Shown here one piece after another: positions 1 through 64,000 of a stretch of 64,000 bases of DNA (its first letter is position 1; each line of letters begins with the position of its first letter). The stretch lies in assembly GCA_902538915.1 (NCBI GenBank), contig CACBGZ010000002.1, forward strand, positions 1-64,000. Direction: 5' to 3'. The stretch comes from an uncultured Pelagibacteraceae bacterium. GTDB lineage: Bacteria; Pseudomonadota; Alphaproteobacteria; Pelagibacterales; Pelagibacteraceae. A program made the position numbers and the translations under genes. A model generated the notes under the pieces. That model ran no database searches. It worked only from the letters and a program-made list of their open reading frames with translations, and was not told the DNA's origin.

Positions 1-5
1 TCATT

Positions 6-416
6 TTAAACAAACCTTTTTATTGTTTTTGTTTTAATAGGTAATTTTGCTGAAGCTTTATATAAAGCTTCTTTTGCTATTTGTTCGGAAACGCCGTCAA
101 CTTCAAATAAGATTCTTCCAGGCTTTACTCTGCAAGCATAAAACTCTGGACTTCCTTTGCCTTTACCCATCCTAACCTCAATAGGTTTTTTTGATACTGG
201 AATATTTGGAAATATTCTTGTCCATACTCTTCCTTGTCTTTTCATATGTCTTGTTAATGCAACTCTTGCTGCCTCTATTTGTTTGCCTGTAACTCTCTCT
301 GGAGTTAGAGCTTTTAACGCATACGCTCCATAATTTATAAAATTTGCTCTAGATGCATTACCATGTATCCTACCTTTGTGGGCTTTTCTCCATTTAGTTC
401 TTACTGGTTGCAACAT
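6..416 (-). CDS. rplP: 50S ribosomal protein L16
   Basis: Protein [16 protein letters not shown]... typical L16; S10 operon order. Confidence 0.97.
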
Positions 417-1096
417 TATATTTTTACCTCTTTAGGAGTGTTTTTGTTTGTCTCCTGACTAAATTCTTTCGCAAAAACCTCACCTTTATATATCCAAACT
501 TTGATACCTATAATTCCATATGTTGTTAATGCCTCTGCTTCAGCATAATCAATATCAGCTCTTAACGTATGTGATGGTATGCTCCCATCTCTTAACCATT
601 CTGTTCTTGCGATTTCATTTCCACCCAATCTTCCACTAATTGATACTTTAATTCCCTTAGCACCTAATCTTAAGCAAGATTGCATTGATCTTTTCATAGC
701 TCTTCTATATGAAATTCTTTTGACTAATTGTTGAGCAATATTTTCTGCAACTAAATATGCATTAGTCTCCGGTTTTTTAACTTCTTTTATATTTAATGTG
801 ACCTCATTACTTGTAAATTTTGATAAGTTATTTTTTATTTTGTCTATATCACTGCCCTTTTTACCAATTACAAATCCTGGCCGTGAAGTATAAATTGTAA
901 CATAACACTTGTTAGACGTTCTCTCTATCATAACTTTAGAAACTCCAGAATTAATAACGTTTTTTTTTATGTATTCTCTAATTTTAAAATCTTCTATTAG
1001 ATAATTACCAAAATCTTTTTTCTTTGCGTACCAAACAGAGTCCCAGCCTCTGTTTACTCCCAATCTAAAACCTACTGGATTAACTTTTTGACCCAT
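416..1096 (-). CDS. rpsC: 30S ribosomal protein S3
   Basis: [20 protein letters not shown]...; operon order. Confidence 0.97.
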
Positions 1097-1478
1097 GACT
1101 CTCCATTTTTTTTGCCTCTGATAAAATTATTGTAACACTTGAATAAGGTTTTAATATTGGTGCAGCTCTACCTTTTGCTCTGGGTCGAAATCTTTTCATT
1201 GTAATCTTTTTTCCACAATATGCTTCTTTTATTATCAATTTATCAATGTCATATTGAAAATTATTTTCTGCATTGGCAACTGCAGAGTCGATAGTTTTTT
1301 TAATATCTTTTGTTATCCTTTTCTCAGAAAATTCCAAACTTCTTCTTGCAATTTCAACTTTTTTTCCAACAATTTCTTTTAGAATTGGATTTAGTTTTCT
1401 TACACTGGATCTAATATTATTGTTAATAGACCTCACAGTTTTCTCATTGTTCTTATTATTTTTTTTCTTTTTACTCAT
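1080..1478 (-). CDS. rplV: 50S ribosomal protein L22
   Basis: L22 C-terminal motif [25 protein letters not shown]; position between rpsC and rpsS. Confidence 0.95.
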
Positions 1479-1480
1479 AA

Positions 1481-1780
1481 TTATTTTTTATCACCTTCCT
1501 CTGCTGGTTTTGCTTTTTTATCAGCTGGTGTGTGACCAAAGAAACTTCTAGTAGGTGAAAACTCACCTAATTTGTGTCCAACCATATCCTCCGAGACAGT
1601 AATAGGAATGAACTTCTTACCATTATAAATTAGGAAACTCACGCCAACAAAGTCTGGTATAATTGTAGACTTTCTAGACCATGTTTTAATAGGAATTTTT
1701 TTTGGATCTGTTTTGTATTTATCCACTTTTTTCATTAAACTTTCTTCTACAAACGGACCTTTCCAAACTGCTCTTGCCAT
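1481..1780 (-). CDS. rpsS: 30S ribosomal protein S19
   Basis: [15 protein letters not shown]...[17 protein letters not shown]. Confidence 0.97.
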
Positions 1781-2619
1781 TACTTGCTATCCTTCCTTTT
1801 ATTTCTTCTTTGTACAATAAATTTATCTGTTCTCTTATTATCTCGAGTTTTTAAACCTTTTGCGGATTGTCCAGTTGGTGAAACCGGATGTCTACCACCA
1901 GCAGACTTACCTTCACCACCACCATGTGGGTGATCAACTGGATTTTTTACAACTCCCCTGGTATGGGGTTTTCTTCCTAGCCATCTTGATCTCCCAGCTT
2001 TTCCAATTTTAATATTTTTTTGATCTGGATTACTTAAAACTCCAATCGTAGCAAGAGATCTGGAGTCAATTTTTCTGACCTCCCCAGAAGCTAATTTAAT
2101 CAAACTATAATTACCATCTAAACCACTTATTGTTACTGAAGTACCAGCTGACCTTGCAATTTTTCCACCTGCCCCTGGCTGAATTTCAACATTATGAATA
2201 TCAATACCCACTGGAATATCCTGTAACGGCATACAGTTACCTATTTTAATTTCTTTTTTTGTGCCATTTTCAATTTTGTCACCAACTTGAATTTTTTGAG
2301 GTGCTAAATAATATGCGTGAGAATTATCCTCAAATTTTACTAGCATTATGTAACATGATCTATTCGGATCATATTCTATTCGCTCAACCGAAGCAGGCAT
2401 ATCAAATTTCTTTCTGTAAAAATCCACATGTCTGTACATTTTTTTATGACCTCCAGACCTGTTTATTGAGGTAATATGACCATTATTATTTCTACCTTTC
2501 ATAGCATTTTTTTTAGATACTAAAGATTTAAACGGCTTACCTTTCCAAAGGTCTTTTCTATCAACTAAAATTGTACCTCTGGTAGATTTTGTATAAGGTT
2601 TGAAAGTCTTTAATGCCAT
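1780..2619 (-). CDS. rplB: 50S ribosomal protein L2
   Basis: [16 protein letters not shown]...[25 protein letters not shown]. Confidence 0.98.
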
Positions 2620-2620
2620 A

Positions 2621-2914
2621 TTATACTCCAGTCGTAAGATCTATACTTTGACCTTTTTTAAGTGTCACAATTGCCTTCTTAAATCCAGAAACTTTTACTT
2701 TTCTGCCCCTAGTTAATTTTATTCTGTTCTTTTTATTAATCATATTGATTTTTGTTACATTCACTTTGAATATTTTCTCTATATTAGTTTTTAAATTTTT
2801 TTTATTTGCATTAGTTGGTACTCTAAATACAATTTTATTTTGCTCTGAGAGGTTCGTAGATTTTTCAGTCACCAAAGGAGACAAAATTTTATCAAATAAA
2901 TGTAACTTATTCAT
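2621..2914 (-). CDS. rplW: 50S ribosomal protein L23 (start placed at MNKLHLFDK)
   Basis: LSPLVTEKSTNLSEQNK...; the ORF-track start (2935) overlaps rplD and is likely too long. Confidence 0.92.
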   Translation of the reverse strand: MNKLHLFDKILSPLVTEKSTNLSEQNKIVFRVPTNANKKNLKTNIEKIFKVNVTKINMINKKNRIKLTRGRKVKVSGFKKAIVTLKKGQSIDLTTGV

Positions 2915-2915
2915 T

Positions 2916-3539
2916 TTAAGAATACCTCTTTTCAAGTTCTTTTACTGAACTTTCTGTAAAAATAACTTTTTTAAATTTAACCAAATCGTATGCACTAAAA
3001 TGATTGATGTCCGTAACTTTAATATTTGGAATATTTCTAATTGATTTTTCAATTTTTTCTTTAGAATTTTTGTCTAATATTATTAAAGAATGCTTCATCT
3101 CAAATTTTTTAAAAATTAGAAACATTTCTTTAGTTTTTTTTATTTCAGAATTAAAATCGCTAAATATTAATAAATTTTTGTTCTTAACTTTTTCACTAAT
3201 TAAAGAAGTAATGCTTTGTTTTTTTTCACTTTTATTAAGTTTTCTTTTTTTATAAGCTAATTCTCCTTTTGGTCCGTGTGCTACTCCACCACCAACGAAA
3301 ATTGGGGCTTTTTTACTTGCATGTCGAGCATTACCTGTACCTTTTTGAGCATAGATTTTTGAAGTAGGCCCTGAAACCTCATTTTGTTGCTTAGTTTTTG
3401 CATGACGTTTTTTATAATTAGCATTAGTTTTGTATAAAACAGTACTAACTAATTTTTTATTTATCTTAGCAGAAAATACCTTATCTGTAACTTCAATAGA
3501 TCCCTTTTTTCCATCTAATTTTATTGTTTCAACTTTCAT
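2916..3539 (-). CDS. rplD: 50S ribosomal protein L4
   Basis: QKGTGNARHASKKAPIFVGGGVAHGPK motif. Confidence 0.97.
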   Translation of the reverse strand: MKVETIKLDGKKGSIEVTDKVFSAKINKKLVSTVLYKTNANYKKRHAKTKQQNEVSGPTSKIYAQKGTGNARHASKKAPIFVGGGVAHGPKGELAYKKRKLNKSEKKQSITSLISEKVKNKNLLIFSDFNSEIKKTKEMFLIFKKFEMKHSLIILDKNSKEKIEKSIRNIPNIKVTDINHFSAYDLVKFKKVIFTESSVKELEKRYS

Positions 3540-4249
3540 TATTTTTTCTTTTTATCAGGGGTTTTTTTTGCTTTTTCAGTTAATTCTATTTTTTCTAAAA
3601 TTGTTAATTTGTTAATATTTTTTACAGATTTTTTAACAAAAACTTCAGAATTTTTAGAGCCTGGTATCGAACCTTTCAAATACAAAAGAGCGTTGTCTAA
3701 ATCTGTTTTGATAATTTCAATGTTTTGCATTGTTCGAATTTTATCACCCATATGACCAGCCATTTTTTTTCCTTTAAAGACTTTACCGGGGTCTTGTCTT
3801 TGACCAGTTGAGCCGTGAGATCTATGAGAAATTGATACACCATGAGATGCTCTCAAACCACCAAAATTATGTCTTTTCATTGCTCCAGCAAAACCCTTTC
3901 CTATAGTTCTTGATCTAGTATCAACAAATTTAACATCCTTAAAGATCTCAAGTCCAAATTCGTTTCCTTCCTTATAATTTTCAATATTTGAGACCCTAAA
4001 TTCCTTTAACTTCTTTTTTGCCTCAGTATTTTTTTTTGCAAAATAACCTTTCATAGACTTTGTAATTTTTGAATTTTTTATTTTTCCGTATCCAAGTTGA
4101 ACAGCTCTGTAGCCTCTTTTTTCAACATCAATAATTTGTATAACTCTTGCCTTTTCCATTTTAAGTACTGTTACAGGCACCAACTGACCAGTTTTGTAAA
4201 ATTCTCTGGTCATGCCAACTTTTTTTCCTATTAACGCAATTTCACTCAT
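3539..4249 (-). CDS. rplC: 50S ribosomal protein L3
   Basis: IGKKVGMTREF...SHGVSISHRSHGSTGQRQDPGKVFKGKKMAGHMG. Confidence 0.97.
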   Translation of the reverse strand: MSEIALIGKKVGMTREFYKTGQLVPVTVLKMEKARVIQIIDVEKRGYRAVQLGYGKIKNSKITKSMKGYFAKKNTEAKKKLKEFRVSNIENYKEGNEFGLEIFKDVKFVDTRSRTIGKGFAGAMKRHNFGGLRASHGVSISHRSHGSTGQRQDPGKVFKGKKMAGHMGDKIRTMQNIEIIKTDLDNALLYLKGSIPGSKNSEVFVKKSVKNINKLTILEKIELTEKAKKTPDKKKK

Positions 4250-4251
4250 AT

Positions 4252-4560
4252 CTAAATTTTTATCTCCACATCTACACCTGATGCTAGATCTAATTTCATC
4301 AAAGCTTCTACTGTTTGAGGGGTTGGCTCAATAATATCTATTAACCTTTTATGTGTTCTCGATTCAAATTGTTCTCTGCTTTTTTTGTCTATATGAGGTG
4401 ACCTTAATACCGTGTACCTTTCGATCCTTGTAGGAAGAGGTATTGGCCCTTTAATTGTAGCCCCTGTTCTTTTTACAGTGTTTACAATTTCTTCTGTAGA
4501 TGCATCCAATATTTTATTATCGTAAGCTCTAAGTTTGATTCTAATATTTTGTTTTTCCAT
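4252..4560 (-). CDS. rpsJ: 30S ribosomal protein S10 (start placed at MEKQNIRIK)
   Basis: [16 protein letters not shown]...[29 protein letters not shown]. Confidence 0.96.
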
Positions 4561-4561
4561 T

Positions 4562-6640
4562 TTATCCTGCAATTTTTTTTGTTACTTCGTCCTGTACATT
4601 CTGAGGTACTTTTGAATAATGATCAAAGAACATTGAATACTGAGCTCTTCCTTGAGACATTGATCTCAAATTGTTAATATATCCAAACATATTTGCTAAA
4701 GGAACCATCGCTGTGATTACAGTGGCATTACCCCTTTGCTCTTGTGTATTGATTTGACCCCTTCTACTATTTAAATCTCCAATTACATCACCCATATAAT
4801 CCTCCGGTGTTACAACTTCAACTCTCATAACAGGCTCTAATAATTTTAGATTACCTTTTGTACATGCTTCTTTAAAACAAGCTCTGCTTGCTAATTCAAA
4901 AGCCAAAACACTAGAATCAACATCGTGATGAAGTCCATCTAATATTGTAACTTTATAATCAATCATTGGAAATCCTGCTAAGATCCCTCCATCAGAAACA
5001 GTTTCGATTCCTTTTTCGACACCAGGAATAAATTCTTTTGGTATTGCGCCACCTTTAATCTTGCTTTCAACTAATCTGCCTGAGCCAGGCTCCTGAGGCT
5101 CAACTAGAAGCTTAACTTTAGCAAATTGTCCAGCGCCTCCACTTTGTTTTTTATGCGTATATTCTACCTCCGAAGTATTTTCTAGTGTTTCTCTATAAGC
5201 TACTTGTGGCGCTCCTACATTTGCCTCTACTTTGAACTCTCTTTTCATTCTATCAACAATAATATCTAAGTGAAGTTCTCCCATGCCCTTGATAATTGTT
5301 TGTCCAGACTCTTCATCAGATGTTACTCTAAATGATGGATCCTCTTTAGCTAATCTACCTAATGCTTCTCCCATTTTTTCTTGGTCAGCTTTTGTCTTTG
5401 GTTCTACTGCTATTTCTATTACAGGATCTGGAAATTCCATAGGTTCAAGTAAAACAGCCTTATCTTTCTCACATAATGTATGCCCTGTAATTGTATTTTT
5501 TAGACCTGCTAATGCTACAATATCACCTGAATTTGCTTCTTTAATATCCTCTCTTGAATTTGCATGCATTAATAGCATTCTTCCAACTCTTTCCTCTTTT
5601 TCTTTAGATGAATTGTAAACAGCAGTTCCTGTCTTAATTGTACCAGAATATATTCTAATAAATGTTAAAGAACCTACAAAAGGATCATTTGCTACTTTAA
5701 AAGCTAAAGCAGAAAACGGCGCATTATCATCAAACTTCATTTCTAATTCTTCCTCGCCGCCTATCTTTGTTCCTTTAATTGAGCCAATATCTACTGGACT
5801 TGGTAGATAGTTTACAACAGCATCTAATAATGGCTGAACTCCCTTATTTTTAAATGCTGAACCAGTCAAAACTGGAACAAAACTAAATTCTAAAGTCCCT
5901 TTCCTAATACACTTAATTAAATCTTCCTCTATTATTTCATCACCATTTAAATAAGCTTCCATTAATTTTTCGTCTTGTTCGACTGCTAATTCAACTAATT
6001 CTGTCCTATATTTTTGAGAAATTTCTTTTAGATCCTCTGGAATATCTTTATATTCCCACTCTGCTCCTAAAGCCTCATTTTTCCAAACTTGTGCTTTCAT
6101 TTTTACTAGGTCTACAACACCAGTTAGTGAAGCTTCTATTCCAATTGGAACTTGTAAAACTAAAGGTTTGGCACCCAACCTATCTTTAATCATATCAACA
6201 CATCTAAAAAAGTCTGCACCAGTTCTGTCAAGTTTGTTAACAAAACAAATTCTAGGCACTTTATATTTGTCTGCTTGTCTCCATACAGTTTCTGATTGGG
6301 GTTCTACACCGGCTACACCATCAAATACAGCCACTGCTCCATCTAAAACCTTAAGTGATCTTTCAACTTCAATGGTAAAATCTACATGACCTGGTGTATC
6401 TATTATGTTTATTCTATGATCTTGCCAAAAACATGTAGTTGCAGCTGAGGTGATTGTAATACCTCTTTCCTGCTCTTGCTCCATCCAATCCATTGTTGCA
6501 GCTCCATCATGAACTTCTCCAATTTTATGACTCTTGCCAGTATAATATAAAACTCTTTCAGTAGTTGTTGTTTTACCTGCATCTATGTGTGCCATAATTC
6601 CAATGTTTCTGTACTTATCTAAAGAATGTGACCTAGCCAT
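4562..6640 (-). CDS. fusA: Elongation factor G (start placed at MARSHSLDK)
   Basis: [24 protein letters not shown]; full EF-G length. Confidence 0.98.
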
Positions 6641-6645
6641 ATTTT

Positions 6646-7116
6646 TTACCATCTAAAATGTGCAAAAGCTTTATTAGACTCTGCCATTTTATGAACATCC
6701 TCTCTTTTTTTTACTGCAGATCCTTTTTTTTCAAATGCATCGTACAGCTCATTAAAAATTTTATCAGACATGTGTTTGTCTTTTCTTTTTCTTGCTGATT
6801 CCACTAGCCACCGAATAGCTAACGCCTGAGCTCTTTTACTCTTAACTTCTACTGGAACCTGATAGGTTGCACCACCAACTCTCCTAGATCTTACTTCAAC
6901 AGTAGGTTTAATGTTATTGATCGCCTCGTTAAAAATATTAATAGGTTCTTCTTTTGTCTTTGTCTTGATTTTTTCTATAGCATCATAAACAATTTTTTCT
7001 GCTACGCCTCTTTTACCATCATACATAATATTGTTTATTAACTTTGGAATAATTACAGAATTAAATTTAGGATCAGGAGTAATTTTTTTTTTTGGTTGAG
7101 TTTTTTTTCTAGACAT
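6646..7116 (-). CDS. rpsG: 30S ribosomal protein S7
   Basis: S7 family sequence, str operon order. Confidence 0.97.
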
Positions 7117-7118
7117 CT

Positions 7119-7490
7119 TTATTTACCCTTTTTTGTACCGTAAAGAGATCTTCTTTTTTTTCTGTTTGCAACACCTTGTGTATCTAGATTACCCCTTAAA
7201 ATATGATATCTGACTCCAGGTAAATCTTTTACACGACCGCCTCTTATTAAAACAACAGAGTGTTCCTGTAAGTTATGACCCTCACCAGGAATATAGGCAG
7301 TAACCTCAAAACCATTAGACAGCCTAACCCTTGCAACTTTTCTAAGAGCTGAATTAGGTTTTTTTGGTGTAGTTGTATAAACTTTAACACAAACACCTCT
7401 TTTAAGAGGTTGTTTTTGAAGCGCAGGAACTTTGTTCCTATTTATTTGTTTAACTCTTTTTTTTCTTAACAACTGGTTAATCGTTGGCAT
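7119..7490 (-). CDS. rpsL: 30S ribosomal protein S12
   Basis: [12 protein letters not shown]...[35 protein letters not shown]. Confidence 0.98.
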
Positions 7491-7651
7491 AATTTTTATC
7501 TAAATTTAATAATATTTTTGAGTGAAATAACTGACAGGTTATTTGTGGCAGCGTTTAGTACATAAAGTACTACATTCCAACCAAAAACATCGCCAAATTA
7601 CTTATTAATTGGTTTTTGTCAAACTAAAACTGTTGATTTTAATGGTTTTTT

Positions 7652-10600
7652 TTATTGATTTGCTTGAGAATCTGAAGGTTCAATTTTTTCTTGCTCAGAA
7701 AGGAATTTATTATCATCATCTATAGCTTTTTTATTCCAATTATTCTTGATATTTCCTGTGCCTGCTGGAACCAGTCTACCAACAATAACATTTTCTTTTA
7801 AGCCATTCAAAGGATCAATTTTTCCTTTAATTGCTGCATCCGTTAAAACTCTAGTGGTTTCTTGGAAAGAAGCTGCGGAAATAAATGACTCCGTTTGCAA
7901 GGAGGCTTTAGTGATACCCATTAATACTCTTTCTGCTGTTGCTGGAGTTTTGCCCTCAGACTTTAATTTTTCATTATTGGTATCAAATTTTATTCTATCT
8001 ACTATTTCACCAGGTAAGTAACTTGAGTCTCCTGTTGTTTTCACCTCTACTTTCTTTAACATCTGTCTTAAAATTGTCTCAATATGTTTATCATTAATTA
8101 TGACCCCTTGTAATCTGTAAACTTCTTGAACCTGATTAACAAAATATTCGGTCAAATCTTTAATACCCATAATACGCAAAATATCATGCGGTAGTGGTTG
8201 TCCATCTAGAAGATATTCGCCTTTTTTTATTGTTTCTCCCTGATTAAAATTTATGTGTTTTCCTTTTGGAATTAAGTAGTTTGATGGTTCGGACCCATCC
8301 GTTGGAACAATAGAAATTTTCTGTTTCCCTCTTACCTCTTTTCCAAAGACTACTTGACCATCATTTTCTGCAATTATTGCACTATCTTTAGCTTTTCTAG
8401 CTTCAAATAGTTCTGCAACTCTTGGTAATCCACCTGTAATATCTTTTGTTTTGGTTGTTTCCTTAGGTAATCTTGCAATTACATCACCTGCTGAAACTTT
8501 TTGTCCATCCTTCACGGATAAGATAGAGTCTGGAACTAAATAATATCTTGCCTCGTTATCATCAGCTTTTTTAATTACATTTCCTTTTTCATCTCTTAGA
8601 GTTATCCTAGGTTTTAAGTCAGAACTTTTTGACTGTGATCTCCAATCAAGGACTGACTTGGATGATATACCTGTTGCATCATCGGTTGTTTCTTGAATTG
8701 AAACTCCATCAATTAAATCAACAAAAGTCGCTATACCACTTTTTTCTGCAATCACCGGTGTAGTGTAAGGATCCCATTCACAAATTTTTGTATTTGCTTT
8801 TATCTTATCACCATTATTAAAAAATAATCTTGAACCATAAGCCACTTTATAAACTGCAATTTGAACTCCATTATCATCTTCAATAGAAAGCTGTGTATTT
8901 CTTCCCATTACAATTAAATTTTTTTTTGAATCTTCGAGAATATTAGAATTAATAATTTTAAGAGTACCCTCGTTTTTACAAATAATTTGAGAATCTTGTT
9001 TTACCGAAGCCGTTCCACCTACGTGGAAAGTTCTCATTGTTAGCTGAGTTCCGGGTTCTCCAATAGATTGTGCAGAGATCATTCCTATTGCCTCACCCAC
9101 ATGAACCATTTGTCCCCTAGACAAATCTCTTCCATATGAGGTGGCACAAACACCCTCTTTAGATCCACACGTCATCACGGAATAAACTTTAACTGATTTT
9201 ATTCCAGCAGCATCAATCTTATCACATCCAGCTTCATCAATCATTGTAGATTTTTTAATTATAACTTCGCCAGTTATAGGATGTTTCACTTCATTAAAAG
9301 TAACTCTTCCTAAAGCTCTTTCTGATAGACTTACTACAACGTTACCACCCTCTAAAATTTCTGAAAGTTCAATAAACCCAGGATTTTTACAATCACATTC
9401 TTTTTTAGTAACAGTTAAATCTTGAGCGACATCACAAAGTCTTCTTGTTAAATAACCTGAACTAGCCGTTTTTAATGCTGTATCTGCTAACCCTTTTCTG
9501 GCTCCATGTGTTGAATTAAAATATTCTAGAGCTGTTAATCCCTCTTTAAAATTTGAGGTAATTGGACTTTCAATAATCTCTCCTGATGGTTTAGCAATCA
9601 AACCTCTCATTCCAGCTAATTGTTTCATCTGTGCCGCAGAGCCTCTGGCTCCACTATCAGCCATCATAAATACTGAGTTTATCTTAAGTCCTTCGGATGT
9701 CCTCTCTGTTGCTGAAATACCTTTCATCATTTCTGAAGCTACTTGATCAGTACATTTTGACCATGCATCTACAACTTTATTATATTTTTCTCCTCTAGTA
9801 ATAAGTCCCTCAGAATATTGAGTTTCATAGTCAGCTATGAGTTTTTTTGTATCATCGATAAGTTTATTTTTACTCTCTGGAATAACCAAATCATCTTTTC
9901 CAAAAGAAATTCCTGCTTTAAAAGCATGTTTAAAGCCTAAATCTTTAAGTTTATCACAAAATATTACTGTTGTTTTTTGACCACAAAATCTAAAAACGAT
10001 ATCTATAATTTCTGAAACAGTTTTCTTGGGAAGTAATCTATCTATTAAAGAAAATTTAATATTAAAATTTTTAGGTAGTAAATTAGCTAATAAAAATCTT
10101 CCTGCAGTTGAAGTGTATTTTTCAAATTTCTTCTTTCCTTCCGCATCGATTGTTTCAAATCTAGATATAATTGTACTATGAACTTTGATTTGATCTGAAG
10201 ATAAAGCAAACTCTATTTGATCTGCATCAACAAAATATCCAGCTGGTTTGTCTGTAAGTGGCTCTTGAGATAAATAGTAAATTCCTAAGATCATATCCTG
10301 ACTTGGTACTATAATAGGCTTACCATTAGACGGAGATAAGATATTATTTGTTGATAACATCAAAATTCTTGCTTCTAACTGTGCTTCAAGGCTTAAAGGA
10401 ACGTGGACTGCCATCTGATCTCCATCAAAGTCGGCGTTAAATGCTGCACAAGTAAGAGGGTGTAATTCAATAGCATCACCCTCAATTAATTTAGGCTCAA
10501 AAGCTTGAACTCCGAGTCTATGGAGTGTGGGAGCTCTATTTAATAATACAGGGTGTTCCCTTACGATTAATTCTAAAGCATCCCAAACTGCATTAGTTTC

Positions 10601-11821
10601 TTTATCCACAAGTTTTTTAGCTTGTTTAATAGTTGAGGCTAGTCCTAATTTATTAAGTCTAGCATATAAAAAAGGTTTAAATAATTCTAACGCCATTTTT
10701 TTTGGTAAACCACACTCATGTAATTTTAGATCAGGACCAACAACAATTACAGATCGACCAGAATAGTCGACTCTTTTTCCTAACAAATTTTGTCTAAATC
10801 TTCCTTGTTTTCCTTTTAACATTTCGGCTAACGATTTGAGTGGTCTTTTTCCAGTTCCAGTAATAACTCTTCCACGTCTTCCATTATCAAACAAAGCATC
10901 AACCGACTCTTGAAGCATACGCTTTTCGTTTCGCACAATTATATCTGGAGCCTTAAGATCCATTAATCTTTTTAAACGATTATTTCTGTTAATTACTCTT
11001 CTATACAAATCGTTAAGATCTGAAGTAGCAAATCTACCTCCATCTAGTGGGACCAAAGGTCGTAACTCAGGTGGAATTACTGGAACAACAGTCATAATCA
11101 TCCATTCTGGTTTTTGACCTGTTTCAATAAAAGATTCTATTAGTTTCAATCTTTTAATTGCTCTTTCCTCGTTAACTTTAGATTTTGTTTCTTTAATATA
11201 ATTTACTAAATTTTTTCTTTCTAATTCTAAGTCTAAAGATTTTAACATTTCTAATACTGCCTCAGCACCTATACCAGCTGAAAATGCTTCATCACCAAAC
11301 TCATCCTGATATTTAGCAAGTTCCTCTTCATTTAGAAGTTGATTTTTCTTTAAACCAGTTAATCCTGGCTCAATAACAATAAAGTTTTCAAAATACAAAA
11401 CTCTTTCAACTTCCTTGAGTTTCATATCTACAGCTAAAGCTATCCTGCTAGGAAGAGATTTTAAAAACCAAATATGTGCCACTGGTGTTGCTAAATTAAT
11501 GTGACCCATTCTTTCTCTTCTTACATTCGACTTGGTGACTTCGACACCACATTTTTCACATATAATTCCTCTAAACTTCATCCTTTTATATTTACCACAC
11601 AGACACTCATAATCTTTGATTGGGCCAAATATTCTTGAACAAAATAGCCCATCCTTTTCTGGTCTAAAGGTTCTATAATTAATTGTTTCAGGCTTTTTAA
11701 TTTCACCATATGTCCAAGATTTTATCTTTTCAGGACTTGCTAAAGATATTTTAATACTATTAAAATTTTGGGCCTCTGAAATTTCCGAATTCTTAAATAA
11801 ATCTGTTAATTCTTTTTTCAT
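7652..11821 (-). CDS. rpoC: RNA polymerase beta' subunit
   Basis: [16 protein letters not shown] catalytic motif; 1389 aa. Confidence 0.99.
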
Positions 11822-14800
11822 TAGTTTAGCTCCACATTTAATGCCAATGATTTAATCTCTTTAACTAGAACGTTAAACGACTCGGGTATTCCTGATTCAA
11901 AATTTTCCTCACCTTTGACTATTGTCTCATAAACTTTAACTCTTCCTGCTACATCATCTGATTTTACAGTTAAAATTTCCTGCAAAGTATAAGATGCACC
12001 ATAAGCCTCAAGTGCCCATACCTCCATTTCTCCGAATCTCTGCCCCCCTAGTTGTGCTTTCCCTCCTAGAGGTTGTTGGGTCACTAAACTATATGGTCCA
12101 GTTGATCTCGCATGTATCTTATCCTCTACAAGGTGATGTAATTTTAACATGTAAATTATTCCAACCGTAACTGGTCTATCAAATTTTTCACCAGTTCTTC
12201 CGTCCCACAGATAGGTTTGACCTGAACCAGGAAGTTTTGCTAATTCTAGCATTTCAGTGACATTTTTTTCCTTAGCACCATCGAAAACTGGAGTTGATAT
12301 TGCGACACCGTTTTGAAGATTTTCACACAAGTCTTTAAACTCAGTCTTACTTAACTTCTCCACTTTTTCATTATAAATTTCATCTCCATAAACTGATTTT
12401 AAAAATTTTGTTATTTTTTCGGTTTTCTCTATTTTTTTTTGATTTTCGTTAACTAATCTTTTTATCTCTTCACCAAATTCTTTACATGCCCATCCCAAAT
12501 GAGTTTCTAAAATCTGACCAACATTCATTCTACTTGGAACTCCAAGTGGATTAAGTACTATGTCTACTGGTCTTCCATCTTCTCTGTAAGGCATATCTTC
12601 AACTGGAACTATCTTACTTACTACTCCTTTATTACCGTGTCTTCCTGACATTTTATCGCCCGGTCTCAATCTTCTTTTAATTGCAACAAAAACTTTTACC
12701 ATTTTCATAACACTAGGAAGTAGGTCATCTCCACTTCTTATTTTTAGAACTTTATCTTCAAACCTTTCAGTTATATCCTGTTTTGCTTGAGTATATTGTT
12801 CTTTTAACTGTGCTAATGCTGATTCGTGATCTTTATTTCCATCTGTGATCTTGAAAATATCATTTATTGATATGTTGTTAATTATCTCTAAATTAAGCTC
12901 AGAACCTTGATCTAAATCTTTCAATTTTTTACTTAATTTTGAACCAGATAAGATTTGTGATGCTCTTTGTTTTATACTTCTCTCTAAAATCTCTTCCTCC
13001 ACAATCTTATCTTGCTGTACTTGATCTATCTCAGCTCTTTCTATTGTGATTGATCTCTCGTCTTTTTCAATTCCATGTCTATTAAAAACTCTTACATCTA
13101 CAACAGTTCCACTGCTTCCTCTTGACATTCTCAAAGATGTATCTGTCACGTCAATAGCCTTTTCTCCAAAAATAGATCTTAAAAGTTTTTCCTCAGGTCC
13201 AGATGCTGAGTCTCCTTTAGGCGTAACTTTTCCAACTAAGATATCTCCAGCATTTACCTCTGCTCCAATGTAAACAACACCTGACTCATCAAGATTTTTT
13301 AATGCTTCCTCGTTAACATTCGGTATATCTCTAGTAATTTCCTCCTCACCTAATTTTGTGTCTCTTGCCATTATCTCATATTCAACAATGTGGACAGAAG
13401 TAAATACGTCATCAGTTACACATCTTTCAGATATAAGAATTGAGTCTTCGAAATTGTATCCTTGCCATGGCATAAAGGCTACAGTAACATTTTTTCCAAG
13501 TGCTAATTCACCTAATTTTGTTGAGGGTCCATCGGCTATAATATCACCTGTTTTAACTTTATCACCTACTCTAACCAGAGGTCTTTGGTTAATACATGTA
13601 TTTTGATTTGATCTTTTAAATTTTTGTAAATTATAAATATCTACACCTGATTTACTAAAATCTGTTTCCTCAGTTGCTTTAATAACAATTCTTTTGCCGT
13701 CAATTTTATCTACTACACCCTCTCTTTTTGCAACTATAGTTACACCTGAGTCTAGAGCAACATCGCTTTCGATTCCTGTTCCAACTAGTGGAGACTCTGG
13801 TTTTAACAATGGTACAGCTTGTCTCATCATATTTGAACCCATTAACGCTCTATTGGCATCATCATTTTCTAAAAAAGGAATTAGAGAAGCAGCAACTGAA
13901 ACCAATTGTTTTGGAGAGACATCAATATAATCAATAGTTTCAGGTTTTGATAATAGAAAATTTAAATTTTGACGACATGAAACTAATTCCTCGACTATTT
14001 TTCCATTTTTATCTAATTTAGTATTGGCTTGGGCTATTGTGTACTTTGTTTCTTCCATAGCTGATAAATACTCAACTTTATTTTGAACAACGCCTTCTTT
14101 TACTCTCTTATATGGGCTTTCTATAAATCCATACTTATTGATTTTTGCGTAAGTAGATAAGCTATTAATTAGTCCAATATTTGGGCCCTCGGGGGTTTCA
14201 ATCGGGCAGATTCTACCATAATGAGTTGGATGCACGTCTCTGACCTCAAAACCAGCTCTTTCTCTTGTTAACCCACCCGGACCTAAAGCCGAAACTCTTC
14301 TTTTATGGGTGATTTCAGATAAAGGATTAGTTTGGTCCATGAATTGAGATAATTGTGAACTTGCGAAAAAATCTTTCAATGAAACAGTTAAAGGTTTTGC
14401 ATTTATTAAATCTTGAGGCATAGCCGACTCTACATCTAAAGTTGTCATCTTTTCTTTTATGGCTCTCTCCATCCTGTAAACACCAATTCGAGCTTGATTT
14501 TCAACAAGTTCACCTACAGATCTAACTCTTCGATTACCCAGATGATCAATATCGTCTACTTCATCTTTACCATCTCTTAGGTCCAACATCTTATGGATAA
14601 TTGAAATAATATCATCATTTCTTAGGATTGTAATTTTATCTGAACACTCCAAATCTAATCTTGAATTCATCTTTACTCTACCAACATCAGAGAGGTCGTA
14701 TCTATCTGAGCTAAAAAATAAGTTATTAAAAATTTGAGTTGCTATTTCAATTGTTGGTGGTTCACCTGGCCTTAACATTTTGTAAATTTCTGTAATGGCT

Positions 14801-15909
14801 TCATCTTTATTATTATTTTTATCGTTTAAAATAGTATTGAGTAAATATGGTCCTTTATTAATAGAGTTAGTTATTGAAATTTTGATTTTATATATTTCTG
14901 CATCTAAAATCTTTTGAATGATTGTATCATTAACTTCAGTTCCTATGTCAAAAGTTCCACCTTCTTCATCACTTAATTTTATTTCTGCGTGTAAAAATTT
15001 ACCTAACAAAGAATCTTGAGAAACTAGTATATCTTTCAACCCATCATTAGCTAATTTTTTGGCATTAAGAAAATTTATCTTATCTCCAGAATTTATTACA
15101 ACTTTGCCAGTTTTGGCATCAATAACCTCTTCAGAAAAATTTTTTGTTTTATAATTATCTGGATTAAATTTAGTTTTCCATTTATTTGAGTTTTTATCAT
15201 ATAAGTAATCCTCACTCTCATAAAATTCATTTGCTATTTCAGTTTTTGTATAACCGAGAGCCAATAATAAAGTAGATGCTAAAATTTTCTTTTTTCTATC
15301 TATTTTAAAATATAAAAAATCTTTAACATCAAACTCAAAGTCAAGCCATGACCCTCTATTTGGTATTACTCTACAATTAAATAAAAGTTTCCCACTTGCA
15401 TGAGTTTTGCCCTTATCGTGATCAAAAAATACTCCTGGACTACGATGCATTTGGTTCACTACAACCCTTTGAACACCATTAGTAATAAATGTTCCACTAT
15501 TTGTCATCATTGGAACATCACCCATGTAAACTTCTTGCTCTTTTGCTGATAAAATATCTTTTGTATTTTTTTCTTGATCTATTTCGTAAACTACTAGTCT
15601 TAGAGTACATTTTAGAGCTGAGGAATATGTCAAACCTCTAGCAATACACTCCTCAACATCAAATTTAGGCTTTTCTAGTCTATAAGAAACATATTCAAGG
15701 GTAGCTTTATCATTTAAATCTTCTATAGGAAAAATACTTTTAAAAACTCTATCAAAACCTTTGGTAAGATTATCTTCTTGAATATTTAGTTCTGTGAGTT
15801 CTTTATAAGAATTTTTTTGGACCTCAATCAAATTTGGTATTGATAGACCCTCTTTTAATTTGCCAAAACTCTTTCTAATATTTTTCTTTTCAGTAAAAGA
15901 TAATTGCAT
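11821..15909 (-). CDS. rpoB: RNA polymerase beta subunit
   Basis: [45 protein letters not shown]; 1362 aa. Confidence 0.99.
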
Positions 15910-15965
15910 CTATTTATTAAAGTGCTGACACAATACAACCAACACTTAATTAATTCCTTGTTAAT

Positions 15966-16331
15966 TTACTTAAGTTCTACTTTTGCGCCTGCAGCTTCTA
16001 ACTTAGCTTTAATTTCCTCAGCTTCTTTTTTTGGAACACCCGCTTTAACTTCTTTAGGCGCTCCCTCTACTAAATCTTTAGCTTCTTTTAATCCAAGAGA
16101 AGTAGCTGCTCTTACTTCTTTTATTACGTTAATTTTTTTATCTCCTGCAGAAACAAGCATAATTGAAAAATCATCTTTATCTTCTGCTGCTGCTGCTGCA
16201 CCCGCTGCTGCTGGAGCTGCTGCTGCCATCGGGGTAACTCCCCATTTTTCCTCTAATTGTTTTGATAAGTCTGCTGCCTCTGCAACAGTAAGTTTTGATA
16301 AGTCATCTATTATTTTATTTAAATCAGGCAT
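15966..16331 (-). CDS. rplL: 50S ribosomal protein L7/L12
   Basis: Ala-rich hinge plus [29 protein letters not shown]. Confidence 0.97.
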
Positions 16332-16334
16332 TTT

Positions 16335-16856
16335 TTACTCTTTGGGTTTAGTTTCAGAATTTTCTGTGGGTAAACTACTCATTTTTTTTGATCGTGCAAG
16401 CAAAATACTCACTATTTTTGACGCTGAAGCATTAAGAATTCCAATGATTTTTGCCCTAGCCTCATCTAGCGTTGGTAAATTTGCTACATTTTGAACTCCC
16501 TCTTGATCCAAAATTTCATTTTCCATAATTCCACCAATTAATTTCAAATTTTGGTTATCTTTGGCAAAATTAGAAAGAATTCTTGCAGACATAATTGCAT
16601 CTTCACTGAAAGCAACAGCTGTAGGACCGCTAAACAAATTTGACAAGTCTTTACACCTTGTTTTTTCTAAAGCTAGCTTTGTAATTCTGTTTTTAGTTAT
16701 TTTAAAAACTATACCATGTTCTCTCATTTTAGATCTTAGTTCATCCAACTGTGGCATTGTCAATCCCTGGTAATGTGTAACCATTACAGCTTTACTGTTT
16801 TCGAATTGATTAGTCATCTCAGTAATATAGTTTTTCTTTTGTTCTTTATTCATCAT
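16335..16856 (-). CDS. rplJ: 50S ribosomal protein L10
   Basis: L10 family; between rplL and rplA. Confidence 0.95.
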   Translation of the reverse strand: MMNKEQKKNYITEMTNQFENSKAVMVTHYQGLTMPQLDELRSKMREHGIVFKITKNRITKLALEKTRCKDLSNLFSGPTAVAFSEDAIMSARILSNFAKDNQNLKLIGGIMENEILDQEGVQNVANLPTLDEARAKIIGILNASASKIVSILLARSKKMSSLPTENSETKPKE

Positions 16857-16860
16857 AAAA

Positions 16861-17550
16861 TTATATAATTTTACCTAATTTAAGTTTATATGATATTCCC
16901 ATTGTAGACGTTATGAAAGCAGATTTAATCAAATCACCTTTGAGGGTATTATTAGATTTTTCTTTTTCTAAAGCATCTAAAATAGCATTAAAATTTTTAA
17001 TTAATTGATCATTATTAAAAGATTTTTTTCCTATACTAACACCAATATTTCCATCTTTATCATTTCTAATTTCTGCCTGGCCTGATTTTGCATCTGCTAT
17101 TGCTTTATTCAAATCTTGAGTAACAGACCCAAGTTTTGGATTTGGCATCAAGCCTTTTGGTCCTAGGACTTTTCCAAGTTTCGATAATTTTATCATCATA
17201 CTTGGTGTACAGATTAGTTTTTCAAAGTTCATCTCTCCATTTTTAATCTTGTCAATAAATTCATCTCCACCTACTAAATCAGCTCCGGCATTTTTAGCTT
17301 CTGAAGTTTTGCTCTCCTCACAAACTACAGCTACTTTAATATTTTTACCCGTTCCTCCTGGAAGATTTACAACTGTTCTAATATTAATTTCACCTTTTTT
17401 TTGTTTATTATTTATTTGTAAATTTAAGTCTACAGACTCATCAAATTTTGTTGTGCAATTTTTTTTAATTGTAGGCAATAATTTTTCAATCAACTCTGAG
17501 TTCAAGTTTTCAGTTTTTTCGGAAAGTTTTTTATACCTTTTTGATCTCAT
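16861..17550 (-). CDS. rplA: 50S ribosomal protein L1
   Basis: GKVLGPKGLMPNPKLGSVTQDL motif. Confidence 0.97.
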   Translation of the reverse strand: MRSKRYKKLSEKTENLNSELIEKLLPTIKKNCTTKFDESVDLNLQINNKQKKGEINIRTVVNLPGGTGKNIKVAVVCEESKTSEAKNAGADLVGGDEFIDKIKNGEMNFEKLICTPSMMIKLSKLGKVLGPKGLMPNPKLGSVTQDLNKAIADAKSGQAEIRNDKDGNIGVSIGKKSFNNDQLIKNFNAILDALEKEKSNNTLKGDLIKSAFITSTMGISYKLKLGKII

Positions 17551-17981
17551 TATTCTTTTACCTCAATACCCATAGATCTAGCAGAACCAGAAATTATCTT
17601 AATTGCTTGCTCAAGATCTAAAGCATTTAGATCTTCCATTTTTTGTTTAGCTATATCCTCAGCTTGTTTTTTAGTGATTGAAGCGACTATGTTTCGTCCA
17701 GGTTCCTGAGATCCACTTTTTAATTTGGCTGCCTCTTTTATATAATAAGATGCAGGAGGGGATTTGATTTTAAAATCAAATTTTTTATCTTTGTAAACTG
17801 TTATTTCTACTGGCACTGGTTTACCTGCTAATGATTTGGTTTTATCATTAAACGCTTTACAAAATTCCATTATATTGACTCCTCTTTGACCTAATGCAGG
17901 ACCCACAGGAGGAGCCGGGTTAGCTTGCCCACCTTTGATTTGTAGTTTTATAAAACCGCTTATTTCTTTTTTTGCTGCCAT
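17550..17981 (-). CDS. rplK: 50S ribosomal protein L11
   Basis: [37 protein letters not shown]. Confidence 0.98.
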
Positions 17982-18511
17982 TAACTAACTTTCTCAACTT
18001 GGTTATATTCTAAATCAACAGGTGTAGGTCGACCAAAAATAGACACTGATACTTTTAATCTAGATTTTTCTTCATCAATACCCTCTACCATTCCACTGAA
18101 TGAAGCGAACGGACCATCTACAACTTGAACTTTTTCACCTACACTATACTCTATACCAGATTTTGGTTGGGCCACACCATCTTTAATTTGACCTAAAATT
18201 TTTTCTATTTCTTTATCTGAAACTGGAACTGGCATGCCTTTGGTGCCCAAAAAACCACTCACTCTTTTAAGCTTTTTAATCATATGGTAAATGTTATTGT
18301 CCATTTCACTTTTTATTAAGACATAACCTGGAAAGTATTTTTTTTTTCTTTGGACTCTTTTTCCCCTCTTAACCTCTGTCACATCGTGTGTAGGTACTAT
18401 AATTTCCTCAAATTTTTCAGCTATTTTTGCTTTTTCAGCTTCTTCTTTAATAAGTCCCGCTACTTTATTCTCAAAGCTTGAGTGAGACTGAACAATGTAC
18501 CAATTTTTCAT
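17981..18511 (-). CDS. nusG: Transcription termination/antitermination factor NusG
   Basis: [18 protein letters not shown]...[17 protein letters not shown] (KOW). Confidence 0.97.
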
Positions 18512-18702
18512 TATAAACTCACCTTTAATAATATGTCTAAAAAAAATTTTAATACCTGATCAATTAACAAAAAAAATAATGACATAGCAAGAGCCATCAA
18601 AAAAACCATTATCGCGCCTTGAAGCGTTTCTTTTCCAGTTGGCCATGTAACTTTAAAGGCTTCTTGCTTTACTTCTTGTATAAATTTAATCGGGTTTTTC
18701 AT
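18511..18702 (-). CDS. secE: Preprotein translocase subunit SecE (start placed at MKNPIKF)
   Basis: FIQEVKQEAFKVTWPTGKET plus single TM; upstream of nusG. Confidence 0.94.
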   Translation of the reverse strand: MKNPIKFIQEVKQEAFKVTWPTGKETLQGAIMVFLMALAMSLFFLLIDQVLKFFLDILLKVSL

Positions 18703-18718
18703 AATTTTTAGTTTCAAT

Positions 18719-18794
18719 TGGCAGGAGCGGAGGGACTCGAACCCTCAGCCTCCGGTTTTGGAGACCGGCGCTCTACCAATTGAGCTACACTCCT
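18719..18794 (-). tRNA. trnW: tRNA-Trp(CCA)
   Basis: Cloverleaf on minus strand AGGAGTGTAGCTCAATTGG...CTCCAAA...CTCCTGCCA; encoded CCA. Confidence 0.96.
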
Positions 18795-18803
18795 ATATAG
18801 AGT

Positions 18804-19994
18804 TTACTCTATAATTTTAGTTACAACTCCTGCTCCCACAGTTCTACCACCTTCACGAATTGCAAAATTCAATTTTTCTGACATTGCAATTGGAGTAATT
18901 AATTTTACTGTAAATTTAGCATCATCTCCCGGCATAACCATCTCTGTTCCAGCAGGAAGCTCTACTTCTCCAGTCACATCTGTTGTTCTGAAATAAAACT
19001 GAGGTCTGTATTTAGTAAAAAATGGTGTATGCCTTCCACCCTCTTCTTTCTTAAGTACATAAGCCTGAGCTTCAAATTTAGTGTGTGGCGTAACAGATCC
19101 TGGTTTACAAAGAACTTGACCTCTCTCAATATCGGTTCTCTCTACACCCCTTAAAAGCACTCCAACATTATCACCTGCCTCACCTGAGTCTAACAATTTT
19201 CTAAACATTTCCACACCAGTACAAACTGATTTTTTTGTTTCTCTAATTCCAACGATTTCAAGTTCATCTCCAGTTTTAAGAACACCTGACTCTACCCTTC
19301 CAGTTGCAACAGTTCCTCTTCCTGAAATTGAAAATACATCTTCAACTGGCATCAAAAAATCTTTATCTTTTGGTCTATCAGGTTGAGGAATAAACTCATC
19401 TACGTTTTTCATTAATTCTAAAATAGAATTTTTTCCAATTTCATCATCTCTTCCTTCCACAGCAGCAAGAGCTGAGCCTTTAGCTATTGGAGTTTTATCT
19501 CCAGGAAACTTATAAGAGGTTAGTAACTCTTTAATTTCCTCCTCAACAAGATCTATCATTTCTTTGTCATCAACTTGATCTACTTTATTCAAATACACAC
19601 AAATTGCTGGGACACCTACTTGTCTTGCTAGAAGAATATGTTCCCTAGTTTGTGGCATTGGCCCGTCAGCAGCGTTAACAACCAAAATCGCACCATCCAT
19701 TTGTGCGGCTCCTGTTATCATGTTTTTAACATAGTCAGCATGGCCAGGACAATCTACATGAGCATAATGTCTTTTCTCAGTTTCATATTCAACATGCGCA
19801 GTAGAAATAGTAATCCCTCTTTCTTTCTCCTCCGGAGCCTTATCAATTTGATCATAAGCTACAGCTTGGGCTCCACCAGTCTCAGATAATACTTTCGTAA
19901 TAGCTGCTGTTAAAGTAGTTTTTCCATGATCGACATGACCAATTGTACCAATATTACAATGTGGTTTATTCCTTACAAATTTTTCTTTTGACAT
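18804..19994 (-). CDS. tuf: Elongation factor Tu
   Basis: [20 protein letters not shown]; 396 aa. Confidence 0.99.
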
Positions 19995-20036
19995 TACTTT
20001 TATTCCTCACATTCTTTATTTAATAAATTTATTTCT

Positions 20037-20110
20037 TGGAGCGGGTAAAGGGAATCGAACCCTTACATCCAGCTTGGAAGGCTAGCGTTCTACCATTGAA
20101 CTACACCCGC
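20037..20110 (-). tRNA. trnG: tRNA-Gly(UCC)
   Basis: Minus strand GCGGGTGTAGTTCAATGG...CTTCCAA...CCCGCTCCA. Confidence 0.95.
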
Positions 20111-20156
20111 ACAACCCCAAGAGTAACACTCCAGTATTATTCAAAGTTTTATTGAG

Positions 20157-20242
20157 TGGTGGAGGGGGAAAGATTCGAACTTTCGAAGACCGAAGTCAAC
20201 GGGTTTACAGCCCGCCCCATTTGACCGCTCTGGAACCCCTCC
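20157..20242 (-). tRNA. trnY: tRNA-Tyr(GUA)
   Basis: Minus strand GGAGGGGTTCCAGAGCGGTC...CTGTAAA... long variable arm ...CCCTCCACCA. Confidence 0.95.
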
Positions 20243-20371
20243 TTTGGGGAAGTGTCCCCTTGTTCAATAAAGCTTCAAACAACATGCGTTTTATATATTT
20301 TATTTGTGCAATTGCAATATGTGATTTTTTGGGAAAATAATCAAAAAAACGTGTAAAACTAAGGTAATTTT

Positions 20372-21109
20372 ATGAACAAATCACCTTTTTTTATAATTGG
20401 TCAACATGCAGTAATCGAAGCTTTGCGCAACCCTAAAAGAAAAGTTTTGAGGGTATTTTTAACAGAAGAAAGTAAGAAAAATATTCATAAAAAAAGTCCA
20501 AATAACAACTTGTTAAATAATGTCAAAATATATTTTAAAACAAAAAAAGAACTTGATAAATACAGCACAAAAGAAAAACTACAGCATCAAGGTTATGTTG
20601 CAGAGATTGAGCATTTGCAGAAACCAAACCTTAAAGAATACATAAAAAATAAAAATAATATCACATTAATTTGTCTTGATGGTGTTACAGACCCAAGAAA
20701 TATAGGTTCTGTAATCAGAAGTGCAGCCTCATTTAACATTGATGGAATGATTATTAAAGAAAGAAATTTTCCAAGAAATAGTAAACTTATGTATAAAGCA
20801 GCAAGTGGAACAATTGAATATGTAAATATATTTGAGGTCTCTAACATTAATTCGACATTAAAAAATTTAAAAGAAAAAAATTTCTGGGTATATGGCTTTG
20901 ATGGTAATGGAAAAAAACATTTTACCGATGTTGAGTGGAAAGGAAACAATATATTATTATTTGGATCTGAGGGCTCAGGAATGCATAGACATACATCAAA
21001 ATATGCTGATTTTATAGTTAAGATAGATATAAATAAAAAAGTTGATAGTTTAAACATATCAAATAGTGCTGCAATTGTATTTCACCACTTAAGTTATTTA
21101 AAAAAATAG
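20372..21109 (+). CDS. rlmB: 23S rRNA (guanosine-2'-O-)-methyltransferase RlmB-like (SpoU/TrmH family)
   Basis: GQHAVIEALRNPKRK...LDGVTDPRNIGSVIRSAASF...GSEGSGMHRHT...SLNISNSAAIVFHHL. Confidence 0.9.
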   Translation: MNKSPFFIIGQHAVIEALRNPKRKVLRVFLTEESKKNIHKKSPNNNLLNNVKIYFKTKKELDKYSTKEKLQHQGYVAEIEHLQKPNLKEYIKNKNNITLICLDGVTDPRNIGSVIRSAASFNIDGMIIKERNFPRNSKLMYKAASGTIEYVNIFEVSNINSTLKNLKEKNFWVYGFDGNGKKHFTDVEWKGNNILLFGSEGSGMHRHTSKYADFIVKIDINKKVDSLNISNSAAIVFHHLSYLKK

Positions 21110-21146
21110 TTGATTAAATCAAAAATAATTAATAGTTATTGTGCAT

Positions 21147-21221
21147 GCCCTTGTAGCTCAGCTGGTAGAGCAATTGATTTGTAATCAATAGGTCCGCGGT
21201 TCGAATCCGTGCGGGGGCACC
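21147..21221 (+). tRNA. trnT: tRNA-Thr(UGU)
   Basis: GCCCTTGTAGCTCAGCTGGTAGAGCAATTGATTTGTAATCAATAGGTCCGCGGTTCGAATCCGTGCGGGGGCA; full CCA not encoded. Confidence 0.95.
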
Positions 21222-21233
21222 GTAAAATTTCAA

Positions 21234-22043
21234 TTACTTGAAATACTTTTTAAATTTTTTTAAACTTTTGTTATTAAAATTTCTGATTTTAAAAATTCCA
21301 TATATTCTATTAATTTTTCTTAAAATTTTAAGTTTTTTAAAAATTTGTCTCTCAAATAAATTTGTTTTAAAATCATATCTCAAATCTTTGATATTATGAT
21401 TTTTTTTATCATTTGTTATAATCTTATTAAAATGGCATAGATCTCTATTAATTTCAAAAACAACTATACTTTCAAAAAATTGAACCGAGTAAATATAATC
21501 ATTGAGTGAATATTTAAATCTACCTAAATTTGGAAATTTAAAATTTATATCATCAATAATTTTTTTACTAAAATTTATAAATGAAAATTTATTTGGATTA
21601 CCAAATTCATGCATATAACTACAATGTACATCCTCTGTTATCAATAAACCTCCATTATTTAAATGTGGTATGCAACAAACCGCTGTATTTATCTGTTGAG
21701 AATTAGTGTGACCACCATCATCTATTATAACATCAACATTATTGTGTTTGTTAAAAAATTTTTCCCAAAATTCTTCAGAATTTTGATTTCCAATCTCAAT
21801 AATATAACCATCTTTTTCAAATCTTTTGCAATCCTCATTAATATCAATTCCAATTATTTTTGCTTTAGGTAAGTATTTTTTCCATATATGTAAGCTACCA
21901 CCATTATGAATACCAACTTCAACTAAAGTTATTTCTTTATCTTTAAATCTTGATAATAGTTTTTCATAAACTGAAAAATATTTTTCATGCTTTATTGAAA
22001 AATTTTCACTTTCGTAAAAATATTTTTTTATAATATTATTCAT
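21234..22043 (-). CDS. Class I SAM-dependent methyltransferase (sugar/cell-surface type)
   Basis: LVEVGIHNGGSLHIWKKYLPKAKIIGIDIN and DVIIDDGGHTNSQQ motifs. Confidence 0.75.
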   Translation of the reverse strand: MNNIIKKYFYESENFSIKHEKYFSVYEKLLSRFKDKEITLVEVGIHNGGSLHIWKKYLPKAKIIGIDINEDCKRFEKDGYIIEIGNQNSEEFWEKFFNKHNNVDVIIDDGGHTNSQQINTAVCCIPHLNNGGLLITEDVHCSYMHEFGNPNKFSFINFSKKIIDDINFKFPNLGRFKYSLNDYIYSVQFFESIVVFEINRDLCHFNKIITNDKKNHNIKDLRYDFKTNLFERQIFKKLKILRKINRIYGIFKIRNFNNKSLKKFKKYFK

Positions 22044-22845
22044 TTTTTCCCCAAACTTGCTCTGATTTTACCCTCTTATTTTTGTTAGAAAAAGTTAAAT
22101 ATTTTCGTATATGATTATCGGATATTAGAAATTTATCTTGATTTGCATATGCAAATGTTTGGCTGTCTCTCATTTTGTTTAAACTAAATTTTTTTCCATT
22201 TCTATTAATAATAAATATATTGTATTTTTTTTTTAAAAAAAAATTAGTAAGACTATTATAACCGCTTTCTATTAAGAAAGATTTGAGTTTTGAGTCAACA
22301 AATTTATCTTTAATAAATTCTAAAAAATCTTTTGATTTTATAAGAAACCCATTAGTTCGAACATGGCAATTAGGAAATTTGGGCACAGTAAAAAAAAAAT
22401 ATAGAATTTTGAAAAATGTATTGAAATAATTGTCTTGATGATGTCTATAAAATGAATTGCTATAGTGACTTGAGCATGAGCCAGAAGTACCTAAAAATCG
22501 ATTCTCCTTGTAATGTTTCATAATAATTTTGAGCCAATTTTTTTTTTCAGGAGAGCCATAGTCATTCATCCAAAAAATAATTCTATTTTTTTTTAATTTA
22601 CAAAGTCTTTTTAATGTTCCCCATTCATGGTCATTTTTTTCGTTTTCATCAAAAAAAATTTCTACTTTCATATCTTTTATTAATTTTAATCTTTTATCTT
22701 TTTCTACTCTGTCAAGTTTTTTGAAACATATTACTAATTCATAAGGATAACCTGGATTAAATCTTTTAAAATTGTATAAAAAATTTTTTAAACAGTTTAT
22801 TTTGACATAACTAGATGATAAATAACCGATGACAACTCTTTTCAT
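22036..22845 (-). CDS. Glycosyltransferase-like protein
   Basis: Overlaps the methyltransferase gene; GT-A-like layout (N-terminal VVIGYLSSSYVKINCLKNFL, IIFWMNDYGSPE). Confidence 0.5.
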   Translation of the reverse strand: MKRVVIGYLSSSYVKINCLKNFLYNFKRFNPGYPYELVICFKKLDRVEKDKRLKLIKDMKVEIFFDENEKNDHEWGTLKRLCKLKKNRIIFWMNDYGSPEKKNWLKIIMKHYKENRFLGTSGSCSSHYSNSFYRHHQDNYFNTFFKILYFFFTVPKFPNCHVRTNGFLIKSKDFLEFIKDKFVDSKLKSFLIESGYNSLTNFFLKKKYNIFIINRNGKKFSLNKMRDSQTFAYANQDKFLISDNHIRKYLTFSNKNKRVKSEQVWGKNE

Positions 22846-22872
22846 TTAACTAATTTAACTAATATTTAAATA

Positions 22873-23643
22873 TTATTTAGTCTCATTTCTTAATTGTTCA
22901 ATCTTAATCTTTTTTTGGAGACTTTTATTTTTATCATATAAAAGATTAAATCTTATTTTATGATTTGTTCTTATAAAAATATTTTTTGCATTTCTAACTT
23001 CAATATTGTCAGCAACAGCGCTGATAGGTCTTTTTTTTGAATTTAAATTTCTTATAATTATTTTTGATTTATCACTCACTATTTTCCCCTTCCATCTTCT
23101 GGGTCTAAACGCGCTTATCGGTGCAATTGATAATTTTTTAGAGTTCAAGCTTAGTATAGGACCATGCACTGAGAGATTATAAGCTGTGCTTCCAGCTGGT
23201 GTTGAAACCAGTACACCATCAGAAACAAGTTTTTTTATGACTTGCTTAGATCCATGATAAATAGATAAAGAGGCGGCTTGCCTACTTTGTCTTAAAATTG
23301 AAACTTCATTTATAGCTATATGTTTTTTAGTTTGATTTTTGTTATTTTTAATAACCATCTCTAGTGGAGAGATGGTTATCATTCTTGCTTTATGTAAATT
23401 ACTTATAATATTTTTTGATGAAAATTTATTCATCAAAAATCCATAACTTCCAGAATTTATGCCATAAAAAGTTTTTTTTGATTTTCTATTCTTCTTTAGT
23501 GTTTGCAGCATGAAACCATCACCACCAATAACAATTGTTATATTGGATCTTTTAACTTTATTTTGATTAATCTTTTTTTGGATTACTGATTTTATTTTTA
23601 AAGATCTTTGATTTTTATCAGATATAAGTTGAATCTTATTCAT
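22873..23643 (-). CDS. nadK: NAD kinase
   Basis: VIGGDGFMLQTLKK, YGINSGSYGFLMN, DGVLVSTPAGSTAYNLSVHGPIL. Confidence 0.93.
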   Translation of the reverse strand: MNKIQLISDKNQRSLKIKSVIQKKINQNKVKRSNITIVIGGDGFMLQTLKKNRKSKKTFYGINSGSYGFLMNKFSSKNIISNLHKARMITISPLEMVIKNNKNQTKKHIAINEVSILRQSRQAASLSIYHGSKQVIKKLVSDGVLVSTPAGSTAYNLSVHGPILSLNSKKLSIAPISAFRPRRWKGKIVSDKSKIIIRNLNSKKRPISAVADNIEVRNAKNIFIRTNHKIRFNLLYDKNKSLQKKIKIEQLRNETK

Positions 23644-23647
23644 TTAG

Positions 23648-23733
23648 TGGTGCCCTCGGCCAGACTCGAACTGGCACTCCGCAAGCGGCAAGGATTTTAA
23701 GTCCTTTGTGTCTACCAATTTCACCACGAGGGC
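23648..23733 (-). tRNA. trnL: tRNA-Leu(UAA), intact copy at left edge of tandem elements
   Basis: Minus strand GCCCTCGTGGTGAAATTGGTAGACACAAAGGACTTAAAATCCTTGCCGCTTGCGGAGTGCCAGTTCGAGTCTGGCCGAGGGCACCA; anticodon TAA. Confidence 0.97.
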
Positions 23734-23802
23734 ATTAATGAATTTCATGAGTATTTATGCTAATATTTATAATTGAACAAGATGAATAAGTAAATTTTTT
23801 TT
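23695..23802 (-). repeat. Attachment-type direct repeat copy 1: tRNA-Leu 5' half (from anticodon loop) plus upstream promoter
   Basis: TTTTAAGTCCTTTGTGTCTACC...GAATAAGTAAATTTTTTTT; 108 bp, 1 mismatch to copy 2. Confidence 0.95.
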
Positions 23803-23816
23803 AATTTATCTCTCTA

Positions 23817-23837
23817 GGTACTAGTTTAGTACTAGTT
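23817..23837 (+). repeat. Element 1 left twin arm repeat GGTACTAGTTTAGTACTAGTT
   Basis: Two GTACTAGTT units 11 bp apart; exact 21-bp copy at 25373-25393. Confidence 0.9.
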
Positions 23838-23856
23838 ATCCTATAAAATCCTATAA

Positions 23857-24405
23857 TTATTTTTGTCTACAGTTTGTGTGAACAATCTTACTACTACCAA
23901 CTCTTTGCGAAACACAATACATTCTAGGAGTTGAAGTATTTGCTGTTGTACCATATTTAGCATCAACAATAGCATTTAATATTTCATCACCATGATTGTA
24001 TAAAACCCAGGCAGCAGATTCCCAAAATTTCTTTAAAAAACCGTCCTTGTTAGTTTTTTCAATTTTTTCTCCATTTGAATTTTCATAACTAAATGTAAGT
24101 TCAATATTTTCTTTTTCTTTAGCCTCTTTTTGTAAAATATATTCTTGTACAGAAACATAGTCAGAAATAGATTTATCAGATTTGTTTAAAAGATATTGCT
24201 TATGAATATCATTCCCTATTTTAAAATGTTTTGCCATGCATTTGTGCCACGGAGAACCCCAGCTTTTATCTGCCTCGCTAACACCAATATTTCTACAAGA
24301 GTTTGCAGCAAATGCTCTTGTTTTGTCTCCAGAATAATCCATCTCTTTTCCAAAACAACCAGATAAAAGAAAAGCTAAAAGAGTAAAAATTGTAATTTTT
24401 TTCAT
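23857..24405 (-). CDS. Putative lipoprotein, element 1 cargo
   Basis: Signal peptide and lipobox LLAFLLSGC; no recognised domain. Confidence 0.75.
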   Translation of the reverse strand: MKKITIFTLLAFLLSGCFGKEMDYSGDKTRAFAANSCRNIGVSEADKSWGSPWHKCMAKHFKIGNDIHKQYLLNKSDKSISDYVSVQEYILQKEAKEKENIELTFSYENSNGEKIEKTNKDGFLKKFWESAAWVLYNHGDEILNAIVDAKYGTTANTSTPRMYCVSQRVGSSKIVHTNCRQK

Positions 24406-24413
24406 TAGATAAC

Positions 24414-25355
24414 CTATAAAATCCTATCTAATTCTTTTATCGGACCTTTGAAAGCTTTTTCTAATTTAATCAAATGATCTACTAAAAAATTGTGAATATC
24501 TTCCCATGTTTCTTCATCTTGAAAACCTCCTAAATCAGATTTAAATGTTATTCTACAAGCCCTAGAGTCATCTAGTCTTTTCCATTCTAATTCATTACCA
24601 AAATCTTTTTCAATAGATGTTTTATGCTTTTCCAAATGATTATAAATTTTTAAATTTGCCTCTTTACCTTCTTCTTTTCCTCTATCAATGTATATTTCTA
24701 CTTGACCAGATCTATTCATTGCAGCAACAAGATAATTAACCCCTCTTACACCAGCACTTACACCCATATAATTTCTGCCTTTTGGAGCTGTATTACTGTA
24801 GATATTACTTTTTTGTTTTAATTTTTCATAAAAAGCTGACCAAAAATTAAATTTAATTTTCTCTTTTTCCGAGTCTTCTTCCTTAATTTTTCCAACCTTT
24901 GTAATATTTTCATCTGGTCCTGATAATAAAAAAAATTGAGCTCCAGGCTCGCTATCTTTGATTTTAAAAACTTGAATTTTTACTAAAAAAAATAAACATG
25001 TTTTTACATTGGCATTGAGCCATTCAATTGCTCTGTGGTGCTCTGGTTTAACATCTTCTACTATCCAAATAGCTTTTTTTGTATTTTCCACATTACTTAT
25101 ATAGGTTAATAACTTACCTAAATGATCGTGATCAGATTTTTCAAATTGATTTTCAATTATTACTTTTCCCTGATCATCCTCAGCTACTATATCTACTTTA
25201 AAAGTATCTAATTTTTTTTCACTTTCAGGATCTTGAATATTTAATCCTAGATCTTCATTAAGTAATGCAATGTTCTGGACTAACCATGGTGTAAAATCTC
25301 TATCTTCTGTCTTCCAGATATCTCTTATTTTTTGTTTTTTAAGTCTTGAAACCAT
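24414..25355 (-). CDS. DUF4268-like restriction-endonuclease-fold protein, element 1 cargo
   Basis: FKVDIVAEDDQGKVIIENQFEKSDHDHLGKLLTYIS (PD-(D/E)XK-like, D-x(n)-ExQ variant). Confidence 0.7.
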   Translation of the reverse strand: MVSRLKKQKIRDIWKTEDRDFTPWLVQNIALLNEDLGLNIQDPESEKKLDTFKVDIVAEDDQGKVIIENQFEKSDHDHLGKLLTYISNVENTKKAIWIVEDVKPEHHRAIEWLNANVKTCLFFLVKIQVFKIKDSEPGAQFFLLSGPDENITKVGKIKEEDSEKEKIKFNFWSAFYEKLKQKSNIYSNTAPKGRNYMGVSAGVRGVNYLVAAMNRSGQVEIYIDRGKEEGKEANLKIYNHLEKHKTSIEKDFGNELEWKRLDDSRACRITFKSDLGGFQDEETWEDIHNFLVDHLIKLEKAFKGPIKELDRIL

Positions 25356-25372
25356 AAATATTTATCTCTTAA

Positions 25373-25393
25373 GGTACTAGTTTAGTACTAGTT
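25373..25393 (+). repeat. Element 1 right twin arm repeat GGTACTAGTTTAGTACTAGTT
   Basis: Exact 21-bp copy of 23817-23837. Confidence 0.9.
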
Positions 25394-25450
25394 TGACAAA
25401 AATAATTATTAAGAATTTTAAATAAAATAATCTTTATATTTTCAGAACTT

Positions 25451-25497
25451 ATAGGATTTTAAAGGATTTAGACTGCTCTGGACTACTATGGACTGAC
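25451..25497 (+). repeat. Element 1 right-end 10-bp-periodic iterons (AGGATTT x2, GACT x3)
   Basis: AGGATTT at 25453 and 25463; GACT at 25471, 25481, 25491. Confidence 0.75.
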
Positions 25498-25517
25498 TTT
25501 TACTTCTATCCCTCGCC

Positions 25518-25625
25518 TTTTAAGTCCTTTGTGTCTACCAATTTCACCACGAGGGCATTAATGAATTTCATGAGTATTTATGCTAATATTTATAATTGAA
25601 CAAGATTAATAAGTAAATTTTTTTT
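25518..25625 (-). repeat. Attachment-type direct repeat copy 2 (truncated tRNA-Leu 5' half plus promoter)
   Basis: 108 bp, identical to copy 1 except GATTAATAAG vs GATGAATAAG. Confidence 0.95.
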
Positions 25626-25638
25626 ATTTTATCTATCT

Positions 25639-25660
25639 GGCTTCTAGTTAGCTTCTAGTT
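25639..25660 (+). repeat. Element 2 left twin arm repeat GGCTTCTAGTTAGCTTCTAGTT
   Basis: Two GCTTCTAGTT units 11 bp apart; same geometry as element 1. Confidence 0.88.
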
Positions 25661-25673
25661 ATCCTACAAAATC

Positions 25674-26012
25674 CTAGAGCCAATCACTACACCAGGTAAA
25701 TACATCTGCTTCAAATTTTATATCATTAAATTTAAGCAGTTGTTTGTATCTTTCTAATCTATGCTTTTTATCAAACTTAGTGAGGAAATTGTATATTTTA
25801 TCATAATTTAATCCCTTCAGATCTGTTTTTTTTATATCTACATATTCTTCATAATCTAAACCACATATAGAAAATTTTTTTTTAGGATCAATATGTTCTG
25901 AGTAGCTAATGGTGTCTTTACTCTCTTTTAATATATCATAATAATGAGCCACTTCATTATTTCTCTCAAAAAGATAATCTTTTCTGAAATCAAACAGTTC
26001 AAGTTGTTGCAT
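25674..26012 (-). CDS. Hypothetical protein with N-terminal QLELF motif, element 2 cargo (start refined to ATG)
   Basis: The ORF-track start is TTG; CAT at 26010-26012 gives the ATG start MQQLELFDFRKDYLFE. Confidence 0.7.
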   Translation of the reverse strand: MQQLELFDFRKDYLFERNNEVAHYYDILKESKDTISYSEHIDPKKKFSICGLDYEEYVDIKKTDLKGLNYDKIYNFLTKFDKKHRLERYKQLLKFNDIKFEADVFTWCSDWL

Positions 26013-26112
26013 ATATTTGGAATTGTTAAAGTTAGAAATAAACTTTAACAATAATTAATATAATTAGCAAAAATGGCAGAAGTTTGGTTGATCAATCAAA
26101 ATATTAAAAAAT

Positions 26113-28992
26113 TTACAAAAGGTTATTATTAAATATTTCATCTACAAATTGTAAAGCTTCCTCATGATTTTTAAACTTAAAAAACTTTTCTTTCATTTTT
26201 TTACTAATTAATTGTCTGATTTCTATTTCTGGATAAGGGATTTTGAAACTCTTCAGTGTAGGTTGGTTAATACCACCCTGACCTCCTTTGGTTGATGCGT
26301 AATTAATATATTTTCTAAAGTTTGATGAATACAAGTATGCAAATGTATACCAATAATCTAATTCCGGTTTTAGTCTCAATATAAATACATGTTCATTGAC
26401 AATAGCTTTTTGCTGTAAGTTATTATGCACTAAAATTGTTTTACCCGACCTAGCTCCATCTTTTGTAATTAAAATGTCATTTTTTTTAATAGTCCATTTA
26501 GCTGGACAAGTTGAAAAGTATTCTTCACTTACAAATTCTTTTGATGATAAATCAAATTCACCCCCTTCACCAAGATGTCCTCCACCAATAGACAATACAC
26601 CTTTTTCTATTCTACCAGTGCCTCCTTTTGGTCTTTTACCAGATATCAAATCATCGAGAATAAATTCTTTTAGAGGTATAAAATCGCAATTAAAATTAGG
26701 TGTTAAATCCTCTTCCAAAAAGGGATTAAAAGTACCATCTTTAGAAACAAATTTTTTAAAGTCTAGATATAGTAAAATATCTTTAAATTTATCATTTTTT
26801 GATTTTGAGTTTTTAAAATATTTTTCTAAATTTTCACCTAAAAGTATTTTTTTTACATAATAAGAAATATAATTCTCATCATTAGTTTTTTCTTCATTGA
26901 ATAAAATACCATCATTAAAAGTTTGAATGCCCTCAAATCCACGCCTTTCAGAAAACTCATAACCAAGTAATTTTTTTTGTTTTTTTGATTTTTTGTCATC
27001 AGGTGGATCCAAATCAGCAATCAAAATTTTATCATTATTGGGTTTATTTTTTCTGATCATAAACAAAATCATTGTTCTCATAGGGGTTTTTCTGAATGCT
27101 TTGTCCCCAAGTTTTATCAACGCTTTAATTTCAAAATTCTCTAAAAGAAACTCTCTGGTATTAGAATTAATTTCATCAGTTGTAGTTAATAAGGACCTTG
27201 GTACAATTACCCCAATAATTCCATTTTCCTTTAAAAGCTGTTTTGCCCTCTCTAAAAATAAACATTCAATTTTATCACTAGTAGGGCTTAAATATTTATA
27301 TAATGAAAAATTATTTTCCCCATCGATAATTCTATTTTTAAAATTATCAACTGAGTATGGGGGATTTGCTACAATTATATCAAACACTTGATTATTTTGA
27401 TCGCTCTTTTCAGATTTTAATAATTTTTTATAATCATGGTTATAGAATGGAAGTAAACCATCGGTGCAAAAAGTATTTGCATCACCATCTCCATTGAGAA
27501 ATGAATTTACTTTTGTTGTTTTTGCTAGTCTGTAATCTTTTTCAATTGCATAAACATATTCATTGCACCATTTATAATTCTTTTTATTCTGAGTGAAATT
27601 ATCAACAGCAGTTTTTCCTCCCTCAATCTCTTTAATGTTTAACTCATCAATTACTTTTTGAATTAATGAAATCATTTCAGTAATAAAATGACCACTACCT
27701 GATGCATAATCAATTACATAAGGTAAGAAATTTATATCCTTATTTTTATTCTTATTTTTAATAATATTTTCAATAGGAATACTATTACAAATAAAAGATG
27801 CTAAAGGTATTGGCGTAAAAAATTGTCCAGATTCTTGTTTAATCCCTGTATCTAAAATTTTTTCAAAAAAGTCACCAAGATATTGATGCTTTGTACTGTA
27901 TTTAAGTTTATAAGTTTGTAAAAGTTGAACAATTGATTTTACAATAAATGCATTTTCTTCAAAAGTTTTTTTGTTAAAAATTTCTTTGAATTCAAATTCA
28001 TTAGAAACAATTGATGTATTTTCATTTAATTTAAGGTACTTTTTGAAGCTATTTAAATTCTTAAAATCATCTTCAATTAAATTATTTTTACTATCAAAAA
28101 TATCAACATTTAAATAATTTTTTGTGCCTTTTATATAAAGATCTTTTAATCTTTTAATAAACGAAGTGTAGTCGTCACTTTCTAACCACTGAAAATCTAA
28201 AGATTTTTTAAAGTTTTGATCCTCATCAAAAATTTTACAAATAAATAAATTAAAAATCTTATTAAATGCATTTGTTTTATCAGAAACAATATTCCTCCTT
28301 AATATTTCAGCAAATTGGTTAAAAATGTAACCACCATCATCTGAATTTATATCCCTTAAATCACTATAGTCTAATCTTTCTATACCTAGTTCGTAAGGTT
28401 TTTTACCCTCTTCAAATAAACCTTTAGATATAAAAATTTTGTCCCATTTTTCGTATAAATCTTTCAAATTTTTTGAGGATGACATTTCTTTGGTTGGAAG
28501 AAAATAATCGTATTGTCTTTGAATAGTGTCTTTTTCAAATTTTGATGTATAAATAGAAACAATCTTAGTATCTTTTTCATTTAAAAAATAACTGAGTAAT
28601 TGGTTTTTCTTCCAATCAGTTGTTGTTTTTTCTTTTGAATTATTAAACTCTTTACCAAAAGTCTTACAATCAATTAAGGCCCAAGATTTTTTTTTATTGT
28701 CTAAAATTTGTACATCACAATAACCAGCGCCAGCATTATGCCCAAGAGAAAAAGGTTTTTCTAAAACTATATTCTCACTGTTATAGCCAATATTTAGTAG
28801 TTTAATTACAAATTCTAAAACAACTAAATTTTCCTGTTTTTCTTTTAAATCATTTATTGTCTTTCGGTGAATTTTTATATCACCATAATCAATTACGAAA
28901 TCTTCTGAAACATATATTTTATTTTTTCCTTTTGAGAATAAATAAGAATTCTCTTTTTCTTTAAAATTTAATAAAGATAAATATTTTTTCAT
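26113..28992 (-). CDS. Single-polypeptide restriction-modification protein (type IIG-like: nuclease, N6-adenine methylase, specificity domain)
   Basis: N-terminal YCDVQILDNKKKSWALIDCK (PD-(D/E)XK-like); motif I VIDYASGSGHF; motif IV DIIVANPPYS; C-terminal ISGKRPKGGT...GGINQPTLKSFKIPYP (HsdS-like TRD). Confidence 0.85.
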   Translation of the reverse strand: MKKYLSLLNFKEKENSYLFSKGKNKIYVSEDFVIDYGDIKIHRKTINDLKEKQENLVVLEFVIKLLNIGYNSENIVLEKPFSLGHNAGAGYCDVQILDNKKKSWALIDCKTFGKEFNNSKEKTTTDWKKNQLLSYFLNEKDTKIVSIYTSKFEKDTIQRQYDYFLPTKEMSSSKNLKDLYEKWDKIFISKGLFEEGKKPYELGIERLDYSDLRDINSDDGGYIFNQFAEILRRNIVSDKTNAFNKIFNLFICKIFDEDQNFKKSLDFQWLESDDYTSFIKRLKDLYIKGTKNYLNVDIFDSKNNLIEDDFKNLNSFKKYLKLNENTSIVSNEFEFKEIFNKKTFEENAFIVKSIVQLLQTYKLKYSTKHQYLGDFFEKILDTGIKQESGQFFTPIPLASFICNSIPIENIIKNKNKNKDINFLPYVIDYASGSGHFITEMISLIQKVIDELNIKEIEGGKTAVDNFTQNKKNYKWCNEYVYAIEKDYRLAKTTKVNSFLNGDGDANTFCTDGLLPFYNHDYKKLLKSEKSDQNNQVFDIIVANPPYSVDNFKNRIIDGENNFSLYKYLSPTSDKIECLFLERAKQLLKENGIIGVIVPRSLLTTTDEINSNTREFLLENFEIKALIKLGDKAFRKTPMRTMILFMIRKNKPNNDKILIADLDPPDDKKSKKQKKLLGYEFSERRGFEGIQTFNDGILFNEEKTNDENYISYYVKKILLGENLEKYFKNSKSKNDKFKDILLYLDFKKFVSKDGTFNPFLEEDLTPNFNCDFIPLKEFILDDLISGKRPKGGTGRIEKGVLSIGGGHLGEGGEFDLSSKEFVSEEYFSTCPAKWTIKKNDILITKDGARSGKTILVHNNLQQKAIVNEHVFILRLKPELDYWYTFAYLYSSNFRKYINYASTKGGQGGINQPTLKSFKIPYPEIEIRQLISKKMKEKFFKFKNHEEALQFVDEIFNNNLL

Positions 28993-29020
28993 TTATTAAC
29001 CATATATTTTTATCCCTACA

Positions 29021-29041
29021 GCTTCTAGTGTACTTCTAGTT
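29021..29041 (+). repeat. Element 2 right twin arm repeat GCTTCTAGTGTACTTCTAGTT
   Basis: Two units 11 bp apart; matches element 2 left repeat. Confidence 0.85.
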
Positions 29042-29100
29042 TGAGAGAATTTACTAACCATATTTTTCAATAAAAATAAGTGTGAGTTTTTAAAAGTGTA

Positions 29101-29147
29101 AGATTTTGTGATTTTAAGATTGTATGAGACTACCAGAGACTAACTAA
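29101..29147 (+). repeat. Element 2 right-end 10-bp-periodic iterons (GATT, GACT, GACT)
   Basis: GATT at 29118, GACT at 29128 and 29138; distances to the core match element 1. Confidence 0.7.
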
Positions 29148-29164
29148 ATTGTGAATCCTCTGCC

Positions 29165-29271
29165 TTTTAAGTCCTTTGTGTCTACCAATTTCACCACGAG
29201 GGCATCTGTTATTTTCATGAGTGTTTATGCTAATATTTATAATTTAACAAGATGAATAAGTAAATTTTTTT
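29165..29271 (-). repeat. Attachment-type direct repeat copy 3 (truncated tRNA-Leu 5' half plus promoter; probably the ancestral chromosomal copy)
   Basis: Identical over the tRNA half; seven substitutions upstream, five clustered just before the mature 5' end. Confidence 0.93.
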
Positions 29272-29297
29272 ATACTACTAATTATCATTAGTATAAA

Positions 29298-29990
29298 TTA
29301 TAAATTGTAAACTTTTGCCAATATCTCTCTTTTTTCATAATCATTAACTCGACCCAAAATATCAAAAAAAATAATTTTTAACGCATTCTTATAATGTTGA
29401 GATTTTTTTTCATTTCCTACATTGGTAAAATTAAATGAAGAAAGTTTAATTTCTGACTCATTAGGTATTGAAGAAATTTTAATAAATGCTTTTCCATTCA
29501 TTATATGACTACTCAAAATTAAAAAATTTATATCCCTTACCTTTTTAGGCCAGACTTTGTCAGGCGTCTTACTATTAAGCTTTTCTGCTATACCAATATT
29601 GTCCTGAAAAGTGACTTCAATTTTTTCTTTTTTTTCAATCTCAGACGCAATTTTTTTTTCAATAATTTCTAAATAGAATTCTGGGTTTTCTATTTTTAAC
29701 TCATTAATTATAACGAGACTTTTAAAAAGATATGAATTCAAGTCTAAATTAAAAAAAATTTTATCTGCTTTAAAAGTGTTATTATAAAATTTAGTATTAT
29801 TATTACGTACTTTTAGTCCATATACAGTTATTGAACCTGGAAAATTATATTTAAATTCATCAAAATTTATCTCTCTTTCTAACCAATTAGATAATTTATA
29901 ATAAACATATTTCTCTACAATTTTTTCATTAAAAGATATTGTTAAAATTAAGAAAAACACAGTAACAAAAAACCAGTTTATTTTTTTCAT
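29298..29990 (-). CDS. Membrane-anchored AsmA-like hypothetical protein
   Basis: N-terminal TM, LEREINFDEFKYNFPGSITVYGLKVRN pattern. Confidence 0.5.
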   Translation of the reverse strand: MKKINWFFVTVFFLILTISFNEKIVEKYVYYKLSNWLEREINFDEFKYNFPGSITVYGLKVRNNNTKFYNNTFKADKIFFNLDLNSYLFKSLVIINELKIENPEFYLEIIEKKIASEIEKKEKIEVTFQDNIGIAEKLNSKTPDKVWPKKVRDINFLILSSHIMNGKAFIKISSIPNESEIKLSSFNFTNVGNEKKSQHYKNALKIIFFDILGRVNDYEKREILAKVYNL

Positions 29991-30170
29991 ACCTAATAAT
30001 TTAAATTATAACAGAATGAATTTTATAAATATTTTTCACAACAATTAATCATTAATTCCTCATAAAAATTAGAGAAATGAGTGTTAAAATTTAAAACATT
30101 ACAGTTGAAATGTCTAGGTAGGACAAAATTCATGATGAATAAATATCTCAAATAATTATGATAATATTTA

Positions 30171-30380
30171 ATGAAAAAAAATATTGTTAAATCTCACTTA
30201 AAAAAAAAGTACCAGGCAAAGCTTGCTTTATCAATCAGCCTATTTATTGTGCTTTTAACTGCAACTGGATACCTCTTTAATTCTAAAGAAGTAATTTTTC
30301 TATTCTATATTTCTTGTTTTGTATTTTTTTACAATTTGGTAATCCAATTTTTATTAGAAAGGTTTGATATTAAATCATGA
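30171..30380 (+). CDS. Small membrane protein, two predicted TM segments
   Basis: Two hydrophobic stretches; 4-bp overlap with the downstream small ORF. Confidence 0.5.
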   Translation: MKKNIVKSHLKKKYQAKLALSISLFIVLLTATGYLFNSKEVIFLFYISCFVFFYNLVIQFLLERFDIKS

Positions 30381-30508
30381 TAAAAACACTTGTTAAATTA
30401 AAGATATTAAAATTAATACTAATTGGTGGGGTATCAACTGCCTATGTTTTTAAAAAATACTGTGATGAAAAAAATGAAGTTAAAAGTAAAAAAGAAAAAA
30501 ACTTTTAA
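30377..30508 (+). CDS. 43-aa membrane protein MIKTLVKLKILKLILIGGVSTAYVFKKYCDEKNEVKSKKEKNF
   Basis: ATGA overlap with the preceding gene; hydrophobic N-terminus; not in ORF track. Confidence 0.4.
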   Translation: MIKTLVKLKILKLILIGGVSTAYVFKKYCDEKNEVKSKKEKNF

Positions 30509-30894
30509 ATTAAAAGAAATACCAAACAAATCATTTGGACAAAATTAATTACTACAGATATAAAGTGTGAATATTTAAATTTCTTATCCTGTTTTTCGTC
30601 TCTATATTTATTAATTAATGGCATTAATAAATAGTTTGATGTGGCGAATAAGATTGTGATCAATAAGATTAGATAAAAATCGATACCTAATTTACTTAAA
30701 AATAAAAATGTTAGTAGGACAACAAAGCTAATCGCTAGATTAACATTATAGTAAAAAGGAAATATTCGTCTAATAAACTTTCGAGCATTATCTTCATCTA
30801 GAGTAGTGAATACTACTGGAGCAATCACAAACGAGAAAAATAACATTATCCCTAAAATCATTGCTATTAAATAAATACTAAGTTGTTCAATCAT
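30505..30894 (-). CDS. DUF4149/TMEM205-like membrane protein
   Basis: Four hydrophobic helices, FSFVIAPVVFTTLDEDNARKFIRRIFPFYY motif. Confidence 0.65.
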   Translation of the reverse strand: MIEQLSIYLIAMILGIMLFFSFVIAPVVFTTLDEDNARKFIRRIFPFYYNVNLAISFVVLLTFLFLSKLGIDFYLILLITILFATSNYLLMPLINKYRDEKQDKKFKYSHFISVVINFVQMICLVFLLI

Positions 30895-30964
30895 AATTTA
30901 ATTTTCAATTGAATTTTCTTCTTTCATTATTATTAGTCTTCCATGATGAGCAGTATTAAATCTT

Positions 30965-31945
30965 TTAATCTCTATCATAAACTTTTTCTCTCCAAATAGA
31001 TCTTTTTTCCTCAAGGTGGATATTCTCATCTTTTTTCTTTGTGTGCCTGATATTCGTTTCAAATGATAAAGAAGAAGGAAGTAGCTGATAATTTTTATCT
31101 ATAAAATTTAATATAGACGAATAGGACGGATAAAAGTCTTTTTTTTCGTCAAAATTACTAAATTTCTTGTATTTTCTTGAAAATAAACCATTGCCATCAT
31201 CATAAAATCTTTCTGTGGTTAAACCATATTTTTCATAAGGATAATAATTTAGATCATCTTTATTTATATGATTTACCCAACTGGCATAAGTCCAATATTC
31301 ACCAAAAGAACCATATATATTTGCAGCTTTTATTACTAACTCAATCCAATTTTGATCTGATTTGAAATGATCTTTAAATTTTAACTTAAGACTTTTTAAA
31401 TACTTTTTATTAAAAACCATATGATGTGAAGTAAATGTTCCTCTGACGTCCTCAACAGGATTTATTTCCAATATATTGGTAATTAAATTTTTCCATGAAT
31501 TTAAAATATCTTGATTTCCATATGATTTATCCTGTAATAAAGCAAACTTTTCCTTTTTTTTATCAAGTATAGGCCATGATCTTACTGGTAATAAATCTGC
31601 ATCCCATATTAAAAAAACATCGTCTAATTCATCTATAATATCACTAGCTCCTAATTTAATAATCTGTTGATACAACCATCCAGGAGAGTAATTAGGTTTG
31701 TTTTGAGTAATTTGAGAAACGATATCTTTTTTTGTTAAACCATATTTATTTAAAAAAAAATTATCCTCATCCAGCAATGTTAAATTTTCAATATCCCAAG
31801 AATTAGATTTATCTTTAAAAATTTTTATCTCATGATCCGATGTTACGACATAAATTTGTTTAGGTTTATATTTTTGAGAAATTCCCTCGAGAACTGATCT
31901 TGTACTCCAATTCACATGGTGAATTGGAATCACAAATTGGTACAT
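30965..31945 (-). CDS. DUF6492-like putative glycosyltransferase
   Basis: DDVFLIWDADLLPVRSW (DxD-like), GSFGEYWTYASWV. Confidence 0.6.
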   Translation of the reverse strand: MYQFVIPIHHVNWSTRSVLEGISQKYKPKQIYVVTSDHEIKIFKDKSNSWDIENLTLLDEDNFFLNKYGLTKKDIVSQITQNKPNYSPGWLYQQIIKLGASDIIDELDDVFLIWDADLLPVRSWPILDKKKEKFALLQDKSYGNQDILNSWKNLITNILEINPVEDVRGTFTSHHMVFNKKYLKSLKLKFKDHFKSDQNWIELVIKAANIYGSFGEYWTYASWVNHINKDDLNYYPYEKYGLTTERFYDDGNGLFSRKYKKFSNFDEKKDFYPSYSSILNFIDKNYQLLPSSLSFETNIRHTKKKDENIHLEEKRSIWREKVYDRD

Positions 31946-31949
31946 TTTA

Positions 31950-33575
31950 TTAATTTAATTTCGCTTCTTTTTCTATATTTTCATCTGCTTTAAAAACAGT
32001 GACTGGATCTTCAAGACCTGCGTCTGAACAAAGAGGTTCAACACCCAATCCTTTTCTAGGGTATTTTAAAACTACTTGTTTATATTCTTGTATGATTTCT
32101 TTTAATTCAGGTTTTGTTAAATCATTAATATATTTACATTTTCCGATAGCAATTGGAACTGGAATAGCTAGGTTGCCTCCTCTTTTTTGAAGTATCTTAT
32201 CAAAACCTTCATTCATGCATTTTTCGTCTAACAATATGTCATGCCATAAACTTAATTCATATTCACTAAATAATTTTAAAATTCTATGCAAATCTTTTTC
32301 ACTTAACCAGCCTCTTTTATAAGACATAAAAGAGCTTAAGGTCATTTCAACACTAATGGCATGACCATGTAATAATCCTGCTTTAAGTTCAAAGTTTGCA
32401 CTTAATCCATGGCCAAATGCATGATCTCTGATGCTGTGAACTTCGTGTAAATTATCATATTCACTCTCAACATAGCTCTTTAAAGACAGTCCAATAATTT
32501 TTTTTGATTTAGATACTATTTCATCTTGAGAATTACAATTTATTGTACCAAAGTGAGTTTTCATCAAATCAAGTCCTGTATCCTCAAGTAAAGTAAATAA
32601 TTCTTCGTCTCTAATAACTGCCATTTTATGAATTTCCGCAATCCCGTGTCTAACCCAAGAAGTTTTTAAACTTTTAAAGAATGATCGATCAGATATATTT
32701 AGCACTGGAGCATGAAAAGAGCCTAAGAGGTTTTTAAATCCACCAGCATCACAACATGATCTTGGACTGGGTCCACTATCTATTGCACTAACAACTGATG
32801 TTGATAACATTATATACGGAGTACTTCGATGATAAATAGATGCAGCAAAAGCTCCAATATCTCCAATAACTCCTCCTCCAACTATTAAAATAGGTTCATT
32901 TCTATTTACACCTAATTTTCTAAAATCCTCTACTATTTTTTCCACATTTTTAATATGCTTATCAACCTCCATAGCTCTATAAACCAATTTCTCTAATATA
33001 ATAGAATGATGATTAAAATAATTTTCGATTTTTAATCCATAGTTATCCTCAATATTTTGATCTATTAAACAAACACATCTTCCAAATGATTTGTAATTAT
33101 CTCTTAAGAGGTGATTATCGACATTTAAGGTGTCCTCTTCCACTTTAATTGAAGTAAATGTATTCAAGTTCATTGTTGCTTCTATTTGTTGATAATCATT
33201 CGAGCTAACAACATGTCCATTTGAATTTCTATAACTGGAAGTTGGATACAAAGCTAAGGGATTTTTCTGCTCATAATTTAAAATAAGCTGTTTATAAAAA
33301 TCATGTTTGGAGCTATTAAGTAAATTTGAAATTAATTTAGAGTTTCCAAACTCTGTATCGCTAATACTTGAAGATAAAAAATTTAAATTTTTTGATAAAT
33401 TTTTATTAAAGGGTAAAACTAAATGTGAAAGTTCAAGAAAAAATCTTTCAGTTGTTAAATTTAGAGAAGTTTTTAAAATTCTTAAATGAGGTAGTGAGGA
33501 AATAGCATTTAATTTTGAAAACTCATTTGCTATTCTTTCATCATAGGGATTTATTTCTGTAAGATCTATCAACAA
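31950..33575 (-). CDS. Sugar-phosphate cyclase of the DHQ synthase superfamily, EEVS/EVS-like
   Basis: ILIVGGGVIGDIGAFAASIYHRSTPYIMLSTSVVSAIDSGPSPRSCCDAGGFKNLLGSFHAPVL...WVRHGIAEIHKMAVIRDEELF...DHAFGHGLSANFEL. Confidence 0.8.
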   Translation of the reverse strand: MLIDLTEINPYDERIANEFSKLNAISSLPHLRILKTSLNLTTERFFLELSHLVLPFNKNLSKNLNFLSSSISDTEFGNSKLISNLLNSSKHDFYKQLILNYEQKNPLALYPTSSYRNSNGHVVSSNDYQQIEATMNLNTFTSIKVEEDTLNVDNHLLRDNYKSFGRCVCLIDQNIEDNYGLKIENYFNHHSIILEKLVYRAMEVDKHIKNVEKIVEDFRKLGVNRNEPILIVGGGVIGDIGAFAASIYHRSTPYIMLSTSVVSAIDSGPSPRSCCDAGGFKNLLGSFHAPVLNISDRSFFKSLKTSWVRHGIAEIHKMAVIRDEELFTLLEDTGLDLMKTHFGTINCNSQDEIVSKSKKIIGLSLKSYVESEYDNLHEVHSIRDHAFGHGLSANFELKAGLLHGHAISVEMTLSSFMSYKRGWLSEKDLHRILKLFSEYELSLWHDILLDEKCMNEGFDKILQKRGGNLAIPVPIAIGKCKYINDLTKPELKEIIQEYKQVVLKYPRKGLGVEPLCSDAGLEDPVTVFKADENIEKEAKLN

Positions 33576-33817
33576 ATTTTCAAAATAATTGTTATTTACA
33601 AAATTTTCTATTAAATCTTTATTAATTACAAAATTTTTTTTTACCTAAAATAAAATGTTCTGAAAATTTATTAATCGAACTTAAAATCACAAATCTTATT
33701 TAAAATATATAAAATTTTAGTCAAACTGCACTATGTCTCATGTTTGTATATCTCAACTCACAAATTCGTCCTCTACTAGAAATTATTAATAGTTAATAAT
33801 ATTTTGATTGATTAGTA

Positions 33818-35026
33818 TTACTCTTTTACACTACCAGCTGTTAGACCACTGACTAAATATTTTTCAAAATATATGAAAATAAAAAGTACAGGTAAAGTTA
33901 CAATTACTGAACCTGCCATTAAGTATTGACGCGGTGTTTCTGCATCCCCGCTTAGATATTGAATGGCTCTTGATAAGGTAAATGATTTAGGACTATCCAA
34001 AAACATCAAAGAAAAAAGGAATTCATTCCAAGCAATCATAAATACATAAAGTGCAACGGATGCAATAGCTGGCAAACTTAAAGGAATAATAATCTTTAAA
34101 ATTATGCCAAACCAATTTTGACCATCCATAATACCGGCATCTTCAATTTCTTTTGGAATACTTTTAAAATAACCTTGCAACATATAAATAGCAACCGGCA
34201 AGGTTGTGGCCGTATAAACAATCAATAGACCAAAGATTGAGTTTCTTAATCCCAGTTGACTAAACACAGTATATAAAGGGATCACTAAAACAATAGCTGG
34301 AAACATGTAAATAATTAAGATCGAAGTTGATAAAAAGTTTTTGCCAAAGAAATTTAATCTAGCAACAGCATAAGCCGCTGGTATTGCAAATAACAATGTG
34401 ACAATAACAGTTCCGATAGAAACTACTGAGCTAATTAAGATGTATCTGCCAAAATTATAAGTTTCAAAGATTACAAAATAAGATTTGAATAACTCAGTTA
34501 AACTTTTTGTGAAATCAAGACTAAAGTCTAAAGGATTAACTAATAAAGCTATTTGAGTTTTAAAACTTGTAACCAACATAATGTAAAACGGAAATAAGAT
34601 TACAAATGCAAAGAAAACAATGCCAAATAAAGTGATAAAATCAAAAATAATTTTTTCAGATATAAAATCTTCCTTTAGAGATTGGATACTGTATTTCTTG
34701 AGTTTGTTGGTAAAAAATAAAGTAATTAAGAAAACTCCAAGAATATACCATAATGGAGATGCTTCATTTAAGTAAAAATATAAAATTGAAGATATAAATG
34801 ATAATGAAAAAATCTTTATTAAGTGATTAATCTTATTACCAATTAAGACAAATGCTAAAGATAATAGAATACCAATCAAAAAAATAGGAGTGACGTTTAG
34901 ATTGGTAAAACTTAAACCTTGCAGTGTAGCCATGATTTTCCAAATTGACAAAATACATGTCAGAAAAAAAGATGAAATGATCAAAAAAATTGCAAGAGAT
35001 TTAAATCTCATTAGCCCTCTTTCCAA
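33818..35026 (-). CDS. Sugar ABC transporter permease (MalG-like)
   Basis: EEA-loop motif EIEDAGIMDGQNWFGIILKIIIPLSLPAI. Confidence 0.88.
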   Translation of the reverse strand: MERGLMRFKSLAIFLIISSFFLTCILSIWKIMATLQGLSFTNLNVTPIFLIGILLSLAFVLIGNKINHLIKIFSLSFISSILYFYLNEASPLWYILGVFLITLFFTNKLKKYSIQSLKEDFISEKIIFDFITLFGIVFFAFVILFPFYIMLVTSFKTQIALLVNPLDFSLDFTKSLTELFKSYFVIFETYNFGRYILISSVVSIGTVIVTLLFAIPAAYAVARLNFFGKNFLSTSILIIYMFPAIVLVIPLYTVFSQLGLRNSIFGLLIVYTATTLPVAIYMLQGYFKSIPKEIEDAGIMDGQNWFGIILKIIIPLSLPAIASVALYVFMIAWNEFLFSLMFLDSPKSFTLSRAIQYLSGDAETPRQYLMAGSVIVTLPVLFIFIYFEKYLVSGLTAGSVKE

Positions 35027-36260
35027 TTAATCTGAAATAAATAATCATAAAACTTAGAAGTAACATGACAATAACTATTGAAACAGCAGAGCCCATCCCA
35101 ATATCTGATACTGCAAAGCCTTGTTGATAAACATTGATAGGTAAAGTTCTTGTACCTGATGCCCCACCGGTTAATAAAAAAATATCTTCAAATTTATTAA
35201 AGTTCCAAATAAACCTAATCATGAATAAAATTGAGATGATGGCTGTAATTTGAGGCAGTGTAATATGGATAAATTTTTGAATTGGACTTGCTCCATCAAC
35301 TTCCGCTGCTTCATACAAACTTTGTGGTATTGCTTGTAATCTTGCTAAAATAAAGAGAAAAGCGAGTGGGAAATAGCGCCAAATTTCAAAAAAGATAACT
35401 GTCGTTAATGCCAACCTTAATTTAAATTCAAATCCTAAAATACTCATTGTTATGTATTTTTGGCCTAATAAATTTATTGGTTGTTCAATAATATTAAAAT
35501 TCACTAATAATGCATTTAAAGTTCCACTATTAGGATCCAATAATAAAGTCCAAGTATAAGCTAAAGCAACTACAGGGCCTACATAAGGAAAAAGTAAAAT
35601 ACCTCGCATATAGGTTCGACCTTGAATGTTTTGATTAACTAATTGTGCTGCCAAAATTCCAAAGATAATTGCACCTACTGTGCCAAAAAAAGTGAAGTAA
35701 AATGTTGTTAAAAGTAATTCAACAAAATTATTTTCATAAAAAACTTTTTTAAAATTTTCTAAAGTAAAATTTGTAGTCAGTAGTGGATTATCTGCTTTCC
35801 CACTTAAAATTGGTTTTTGAGATTTAATTATTTTTTTGTCAATTATTTCACCATTGTTACTCTGAATAATTATCTCAAAATTTTCTCTATATTTTGCCTG
35901 CCAATTGCCAAAATTACAAACGATCTTTTTGGATTGAAAATTACATCTTGGATCAAGATTAATTGGTGAAACATTTGTAGGAAGTTTATCTTGAAACTGT
36001 ACATTTCTTATTTCTTGAATTAACGAACTATTTCGTAATTTATAAATAATTTTTAATTCTGATTGATTTTCTGGAATTGATTTAACAATTTTCTTTGCTC
36101 TAGGTTCTGGAATTCTAATATCTTTTAATTCAATGTCTTTGAAACTAATCCAAACATTGGCAAATATGGGAAATAATACAATAGCAAAAACTAATAGAAC
36201 TGCAGGTAAAACTAAAGTGAAAGCAGTTCTTTTTTCTAATTTTGATAATGAAACACTCAT
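35001..36260 (-). CDS. Sugar ABC transporter permease (MalF-like) with large insert after TM1
   Basis: EEA-loop LYEAAEVDGASPIQKFIHITLPQI; ~120-aa soluble segment after TM1. Confidence 0.87.
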   Translation of the reverse strand: MSVSLSKLEKRTAFTLVLPAVLLVFAIVLFPIFANVWISFKDIELKDIRIPEPRAKKIVKSIPENQSELKIIYKLRNSSLIQEIRNVQFQDKLPTNVSPINLDPRCNFQSKKIVCNFGNWQAKYRENFEIIIQSNNGEIIDKKIIKSQKPILSGKADNPLLTTNFTLENFKKVFYENNFVELLLTTFYFTFFGTVGAIIFGILAAQLVNQNIQGRTYMRGILLFPYVGPVVALAYTWTLLLDPNSGTLNALLVNFNIIEQPINLLGQKYITMSILGFEFKLRLALTTVIFFEIWRYFPLAFLFILARLQAIPQSLYEAAEVDGASPIQKFIHITLPQITAIISILFMIRFIWNFNKFEDIFLLTGGASGTRTLPINVYQQGFAVSDIGMGSAVSIVIVMLLLSFMIIYFRLIGKRANEI

Positions 36261-36309
36261 AATAAAAAGCGGATAATAAAATATTATCCGCTCTTTATAA
36301 ATTTATTAT

Positions 36310-37638
36310 TTAAAACTTAGCTAATTCAGCGTTAATTCTCTTAACCGCTTCATCAACTGAGATTTGATCATCAATATATTCTCTAGTGATTCTGTTTAAG
36401 AATTGAGAGTTAATGATCTTTGATGCTCGAGATAGTTCACCTTCTTTAACACCCCATCTGTTTGCAGTATCTAGACCTGCAACGATGTTATCAATAACAT
36501 CTGCAGAATAAAGATCAGTTAAAGGAGCTTTTCTATCAACACCTACTGGTAATTTACTCCAAGCTTTAGTGTAAGCACTAGGATCACTCTTATTTCCTCT
36601 TCTTACTGGAAATTTTCCCTCTGGAGCAATTCCTAATGTAGCCGTATATCCTTCACTCATAGAATACTCTATGAATTTTTTAGCTTCATCAGTGTCTGCA
36701 TCCGCAGTTATTCCAAAATATCTTACATCTGCCCAAGCAGCTCCTTTTCTATTGTTAGGTCCACTAAAATTTGTGATGAAACCTGTTTTAGAAGCTAACT
36801 CTGATGATGTTGGATCACTGTTTATTGTAGGCGGAGCAGAGTCTCTTAAACCTGCTAATTCATCCATAATAAATGGTGACCAAATAATCATTGGTGTTTT
36901 GCCAGCAAAGTATAAAGCTCTTGATTGTTTCCAGAATAATTCTCCTGGAGGACTAGCTTTAGCGATTACTTTATAAAATTCTAAAGAATTCTTTAAAGCT
37001 TTCCCTTGCTTTTTAGTTCCACCTTTTTTAACAAAATTAACTCCATTAGCTAAAAGTACATGCTCAAGCACTTGGCTCATAAAGTTTTCATCTGTTTTTG
37101 TGGCAGCTACAAAGCCAAACATGTCATTACTTGATAATGCGTTAACTGCTTTAACTATGTTTGCATATGAAGTTGGTGGCTCTAAACCAGCTGCAGCAAA
37201 TAGATCTTTTCTATAAACAACCATTTGTGTCCAGCCATCAACTGGTACAGCTGCAATTTTTCCACCCTTCTTAGCCATATTTAATGCACCCGGCGCAAAT
37301 GTTTTCTTACCTAAGGATTTAACTACAGCGTTATTTGCATCTACATCTAATATGCCTGCTTCTGCCCATGGTAAAACATATTGTAGAGTGTGATAAATTA
37401 CATCTGGCAGATCTCCCGCTGCTGCTGCTGCAGTAGCTCTTGTGCCAAGATCTTTTTCTTCAATAGGAATGACTTCAACTTTGATGCCTGTTTTAGCTTC
37501 AAAAGCTTTTGCCATCTCCTCTTGTTTTGCCATTCTTGCTGGTTGGACCTCTGTAGTCCAAAATTTAATATCTGCAAAACTAGTGTTAGAAATTAGAAAT
37601 ACTAGAGCAAATATATTAATTATGATTTTTCTAATCAT
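36310..37638 (-). CDS. Sugar ABC transporter periplasmic substrate-binding protein
   Basis: Signal peptide; IKFWTTEVQPARMAKQEEMAKAFEAKTGIKVEVIP (family 1 SBP). Confidence 0.9.
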   Translation of the reverse strand: MIRKIIINIFALVFLISNTSFADIKFWTTEVQPARMAKQEEMAKAFEAKTGIKVEVIPIEEKDLGTRATAAAAAGDLPDVIYHTLQYVLPWAEAGILDVDANNAVVKSLGKKTFAPGALNMAKKGGKIAAVPVDGWTQMVVYRKDLFAAAGLEPPTSYANIVKAVNALSSNDMFGFVAATKTDENFMSQVLEHVLLANGVNFVKKGGTKKQGKALKNSLEFYKVIAKASPPGELFWKQSRALYFAGKTPMIIWSPFIMDELAGLRDSAPPTINSDPTSSELASKTGFITNFSGPNNRKGAAWADVRYFGITADADTDEAKKFIEYSMSEGYTATLGIAPEGKFPVRRGNKSDPSAYTKAWSKLPVGVDRKAPLTDLYSADVIDNIVAGLDTANRWGVKEGELSRASKIINSQFLNRITREYIDDQISVDEAVKRINAELAKF

Positions 37639-37777
37639 ACGTTCCCCCTCTTATATTGTTCCTCTCTGATATTTGATTTTATCTGATGCTCGCGATTTTT
37701 TCATTGCGATAAATCTAGCAGTGTAATAAATTTTTAACAACACCAATGATTAGTCAAAATCCTTTTAAATCTCACAA

Positions 37778-38830
37778 ATGTCAAAAATTATTATTAAAAA
37801 TTTAGAGAAATCTTTTGGTAATAATAAAGTCATTGATAATTTTAACATAGACATAAAAGATCAAGAATTTATTGTATTAGTAGGTCCGTCTGGTTGTGGA
37901 AAATCAACTTTATTAAGGATGATATCTGGACTAGAAAGTATTGACGAGGGAGAAATTTTTTTAGACGGTAAATTAATTAATAATTTAATTCCCTCTAAAC
38001 GTAAAATCGCAATGGTCTTTCAATCCTACGCTTTATATCCGCACATGAATGTTTACGAAAATATGTCTTTTGGATTAAAGATGGAAAAAATTCCAAAAGA
38101 TGAGATTAACAAAAAAGTAAACCAAGCAGCTAATATACTTCAAATTCAAGATTTACTTGAAAGAAAACCAAAACAGCTTTCTGGAGGTCAAAAACAAAGG
38201 GTCGCGATTGGTAGAGCGATAACGAGAAGCCCTAAAGTTTTTTTATTTGATGAGCCCTTATCTAATCTTGATGCAGCTTTAAGATCAGAAATGAGAGTTG
38301 AAATATCTAAACTTCATAAAAAAATCAATTCGAACATGATTTATGTAACTCACGACCAAGTCGAAGCAATGACATTAGCTGATAGAATAGTGGTCTTAAA
38401 TAAAGGAATTATTGAACAATTTGGAACGCCTAATGATATTTATACAAATCCAAACAATATTTTTGTAGCTGAATTTATTGGATCTCCAAAAATGAACATT
38501 CTAAAAGTTGAAAAAAAACAAATTATTAATTCAAACACTTTAAATTTGTTCAATAATAATATTAATTTTAGTAATCACATTTTTAAAGATGAAATTTATC
38601 TTGGTATAAGACCTGAAGATATAAGTCTTAGAGATGATCATGAGATTAAATTAGAGGTGAAAATAGAACATACAGAGAATTTAGGATTTGAAAAAATTAT
38701 TCATACAAAAATTTCTGATAATGAAATCGTAATTAAATCTTCTGAAAACGTAAACAAACACTCCCTAAAAATTTCTTTCTCAAAAGATAAAGTGTTATTT
38801 TTTGACAAATCTAAAAATAGGATGAGATAG
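37778..38830 (+). CDS. Sugar ABC transporter ATP-binding protein (UgpC/MalK-like)
   Basis: [39 protein letters not shown]-terminal regulatory region. Confidence 0.93.
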
Positions 38831-38835
38831 ATCCG

Positions 38836-39642
38836 TTGAGAAAAAAATTTTCACTTATTATTTTTACTGATCTTGATGGCTCACTACTACATAGGGAAAC
38901 CTTTAAATTTGATCCAATTAAAGATTACATTAAAAATCTTGTCGAAAGTGGAATAATTATAATCCCAAATTCTAGTAAAACTGAAAAAGAAATAGATAAA
39001 TTCAATGAAGAACTAGGTATTAAACTTCCATATATTTCAGAGAATGGATCCTCGATACATGGATTAAATTTAATTAATTCTAATTTTCCTAATAAGATTA
39101 TTCTTAGCAGAGAAAAAGAGGAGTTATTAAAAGTATTTGAGTCAAAAGTACCAGAAAATATAATAAATAAATGTCTCTTAATTTCAAAACTAGACAAAAA
39201 AAAACAGGAAAAAATATTTGGCCAGAAAGATACAAAACTTAAAGATGTTTTAGATAGAAAATATACTTTACCTTTTTTATTTACTGGAGAAAAAAAAGAG
39301 AAAAATAGATTATTAAAAATTTTAAATGCTAACTCATTAACGCTACAGGAAGGTGGACGTGTTTCAAATCTTTGTGACAATGTTGATAAAGTAAAATCTA
39401 TGAACAAAGTTATTAGAATTTTAAAAAAAACCGAGGATAAAATAAAAACAATTGCAGTTGGTGATAATTATAATGATTTAGATATGCTTAAAAATAGTGA
39501 TGTCCCTTGTTTAGTATTCAATGATCAATTTAAACTTGATCAAATTAATATTGCTAATCTTGTATTTTCTAATCAGCCATCTCCAGAGGGCTGGGCTGAT
39601 GTGATTAAAATGGCTCTAGCTAAATTAAATTATAATGTCTAA
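38836..39642 (+). CDS. Mannosyl/glucosyl-3-phosphoglycerate phosphatase (HAD, MpgP-like)
   Basis: IIFTDLDGSLL, ISENGSSIHGL, AVGDNYNDLDML; TTG start. Confidence 0.82.
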   Translation: MRKKFSLIIFTDLDGSLLHRETFKFDPIKDYIKNLVESGIIIIPNSSKTEKEIDKFNEELGIKLPYISENGSSIHGLNLINSNFPNKIILSREKEELLKVFESKVPENIINKCLLISKLDKKKQEKIFGQKDTKLKDVLDRKYTLPFLFTGEKKEKNRLLKILNANSLTLQEGGRVSNLCDNVDKVKSMNKVIRILKKTEDKIKTIAVGDNYNDLDMLKNSDVPCLVFNDQFKLDQINIANLVFSNQPSPEGWADVIKMALAKLNYNV

Positions 39643-39650
39643 ACTTTATT

Positions 39651-40871
39651 ATGAGTGAATTTTCTCAAAATGGAATAATTTCTACCCTACACGACTTTGG
39701 AACTAGATCTACAGCCGAAATTGAAAAAGACTTATTAAAATTTTCTAAAGAGAGAAAAATGGAATTAATTTTACCTTGTCTTTATTCAGAATTAGAGGGG
39801 AATGCTTTACCAAATATTGTAGAGGAAATCAGCAAAACAAAATATTTAGATCATATTATAGTTGGTCTTGATAAGGCGAATGAAAAGCAAGCAAAAAAAG
39901 CCTGGAAGTTTTTTAAAAAATTAAAAACACCCTTTTCTTTATTATGGAATGATGGACCTGCATTAAAAAAACTTGATAAAGAATTAAAGAAAAAAGATCT
40001 TTCACCGAGCGAACTTGGCAAAGGAAGAAATGTTTGGTATTGCATAGGAATGTCTATAGCAAGAGACACAGCACGATCTGTTGCTCTTCACGATTGTGAT
40101 ATAAAAACTTACGATAGAAGAATGCTGGCAAAACTTTTTTATCCGGTTGTAAATCCTCTTTTTAACTTTGAATTTTGTAAAGGATATTATCCAAGAATTG
40201 CCAATGGAAAGATGAATGGTCGTGTTGCAAGATTATTAGTTTTTCCATTGTTAACAGCTTTAGAGAAGACAATTGGCGCAAGTGATTACTTAGAATTTAT
40301 GAAGTCTTTTAAATATCCGTTAGCCGGAGAATTTTCATTTAGACGGAACGTTTTACCTGAATTAAGAATTTCATCGGATTGGGGTATTGAAGTTGGGATT
40401 TTATCTGAGATGCAAAGAAGCTTTTCTCCACAAAATATTTGTCAGGTAGATTTAGCTGATACTTATGATCACAAACACCAGATTTTATCTAGTGATGATG
40501 AGACCAAAGGTTTATCTAGAATGTCAATTGATATTATTAAAACATTTATAAAAAAGTTAGCAACTCAAGGAAATACTTTCAGTAGAGAAAAGTTTAGATC
40601 TCTTAAAGCAACTTATTATAGATCAGCTTTAGATTTAATCGATATCTATAGAAGTGATGCTTACATGAATGGTCTAAAATTTGACTCTCATATTGAGGAA
40701 AAAGCTGTTGAATTATTTGCAGTTAATATTATGAAAGCAGGTGAAGCTTTTATTCTTAATCCAATGGATACACCTTTTATACCTACGTGGAGTAGAGTTA
40801 AAAGTGCAATACCAGATTTTTTATCAAGATTAAAAGAAGTTGTTAATGAAGATAACAAAAAATATTCTTAA
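39651..40871 (+). CDS. Glucosyl-3-phosphoglycerate synthase-like GT81
   Basis: ILPCLYSELEGNALPNIVEEI, GKGRNVWYCIG, VALHDCDIKTYDRRMLAKLFYPVVNP, SDWGIEVGIL. Confidence 0.85.
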   Translation: MSEFSQNGIISTLHDFGTRSTAEIEKDLLKFSKERKMELILPCLYSELEGNALPNIVEEISKTKYLDHIIVGLDKANEKQAKKAWKFFKKLKTPFSLLWNDGPALKKLDKELKKKDLSPSELGKGRNVWYCIGMSIARDTARSVALHDCDIKTYDRRMLAKLFYPVVNPLFNFEFCKGYYPRIANGKMNGRVARLLVFPLLTALEKTIGASDYLEFMKSFKYPLAGEFSFRRNVLPELRISSDWGIEVGILSEMQRSFSPQNICQVDLADTYDHKHQILSSDDETKGLSRMSIDIIKTFIKKLATQGNTFSREKFRSLKATYYRSALDLIDIYRSDAYMNGLKFDSHIEEKAVELFAVNIMKAGEAFILNPMDTPFIPTWSRVKSAIPDFLSRLKEVVNEDNKKYS

Positions 40872-42592
40872 TGATCATTCAAAAGGATCAAAAAAAAATT
40901 ATATCTATACTAAAAAAAATCTATCGACAGATTTTAACTAAACAAAATATAGATTTATTAAAAAATGAAATAGTGCAATTAATCGAAGACTTTAATAAAA
41001 AAAATCGATTAAATAAGATAAATATCTCTGAAAAAACTTCATTAATTATTAGCTATGGAGATAATATTTATTCAAGTCAATCAAGTTCAATGAAAATTTT
41101 TCAAAAATTTTTTCAAAAAAATTTAGAAAAATTATTTGATACAATTCATTTCTTGCCCTTTTATCCCTCAAGCAGCGATAGTGGTTTTGCCGTAAAGGAC
41201 CATTACCAGATTGATAGAAAAATTGGAAATTGGTCTGATTTAAAAAAAATTTCCAAATCAAAAAAAATTATGGCTGATGTGGTTATTAACCATGCTTCAG
41301 CGAGAGGTTTATGGTTTAAAAATTTTTTAAAAAGAAAAAGACCTGGTAAAGATTATTTTTTAACAGTTAACTCAAAGTTTAATACTTCTAAAGTAGTAAG
41401 GCCAAGAGACCACAAATTACTAAAAAAAATTAAAATTTTTGAAAAAAATGATTATCTTTGGCGTACTTTTAGTCCAGATCAAATAGATCTAAATTTTAAA
41501 AATCCCTCTGTGTTGCTAAGATTTATTAAAATTATAATCCATCTTATTAATAATGGTGTTACAATTTTTAGACTAGATGCTATTGCTTATCTATGGAAAC
41601 AAAATGACACTAAGTGTATTAATTTAAGTCAAACCCATGAAATCATTAAACTTTTAAGAGTTGTAACTAGTCTTCTTAATATACAAACATTAATTATTAC
41701 AGAAACAAACTTACCTGAAAAAGAAAATTTAAGTTACTTTGGAAAAAATAATGAGGCAAATTGGGTTTATAATTTTTCTCTGCCACCGTTGTTAATTCAC
41801 GCATTCCTATTTGAAAATAGCTTATATTTAAATCAATGGAGCAGAAAACTTCCATCTACAAAGCACGGAAATTGTTATCTAAATTTTATAGCTTCTCATG
41901 ACGGTATAGGTATTAGGCCTACTGAGGGAATACTTAACGAAAAAACATTAAGCAGTTTCCTAAAAAGGTTAAAAAAAAATGGATCAAAATTTTCTTACAG
42001 AAAAGTTCAAAATAAATCAAAAAAAGTATACGAAGCTAATATTACGGTTTTTGATGCATTAAAAAAATCTGATTTTGATCCAAAAGGTTTGTTTTTTTTA
42101 GAAAGGTACATCTCTGCGCACGCTATAATGATCTCTTTTGAGGGTGTCCCAGCGGTTTATTTCAATTCTTTATTTGGTAAATCCAATGATGAAGCAAAAT
42201 ATATAATTACTGGGAACAATAGAGACGTTAATAGGTATAAGTGGAATTTTAATAATATTACTACAAAGCTTAGGGATAAAAAATCTAAACAAAGTATTTT
42301 CTATCGAAATATTGGAGCTTTATTAAAAATAAAAAGAAAACAAAAAGCTTTTCATCCCAATGCCTCAAGAATTAATATCAATTTAGGATCAAAAATATTT
42401 TGTTTTAAAAGAATAAGTAAAGATAAAAAACAATCAATTATTTGTATGACTAACTTATCATCAAAGATACAAACTCCAAATTTTAAAAAAATTGGTAATC
42501 ATAGGGATCTGTTAAATTCAAATTTAAAATTTAGAGAAGGAACCTCATTAATTTTAAAACCGTTCCAAACAGTATGGTTAACAAATAACTAA
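40871..42592 (+). CDS. GH13_18 sucrose/glucosylglycerate phosphorylase-like
   Basis: FYPSSSDSGFAVKDHYQID, MADVVINHAS, FRLDAIAYLWK, IITETN, ASHDGIGIRPTEG. Confidence 0.85.
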   Translation: MIIQKDQKKIISILKKIYRQILTKQNIDLLKNEIVQLIEDFNKKNRLNKINISEKTSLIISYGDNIYSSQSSSMKIFQKFFQKNLEKLFDTIHFLPFYPSSSDSGFAVKDHYQIDRKIGNWSDLKKISKSKKIMADVVINHASARGLWFKNFLKRKRPGKDYFLTVNSKFNTSKVVRPRDHKLLKKIKIFEKNDYLWRTFSPDQIDLNFKNPSVLLRFIKIIIHLINNGVTIFRLDAIAYLWKQNDTKCINLSQTHEIIKLLRVVTSLLNIQTLIITETNLPEKENLSYFGKNNEANWVYNFSLPPLLIHAFLFENSLYLNQWSRKLPSTKHGNCYLNFIASHDGIGIRPTEGILNEKTLSSFLKRLKKNGSKFSYRKVQNKSKKVYEANITVFDALKKSDFDPKGLFFLERYISAHAIMISFEGVPAVYFNSLFGKSNDEAKYIITGNNRDVNRYKWNFNNITTKLRDKKSKQSIFYRNIGALLKIKRKQKAFHPNASRININLGSKIFCFKRISKDKKQSIICMTNLSSKIQTPNFKKIGNHRDLLNSNLKFREGTSLILKPFQTVWLTNN

Positions 42593-42599
42593 AATTTTT

Positions 42600-43001
42600 T
42601 TAACCTACTAATGCCTTTTCGAGATACTTTTTATCTAAATCACAATCCTTGTAGCCACGCTTAACCACATTCAAATATCTTTCTGTTGGAAACCTAAATG
42701 GAGTTTTTTCAACCATTGTATAAGTCATTACTTTTTTTCCATTATAATTAAAATAAAATTTTTTATAAAGAACCGGAAAATCTTCATAAATATCTAATTT
42801 CTTTTCATCACTTTTAGAAATTTCGAATAATCCTCCTGGCACAACTGAATTTTTATTCGGCTCAATATCAGCTGCGCGGTATTTGCTCCTAAAAGTCAAT
42901 CTGAAGTCTTTTAAATTTATCTTTTTGAGGAAGATGCTATCTTTACATCTTTTTTTCATTTGAAAATGATGAAGATTACTGCCGTAAGCAAAATAAAGCA
43001 T
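42600..43001 (-). CDS. Gamma-glutamylcyclotransferase-like protein
   Basis: MLYFAYGSNLHHFQMKKRC. Confidence 0.82.
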   Translation of the reverse strand: MLYFAYGSNLHHFQMKKRCKDSIFLKKINLKDFRLTFRSKYRAADIEPNKNSVVPGGLFEISKSDEKKLDIYEDFPVLYKKFYFNYNGKKVMTYTMVEKTPFRFPTERYLNVVKRGYKDCDLDKKYLEKALVG

Positions 43002-43751
43002 CTAGCGATCTACGATTTCTATTTTTTTTTCTTTAATAAATTCTAAAATTTGAGAACTACAATTATCTATTTTAGATTGATTTTCAGATCTAAGAACAAC
43101 CGACACTCCTAATTTTCCTGCATGAAAAAAAGGATAGCTACCAATTTCAACATCTTGATTTTGATTTTGAACTTGTTTTAGTGATTTTGCAATTTCACTT
43201 TCTACTGTTTTAAAATTTAATGTGTGACTTAATATAGGTTCGCCTCCAACAATTTTATTTGTTAAGCCACCTAGCATAGATTTCATTATTGAGGGCACAC
43301 CTGGCAAACAAAATACATTTTTTACACTAAATCCTGGAGCACCGCTTGTAGGATTTAAGATCAATTCAGCATTTTCAGGCATCCAAGCCATTCTTTGTCT
43401 ACCTTCATTAAATTCACCAGGTTGATAGTAAGATTCTAAAATTTTAAATGCCTCTTTATGTACTTCATATTTTAAACCAAAAGTTTTAGCCACAGACTCA
43501 GCGGTAATATCATCGTGAGTAGGTCCTATCCCACCAGTTGTAAAAACATAATTATTTTCATTTCTTAAAACACTAAGGGTATCAATAATAATTTTTTCAA
43601 CATCAGGTATAACTCTTACCTCATTAACTTTTACTCCAATTGAATTTAACCAAGTTGCTAAAGTACTAGTATTAGTATCTTGTGTTCGACCAGAAAGAAT
43701 TTCATTACCTATAATTAGGATCGCAGCATTTACTTTTGTGTTTTTTGTCAT
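43002..43751 (-). CDS. CinA-like molybdopterin-binding domain protein
   Basis: AAILIIGNEILSGRTQDTNTSTLATWLNSIG; TTGGIGPTHDDITAE. Confidence 0.88.
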   Translation of the reverse strand: MTKNTKVNAAILIIGNEILSGRTQDTNTSTLATWLNSIGVKVNEVRVIPDVEKIIIDTLSVLRNENNYVFTTGGIGPTHDDITAESVAKTFGLKYEVHKEAFKILESYYQPGEFNEGRQRMAWMPENAELILNPTSGAPGFSVKNVFCLPGVPSIMKSMLGGLTNKIVGGEPILSHTLNFKTVESEIAKSLKQVQNQNQDVEIGSYPFFHAGKLGVSVVLRSENQSKIDNCSSQILEFIKEKKIEIVDR

Positions 43752-43771
43752 TTTATATGTATAATTTGAAA

Positions 43772-44470
43772 ATGAAATTTACCAAGTCTTTATTAAAAGG
43801 TAAACTAATCAAAAGATACAAGCGTTTTTTTGTTGATGTTCAATTAAATAAAGAAACTGTTACGGCTCATTGTCCAAATACTGGCTCTATGAAAGGCCTT
43901 CTAGATGAAGGTAATGAGGTTTATTTACTTAAAAATGACGATCCAAAAAGAAAATTAAAATACGGCTTAGAAATTATTAAAGCTAAAAATAATTTAGTTG
44001 GAGTTAATACTCATATGGCTAACAAGATTGTAAATCATGGATTATCGAATAATTTAATTAAAGAATTGAATAAAAATGACTCAATTAAATCTGAGGTTTT
44101 TTATAACAAAGAAACTAGATTTGATTTCTTAGTCGAGAAAAATAAGCAAAAAAGTTTTATTGAAGTTAAAAATGTAACCCTTTTTAGAGATAAAAAAACT
44201 GCTGAATTTCCTGATGCAATTACAACAAGAGGCTCTAAACATCTTCTTACCCTTATTGATGCCATAAAAAAAGGGTATAAAACATATTTAATATTCCTGG
44301 TTCAAATTCAAAATATGGAATATTTTAAAATAGCTAAAGATATTGATGATGAATACCATAAGAATTATTTGAAAGCTAAAAAAGCAGGTGTTAATTTTTT
44401 AGCTTATAGGTGTAAAATTAATTCAAAAGAAATTTTAATAGAAAAGAAATTAAAAATTATTAATGGCTGA
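43772..44470 (+). CDS. sfsA: Sugar fermentation stimulation protein homolog SfsA
   Basis: KGKLIKRYKRFFVDV, AHCPNTGSMKGLLDEGNEVYL, FIEVKNVTL. Confidence 0.92.
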   Translation: MKFTKSLLKGKLIKRYKRFFVDVQLNKETVTAHCPNTGSMKGLLDEGNEVYLLKNDDPKRKLKYGLEIIKAKNNLVGVNTHMANKIVNHGLSNNLIKELNKNDSIKSEVFYNKETRFDFLVEKNKQKSFIEVKNVTLFRDKKTAEFPDAITTRGSKHLLTLIDAIKKGYKTYLIFLVQIQNMEYFKIAKDIDDEYHKNYLKAKKAGVNFLAYRCKINSKEILIEKKLKIING

Positions 44471-45236
44471 TTATTCAGAAAAGTTTGAAAAGATGAGGAT
44501 TGCTGGAAAGCTTGCTGCTCAAACACTTGATATGCTTACAGAAAATATCAAAGAAGGTATTTCAACAGCAAATATTGATAAACTTGGATACGAGTTCATA
44601 AGAGACAACGGTGGTTACTCTGCTCCTCAATACTATCGAGGATTTACTAAATCATTATGTACATCTCTTAATCATGTTGTTTGTCATGGTATACCTTCAG
44701 AAGATAGAATTTTGGAAGAAGGCGATGCAGTGAATGTTGATGTAACAGCTATAGTTAATGATTACTATGGGGATACAAGCAGAATGTTTTGCATTGGGAA
44801 TACTTCTGTAAAGTTAAACAATCTTATTAATGCAACTTATGACTCAATGATGAAGGCTATTAAAATTTTAAAACCTGGAATTAAGATGGGAGACATAGGT
44901 TACGAAATTCAATCGAATGTTGAGGAAAAAGGTTTTTCTGTGGTAAGAGATTTTTGTGGACACGGAATCGGTTCTGTTTTTCATGAGCCACCAAATGTTT
45001 TACACTATGGCAAAAAAAACACTGGTATGGAATTAAAGCCTGGAATGACTTTTACAATAGAACCTATGATTAACGAAGGTAAATTTGATACAAAATTGCT
45101 TAATGATGGTTGGACCGCAGTTACTAAAGATAAATCTTTATCTGCACAATTTGAACATACAGTAGGAATTACAGAAAATGGTTATGAAATCTTTACAGAA
45201 TCTGCTAAAGGTTATTCAAAGCCCCCATACTTATAA
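44463..45236 (+). CDS. map: Type I methionine aminopeptidase
   Basis: ALNHVVCHGIP-like SLNHVVCHGIPSEDRILEEGDAVNVDVT; FCGHGIGSVFHEPP. Confidence 0.95.
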   Translation: MADYSEKFEKMRIAGKLAAQTLDMLTENIKEGISTANIDKLGYEFIRDNGGYSAPQYYRGFTKSLCTSLNHVVCHGIPSEDRILEEGDAVNVDVTAIVNDYYGDTSRMFCIGNTSVKLNNLINATYDSMMKAIKILKPGIKMGDIGYEIQSNVEEKGFSVVRDFCGHGIGSVFHEPPNVLHYGKKNTGMELKPGMTFTIEPMINEGKFDTKLLNDGWTAVTKDKSLSAQFEHTVGITENGYEIFTESAKGYSKPPYL

Positions 45237-45239
45237 TTA

Positions 45240-46532
45240 ATGATAAAAAGATACTCAAGAAAAGAACTCACTGATATTTGGTCAGAGGAAAATAAATATA
45301 AAATCTGGCTAGATGTTGAGATTGCGGCAGCTCAAGCAATGGAAAAGCTAGGTCAAATACCAAAAGGTGTATCATCAGTTGTCAGAAAAAAAGCAAGAAT
45401 TAATGTCAAAAGAATTCATCAAATTGAAAATCAAGTAAAACATGATGTAATTGCTTTTTTAACTTCGCTTACTGAAAAAGCAGGAATTAAAGCAAGATAT
45501 CTTCATCAAGGCATGACTTCATCTGATGTTTTAGATACAAGTTATAATATTCAACTAGTTCAATCAGGAAAAATAATCCTTAAAGACCTAGACCAAATTT
45601 TAAAAGTTCTAAAAAAACAAGCAAAAAAATACAAATTCACACCTTGTATGGGAAGAAGTCATGGAATTCATGCTGAACCAATTACATTTGGTTTAAAACT
45701 TGCATCTTTTTATGAGGAATTTAAAAGAAATAAAAAAAGATTAATAAGTGCAATAGATGAAGTATCAACATGTGCAATATCAGGTGCTGTTGGAACTTTT
45801 GCAAACATTCATCCAAATGTTGAAAAACATGTTGCCAAAAAACTTAATCTAAAAATTGAACCAATTTCAACTCAAGTAATCCCCAGGGATAGACATGCTT
45901 TCTATTTCTCAGTTTTAGGAATTATCGCTGGTTCGATAGAGCGAGCTGCTACTGAGATAAGACATCTTCAAAGAACAGAGGTTTATGAGATGCAAGAATT
46001 TTTTTCAAAAAATCAAAAAGGTTCTTCTGCTATGCCTCATAAAAAAAATCCAATCTTGAGTGAAAATTTAACAGGTCTTGCAAGAATGATAAGAAGCGCA
46101 GTTGTTCCTGCGTTAGAAAATATAGCTTTATGGCATGAAAGAGATATTTCTCACTCAAGTGTAGAGAGAAATATTGGCCCAGATGCCAACATCACTCTAG
46201 ATTTTGCGTTGGTTAGATTGTCAAATATTTTAGACAATATGGTTGTTTATCCAAATAAAATGCTTGAGAATTTAAATATCACAAAGGGTTTAATTTTTTC
46301 TCAAGAATTGATGCTTGAGCTTACGAAAACTGGTTTAACTAGAGAAAAATCTTATAAAATGGTTCAAACATATTCAAAAAGATGTTTTTCTGAAAATCTA
46401 AATTTGTATGAAGCTATTCAATCGGATAAATATATAACAAGTAAAATCTCGTCAAAAAGATTAAGATCTATTTTTAGTTACTCTAAGCATTTTAAGAATA
46501 TAAATTTAATTTTTAGAAGAGTATTTAAATAA
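45240..46532 (+). CDS. purB: Adenylosuccinate lyase
   Basis: [30 protein letters not shown]. Confidence 0.96.
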
Positions 46533-47317
46533 TGAAAAAAGGAAAAAAATTATACGAGGGTAAAGCAAAGATTATTTATGCAACACAAGATAAAAATTTG
46601 GTGATACAATATTTTAAAGATGACGCTACAGCGTTTAATAACCAAAAAAAATCTACAATCGAGGGAAAAGGAGTTTTAAATAATAGAATTTCAGAACATA
46701 TTCTCTCAAATCTCTCACAAATAGGAATCAAAAATCACTTAGTCAAAAGATTAAATATGCGTGAACAAATAATAAAGTTTGTTGAAATTTTGCCAATCGA
46801 ATTTGTCGTCAGAAATGTTGCTACTGGTTCGTTAACCAAAAGACTTGGTATAGAAGATGGAACTGTTCTCAAAGAACCCTTAATTGAGTATTGCTTGAAA
46901 GACGACAAACTTGGAGATCCATTGATAGCTGAAGAGCATATTTATGCTTTTGAATGGGCAACAAAAAAAGAAATAGATAAAGTTAAAAAAATGATACTAA
47001 GAATAAACGATTTCATGATTGGTATGTTTAGAGGAGTTGGTATTAACCTTATTGATTTCAAATTAGAATTTGGAAGAATAAAAATTAATGGAAAAAATGA
47101 AATAATTCTAGCTGATGAAATAAGTCCAGATACTTGTAGATTGTGGGACTCAATAACTGACAAAAAACTCGATAAAGATAGATTTAGAAAAGATTTAGGA
47201 GGATTAATACCTGCTTACACTGAAGTTGCTAAAAGATTAGGGATATTGCATGAACAGTCTAATATATCTGCTGTGAATGTAACAAAATTATCATCCGTAA
47301 AGAAAAAAAATAAATGA
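46532..47317 (+). CDS. purC: SAICAR synthetase
   Basis: [45 protein letters not shown]. Confidence 0.96.
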
Positions 47318-47556
47318 AAATATCTGCAATAATAACATTAAAAAAAGATGTTTTAGATCCCCAAGGAAAAGTAATACATCAAACTTTGGAAGGTATGAAT
47401 TTTAAAAATGTTAATGAGGTCAGACAAGGAAAATATTTTGAAATTGATGTTAACGAAAATGATCCAAAAAAAGCTAAAGAGATTGTAGAAGATATGTGTG
47501 AGAAACTTTTGGCTAATCTTGTCATTGAAAATTATAAAATTATTGAGATACAATAA
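47314..47556 (+). CDS. purS: FGAM synthase subunit PurS
   Basis: 80 aa; [32 protein letters not shown]. Confidence 0.94.
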
Positions 47557-47559
47557 TTA

Positions 47560-48243
47560 ATGAAATCATCAGTAATTACCTTTCCTGGTTCAAATTGCGA
47601 TAGAGATATGGATGTTGCTTTAAAAAAGTTTGGTTTTAAAAATAAAATGATTTGGCATAACGATAATGAATTACCTAAAAGTGATTTAGTCGTTTTACCA
47701 GGTGGGTTCTCATATGGGGATTACCTGCGTTGTGGTAGTGTTGCTTCTAAATCTAAAATTATGCAATCAGTAATTAATTTTGCTAAATCAGGAGGTTTAG
47801 TAATGGGTATTTGCAACGGTTTTCAAATATTAGTTGAAACTGGTCTGGTCCCAGGAGTTTTATTAAGAAATAAATATTTAGAATTTATTTGTAAGAACGT
47901 ATTTGTAAAAATTGACAATAAAGACAATCCTTACTTCAAAAATCTTGAAAAAGATATTTTTGAACTTCACATTGCACACAACGAGGGAAACTATTTTTGT
48001 ACTGAAGACCAATTAAAAGAAATTAAAGATAATAATCAGGTAGCAATCTATTATTGTAACAATGATGGCAAAATAGAGGAAGAATTTAATCCAAATGGTT
48101 CAATTAAAAATATTGCTGGAATTTTAAATAAAGAAAAAAATGTATTAGGAATGATGCCTCACCCTGAGCGAATGATTGACAGTTGTTTATCTGGTGAAGA
48201 TGGTTCCTTATTTTTTAAAAACCTTCTTAATAATATTAAATAA
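47560..48243 (+). CDS. purQ: FGAM synthase subunit PurQ
   Basis: [39 protein letters not shown]. Confidence 0.96.
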
Positions 48244-50432
48244 TGCAAGTAAATGAAAAATTAGCGGTAGAACATGGACTTAAAGTTGAAGAATACAAAC
48301 TTATTTGTAAATTACTTAAAAGAACTCCCAATCTTACAGAGCTTGGCATATTTTCAGCCATGTGGAACGAGCATTGCTCGTATAAATCCTCTAGACTTCA
48401 TTTAAAGAAATTACCCACTAAAGGAAAAAAAGTTATTCAGGGACCTGGTGAAAACGCTGGGGTAATTGATATTGAAGATGGGGATGCAATTGTTTTCAAA
48501 ATTGAAAGTCATAATCATCCCTCTTTCATTGAGCCTTATCAAGGAGCAGCAACTGGAGTAGGTGGAATAATGAGAGATGTATTTACAATGGGAGCAAGAC
48601 CAATAGCAAACTTAAACTCTATTCATTTTGGATCTACACAACATAAAAAAACTAAAAATTTATTGAGAGGTGTGGTTCATGGTATTGGAGGGTACGGAAA
48701 TTGTATGGGTGTTCCTACTATTGGAGGTCAAACTTGTTTTGATAGATCATACAATGGAAACATTTTAGTTAATGCAATGACTTTAGGATTAGTTAAAAAA
48801 AATAAAATTTTTTATTCTAAGGCAGCAGGGCTTAATAAGCCTGTCATATATGTTGGTTCTAAAACTGGAAGAGATGGCATCCACGGTGCTAGTATGGCAT
48901 CAGCAAGCTTTGATGATAAAATTGAGGAAAAAAAACCTACCGTGCAAGTGGGAGACCCTTTCACAGAAAAACTTTTATTAGAAGCTTGCTTAGAACTAAT
49001 GGCGGGAGACTCTATAATAGCTATTCAAGACATGGGGGCTGCTGGATTGACATCATCTAGTATTGAAATGGCGTCTAAGGGTAAATTAGGAATTGAAATT
49101 AATTTAGATAAAGTTCCTTGCAGAGAAACCAAAATGACACCATATGAAATCATGTTATCTGAAAGCCAGGAAAGAATGCTAATTGTATTAGAAAATGGAA
49201 AAGAAAATTTAGCCAAAAAAATATTTGATAAATGGGGTTTAGATTTTGCAGTTATTGGAAAAACCACAAATACAAAAAATATAGAACTATTTTTTAACTC
49301 AGAACAAGTGGCAAAAATACCTATTAATATACTAGTAGAAAATTCCCCAATGTATGATCGTAAATGGAAAAAAACAAAATTACCAAAAAAAAATAAAATT
49401 CAAAAAAAAGACCTTAAAAATTTAAAAATTTTAGACATTTTAAAAAAGATGATATCAAATCCAAATGTATGTAGCAAAAAATGGATATGGGAACAATATG
49501 ATCACACTGTAATGGGTGATACAATTCAAAAACCTGGGGGTAATTCTGGTGTTGTTAGGGTTCATGGAACAAACAAAGCCGTAGCCGCAGCTGTAGACTC
49601 TTCTGCAGTTTATTGTTGGGCTCATCCACTTACTGGTGGAAAACAAATAGTGTGCGAAAGTTGGAGAAACTTAATTTCTGTTGGCGCTAAACCTGTGGCA
49701 ATTACAAATTGTCTTAATTTTGGAAGCCCTGAAAAAGAGGAAAATATGGGTGAGTTTGTTGAATGCGTTGAAGGTATTGGCGAGGCTTCAAAATACTTAG
49801 CTTTTCCTGTGGTCTCAGGAAATGTTTCTTTTTACAATCAAACTAAGGAAATTGGAATTAAACCAACTCCTGTAATAGGTGGAGTGGGATTAATAAAAGA
49901 TTACACTAAAATGATTACGATGAATTTTAAGAGTGAGGGAAACCTGGTTTTGGTCATAGGTAAAACAGAGGGTCATTTAGATCAAAGTTTATTTGCTAGA
50001 ACAATTTTAGATGAAAAAAATGGTCCACCTCCTGAGATAAACTTGTTTAATGAAAAAAATAATGGCGAAACTATTTTAAAATTAATTGAGGATAACTATA
50101 TAAAAAGTGCGCATGATGTATCTTTAGGAGGAATTTTAATGGGAGTTTCAAAAATGTGTATTGAGGGAAATATAGGGATTGAGATAAAAAAACCTAATTC
50201 GTTATTAAATGAATTTGAATACTTTTTTAGCGAAGACCAAGGAAGATACATTATAGAAATTTCAAAATCTGATATAAAAAAGGTAACCAGTATTTTAGAA
50301 AAAAACGCAGTTCATTATGATGAAATTGGAACATTAGTTGGAAAATCAGTAAGTTTTAATGAAAAGACAATTGTTCCAGTTGACGAATTAAAGTCATACA
50401 ATAATAATTGGTTAAAAGATTATATGAGATAA
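48243..50432 (+). CDS. purL: FGAM synthase subunit PurL
   Basis: [39 protein letters not shown]. Confidence 0.97.
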
Positions 50433-50436
50433 TAAA

Positions 50437-50589
50437 ATGGCGATGGATTTAAAAGAAATTGAAAGGTTAATAAAGGAAGCATTTTCGGATGCCACTGTTG
50501 AAATACAAGATTTAGCTGGTGATGGTAATCATTATTCAGCAACAGTTACTTCGTCAAAATTTTCTGGTAAAAGTAAGATTGAACAATAA
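50437..50589 (+). CDS. Truncated BolA-family protein (50 aa)
   Basis: MAMDLKEIERLIKEAFSDATVEIQDLAGDGNHYSATVTSSKFSGKSKIEQ*; typical BolA N-terminal two-thirds; not in ORF track. Confidence 0.8.
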   Translation: MAMDLKEIERLIKEAFSDATVEIQDLAGDGNHYSATVTSSKFSGKSKIEQ

Positions 50590-50924
50590 TGGATGAACAA
50601 GTAAAATCTTTAATACAAAATCACATAGACAATAATGAGGTTTGTTTGTTTATGAAAGGAACCCCTGATGCTCCTCAATGTGGATTTTCGATGGCAGTTG
50701 CAAATATACTCAAAATTCTTGAAGTAAATTACAAAGGTATTAATGTTTTGGAAGATCAATCTTTAAGGGATGGTATAAAAACTTTTAGTGATTGGCCAAC
50801 AATACCGCAGCTCTATATTAAAAAAGAATTTGTCGGTGGTTGTGACATTGTTAAAGAAATGTATGCAAGCGGAGAACTTGCAAAGCTCTTTGGGGACAAA
50901 AATATTCAGTATAAAAAGTCTTAA
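50589..50924 (+). CDS. grxD: Monothiol glutaredoxin, Grx4 family
   Basis: VCLFMKGTPDAPQCGFSMAVANIL, WPTIPQLYIKKEFVGGCDI (CGFS). Confidence 0.94.
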   Translation: MDEQVKSLIQNHIDNNEVCLFMKGTPDAPQCGFSMAVANILKILEVNYKGINVLEDQSLRDGIKTFSDWPTIPQLYIKKEFVGGCDIVKEMYASGELAKLFGDKNIQYKKS

Positions 50925-53368
50925 AACTTGTTAACAACTTCTATTTTTGCACCGTAATTATCTATTTCGCTTAATAAATCATAGTTTGAACTTAATTTTA
51001 TATCAAAACCGTTTATGACTCGATTATAATTAATCTGTGCAGTTTCATTTTCCAACTCTAAAACAAACTCTTCATTCCTATGAGTAACATATCCAGTTAA
51101 CAAATATAAAGTATCACTATGACTATTCTTAGTTTGAAATCTCTCATAAAAAAACATCATTGAAAGACCTGTATCATTTAATATATCAAAACCAATTTTG
51201 CCTTTAATACTCTCATCGTCTTCTTGATCAATAGATTTAGTATATTTTGTGTTAGGATCTGACACATAATTTAAAGAAACATCGGAACTTGGACTAAGAT
51301 CATAACCAAGGTCTAAAGCCATAGAGGGTCTTAAAATGTAATCCTCTTTTAAAATTTCATTACTTATAATAAAACCTCCAGATATTCCTAACGTTTCAAC
51401 AGTTTGTTTGTCGTACTGAAGAGCATTAATTCCTTTTTCACTATAATCATCTAAAGTTGTATGACTAATATCTAGTTTAAAGTTTGGGGATATATCTCTA
51501 TTTTTTTTTTTGAAAGTATTTATATAATGCAAGGACCCAAAAACTTGATTTCCGTTTCTATCACCATTTAAAGTATTGTTGCCATCTTTTCTTATATTTT
51601 TGAAATCGAGTCTACTTAATCCTAAAATTCCTTCTAAATATTTATTTTTTCCAATGTTGAGTGTTCTATAAGTTGAAAAACTGTATGCATCAATATCTGT
51701 AGATGTACCCTTATTACCCACATCTACATCCTCGTCGGTATAAGTAATAGTGTAACCTTGTACAGTTTTTTCGTCAGTTTTCTTATCAAATCCTAATGTT
51801 ATTGCTTTTGAAGAAATATCCTTTCTTGATGAATTTTTAGTGCTACCAACTCCTCCAACACTCACACTACCCTCACTCCAAAATAACCATCTTTCTTTTA
51901 TATTTTTTTGAGGTTTGTTATAATTGACTGACTGAAAAAGTATTTCTGAAATTTTTTCTAATTTAGGATCAACAAAATTTAGATTAATACTTTGAGGTTT
52001 TAAATCTTCTTCCAAGCTATAACCTCTTATCCAATTAAGTCTGTTGAAAATTGGGCTGATTACATGTGAAAGTATTTTTTTAGGTGCACTAGTTTGAGCT
52101 TCGATCAATCCTACTACATCTTTATTATTCAATGGATTTGATCTTGTGGTTCCAGTTGAAAAATTATATGTGGTTGTATCGTCACTTGGTATCCCAGCGT
52201 AATTATTTCTTGAAATATCTATGATTGCAGTTGCATCTATCTGAACGTAATAATCTGAATTTATCTCTAAATCAGATGATGGGTTTAAAGTTATTTGAGT
52301 ATTGCTTGATAAAGTTGCATCAGTTGCAACATTAAAAGTTTGCACAACGCTGTTATCACTAGCTTTTTTTAAAGTAATATTTCCACTTCCAATTTTAATA
52401 ATTTCACTGAAATTCAAAACTATATTTGTAGAACAATCTACATCTGTTTCATTATCACTTGGTGAAGATGAACTTAATGTTGGGGCAGTTCCTGGAAAAT
52501 CATCTTTATCCCAAGTAGGGCTATTAATAAGTGTTCCATCATTATTATTTACCTCTCCAAATAATGTGGATGAGCCTGTTCCATTATTTTCACCATTTAC
52601 TTCGTCATCCATTGACCAATACTCACTTAAAGATCCTGATGAGGTATAATCACCATAGTTCTCACCTGCATACAAAGTTTCTCCTCCATTATACAATTGT
52701 ACTATTTCTGCTGCAGAGAGTGTTGAACTCCATATAGCCACCTCATCTATTTTGCCGTTAAAATGATATTTTACTCTATTGTCAGCATCATTTGGAATGT
52801 GAGGATATTTGTTAGTTCTACCAGCCCCTATGTACAATCTTTGATTTGTATTTTCAACAATTGGAACTTTACCATTATTGTCAGCAACTAATGCAACACC
52901 ATCAACATAAAGTTTCATTACGTTAGTAGATTCTTGAAATGTAACGGTCTGCATTTGCCAGGTTCCTATATTTATGTCTGTGCTGGAATTCACTTGTGCC
53001 CAGGTATCATCATCAGCTCCATCACCTGCCCAAAAAGACCATTCTTCATCAGCTGCTATATAAACCATAAAGCCACCTCCTTCATCTCCATTAATCGTGT
53101 CTGTTCGAGATGTCACTGATGACTGAAAATCACTTGAAGCTCCTGTTTTAACCCAAACGTTTACTGAAAAATCACCAGTTGGATTCATTGACGCGTCAAA
53201 AGGAAAGTCTACATAATTTGTTGAGCCATCAAAACTTAATGAATAATCAGCTGAAAAAGTATGATTTTGTAAATCAAAAAAAGAAACTAAAAGTAAAATT
53301 ATAAAATTATTTTTGTATTTACGAAAATATTTAAAATATAAATTTGAAAAAAATTTCATTTTATTCAA
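50921..53368 (-). CDS. Autotransporter with LamG passenger, Ig-like domain and C-terminal beta-barrel
   Basis: Signal peptide; SLSFDGSTNYVDF...LYIGAGR...FNGKIDEVAIWSSTLSAAEI (LamG); SSSPSDNETDVDCSTNIVLNFSE (Big-like); barrel-like repeats ending ...VVNKF. Confidence 0.85.
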   Translation of the reverse strand: MNKMKFFSNLYFKYFRKYKNNFIILLLVSFFDLQNHTFSADYSLSFDGSTNYVDFPFDASMNPTGDFSVNVWVKTGASSDFQSSVTSRTDTINGDEGGGFMVYIAADEEWSFWAGDGADDDTWAQVNSSTDINIGTWQMQTVTFQESTNVMKLYVDGVALVADNNGKVPIVENTNQRLYIGAGRTNKYPHIPNDADNRVKYHFNGKIDEVAIWSSTLSAAEIVQLYNGGETLYAGENYGDYTSSGSLSEYWSMDDEVNGENNGTGSSTLFGEVNNNDGTLINSPTWDKDDFPGTAPTLSSSSPSDNETDVDCSTNIVLNFSEIIKIGSGNITLKKASDNSVVQTFNVATDATLSSNTQITLNPSSDLEINSDYYVQIDATAIIDISRNNYAGIPSDDTTTYNFSTGTTRSNPLNNKDVVGLIEAQTSAPKKILSHVISPIFNRLNWIRGYSLEEDLKPQSINLNFVDPKLEKISEILFQSVNYNKPQKNIKERWLFWSEGSVSVGGVGSTKNSSRKDISSKAITLGFDKKTDEKTVQGYTITYTDEDVDVGNKGTSTDIDAYSFSTYRTLNIGKNKYLEGILGLSRLDFKNIRKDGNNTLNGDRNGNQVFGSLHYINTFKKKNRDISPNFKLDISHTTLDDYSEKGINALQYDKQTVETLGISGGFIISNEILKEDYILRPSMALDLGYDLSPSSDVSLNYVSDPNTKYTKSIDQEDDESIKGKIGFDILNDTGLSMMFFYERFQTKNSHSDTLYLLTGYVTHRNEEFVLELENETAQINYNRVINGFDIKLSSNYDLLSEIDNYGAKIEVVNKF

Positions 53369-53414
53369 ACATAAACTAAAAATATAAATTTTTAATTAAT
53401 ATTTTTTTAACAAT

Positions 53415-54032
53415 CTATCTAGAATAATACTCGATTACCAAATTAGGTTCCATAACGATTGGATAAGGAACCTCTTCAAATTTAGGGATTCTTACAAATT
53501 TAAGTTTTTTATTTTTTTCATCCATTTGAATATATTCAGGGATTTCTCTCTCTTTATTTGCCATAGCTATATCTATAATAGCTAGCTGTTTTGATTTGTC
53601 CTTAATCTCAATTGAGTCTTCCTCTTTTACTAAGTAACTAGAAATGTTTACTCTTTTACCATTAACCTTAACATGTCCGTGATTAATTAATTGTCTTGCA
53701 GAAAAAATAGTAGTTGCAAATTTTGCTCTATAAATAATTGCATCTAATCTTCTTTCTAATAAACCTATTAAATTTTCACCGGTATCACCTCTTTGCATAC
53801 TTGCTTTTTTATAAATATTTCTAAATTGTCTCTCGTTAATATTACCATAATAAGCTTTGAGTTTTTGTTTAGCTTGTAATTGAATTCCATAATCTGAGGG
53901 CTTAGAAGTTTTTGTTTGACCATGTTGACCCGGGCCATATGCTCTTGTGTTAAATGGACTTTTGGGCCTTCCCCATAAGTTAACTTTTAATCTTCTATCA
54001 ATTTTATGTTTAGAGTTTAATCTTTTTGTCAT
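53415..54032 (-). CDS. rpsD: 30S ribosomal protein S4
   Basis: [36 protein letters not shown]. Confidence 0.96.
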
Positions 54033-54072
54033 TTAGTAAAGGGTCTTATAAACTTACTCATTATTTTGTCAA

Positions 54073-54786
54073 TCAGCGTTTTTTACCAAGACTTGCAAAT
54101 ACACTTGATAAAATACGAGTTTCTTTATCTGAAAGTTCCATTCTATAAAAAATATTTCTTAAATTCTCAAGCATTATAGGTTTTTTCTCTTTTGGTTTAA
54201 AAAAGTTTATTTCGTTGAGATTATTTAGACATAAATTAATCATAGATTGAATTTCTTTTTTTGAGGCTTTCTTTACCTTTTTGGATTTTTTAAACTGGTT
54301 TGATTTAAAGCTTAATAAACTTGATATAAATTGTGCAATAATAATAAGGCTGTGAGATAAATTCAAAGATTTAAAATTAATATTTGTTGGAATTTGTAAA
54401 GTGTAATTTGCATAACTAACTTCTTTATTTGATAAACCTGATGCTTCTGAGCCAAATAAAAATCCAATTTTTTTTCTAAAATCTATTTTTTTTAAACCCT
54501 CAAGATTAATATGTTTCACATTTTTGTTTCTAAATCTTGCAGATGTAGCAATCAATATATCAATATCTCCCAAGGAACTTTCTAAATTATTAAATACTTT
54601 ACTTTTTTTTATAATATCTTTTGCCCCAACGGATGTCGCTAATATCTTATCATTAGGAAAAATAGGTTTTGGATCAATCAGATAGAGCTTTTGAAAATTA
54701 AAATTCTTTAATGCTCTTGCGCAAGCACCAATATTTTCTGAAAGCTGAGGTTTGTGTAAAATAAATGTAACTTTGTTTTTGTTCAT
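54073..54786 (-). CDS. trmJ: TrmJ-like tRNA (Cm32/Um32) methyltransferase (SpoU family)
   Basis: FILHKPQLSENIGACARALKNF, FLFGSEASGLSNKEVS, SLNLSHSLIII. Confidence 0.87.
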   Translation of the reverse strand: MNKNKVTFILHKPQLSENIGACARALKNFNFQKLYLIDPKPIFPNDKILATSVGAKDIIKKSKVFNNLESSLGDIDILIATSARFRNKNVKHINLEGLKKIDFRKKIGFLFGSEASGLSNKEVSYANYTLQIPTNINFKSLNLSHSLIIIAQFISSLLSFKSNQFKKSKKVKKASKKEIQSMINLCLNNLNEINFFKPKEKKPIMLENLRNIFYRMELSDKETRILSSVFASLGKKR

Positions 54787-55647
54787 TTATTTGATGCCGT
54801 GATTTCTATTATAATTTGACAATTTAGATGAATTAATTCCTTTTAGAAATTTTTGATCAACATCCCATATTGAAACCTTTAACGGATAACACTTTGCAAC
54901 ATCAGATGAATGCTCTGATCCACAGTCTCCACCTGGGCAAGCAGATAAAGCTCCTAATAAATCTGTTTCTGCAAAAAATTCTAAATAATCACCAGGTCTT
55001 ACTGGACTTGACTTCATAAAATATTGCTTAGTGTCATTAGTAAAACCAGTAAGCATGAATACATTTAGTACATCATGTACAATTTTTTCTGCGTCATCTA
55101 ATTTGACATTTTTTTCTTTAACTAAAGCTCTTGTCAAATTTGAGTGACAACAATAATGATAATCGTTGTTTGATGTTAGCTTATACGTATAAGGATCACA
55201 TCTAGTACCAATGACATCATGAACCGAGCCCCCATCTTTATCATAACCATACCAATCTAATGTATCCCACGTAATTGTAGCTAATGATCTTAAATATGGA
55301 AAACTGCTGAACATTTTATCTCCAACTGAAATATGTGTTCCATATAGAGCTCTAGTTTTTCCTGAATAAAATTTTTCATTTAAATTATCGGCTTGAAATA
55401 AGTTTAAATCTCCAACTTGTGGTCCTTCAACACTTTCAATTCTAAAAAAATTACCTGATTTGACATTAAAAGTTTTAGCATCTCTTGGAGGAACAATAAC
55501 TTGATCGATTTGTTTAATATGTTTTCTCGCTTCATGTAATATTTCAAGATTATTATTTATGCTTTCATTTGGATAACAAACTACAGGCTCTGCTCCTACT
55601 CTACTTTTGATATCAGTAGGTTTCATAGAGAACTTCTTAATTTTCAT
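54787..55647 (-). CDS. DUF1989 / urea carboxylase-associated family protein
   Basis: VIVPPRDAKTFNVKSGNFFRIESVEGPQVGDLNLF, ACPGGDCGS. Confidence 0.82.
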   Translation of the reverse strand: MKIKKFSMKPTDIKSRVGAEPVVCYPNESINNNLEILHEARKHIKQIDQVIVPPRDAKTFNVKSGNFFRIESVEGPQVGDLNLFQADNLNEKFYSGKTRALYGTHISVGDKMFSSFPYLRSLATITWDTLDWYGYDKDGGSVHDVIGTRCDPYTYKLTSNNDYHYCCHSNLTRALVKEKNVKLDDAEKIVHDVLNVFMLTGFTNDTKQYFMKSSPVRPGDYLEFFAETDLLGALSACPGGDCGSEHSSDVAKCYPLKVSIWDVDQKFLKGINSSKLSNYNRNHGIK

Positions 55648-57249
55648 TTATTTACTTGCAGGTGCTTTATCCTTAAATAACTTAAAATCTAAACTATCGA
55701 TAAGAGCTTTAAACGATGCATCAATTATGTTCGGAGATACGCCAATAGTAAACCAATTTTTTCCTTGAGAGTCTGTGCTTTCAATAGATACTCTTGTAGT
55801 AGCTTCAGTTCCTGTATTTAAAATTCTTACCTTATAGTCAACTAGTTTTAAATCTTTTAAATATTCAGAGTATTTTTCTAACTTAGTAACATTATTTCTT
55901 ATAGCGTTGTCTAAAGCATGAACGGGTCCATTACCTTCACCTTCACAGACTATTTGCTCACCATCAACTTCTAATTTTGCTTTTGCTTTTGAAACTATTT
56001 TATCTTGATCGTTTTTTGAAACTGAAACGTCGTATTCTTTTATTGAGATATATCTTGGAATTTCTCCCATTACTCTTCTTGCCAGTAACTCAAAAGATGC
56101 GTCGGCTCCATCATAACTGTAACCAATGAACTCTCTATCTTTAACTTCTTCTAATAGTTTTTTAACCTTAGGATCATTTTCCTGAATATCGATTCCAATA
56201 GTTTTAAGTCTAGACAAGATATTTGATTTACCTGACTGATCAGAAACAACTATATTTCTGTTATTACCAACTTCTTCAGGATTAATGTGCTCATAAGTTT
56301 TAGGATCTTTTTGAACAGCAGATACATGTAAACCGCCTTTATGTGAAAACGCAGCAGCACCAACATATGGTAAATGCTTATTCGGTTTTCTGTTAAGTAT
56401 CTCATCAAGCAACCTTGAACATTGCGTAATATGTTTGATATTTTTTTCTTTAATACTTATTTCAAATTTATCTGATAACTCTTTCTTAAGATGAAAAGTT
56501 GGAATAATTGACATTAAATTAGCATTACCGCATCTTTCACCTAAGCCATTTATAGTGCCTTGAATTTGTCTCGCTCCTGATAAGACAGCTGCTATTGAGT
56601 TTGCAACAGCGTTACCAGTATCATTATGTGCATGAATACCTAAATTTTCACCAGGTATGTGTTCAGAAACTTCTTTTACTATCTTAGTTACTTCATGAGG
56701 AAGTGTGCCGCCATTAGTATCGCATAGAACTATCCATTTAGCTCCGTTATCATAAGCAGCTTTGATACAAGCTAAAGCATATTCAGGGTTTGCCTTGTAG
56801 CCATCAAAGAAGTGTTCTGCATCAAACATGAACTCTTTATTATTTTTTACAAAATGCTTTGTTGTTTCTTTTATGTTTTCTAAATTTTCCTCTTTAGATA
56901 TTCCTAAAGCAACATCGACATGAAAATCCCAAGACTTTCCAACTAAACAAACAGATTTAGTATTAGAATTTAAAATTGCTGACAAACCTGGATCATTTTC
57001 AGCACTTCGTCCCGCTTTTTTTGTCATACCAAAAGCGGTAAAGGTAGAGTTCTTTAAATCTAAACCTTTCTGAAAAAATTCTGTATCAGACGGATTAGCA
57101 CCTGGCCAACCACCTTCGATGTAATCTACACCAAGATCATCTAAAGCATGCGCAATTTTTGCTTTTTCATCAATTGAAAAATGCACACCTTGAGTTTGCG
57201 CTCCATCTCTAAGTGTTGTGTCAAATATGTATAATCTTTCTTTACTCAT
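55648..57249 (-). CDS. cimA: Citramalate synthase
   Basis: LYIFDTTLRDGAQTQGVHFSIDEKAKIAHALDDLGVDYIEGGWPGANPSD. Confidence 0.93.
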   Translation of the reverse strand: MSKERLYIFDTTLRDGAQTQGVHFSIDEKAKIAHALDDLGVDYIEGGWPGANPSDTEFFQKGLDLKNSTFTAFGMTKKAGRSAENDPGLSAILNSNTKSVCLVGKSWDFHVDVALGISKEENLENIKETTKHFVKNNKEFMFDAEHFFDGYKANPEYALACIKAAYDNGAKWIVLCDTNGGTLPHEVTKIVKEVSEHIPGENLGIHAHNDTGNAVANSIAAVLSGARQIQGTINGLGERCGNANLMSIIPTFHLKKELSDKFEISIKEKNIKHITQCSRLLDEILNRKPNKHLPYVGAAAFSHKGGLHVSAVQKDPKTYEHINPEEVGNNRNIVVSDQSGKSNILSRLKTIGIDIQENDPKVKKLLEEVKDREFIGYSYDGADASFELLARRVMGEIPRYISIKEYDVSVSKNDQDKIVSKAKAKLEVDGEQIVCEGEGNGPVHALDNAIRNNVTKLEKYSEYLKDLKLVDYKVRILNTGTEATTRVSIESTDSQGKNWFTIGVSPNIIDASFKALIDSLDFKLFKDKAPASK

Positions 57250-58607
57250 TTAATTTTCCACAGTGTTTTACCATCTTTATCTTCTATTAAAACACCTTTG
57301 TGTAACAACTCATTTCTAATTTTATCAGCTAATTCATAATCTTTATTATCTCTCGCTAGATTTCTTTCTTCAATTTTTTTTAAAATATCTTTTTCAGAAA
57401 GTTTTAAATTTTGTTTCTTAAAATTATCCCATTCCTCTTTAGACTGACACAATAGACCAATAAATTTACAAGCAGTTGTAAATTTTTGTTTTTTTTCTTG
57501 ATTACCATCTTTAGCTTTATCATAAAGTTTATGTAATACAGCAATATATCCTGGTGTATTTAGGTCATCGTATAAGGGTTTTAAGTCATCATCTTCTATC
57601 AAAATCTTTTCTTTAACGGGCGTATAACAATTATACCATTTGTTAATAGTTTTTTCACAATTATCCATAAGTTTTTCGTTCCAGTCGAGAGGCTGACTAT
57701 AATGAGAGCTAATTAATGCCAGCCTTAAAACTTGACCATTAAATTTTTTTTTAAACTCACTTATCTTTAAAATATTTCCTTGTGATTTAGCCATTTTTTC
57801 TTTTGACATTGTGATGAAATTATTATGCACCCAATAATTTGCAAATTTTTTTGTTTTATTGGCGCATACCGACTGTGCTATCTCATTTTCATGATGTGGA
57901 AATATTAAGTCTCTACCCCCACCATGAATGTCAAACGTATTTCCAAGATATTTTTTTGACATTGCTGAACATTCTAAATGCCAACCCGGTCTTCCCTTGC
58001 CCCAGGGCGAGTCCCATGAAGGCTCATTATTTATGGATGGTTTCCATAATACAAAGTCCTCTGGACTTTGCTTTTTATCTGATGGTTCGATTCTTGAACC
58101 TGCAATCAAATCATCAATATTTTTATTTGATAGCTTCCCATAATCCTCAAATTTTTTTACCTTAAAATATACATGTTTTTCATTTTCATAGGCAAATTGA
58201 CCTTTGATTAATTCATTTATCATATCAATCATTAATTCAATATTTTCTGTAGCCTTAGGTTCATAAGTTGGGGGTTCACAATTTAAATAATTACAATCCT
58301 CATGAAACTTTTTTGTAACATTAGTAGTCAATTCAGTTATAGAAATTTTTTTTTCTTCAGATGACTTGATAATTTTATCGTCAATATCTGTAATATTACG
58401 CACGTAGGTAACAGATTTATGTCCGTACTTGCATTTTAATAACTTAAATAAAATATCAAAAACTATTAAAGGTCTTGCATTTCCAATATGTGGATCATCA
58501 TAAACAGTAGGACCACAAACATACATTCCAATATTTTTTGGATCAATCGGATTAAATTTTTCTTTTTTATTTCCTAAACTATTAGATAAGAATATATCTT
58601 GATTCAT
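57246..58607 (-). CDS. cysS: Cysteinyl-tRNA synthetase
   Basis: MYVCGPTVYDDPHIGNARP, PGWHLECSAMS, KMAKSQGN. Confidence 0.97.
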   Translation of the reverse strand: MNQDIFLSNSLGNKKEKFNPIDPKNIGMYVCGPTVYDDPHIGNARPLIVFDILFKLLKCKYGHKSVTYVRNITDIDDKIIKSSEEKKISITELTTNVTKKFHEDCNYLNCEPPTYEPKATENIELMIDMINELIKGQFAYENEKHVYFKVKKFEDYGKLSNKNIDDLIAGSRIEPSDKKQSPEDFVLWKPSINNEPSWDSPWGKGRPGWHLECSAMSKKYLGNTFDIHGGGRDLIFPHHENEIAQSVCANKTKKFANYWVHNNFITMSKEKMAKSQGNILKISEFKKKFNGQVLRLALISSHYSQPLDWNEKLMDNCEKTINKWYNCYTPVKEKILIEDDDLKPLYDDLNTPGYIAVLHKLYDKAKDGNQEKKQKFTTACKFIGLLCQSKEEWDNFKKQNLKLSEKDILKKIEERNLARDNKDYELADKIRNELLHKGVLIEDKDGKTLWKIK

Positions 58608-60266
58608 TTAGTTCCAATTTCTAAATCCACTTGTAAGCGGAAATCTTCTATCTCTACCGAAAGCTTTTGATGTTACCTTTGGTCCAGGTGCTGCTTGAAA
58701 CCTTTTATATTCAGATCTAGCTAATAATTGAGCTGTTTTTTCAACAATTTTTCTTTCAAAACCTTTTGATATAATCTCTTCTACTGAAATTTCTCTTTCT
58801 ACTAAACCTTTTAAAATTTCATCTAAGATTTCATACTCTGGCAAGTTATCAGTATCTTTTTGGTTTTCTTTTAATTCAGCTGTCGGAGCCTTAGTAATTA
58901 TATTATCAGGAATAACTTTTCCTTTAGGTCCTTTAAATAACTCAGAAAAATTTTCATTTCTCCACTTACATAACTTAAAAACATCTGTTTTCCATACATC
59001 TTTGATAGGGGCAAAACCTCCACACATATCACCATACAATGTTGAATACCCAACGGCATACTCGGATTTATTACCAGTTGCAAGTACCATGTAACCATAT
59101 CTGTTTGACAGGGCCATAAGCAATAATCCTCTTAACCTTGATTGAATATTTTCCTCTGTAACACCAGGTGAAAAATTTTTCCCATTAAATTTTCCTAAAG
59201 TTTTATCAATAATTTTCATGGCTTCATTTATTTCTAAATTAGAAAATTTAATTTTCAAAAAATTAGCAGTATCATTTGCGTCATTTAAACTCTCTTTTCC
59301 TGTAAAAGGGCTTGGAAGCATAATAGCTTGCACTTTTTCAGGTCCAAAAGCATCAGTTGCTATTGCTGCAACAAGAGCAGAGTCAATTCCACCAGATAAA
59401 CCTAAAACAACACCAGAAAATTTATTATTATTAACATAATCCCTTAATCCAAGAACTAGAGCTTTATACAGTCTCTCTATATCAGAGGTATTTTTATTTA
59501 GATTTCCACTACCAACCCATTTTTCATTTTGTTTTTCAAAATTTATAAATGAAACTTCCTCTTTAAACTCTGAGGAACAAAAAAATTTATTTCCATCATG
59601 ATTTAAAGCAAAAGAAGAACCATCAAATATTAGCTCATCTTGTCCGCCTGTTCTATTAAGGTAAATTAGTGGAAGTTCAGTTTCTTTTACTCGCGATAAA
59701 GCTATACGCTCTCTTTCAAAACTCTTAGTAATGGTAAATGGCGATGCATTTATTGCAATAATAATCTCTGCTCCAGATTTTGATAGTTTTTCGAGAACTG
59801 TTTTTTCCCAAATATCTTCACAAATTGGTAATCCGAACTTAATATTTTTTATGTCCGCACAATCCTCCAATTTACCTTGAGTGAATATTCTTTGTTCGTC
59901 AAAAACTCCAGTATTTGGAAGTTCAAATTTATCTTTAATTGCAACTATTCTACCGTTTTCGACAACATAAACTGAATTTTTTATTGATATCTTATCTTTT
60001 CTGGGTGCCCCAAATATCAATGCTGATTTTCTATCTTTTGTAATTTCTACAAGTCTTTTTATTTCACTTTCAACTAAATTTAAAAAATCCTCTCTTAAAA
60101 CTAAATCATCTATAGGGTATCCAGAAACATAAAGTTCTGGTGCAACTAATAAATCGACATCACTATCTAATTTTGATCTGATAGTTATTAATTTATTTAC
60201 ATTACCAGTAACATCACCCACTAAAGGATTTAATTGTGCTAGTGCAATTTTTAGTTTTTTAGTCAT
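58608..60266 (-). CDS. nadE: Glutamine-dependent NAD+ synthetase
   Basis: N-terminal nitrilase domain plus GLSGGIDSALVAAIA, ATGNKSEYAVGYSTLYGD. Confidence 0.96.
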   Translation of the reverse strand: MTKKLKIALAQLNPLVGDVTGNVNKLITIRSKLDSDVDLLVAPELYVSGYPIDDLVLREDFLNLVESEIKRLVEITKDRKSALIFGAPRKDKISIKNSVYVVENGRIVAIKDKFELPNTGVFDEQRIFTQGKLEDCADIKNIKFGLPICEDIWEKTVLEKLSKSGAEIIIAINASPFTITKSFERERIALSRVKETELPLIYLNRTGGQDELIFDGSSFALNHDGNKFFCSSEFKEEVSFINFEKQNEKWVGSGNLNKNTSDIERLYKALVLGLRDYVNNNKFSGVVLGLSGGIDSALVAAIATDAFGPEKVQAIMLPSPFTGKESLNDANDTANFLKIKFSNLEINEAMKIIDKTLGKFNGKNFSPGVTEENIQSRLRGLLLMALSNRYGYMVLATGNKSEYAVGYSTLYGDMCGGFAPIKDVWKTDVFKLCKWRNENFSELFKGPKGKVIPDNIITKAPTAELKENQKDTDNLPEYEILDEILKGLVEREISVEEIISKGFERKIVEKTAQLLARSEYKRFQAAPGPKVTSKAFGRDRRFPLTSGFRNWN

Positions 60267-60347
60267 TTTTAAGATATAGTCACTTTTAATTAATATTGTA
60301 TAGAATTAATAGTCATACTTAATAAGCCAATTCAATTAAATAAGCTT

Positions 60348-61733
60348 TTAAGAAGCTGCTTTAATAATGTTTTTTGCGTAATTAGAGTTTTTCTTAATTT
60401 CATCTGAAATTAAAAAAGCCATTTCTAGTGCTTGGTCTGAATTAAGTCTTGGATCACAATGAGTATGATATCTACTTGATAAATCTGCATCAGATATTTT
60501 TCTTGCTCCACCTGTGCATTCAGTCACATCTTGTCCAGTCATTTCTACATGTAATCCACCAGCATATGTTCCCTCTGATTGGTGTATACCAAAAACGTTT
60601 TTAACTTCTGCAACAACATTATTAAATGGTCTAGTTTTAAAACCAGTGGTTGATACAATAGTGTTACCATGCATAGGATCGCAAGACCAAATAACATTTA
60701 AACCCTCTTTTTTTATACCTCTAATTAATTTTGGTAAAAACTTCTCTACATTCTGATGACCGAATCGGGAAATTAAAGTTATTTTACCTTTTTCATTTTT
60801 CGGATTTAAAACTTCGCAAATTTTTGCAATTTCATCTGGTTTAGATGTTGGACCACATTTAATACCTATCGGGTTTTCAATACCTTTACAAAATTCAACA
60901 TGACCCCCATCAAGTTGTCTTGTTCTATCACCAATCCAAACGAAGTGAGCCGACGTATCATGATATTCTCCAGTGGTTGAGTCTACTCTAGTCATGCTTT
61001 CCTCAAAAGGTAGGTGCAAGGCTTCATGTGAAGTCCAAAAATTAACTGTGTATAATCTATTATTGAAGTCTGAAGTTATTCCACAAGCTTCCATAAAAGC
61101 TAGAGCATCAGCAATTTTATCCTCTAAGTCCTTAAACTTTTTAGCCTGGGGGCTTTTTTTAATATAATCTAAATTCCATAAATGAACTTTATTTAGATCT
61201 GCAAATCCACCTTTTGAAAATGCTCTTAATAAGTTAAGTGTAGATGCTGATTGAGAATAAGCTTTAAACATTCTTTTTGGATCTGGTCGTCTGGCTTTCT
61301 CATTAAAATCGATTGCGTTAATGTTATCTCCTAAATAACTTGGTAATTCTTTATCACCTTGTTTTTCTGTGGGCGCACTTCTAGGTTTTGAAAATTGTCC
61401 AGCAATTCTTCCAAGTTTAACAACTGGTAGTGATGCTGAATAAGTTAATATTAAAGACATTTGAAGGATAACTTTAAAAGTATCTCTGATATTGTCCGGA
61501 TGAAACTCTGCAAAACTTTCAGCACAGTCTCCTCCTTGTAGAAGGAATGCTTTACCATCAACAACTTTGGCTAATTGTTCTTTTAGGTGCCTAGTCTCGC
61601 CTGCAAAAACAAGAGGAGGAAAAGTTTTAAGTTTATTTAAAACAGTATTCAATTCCTTCTCGTCATCATACGTGGGTATGTGTTTGACAGGAAATTTTCT
61701 CCAGCTATTTACTTTCCAATTTTTCATATTCAA
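60348..61733 (-). CDS. Class II DAHP synthase
   Basis: LQGGDCAESFAEFHPDNIRDTFKVILQMSLILTYSASLPVVKLGRIAGQFSKPRSAPTE. Confidence 0.95.
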   Translation of the reverse strand: MNMKNWKVNSWRKFPVKHIPTYDDEKELNTVLNKLKTFPPLVFAGETRHLKEQLAKVVDGKAFLLQGGDCAESFAEFHPDNIRDTFKVILQMSLILTYSASLPVVKLGRIAGQFSKPRSAPTEKQGDKELPSYLGDNINAIDFNEKARRPDPKRMFKAYSQSASTLNLLRAFSKGGFADLNKVHLWNLDYIKKSPQAKKFKDLEDKIADALAFMEACGITSDFNNRLYTVNFWTSHEALHLPFEESMTRVDSTTGEYHDTSAHFVWIGDRTRQLDGGHVEFCKGIENPIGIKCGPTSKPDEIAKICEVLNPKNEKGKITLISRFGHQNVEKFLPKLIRGIKKEGLNVIWSCDPMHGNTIVSTTGFKTRPFNNVVAEVKNVFGIHQSEGTYAGGLHVEMTGQDVTECTGGARKISDADLSSRYHTHCDPRLNSDQALEMAFLISDEIKKNSNYAKNIIKAAS

Positions 61734-61762
61734 CTCAAGATTGTTGTAGCAGAGTTTCTATA

Positions 61763-63583
61763 TTATTCAACGGTTACAGATTTGGCTAAATTTCTAGGCT
61801 TATCTATATCATAACCTTTTTTTAATGCTGAATAATAAGCGAGTTTTTGTAATGGCACTGTTAAAAGAAAAGGTAAAAGATCTGCATTTGTAGTTTCAAC
61901 CTCAATCGTTTCCCAAATATTTTCTGAAATAATTTCATCTTTACTTTTATTTGTTATCAATAAAACTTTCGCACCTCTGGCAATTACTTCCTGCATGTTA
62001 GAAATAGTTTTTTTATAGTAATCATCCCTAGGGGCTAGAACAACTACTGGCATACCCTCCTCGATGAGTGCTAACGGCCCATGTTTCATTTCACCGGCAG
62101 GATAACCTTCTGCGTGGATATAAGATAATTCTTTAAGCTTCAATGCCCCTTCAAGTGCAATCGGATAAGAAAAGCCTCTGCCTAAAAACATTGATCCTTT
62201 TGCCTCATTAAAAGTTTTGGATATTGTTTGAATTTTATTATCAGTTAATAAAGTCTGTTGGACTAAATCGGGCAACTCTTTTAAATCTTTGAGTTTTTTA
62301 TTGAATAATTCTCTCTTGAGATCCTTTCTCAAAAAACCAAGTTTTAAGGCTAATAAATAAAGTATCAAAATTTGTCCTAAAAAAGCTTTAGTCGAAGCAA
62401 CACCAATTTCAATGCCACAATGAATTGGCAATACAAATTCTGAGTCTCTTGCAATTGAGCTTTCAATAACATTAACTACTGAACATGTCTTCATTTCTTT
62501 AGATTTGCATAAGCTTAATGCTGCATAAGTATCAGCCGTTTCACCAGATTGAGAGACAAATACATATAAAGTATCTTTTTTAAATCTATTTTTTCTATAT
62601 CTAAACTCTGAAGCTATATCGACATTAACATTTAAAGTTGTTAGTTCTTCAAACCAATACTTTGCCATCAAGCATGAATGATAAGCTGTACCACAACCTA
62701 TTAATGTAATTGTTGAAATTTCATTTATTTTCCACGGAAAGTTGAAGATATTAATATCATTATTTGATGTATCTAAGTACTCCTTAATTCCATTTTTTAG
62801 AGTAGTTGGTTGTTCCTCTATCTCCTTTGCCATGAAATGTTTATAATCACCTTTGTCATATTTTTCTTCTTCAGATGACAGTTCTAAAACTTTTTTATTT
62901 ATCTTTATTCCGTCTTCATTAAAAAATTCTACGTGATCTTTTTTAATTACACAAAATTCTCCATCACTTAAGTAAGTTATTTTATTGGTCATTGATTTAA
63001 GTGCATAGGAGTCTGAACCTAGATAATTTTCATTTGGACCATAACCCACAGCCAAGGGTGATCCTCTTCTAGCTCCAATAATTAAATCTGGTTGATCTTT
63101 AAATATAATTCCTAAAGCAAAACTGCCATGAAGAGATTTTAAAGTTTTTGTAATTGAGTTAATAATATTTTCTGTTTTTAAATTCTCTGTAATTAAATGA
63201 ACGATTACTTCAGTATCTGTTTGTGATTTAAATTTATGTCCCTTACTAACCAGAAATTTTTTTAACAACGTAGAATTTTCAATTATACCATTGTGAACAA
63301 CCGAGACATTTTGAGAAGAGTGAGGGTGAGCATTTATACTATTAGGAAGACCATGCGTCGCCCATCTTACATGTCCGATCCCAATCGTACCAACCATATT
63401 TTGAACTACAGAATTTTTTTCAAGATTATCAACTCTGCCCTCTAATTTAACTTCATTGATAGATCCAGCAGAAAGAGTTGCGATACCTGCTGAGTCATAG
63501 CCTCTATATTCCAATTTCTTAAGAGAATTTATAATTGAAGCAGAAACCGGTTTCTTGCTGTTGATACCAATAATTCCACACAT
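61763..63583 (-). CDS. glmS: Glutamine--fructose-6-phosphate aminotransferase
   Basis: MCGIIGINSKKPV...LEYRGYDSAGIA; two SIS domains. Confidence 0.97.
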   Translation of the reverse strand: MCGIIGINSKKPVSASIINSLKKLEYRGYDSAGIATLSAGSINEVKLEGRVDNLEKNSVVQNMVGTIGIGHVRWATHGLPNSINAHPHSSQNVSVVHNGIIENSTLLKKFLVSKGHKFKSQTDTEVIVHLITENLKTENIINSITKTLKSLHGSFALGIIFKDQPDLIIGARRGSPLAVGYGPNENYLGSDSYALKSMTNKITYLSDGEFCVIKKDHVEFFNEDGIKINKKVLELSSEEEKYDKGDYKHFMAKEIEEQPTTLKNGIKEYLDTSNNDINIFNFPWKINEISTITLIGCGTAYHSCLMAKYWFEELTTLNVNVDIASEFRYRKNRFKKDTLYVFVSQSGETADTYAALSLCKSKEMKTCSVVNVIESSIARDSEFVLPIHCGIEIGVASTKAFLGQILILYLLALKLGFLRKDLKRELFNKKLKDLKELPDLVQQTLLTDNKIQTISKTFNEAKGSMFLGRGFSYPIALEGALKLKELSYIHAEGYPAGEMKHGPLALIEEGMPVVVLAPRDDYYKKTISNMQEVIARGAKVLLITNKSKDEIISENIWETIEVETTNADLLPFLLTVPLQKLAYYSALKKGYDIDKPRNLAKSVTVE

Positions 63584-63585
63584 AT

Positions 63586-64000
63586 TTATTTTTTCTTTCT
63601 TTTATAATTTTTAATTTCTGATTGTAAAGTTCGTGTAAGGGCTAGTGTCTTATTATTTACATTCTTTGTTATTACTGAACCTGCACCAACAACGCTATTT
63701 TTACCTATTGTAATTGGAGCAACTAATGCTGAATTTGATCCAACAAAAGCATTATCTTTTATAATCGTTTTATTTTTTTTAATTCCATCATAATTACATG
63801 TAATAGTTCCTGCTCCGACATTAACTGACTTACCTATAGTGCTATCACCGATATATGATAAGTGATTTGCTTTAGATTTTTGTCCTAGTGTAGATTTTTT
63901 TATTTCAACAAAATTACCAACTTTAGATCCTTTTTTTAAAGTTGTGCCAGGTCTTATTCGTGCATAAGGACCAATCTCAACACTGTTCTCAATTTTACAA
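63586..64000 (-). CDS. glmU: GlmU C-terminal part (N-terminus beyond window)
   Basis: Translated minus strand: ...[64 protein letters not shown]...; left-handed beta-helix hexapeptides. Confidence 0.93.

Follow-up and report, generated by a model that had tools for sequence, protein, structure and literature searches.

The 64,000-nt window analysed here, from an uncultured Pelagibacteraceae bacterium, carries two cassettes that lack an integrase and belong to a site-specific family; on comparative evidence, insertion of such a cassette into tRNA-Leu(TAA) exchanges the promoter of that gene. The best overall explanation, to which we assign a probability of roughly 0.6, is that the cassettes are mobilised in trans, swap the tRNA promoter as they insert, and leave their cargo behind the displaced one. 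Comparison among genomes shows that the promoter is displaced and swapped, that cargo orientation is biased, that the two ends of a cassette match and that integrase-bearing relatives exist.

Two cassettes at one tRNA gene

The target of the cassettes is the sole intact tRNA-Leu(TAA) copy found in this incomplete genome. The crossover site is the anticodon loop (CTTAAAA), and identity between intact and displaced copies stops at ACTTAAAA. The array comprises the following features, the tandem pairs and both left arms being given without a strand:

23648..23733, minus strand: intact tRNA-Leu(TAA), the target gene (ARAGORN; Rfam RF00005)
23695-25517: cassette 1, 1.8 kb, without an integrase
23745..23781, minus strand: block upstream of the intact tRNA, at present contributed by cassette 1, 0 mismatches to the 37-nt string
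23775-23780 and 23752-23757, minus strand: candidate -35 (TTGTTC) and -10 (TAAATA) boxes of the intact tRNA
23817..23837: right-end tandem pair of cassette 1, ACTAGTAC twice, 11-bp period
23857..24405, minus strand: second cargo gene of cassette 1, a putative lipoprotein of 182 aa
24414..25355, minus strand: first cargo gene of cassette 1, a candidate defence protein of 313 aa (DUF4268 / PDC-S11)
25373..25393: left-end tandem pair of cassette 1, identical to the right-end copy
25470..25497: three AGTC-type repeats with an 11-bp period, forming the cassette 1 left arm
25518-29164: cassette 2, 3.6 kb, without an integrase
25518..25557, minus strand: displaced tRNA-Leu 5' half at the cassette 1 / cassette 2 junction
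25568..25604, minus strand: displaced promoter block facing the cassette 1 cargo, 0 mismatches
25599-25604 and 25576-25581, minus strand: candidate -35 and -10 boxes facing cassette 1
25640..25660: right-end tandem pair of cassette 2, CTAGAAGC twice, 11-bp period
25674..26051, minus strand: second cargo gene of cassette 2, encoding 125 aa
26113..28992, minus strand: first cargo gene of cassette 2, a Type IIG restriction-methylation protein of 959 aa that includes a specificity domain
29020..29041: left-end tandem pair of cassette 2 (CTAGAAG twice)
29117..29145: AGTC-type repeats forming the cassette 2 left arm, an arm close in sequence to that of the integrase-bearing relative L285
29165..29204, minus strand: outermost displaced tRNA-Leu 5' half
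29215..29251, minus strand: outermost displaced promoter block, facing the cassette 2 cargo, 2 mismatches
29246-29251 and 29223-29228, minus strand: outermost candidate -35 (TTGTTA) and -10 (TAAACA) boxes

The repeats span 159 nt. The copy at 25518 is 93% identical over the full length; the one at 29165 shows the same 93% identity for the initial 107 nt only and is divergent beyond. A first-pass annotation of this DNA had proposed that the displaced repeats keep the region upstream of the tRNA, and this held: the 37-nt upstream string occurs three times on the minus strand of the window (0, 0 and 2 mismatches, the last two values belonging to the displaced copies) and not at all in 100 shuffles. 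The two changes in the 29215-29251 block turn TTGTTC into TTGTTA and TAAATA into TAAACA. Within cassette 1, the GCGAGGG that follows the half tRNA (25500-25568, minus strand) can pair with the 5' acceptor strand GCCCTCG, with a fold no better than those of shuffles.

All four cargo genes share the minus strand with the tRNA, as the annotation had also stated. Its further claim that the cargo lies directly downstream of a displaced copy applies to the first gene of each element, with 162 nt (cassette 1) and 172 nt (cassette 2) between the half tRNA and the start codon; the second genes follow the first ones, trailing them by 8 and 61 bp. Its label of defence cargo fits two of the window genes, 24414-25355 (Pfam E=2.8e-33; PADLOC E=2.9e-105) and 26113-28992 (REase_MTase_IIG E=7.5e-138), but neither 23857-24405, whose LPAM_1 match fell slightly below cut-off, nor 25674-26051 matched a defence model. 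Cargo in relatives is likewise general, the 159 proteins of the enlarged set falling into 110 families, 93 of them single-member. The protein encoded at 25674-26051 is 85-88% identical to small right-end ORFs of cassettes L064 and L040. One cassette of another locus (L037, 3829-9515) contains a row of some ten related small ORFs, members of a family of 21 in the cargo set, and L202 has similar repeated ORFs with prepilin-like starts (FTLIELLVV).

Orientation, promoters and ends in related cassettes

The tRNA region was matched in 116 genomes when the bacterium's own genome and 150 others were searched. One to three displaced halves lie on the same contig as the intact gene at 24 of the 60 loci fetched, and some of the remaining loci stop near a contig edge yet have a cassette-type pair beside the tRNA. 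Scanning public genomes with the displaced-half sequence yielded 80 more loci, titled Pelagibacteraceae, Pelagibacterales or Pelagibacter; this set overlaps the 24-locus set, so that counts from the two are not fully independent. Cassettes are mostly about 0.7 to 6.4 kb long, but empty copies measure 267 bp and, in the enlarged set described below, 275 bp. The shorter of these (L074, genome G077) has its left arm connected to the promoter block via one tandem pair and contains no cargo, as if cargo had been lost between the two pairs.

Cargo is strongly co-oriented with the tRNA. Across 30 complete cassettes, 75 of 77 ORFs run along the tRNA direction, as does the first gene in 29 of the 30 (p=6e-8); the proportion is 144/153 among cargo ORFs of an enlarged, deduplicated set (about 80 distinct elements), and 80 of the 85 first ORFs close downstream of 96 displaced halves, an overlapping set, are co-oriented as well. 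Co-orientation could alternatively have been inherited from an integrase-bearing ancestor or selected against antisense transcription. A rival account builds on both, with antisense avoidance across the tRNA or ancestral inheritance setting the direction and the cargo expressed mainly via read-through from upstream; many upstream neighbours do share the direction, and at L050 and L074 the displaced half lies 4-6 nt past the upstream gene with the promoter block gone. We consider this account improbable, given that the upstream neighbour is divergent at L034, L041, L044, L051, L061 and L062, and read-through is therefore unavailable at those six loci.

Of the displaced copies, 9 of 10 inner ones and 17 of 24 outer ones retain the promoter block, as do 70/95 copies of a second set. 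Among the 7 outer copies in which it differs, the block appears to have been lost at L041, L050 and the cargo-free L074, whereas at least one, L048, has a native promoter type of another lineage before the displaced half and an element-type promoter at the intact tRNA. The same native type as in the displaced copy of L048 is found at L087, L089 and L090, tRNA sites without a visible element. The comparison indicates promoter exchange on insertion, in which the tRNA would be handed a new promoter and the old one left facing the cargo; the earlier idea that integration displaces a promoter towards the cargo is thereby upheld. The -35 and -10 assignment made earlier also agrees with the relatives: in diverged promoter types, the layout TTGnnn-N16-18-TAnAnn recurs at the proposed box positions in 12 of 20 against 1.3 expected, although this pattern was picked after inspection and its significance is therefore inflated. 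The promoter first considered, TTTACT-N17-TATAAA further upstream, was rejected, the diverged types favouring the TTGnnn / TAnAnn boxes instead.

The annotation had included neither matched end repeats nor integrase-bearing relatives. Behind the half tRNA in each cassette lie AGTC-type repeats with an 11-bp period, and both cassette ends carry an element-specific tandem pair of 8-mers with the same period. The pairs at an element's own two ends match at 15/19 or better in 64 of 76 elements, against 12% for unrelated ends, and none of 20,000 permutations reached the observed total (p<5e-5). An over-strict left-arm pattern gave no match across 300 genomes. Paired 11-bp direct repeats at both ends recall the arm-type sites of integrases such as that of Tn916.

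Integrase-bearing relatives and cargo transcription

No PF00589 integrase was found at cassette loci in the 30 genomes searched or near the array in the bacterium's own genome, and the window cargo proteins matched no integrase family. A local integrase profile run over the cassette loci gave a single weak candidate, in L202, for whose protein there was no Pfam match; homologues of it in two further genomes lie directly after a displaced tRNA-Leu half. Two of three integrases match phrog_1 at E ~2e-21, and the L202 protein does so at 3e-8. Homologues occurred in six genomes of 300 searched, three of them strong, and searching 397 genomes with a profile yielded a further strong match in G537, from another genus, with no tRNA-Leu half on the short stretch fetched. 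Against solved structures, the integrase profile gave nothing beyond weak matches with designed repeat proteins. The arm-bearing relatives thus named encode a divergent tyrosine integrase.

The integrase-bearing elements L284, L285 and L286 (7.8 to 10.2 kb) occupy the same tRNA, with all ORFs shown co-oriented, and carry pair sequences at both ends (ACCAGCAC, CTAGAAAC, TTCCACAC). Their left-end units are less regularly spaced, all three falling under the strict 15/19 match, and in L284 and L285 repeat units lie inside the start of the integrase ORF. L284 encodes a predicted 766-aa primase-helicase and a predicted RusA-like protein; no packaging genes were identified among the L284-L286 ORFs scanned. 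Most simply, the cassettes would be non-autonomous derivatives of such elements mobilised in trans, although no case of a cassette and an integrase of the same pair in one genome was seen among the genomes compared.

Pelagiphage integrases could instead mobilise the cassettes via the tRNA-Leu core that they share. HTVC105P (L122) and the uncultured S35-C6 (L123) carry the same 42-nt 5'-half core, at 4001-4042, beside an integrase gene. Their attachment regions, however, have neither the promoter block nor the cassette arms, the cassette left arm matched nothing in phages, and the integrase of the arm-bearing relatives had no homologue in the phage collection searched. We therefore rate this route as quite improbable, and HTVC105P was set aside as a direct mobiliser because the arms differ.

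Since the displaced promoter stands ahead of the new cargo, the cargo is most simply read from this tRNA promoter, and its leader would open with half a tRNA. The general idea of an island coupled to tRNA transcription appears in PMC2951348. No terminator-like site was found in 26 leaders, and the minus strand of the two window leaders contains neither a promoter-like nor a terminator-like site. The first start codon lies a median of 33 nt past the left pair, which leaves little room for a further promoter downstream of the arm. Both promoter-scoring models were kept out of the evidence: one derived from Pelagibacter tRNA upstream regions performed poorly and failed to pick out the tRNA block, and with an E. 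coli-type model that block scored no differently from leaders or shuffles. In a consensus promoter scan of the window, the displaced tRNA block was not among the sites listed. A structured half-tRNA regulator was also considered and dropped because leader folds are unremarkable (z -1.0 to 0.8).

An alternative that we regard as unlikely is that the displaced promoter is a passive by-product of the attachment site and that the cargo promoter is internal to the left arm; the tandem pair would then sit close to the -35 position, and a TATAAT-like hexamer would stand just ahead of the start codon. Such hexamers (5/6 or better, between left pair and start) are present in 24 of 26 leaders against 19 expected (p ~0.02), several of them 17 nt from the second repeat unit. 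However, the enrichment is weak, both window cassettes reach only 4/6 in leaders without a promoter-like site, and in L284 and L285 the repeat units overlap the start of the integrase ORF. The mild enrichment does allow for an internal promoter in some cassettes.

Under the favoured explanation of trans mobilisation with promoter exchange, an integrase of the arm-bearing family would most likely act in trans, recognising the cassette ends by their AGTC repeats and matched tandem pair and exchanging strands within the anticodon loop of tRNA-Leu. Because a cassette carries the tRNA 5' half together with the promoter upstream of it, each insertion would swap the tRNA promoter, and the previous promoter and half tRNA would end up about 160-230 nt ahead of the new cargo. 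In a circular cassette, its own promoter would face its own cargo. We infer the trans mobilisation, the circular form, the transcription start and the co-transcription of the other genes in each cassette. More tentatively, SAR11 may possess a tRNA-based gene capture system in which a portable, shared tRNA promoter, passed along with each insertion, is combined with matched repeats that divide cassettes among integrases of differing arm specificity; such a division might explain an array without an integrase of its own.

Relation to known elements and meaning for SAR11

The cassettes can be compared with integron cassettes and with MITEs but are distinct from both. Like integron cassettes, they form arrays of mostly co-oriented, highly diverse cargo with no obvious promoters, added at one end by what would be a tyrosine recombinase and plausibly expressed from a promoter at the site. 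Unlike in integrons, the crossover lies in a tRNA anticodon loop, the ends consist of direct repeats and arm-like repeats, each cassette brings its own promoter, and the arrays studied are without an integrase, rare integrase-bearing elements excepted. No attC site was detected in 23600-29400, where the tRNA was the sole Rfam match at E<=1. As in MITEs, the ends of an autonomous element appear to be retained with the enzyme gene missing, and the 267- and 275-bp copies add to the likeness; here, however, site-specific integrase-type ends enclose full cargo genes.

The 8-10 kb integrase-bearing relatives recall P4/PICI satellites, L284 with its integrase, primase-helicase and RusA-like protein in particular, but no packaging or capsid gene was identified in these relatives. 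An own integrase, as in such satellites, is present in L284, L285 and L286, whereas the window cassettes have no integrase, primase-helicase or RusA-like gene, and hence no replication module. Tycheposons, as described via PMC10872708, share tRNA-bordered cargo, a link to a tyrosine recombinase and a home in streamlined marine bacteria; the cassettes here are mostly 1-6 kb and recombinase-free, so that the tRNA border is present without an element-encoded tyrosine recombinase beside it. A further difference is the use of the tRNA 5' half, by which the promoter is exchanged.

Islands with 5' tRNA fragments, including the archaeal pTN3 type, come close in that the recombinant tRNA is placed under an element-borne promoter and the displaced native promoter may read element genes. 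In the window, an intact tRNA is restored and the 5' fragment is displaced upstream in the same orientation, and the comparison of L048 with L087, L089 and L090 has the element supply the tRNA promoter. pTN3 carries and splits its own integrase, whereas here the arrays consist of cassettes that have none. In the Islander collection, 5' fragments border 159 islands and 3' fragments 3760; a candidate that lacks an integrase or is shorter than 2 kb is not accepted there (PMC4383910). Island finders with either demand would miss many such cassettes. These cassettes were not described in the literature searched, a body with most subscription papers and bioRxiv outside its scope.

Few cells in the ocean are as abundant as SAR11 bacteria, whose genomes are streamlined, and little is known of the ways in which they acquire and express foreign genes. 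The matched end repeats offer a rule, open to testing, that would link each cassette to the integrase that moves it. If the reading is true, placing cargo at a widespread site behind the promoter of an essential tRNA, with neither an integrase nor an obvious promoter of its own, would explain how new genes are expressed at almost no cost in DNA, through a gene-capture arrangement in Pelagibacter that, judged from its sequence, resembles an integron.

What the first reader, a model, noticed from the sequence alone, without database searches (positions are those of the whole stretch)
25451..25517. Helically phased 10-bp iterons at the right ends, at identical distance from the core in both elements
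Seen: element 1 has GACT at 25471, 25481 and 25491 (GACTGCTCTG GACTACTATG GACTGAC). Element 2 has GATT/GACT/GACT at 29118, 29128 and 29138. All three are 47, 37 and 27 bp from the core start (25518 and 29165). AGGATTT repeats at 25453/25463 add to the phasing. Such helical phasing suggests a cooperative DNA-binding protein.
Basis: partly seen in the sequence, partly recalled or inferred. Interest (0 to 1): 0.72.

Follow-up and report, generated by a model that had tools for sequence, protein, structure and literature searches.

The report
Phased attachment-site repeats of SAR11 mobile elements
Two small gene cassettes inserted in a leucine tRNA gene of a SAR11-type ocean bacterium carry a 10-bp-phased protein-docking array that is conserved in dozens of related cassettes, which probably lets enzymes from separate satellite elements move them, guided by a matching 'address' sequence at both cassette ends.

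Summary
In detail: GAYT tetranucleotides lie exactly 47, 37 and 27 bp before the core in both elements (2 matches against 0.11 expected in shuffles). It is a conserved feature. A scan of 300 genus genomes gave 61 phased hits in 51 genomes, against 2 for the reversed pattern. In 23 non-redundant right ends the GACT positions are 97% conserved and the spacers 58%.

The core is the 5' half of tRNA-Leu(UAA), and both elements lack an integrase. The right arm is the arm of an attP site. Related satellites (7.7-10 kb, in viral contigs and four integrated copies) carry a 531-558-aa tyrosine integrase; those at this tRNA have the same phased array.

Following the arms led to something larger. Each element has a tandem 11-bp 'address' at both ends. 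Addresses differ between elements (24 kinds) but match within them (50/51 non-redundant; permutation maximum 14). Across satellite integrases the address tracks the N-terminal domain, which folds like known arm-binding domains.

Best reading: the address holds the integrase arm sites, and the GACT array is the operator of a cooperative excisionase, both supplied in trans. No binding was tested.

The parts
23648..23733 (-). intact tRNA-Leu(UAA), the attachment gene
   Evidence: ARAGORN; the core repeat is its 5' half up to the anticodon loop
23695..23815 (+). first copy of the core (tRNA 5' half plus upstream region); left end of element 1
   Evidence: 98% identical to 25518-25638
23818..23836 (+). 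left address of element 1: GTACTAGT x2, period 11
   Evidence: core+123; read
23838..23856 (+). left inverted iterons ATCCTATAAAATCCTATAA, 10-bp repeat, reverse of the right-arm AGGATTTTATAGGAT
   Evidence: TRF; present in most elements
23857..24405 (-). element 1 cargo, 182 aa, lipoprotein-like N-terminus, no Pfam match
24414..25355 (-). element 1 cargo, 313 aa, DUF4268 (E 2.8e-33)
25374..25394 (+). right address of element 1: GTACTAGTTTA x2, identical to the left address
   Evidence: TRF (core-144)
25453..25469 (+). AGGATTT x2, 10 bp apart, upstream part of the iteron array
   Evidence: TRF
25471..25497 (+). phased array GACTGCTCTG GACTACTATG GACTGAC at -47/-37/-27, probable excisionase (RDF) operator
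25518..25640 (+). second core copy: right end of element 1 and left end of element 2
25641..25659 (+). left address of element 2: CTTCTAGT x2, period 11
25661..25679 (+). left inverted iterons of element 2: ATCCTACAAAATCCTAGAG
25674..26051 (-). element 2 cargo ORF, 125 aa, no Pfam match
26113..28992 (-). element 2 cargo, 959 aa, N6 methylase plus Eco57I plus specificity domain (type IIG-like restriction-modification)
29022..29040 (+). right address of element 2: CTTCTAGTGTACTTCTAGT, matches its left address
   Evidence: core-143
29102..29144 (+). array of element 2: GATTTTGT GATTTTAA GATTGTATGA GACTACCAGA GACTAAC; last three repeats at -47/-37/-27
29165..29271 (+). third core copy, displaced chromosomal 5' half; no address follows it
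   Evidence: sequence

Best explanation
The phased GACT repeats are part of the attachment (attP) arm of a family of tyrosine-recombinase elements that insert into the anticodon loop of tRNA-Leu(UAA) in SAR11-type bacteria. In the window they belong to two integrase-less cargo elements in tandem. Shown by sequence: the array is conserved in phase and position across dozens of elements; nearly every complete element also has an 11-bp tandem address at both outer arms, variable between elements and matched within them; the same anatomy occurs in larger satellites that encode a 531-558-aa integrase; and the integrase's variable N-terminal domain has the arm-binding fold and tracks the address. 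Inferred: the integrase N-domain binds the address copies (arm sites); a small HTH excisionase of the satellite binds the GACT array head-to-tail, one protomer per turn, bending the right arm for excision; and the cargo elements are excised and integrated in trans by a satellite whose integrase reads their address.
For: Conservation and phase. Same array in satellites L004, L080, L019, L023, L167, L168; the 31%-identical integrase of L116 goes with GGTC/GGTC/GATT at the same offsets. Matched address; also matched in the satellites read. N-domain: L004/L080 97% identical, same address; L004/L019 78% against 93-96% elsewhere, different address; L023 shares its N-domain (77%) and a similar address with L167 although its middle part is 90% like L004. 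Partial correlation 0.71, permutation p 0.0004. N-domain model pLDDT 84; top fold matches are arm-type binding domains of HAI7, HPI and P4-like integrases, Z 8.3-9.7 against 4.3 for the next. L004/L019 differences crowd in strands 3-4 (p 0.003). No integrase in 141 cargo proteins. RDF precedent: PMC7498355, PMC11963761.
Against: No binding, excision or circular form was measured for E1 or E2, and no satellite with address GTACTAG or CTTCTAG was found. The window's own genome (79% complete) has one Phage_integrase gene, of the 310-325-aa kind found in most genomes of the genus. The candidate excisionase is weak: AlpA/HTH_7 below cut-off in L167 and none in L004. Only seven integrases enter the correlation, two nearly identical. 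Coincidence of satellite and cargo addresses is not significant on its own, since a random address from the same composition falls in the cargo set 43% of the time. The GACT array is absent in the tRNA-Ser satellite L169.
Confidence: 0.6

Rival explanations
1. The GACT array is itself the set of integrase arm-type sites, like the tandem P'1-P'2-P'3 sites of lambda, and the address has another role such as replication-initiator iterons or a regulator of the integrase promoter.
For: Tandem ~10-bp arm sites are common in tyrosine-recombinase att sites (own knowledge; ICEMlSymR7A attP has five, PMC11963761). When the integrase diverges (L116) the motif changes to GGTC with the same phase. The array is lost in the divergent satellite L169.
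Against: The motif is constant across integrases whose arm-binding domains are only ~45-50% identical, whereas the address varies with that domain. The array lies on one side only, close to the core.
Confidence: 0.25
2. A conserved second DNA-binding region of the 545-aa integrase (residues ~150-240, nearly invariant among L004, L080 and L019) or a host protein coats the array.
For: That region is 94-98% identical among integrases sharing GACT and diverges in L116 and L169, where GACT is changed or absent.
Against: No fold or function was shown for this region. Host proteins would not explain the motif change with integrase lineage.
Confidence: 0.12
3. Host XerC/D-type recombinase moves these elements and no satellite integrase is involved.
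For: Most genomes of the genus have one 310-325-aa Phage_integrase gene; satellite integrases occur in only 6 of 389 genomes.
Against: Simple recombinases lack an arm-binding domain (PMC8138268). The elements have elaborate arms shared with integrase-bearing satellites at the same site.
Confidence: 0.05
4. Chance repeats or simple shared ancestry without function.
For: The ends are homologous, so some conservation is expected.
Against: GACT positions are kept at 97% while interleaved spacers drift to 58%; phased hits against reversed control 61 to 2.
Confidence: 0.02

Closest known systems
RDF/excisionase operators at att sites (lambda X1-X1.5-X2, phage 186 Apl, P2 Cox)
   Same: Short direct repeats one helical turn apart, three to five of them, on one arm next to the core (PMC7498355)
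   Different: The motif here is unusually strictly conserved; RDFs usually tolerate sequence. The RDF protein is not identified and not encoded in the elements
P4-like and genomic-island integrases with arm-binding domain (HPI, HAI7)
   Same: N-domain fold of the satellite integrase (Z 8.3-9.7), tRNA target
   Different: Arm-binding domain and arm site vary together between close relatives. The integrase is ~545 aa
Hitcher elements (MITE, CALIN, satellites) reviewed in PMC11389934
   Same: Lack the mobility enzyme, keep its recognition sites
   Different: Hitchers of an integrative satellite, with complete attP arms and matched variable addresses; not among the classes found there
tRNA-repeat gene cassettes / additive islands of marine bacteria (PMC7771536, PMC10872708)
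   Same: Small cassettes bounded by partial tRNA repeats
   Different: The passages read describe no arm anatomy, phasing or address
VEIMEs and tycheposons
   Same: Marine satellites or integrative elements at tRNA genes (mentioned in PMC11389934)
   Different: The original papers were not held; no sequence comparison was made

Membership tests
Recombination directionality factor operator | At least three direct repeats about one DNA turn apart near the core | tested here: met
Recombination directionality factor operator | Cognate RDF protein encoded by the helper | tested here: inconclusive
   92-97-aa HTH-like proteins in L167 and L004; AlpA/HTH_7 matches below cut-off
Recombination directionality factor operator | Cooperative binding of the RDF | not testable with these tools
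   Needs EMSA or footprinting
attP of an arm-binding tyrosine recombinase | Core identical to part of the target tRNA gene, repeated at both element ends | tested here: met
attP of an arm-binding tyrosine recombinase | Repeated arm sites on both sides of the core | tested here: met
   Address repeats at core+123 and core-144 to -146; that they are bound by integrase is inferred
attP of an arm-binding tyrosine recombinase | Integrase with arm-binding domain in related elements | tested here: met
   Satellites L004, L167, L168, L116 and others; N-domain fold
Autonomous integrative element or satellite | Element encodes its own integrase | tested here: not met
   E1 and E2 have none; none among 141 cargo proteins. 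Met for the L004-type satellites only
Hitcher element | No mobility enzyme but intact recognition sites of a helper | tested here: met
Hitcher element | Mobilised in trans by a helper | not testable with these tools
   Inferred from shared core, arms and, for some, shared address
Phage satellite (for the L004 type) | Integrase and replication genes, no structural genes, packaging by a helper phage | tested here: inconclusive
   Integrase, primase/helicase, RusA-like genes in L004; packaging not testable, though L004 and L023 come from a viral contig collection
VEIME / tycheposon | Relationship to described members | not tested
   Original papers and sequences were not held

The most novel reading that the evidence does not exclude
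SAR11-type bacteria host a two-tier mobile system: rare integrase-bearing satellites and abundant integrase-less cargo cassettes share one tRNA site and one phased excisionase array. Each carries a four-copy, rapidly switching address read by a fast-evolving arm-binding domain of the satellite integrase, so that the address decides which helper can move which cassette.
Probability: 0.5. Interest if true: 0.87.

Novelty: new variant of a known kind. Interest (0 to 1): 0.72.

Why it matters
SAR11-type bacteria are among the most abundant cells in the sea and have streamlined genomes with few obvious mobile genes. A shared attachment site with in-trans movement would explain how they exchange restriction-modification, pilin and other cassettes without carrying integrases. 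A natural set of arm-binding domains with more than 20 matched DNA addresses would also make it possible to work out how this domain reads DNA, and to study how helper and hitcher specificity co-evolve.

Tried and rejected
Pelagiphages HTVC105P and MedDCM-OCT-S35-C6 as direct helpers: they use the same tRNA core and encode an integrase beside it, but their arms are unrelated. Address coincidence between satellites and cargo elements as proof of pairing: not significant (43% by composition). Distinct addresses of neighbours within an array as evidence for selection: 0 collisions in 15 pairs against 0.7 expected, not significant, and L135 nearly collides. Full-length integrase structure: pLDDT 34, uninformative. 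GTDB r220 pattern scan and phage collection for the L004 integrase: nothing, and more viral-contig scans gave only the same few loci. Sigma-70 promoter at the right arm of E1: none found. Address as a signal tied to cargo type: the same 2.65-kb cargo (99.7-99.9% identical) occurs with different addresses, so it is not. PDB sequence search with the integrase: no match.

Full report
Check of the observation. GAYT-N6-GAYT-N6-GAYT occurs only twice in the 64-kb window, at 25471 and 29118, against 0.11 expected in shuffles, and both lie 47, 37 and 27 bp before the core TTTTAAGTCC. The AGGATTT pair at 25453/25463 is real, but in element 1 it is not in the GACT register.

What the core is. The core is the 5' half of tRNA-Leu(UAA); the intact gene is at 23648-23733 on the minus strand. 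Three copies of this half plus its upstream region (23695, 25518, 29165) bound two tandem elements, 1.8 and 3.6 kb. Element 1 carries a DUF4268 protein and a lipoprotein-like protein; element 2 carries a type IIG-like restriction-modification protein. Neither encodes an integrase.

Conservation. Relatives have arrays of similar elements at the same tRNA. A scan of 300 genus genomes for RGACT-N5-RGACT-N5-RGACT gave 61 listed hits in 51 genomes; the reversed control gave 2. Of 76 distinct displaced-core right ends read, 59, 64 and 67 have GACT at -47, -37 and -27 (part of this set was chosen by the pattern, so these fractions are not unbiased). Among 23 ends less than 85% identical, GACT positions average 97% majority and spacers 58%, and the phased GACT occurs at no other offset. 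The phase is therefore under constraint.

A second repeat set. Each element also has a tandem 11-bp repeat at core+122 to +124 on the left and core-142 to -146 on the right (two left exceptions at +112). Its first five or six bases differ between elements (GTACTAG, CTTCTAG, GTGCTGG, GTACGAG, TTCCGAG, CGTCTAG and others) but match within an element. In 51 elements after removing redundant cargo and an empty element, 50 have a left copy identical to a right copy and in 42 all four copies are identical; shuffled pairings give 3.6 on average and at most 14. I call it the address. E1 has GTACTAG, E2 CTTCTAG.

Address turnover. One 2.65-kb element, nearly identical inside (about 5 differences in 2.4 kb), occurs with CTACTAG (L129), TTTCTAG (L149) and a mixture (L138). 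The differences concentrate from core to left address and from right address to core. In the excised circle this is one contiguous ~300-bp attP block, so block exchange would change both addresses at once (inference). A 275-bp element in L142 has no cargo and a single address.

Helpers. A viral contig, L004 (7.8 kb with a 99-bp terminal repeat, so probably circular), has the same core, the array AGACTATGTG AGACTACCAG AGACTAGC, matched addresses, a 545-aa tyrosine integrase, a primase/helicase and a RusA-like protein. L080, L019 and L023 are relatives. Integrated copies were found in G261 (10.2 kb, two cargo elements beside it), G227 and G179 at tRNA-Leu(UAA), and in G385 at tRNA-Ser(UGA). All have matched addresses on reading, some with diverged copies in the right arm. 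L167 (G227) shares its core-proximal right arm GAGACTACCAGAGACTAACTAAATTGTGAATCCTCTGCC with E2; L168 (G179) shares address and core flank with the cargo element L135. The integrase family occurs in 6 of 389 genus genomes, and no cargo element carries an integrase (Pfam and PHROGs lists show none among the commonest families). Most genomes have only a 310-325-aa simple recombinase.

Which protein reads what. The integrase N-terminal domain (residues ~26-150) is far more variable than the rest: L004 and L019 are 78% identical there and 93-96% elsewhere, and have different addresses; L004 and L080 are 97% there and share the address. L023 has an N-domain like L167 (77%) and a similar address, but a middle part like L004. 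Address similarity correlates with N-domain identity after allowing for the rest (0.71, p 0.0004, seven proteins, of which two are nearly the same). The N-domain model (pLDDT 84) matches the arm-type binding domains of the HAI7, HPI and P4-like integrases at Z 8.3-9.7, with the next unrelated entry at 4.3. Substitutions between L004 and L019 concentrate in strands 3 and 4 (9 of 18 against 17 of 105, p 0.003). So the address is most likely the arm site. The constant GACT array must then be read by something constant. Its place between arm site and core, on one arm, as head-to-tail repeats one turn apart, fits the excisionase operators described for phage 186 Apl and others (PMC7498355) and the one-protomer-per-10-bp model for RdfS (PMC11963761). 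A small HTH protein in L167 is a candidate, but with sub-threshold matches only.

Model. Shown: anatomy, conservation, matching, fold. Inferred: integrase binds address and core; excisionase filament on GACT bends the right arm and makes excision possible; cargo elements use both proteins in trans; the address limits which helper can act. Not tested: any binding, excision or transfer.

Novelty. tRNA-bounded cassettes in marine bacteria and hitcher elements in general are known (PMC7771536, PMC10872708, PMC11389934). I found no description of the phased arm, the matched variable address or its link to the integrase arm-binding domain, but the library lacks many subscription papers, including the original VEIME and tycheposon papers. 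I rate it a new variant of a known kind.

Noticed in passing
L142:823-1097: A 275-bp element with core, one address and full right arm but no cargo, possibly the product of recombination between left and right addresses, or an assembly collapse.
   Followed up: partly
L060:6753-8929, L121:5770-7946, L147:4300-6476 (oriented coordinates): A 2177-bp interval between core copies without arms whose end resembles the sugar-synthase-like gene at window 39651-40871, as if a chromosomal gene pair lies between two tRNA half copies.
   Followed up: no
L077, L078 around 3860-4200: Pelagiphages HTVC105P and MedDCM-OCT-S35-C6 use the same 42-bp tRNA-Leu core but with quite different arms (GTGCATAG-type repeats).
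   Followed up: partly
L169:1505-10511: Related satellite in tRNA-Ser(UGA) with matched address TGTCTCAAG and no GACT array.
   Followed up: partly
L004, L019, L080, L167, L168: In satellites the right address lies inside the 5' part of the integrase gene, so the address is coding there; it may also regulate integrase expression.
   Followed up: no
23838-23856 and 25661-25679: Left arms of most cargo elements carry inverted copies of the AGGATTT iterons; the satellites L004, L019 and L023 lack them.
   Followed up: no
L061, L116, L138 cargo: Several cargo elements encode runs of type IV pilin-like proteins (26 of 141 cargo proteins match N_methyl).
   Followed up: no
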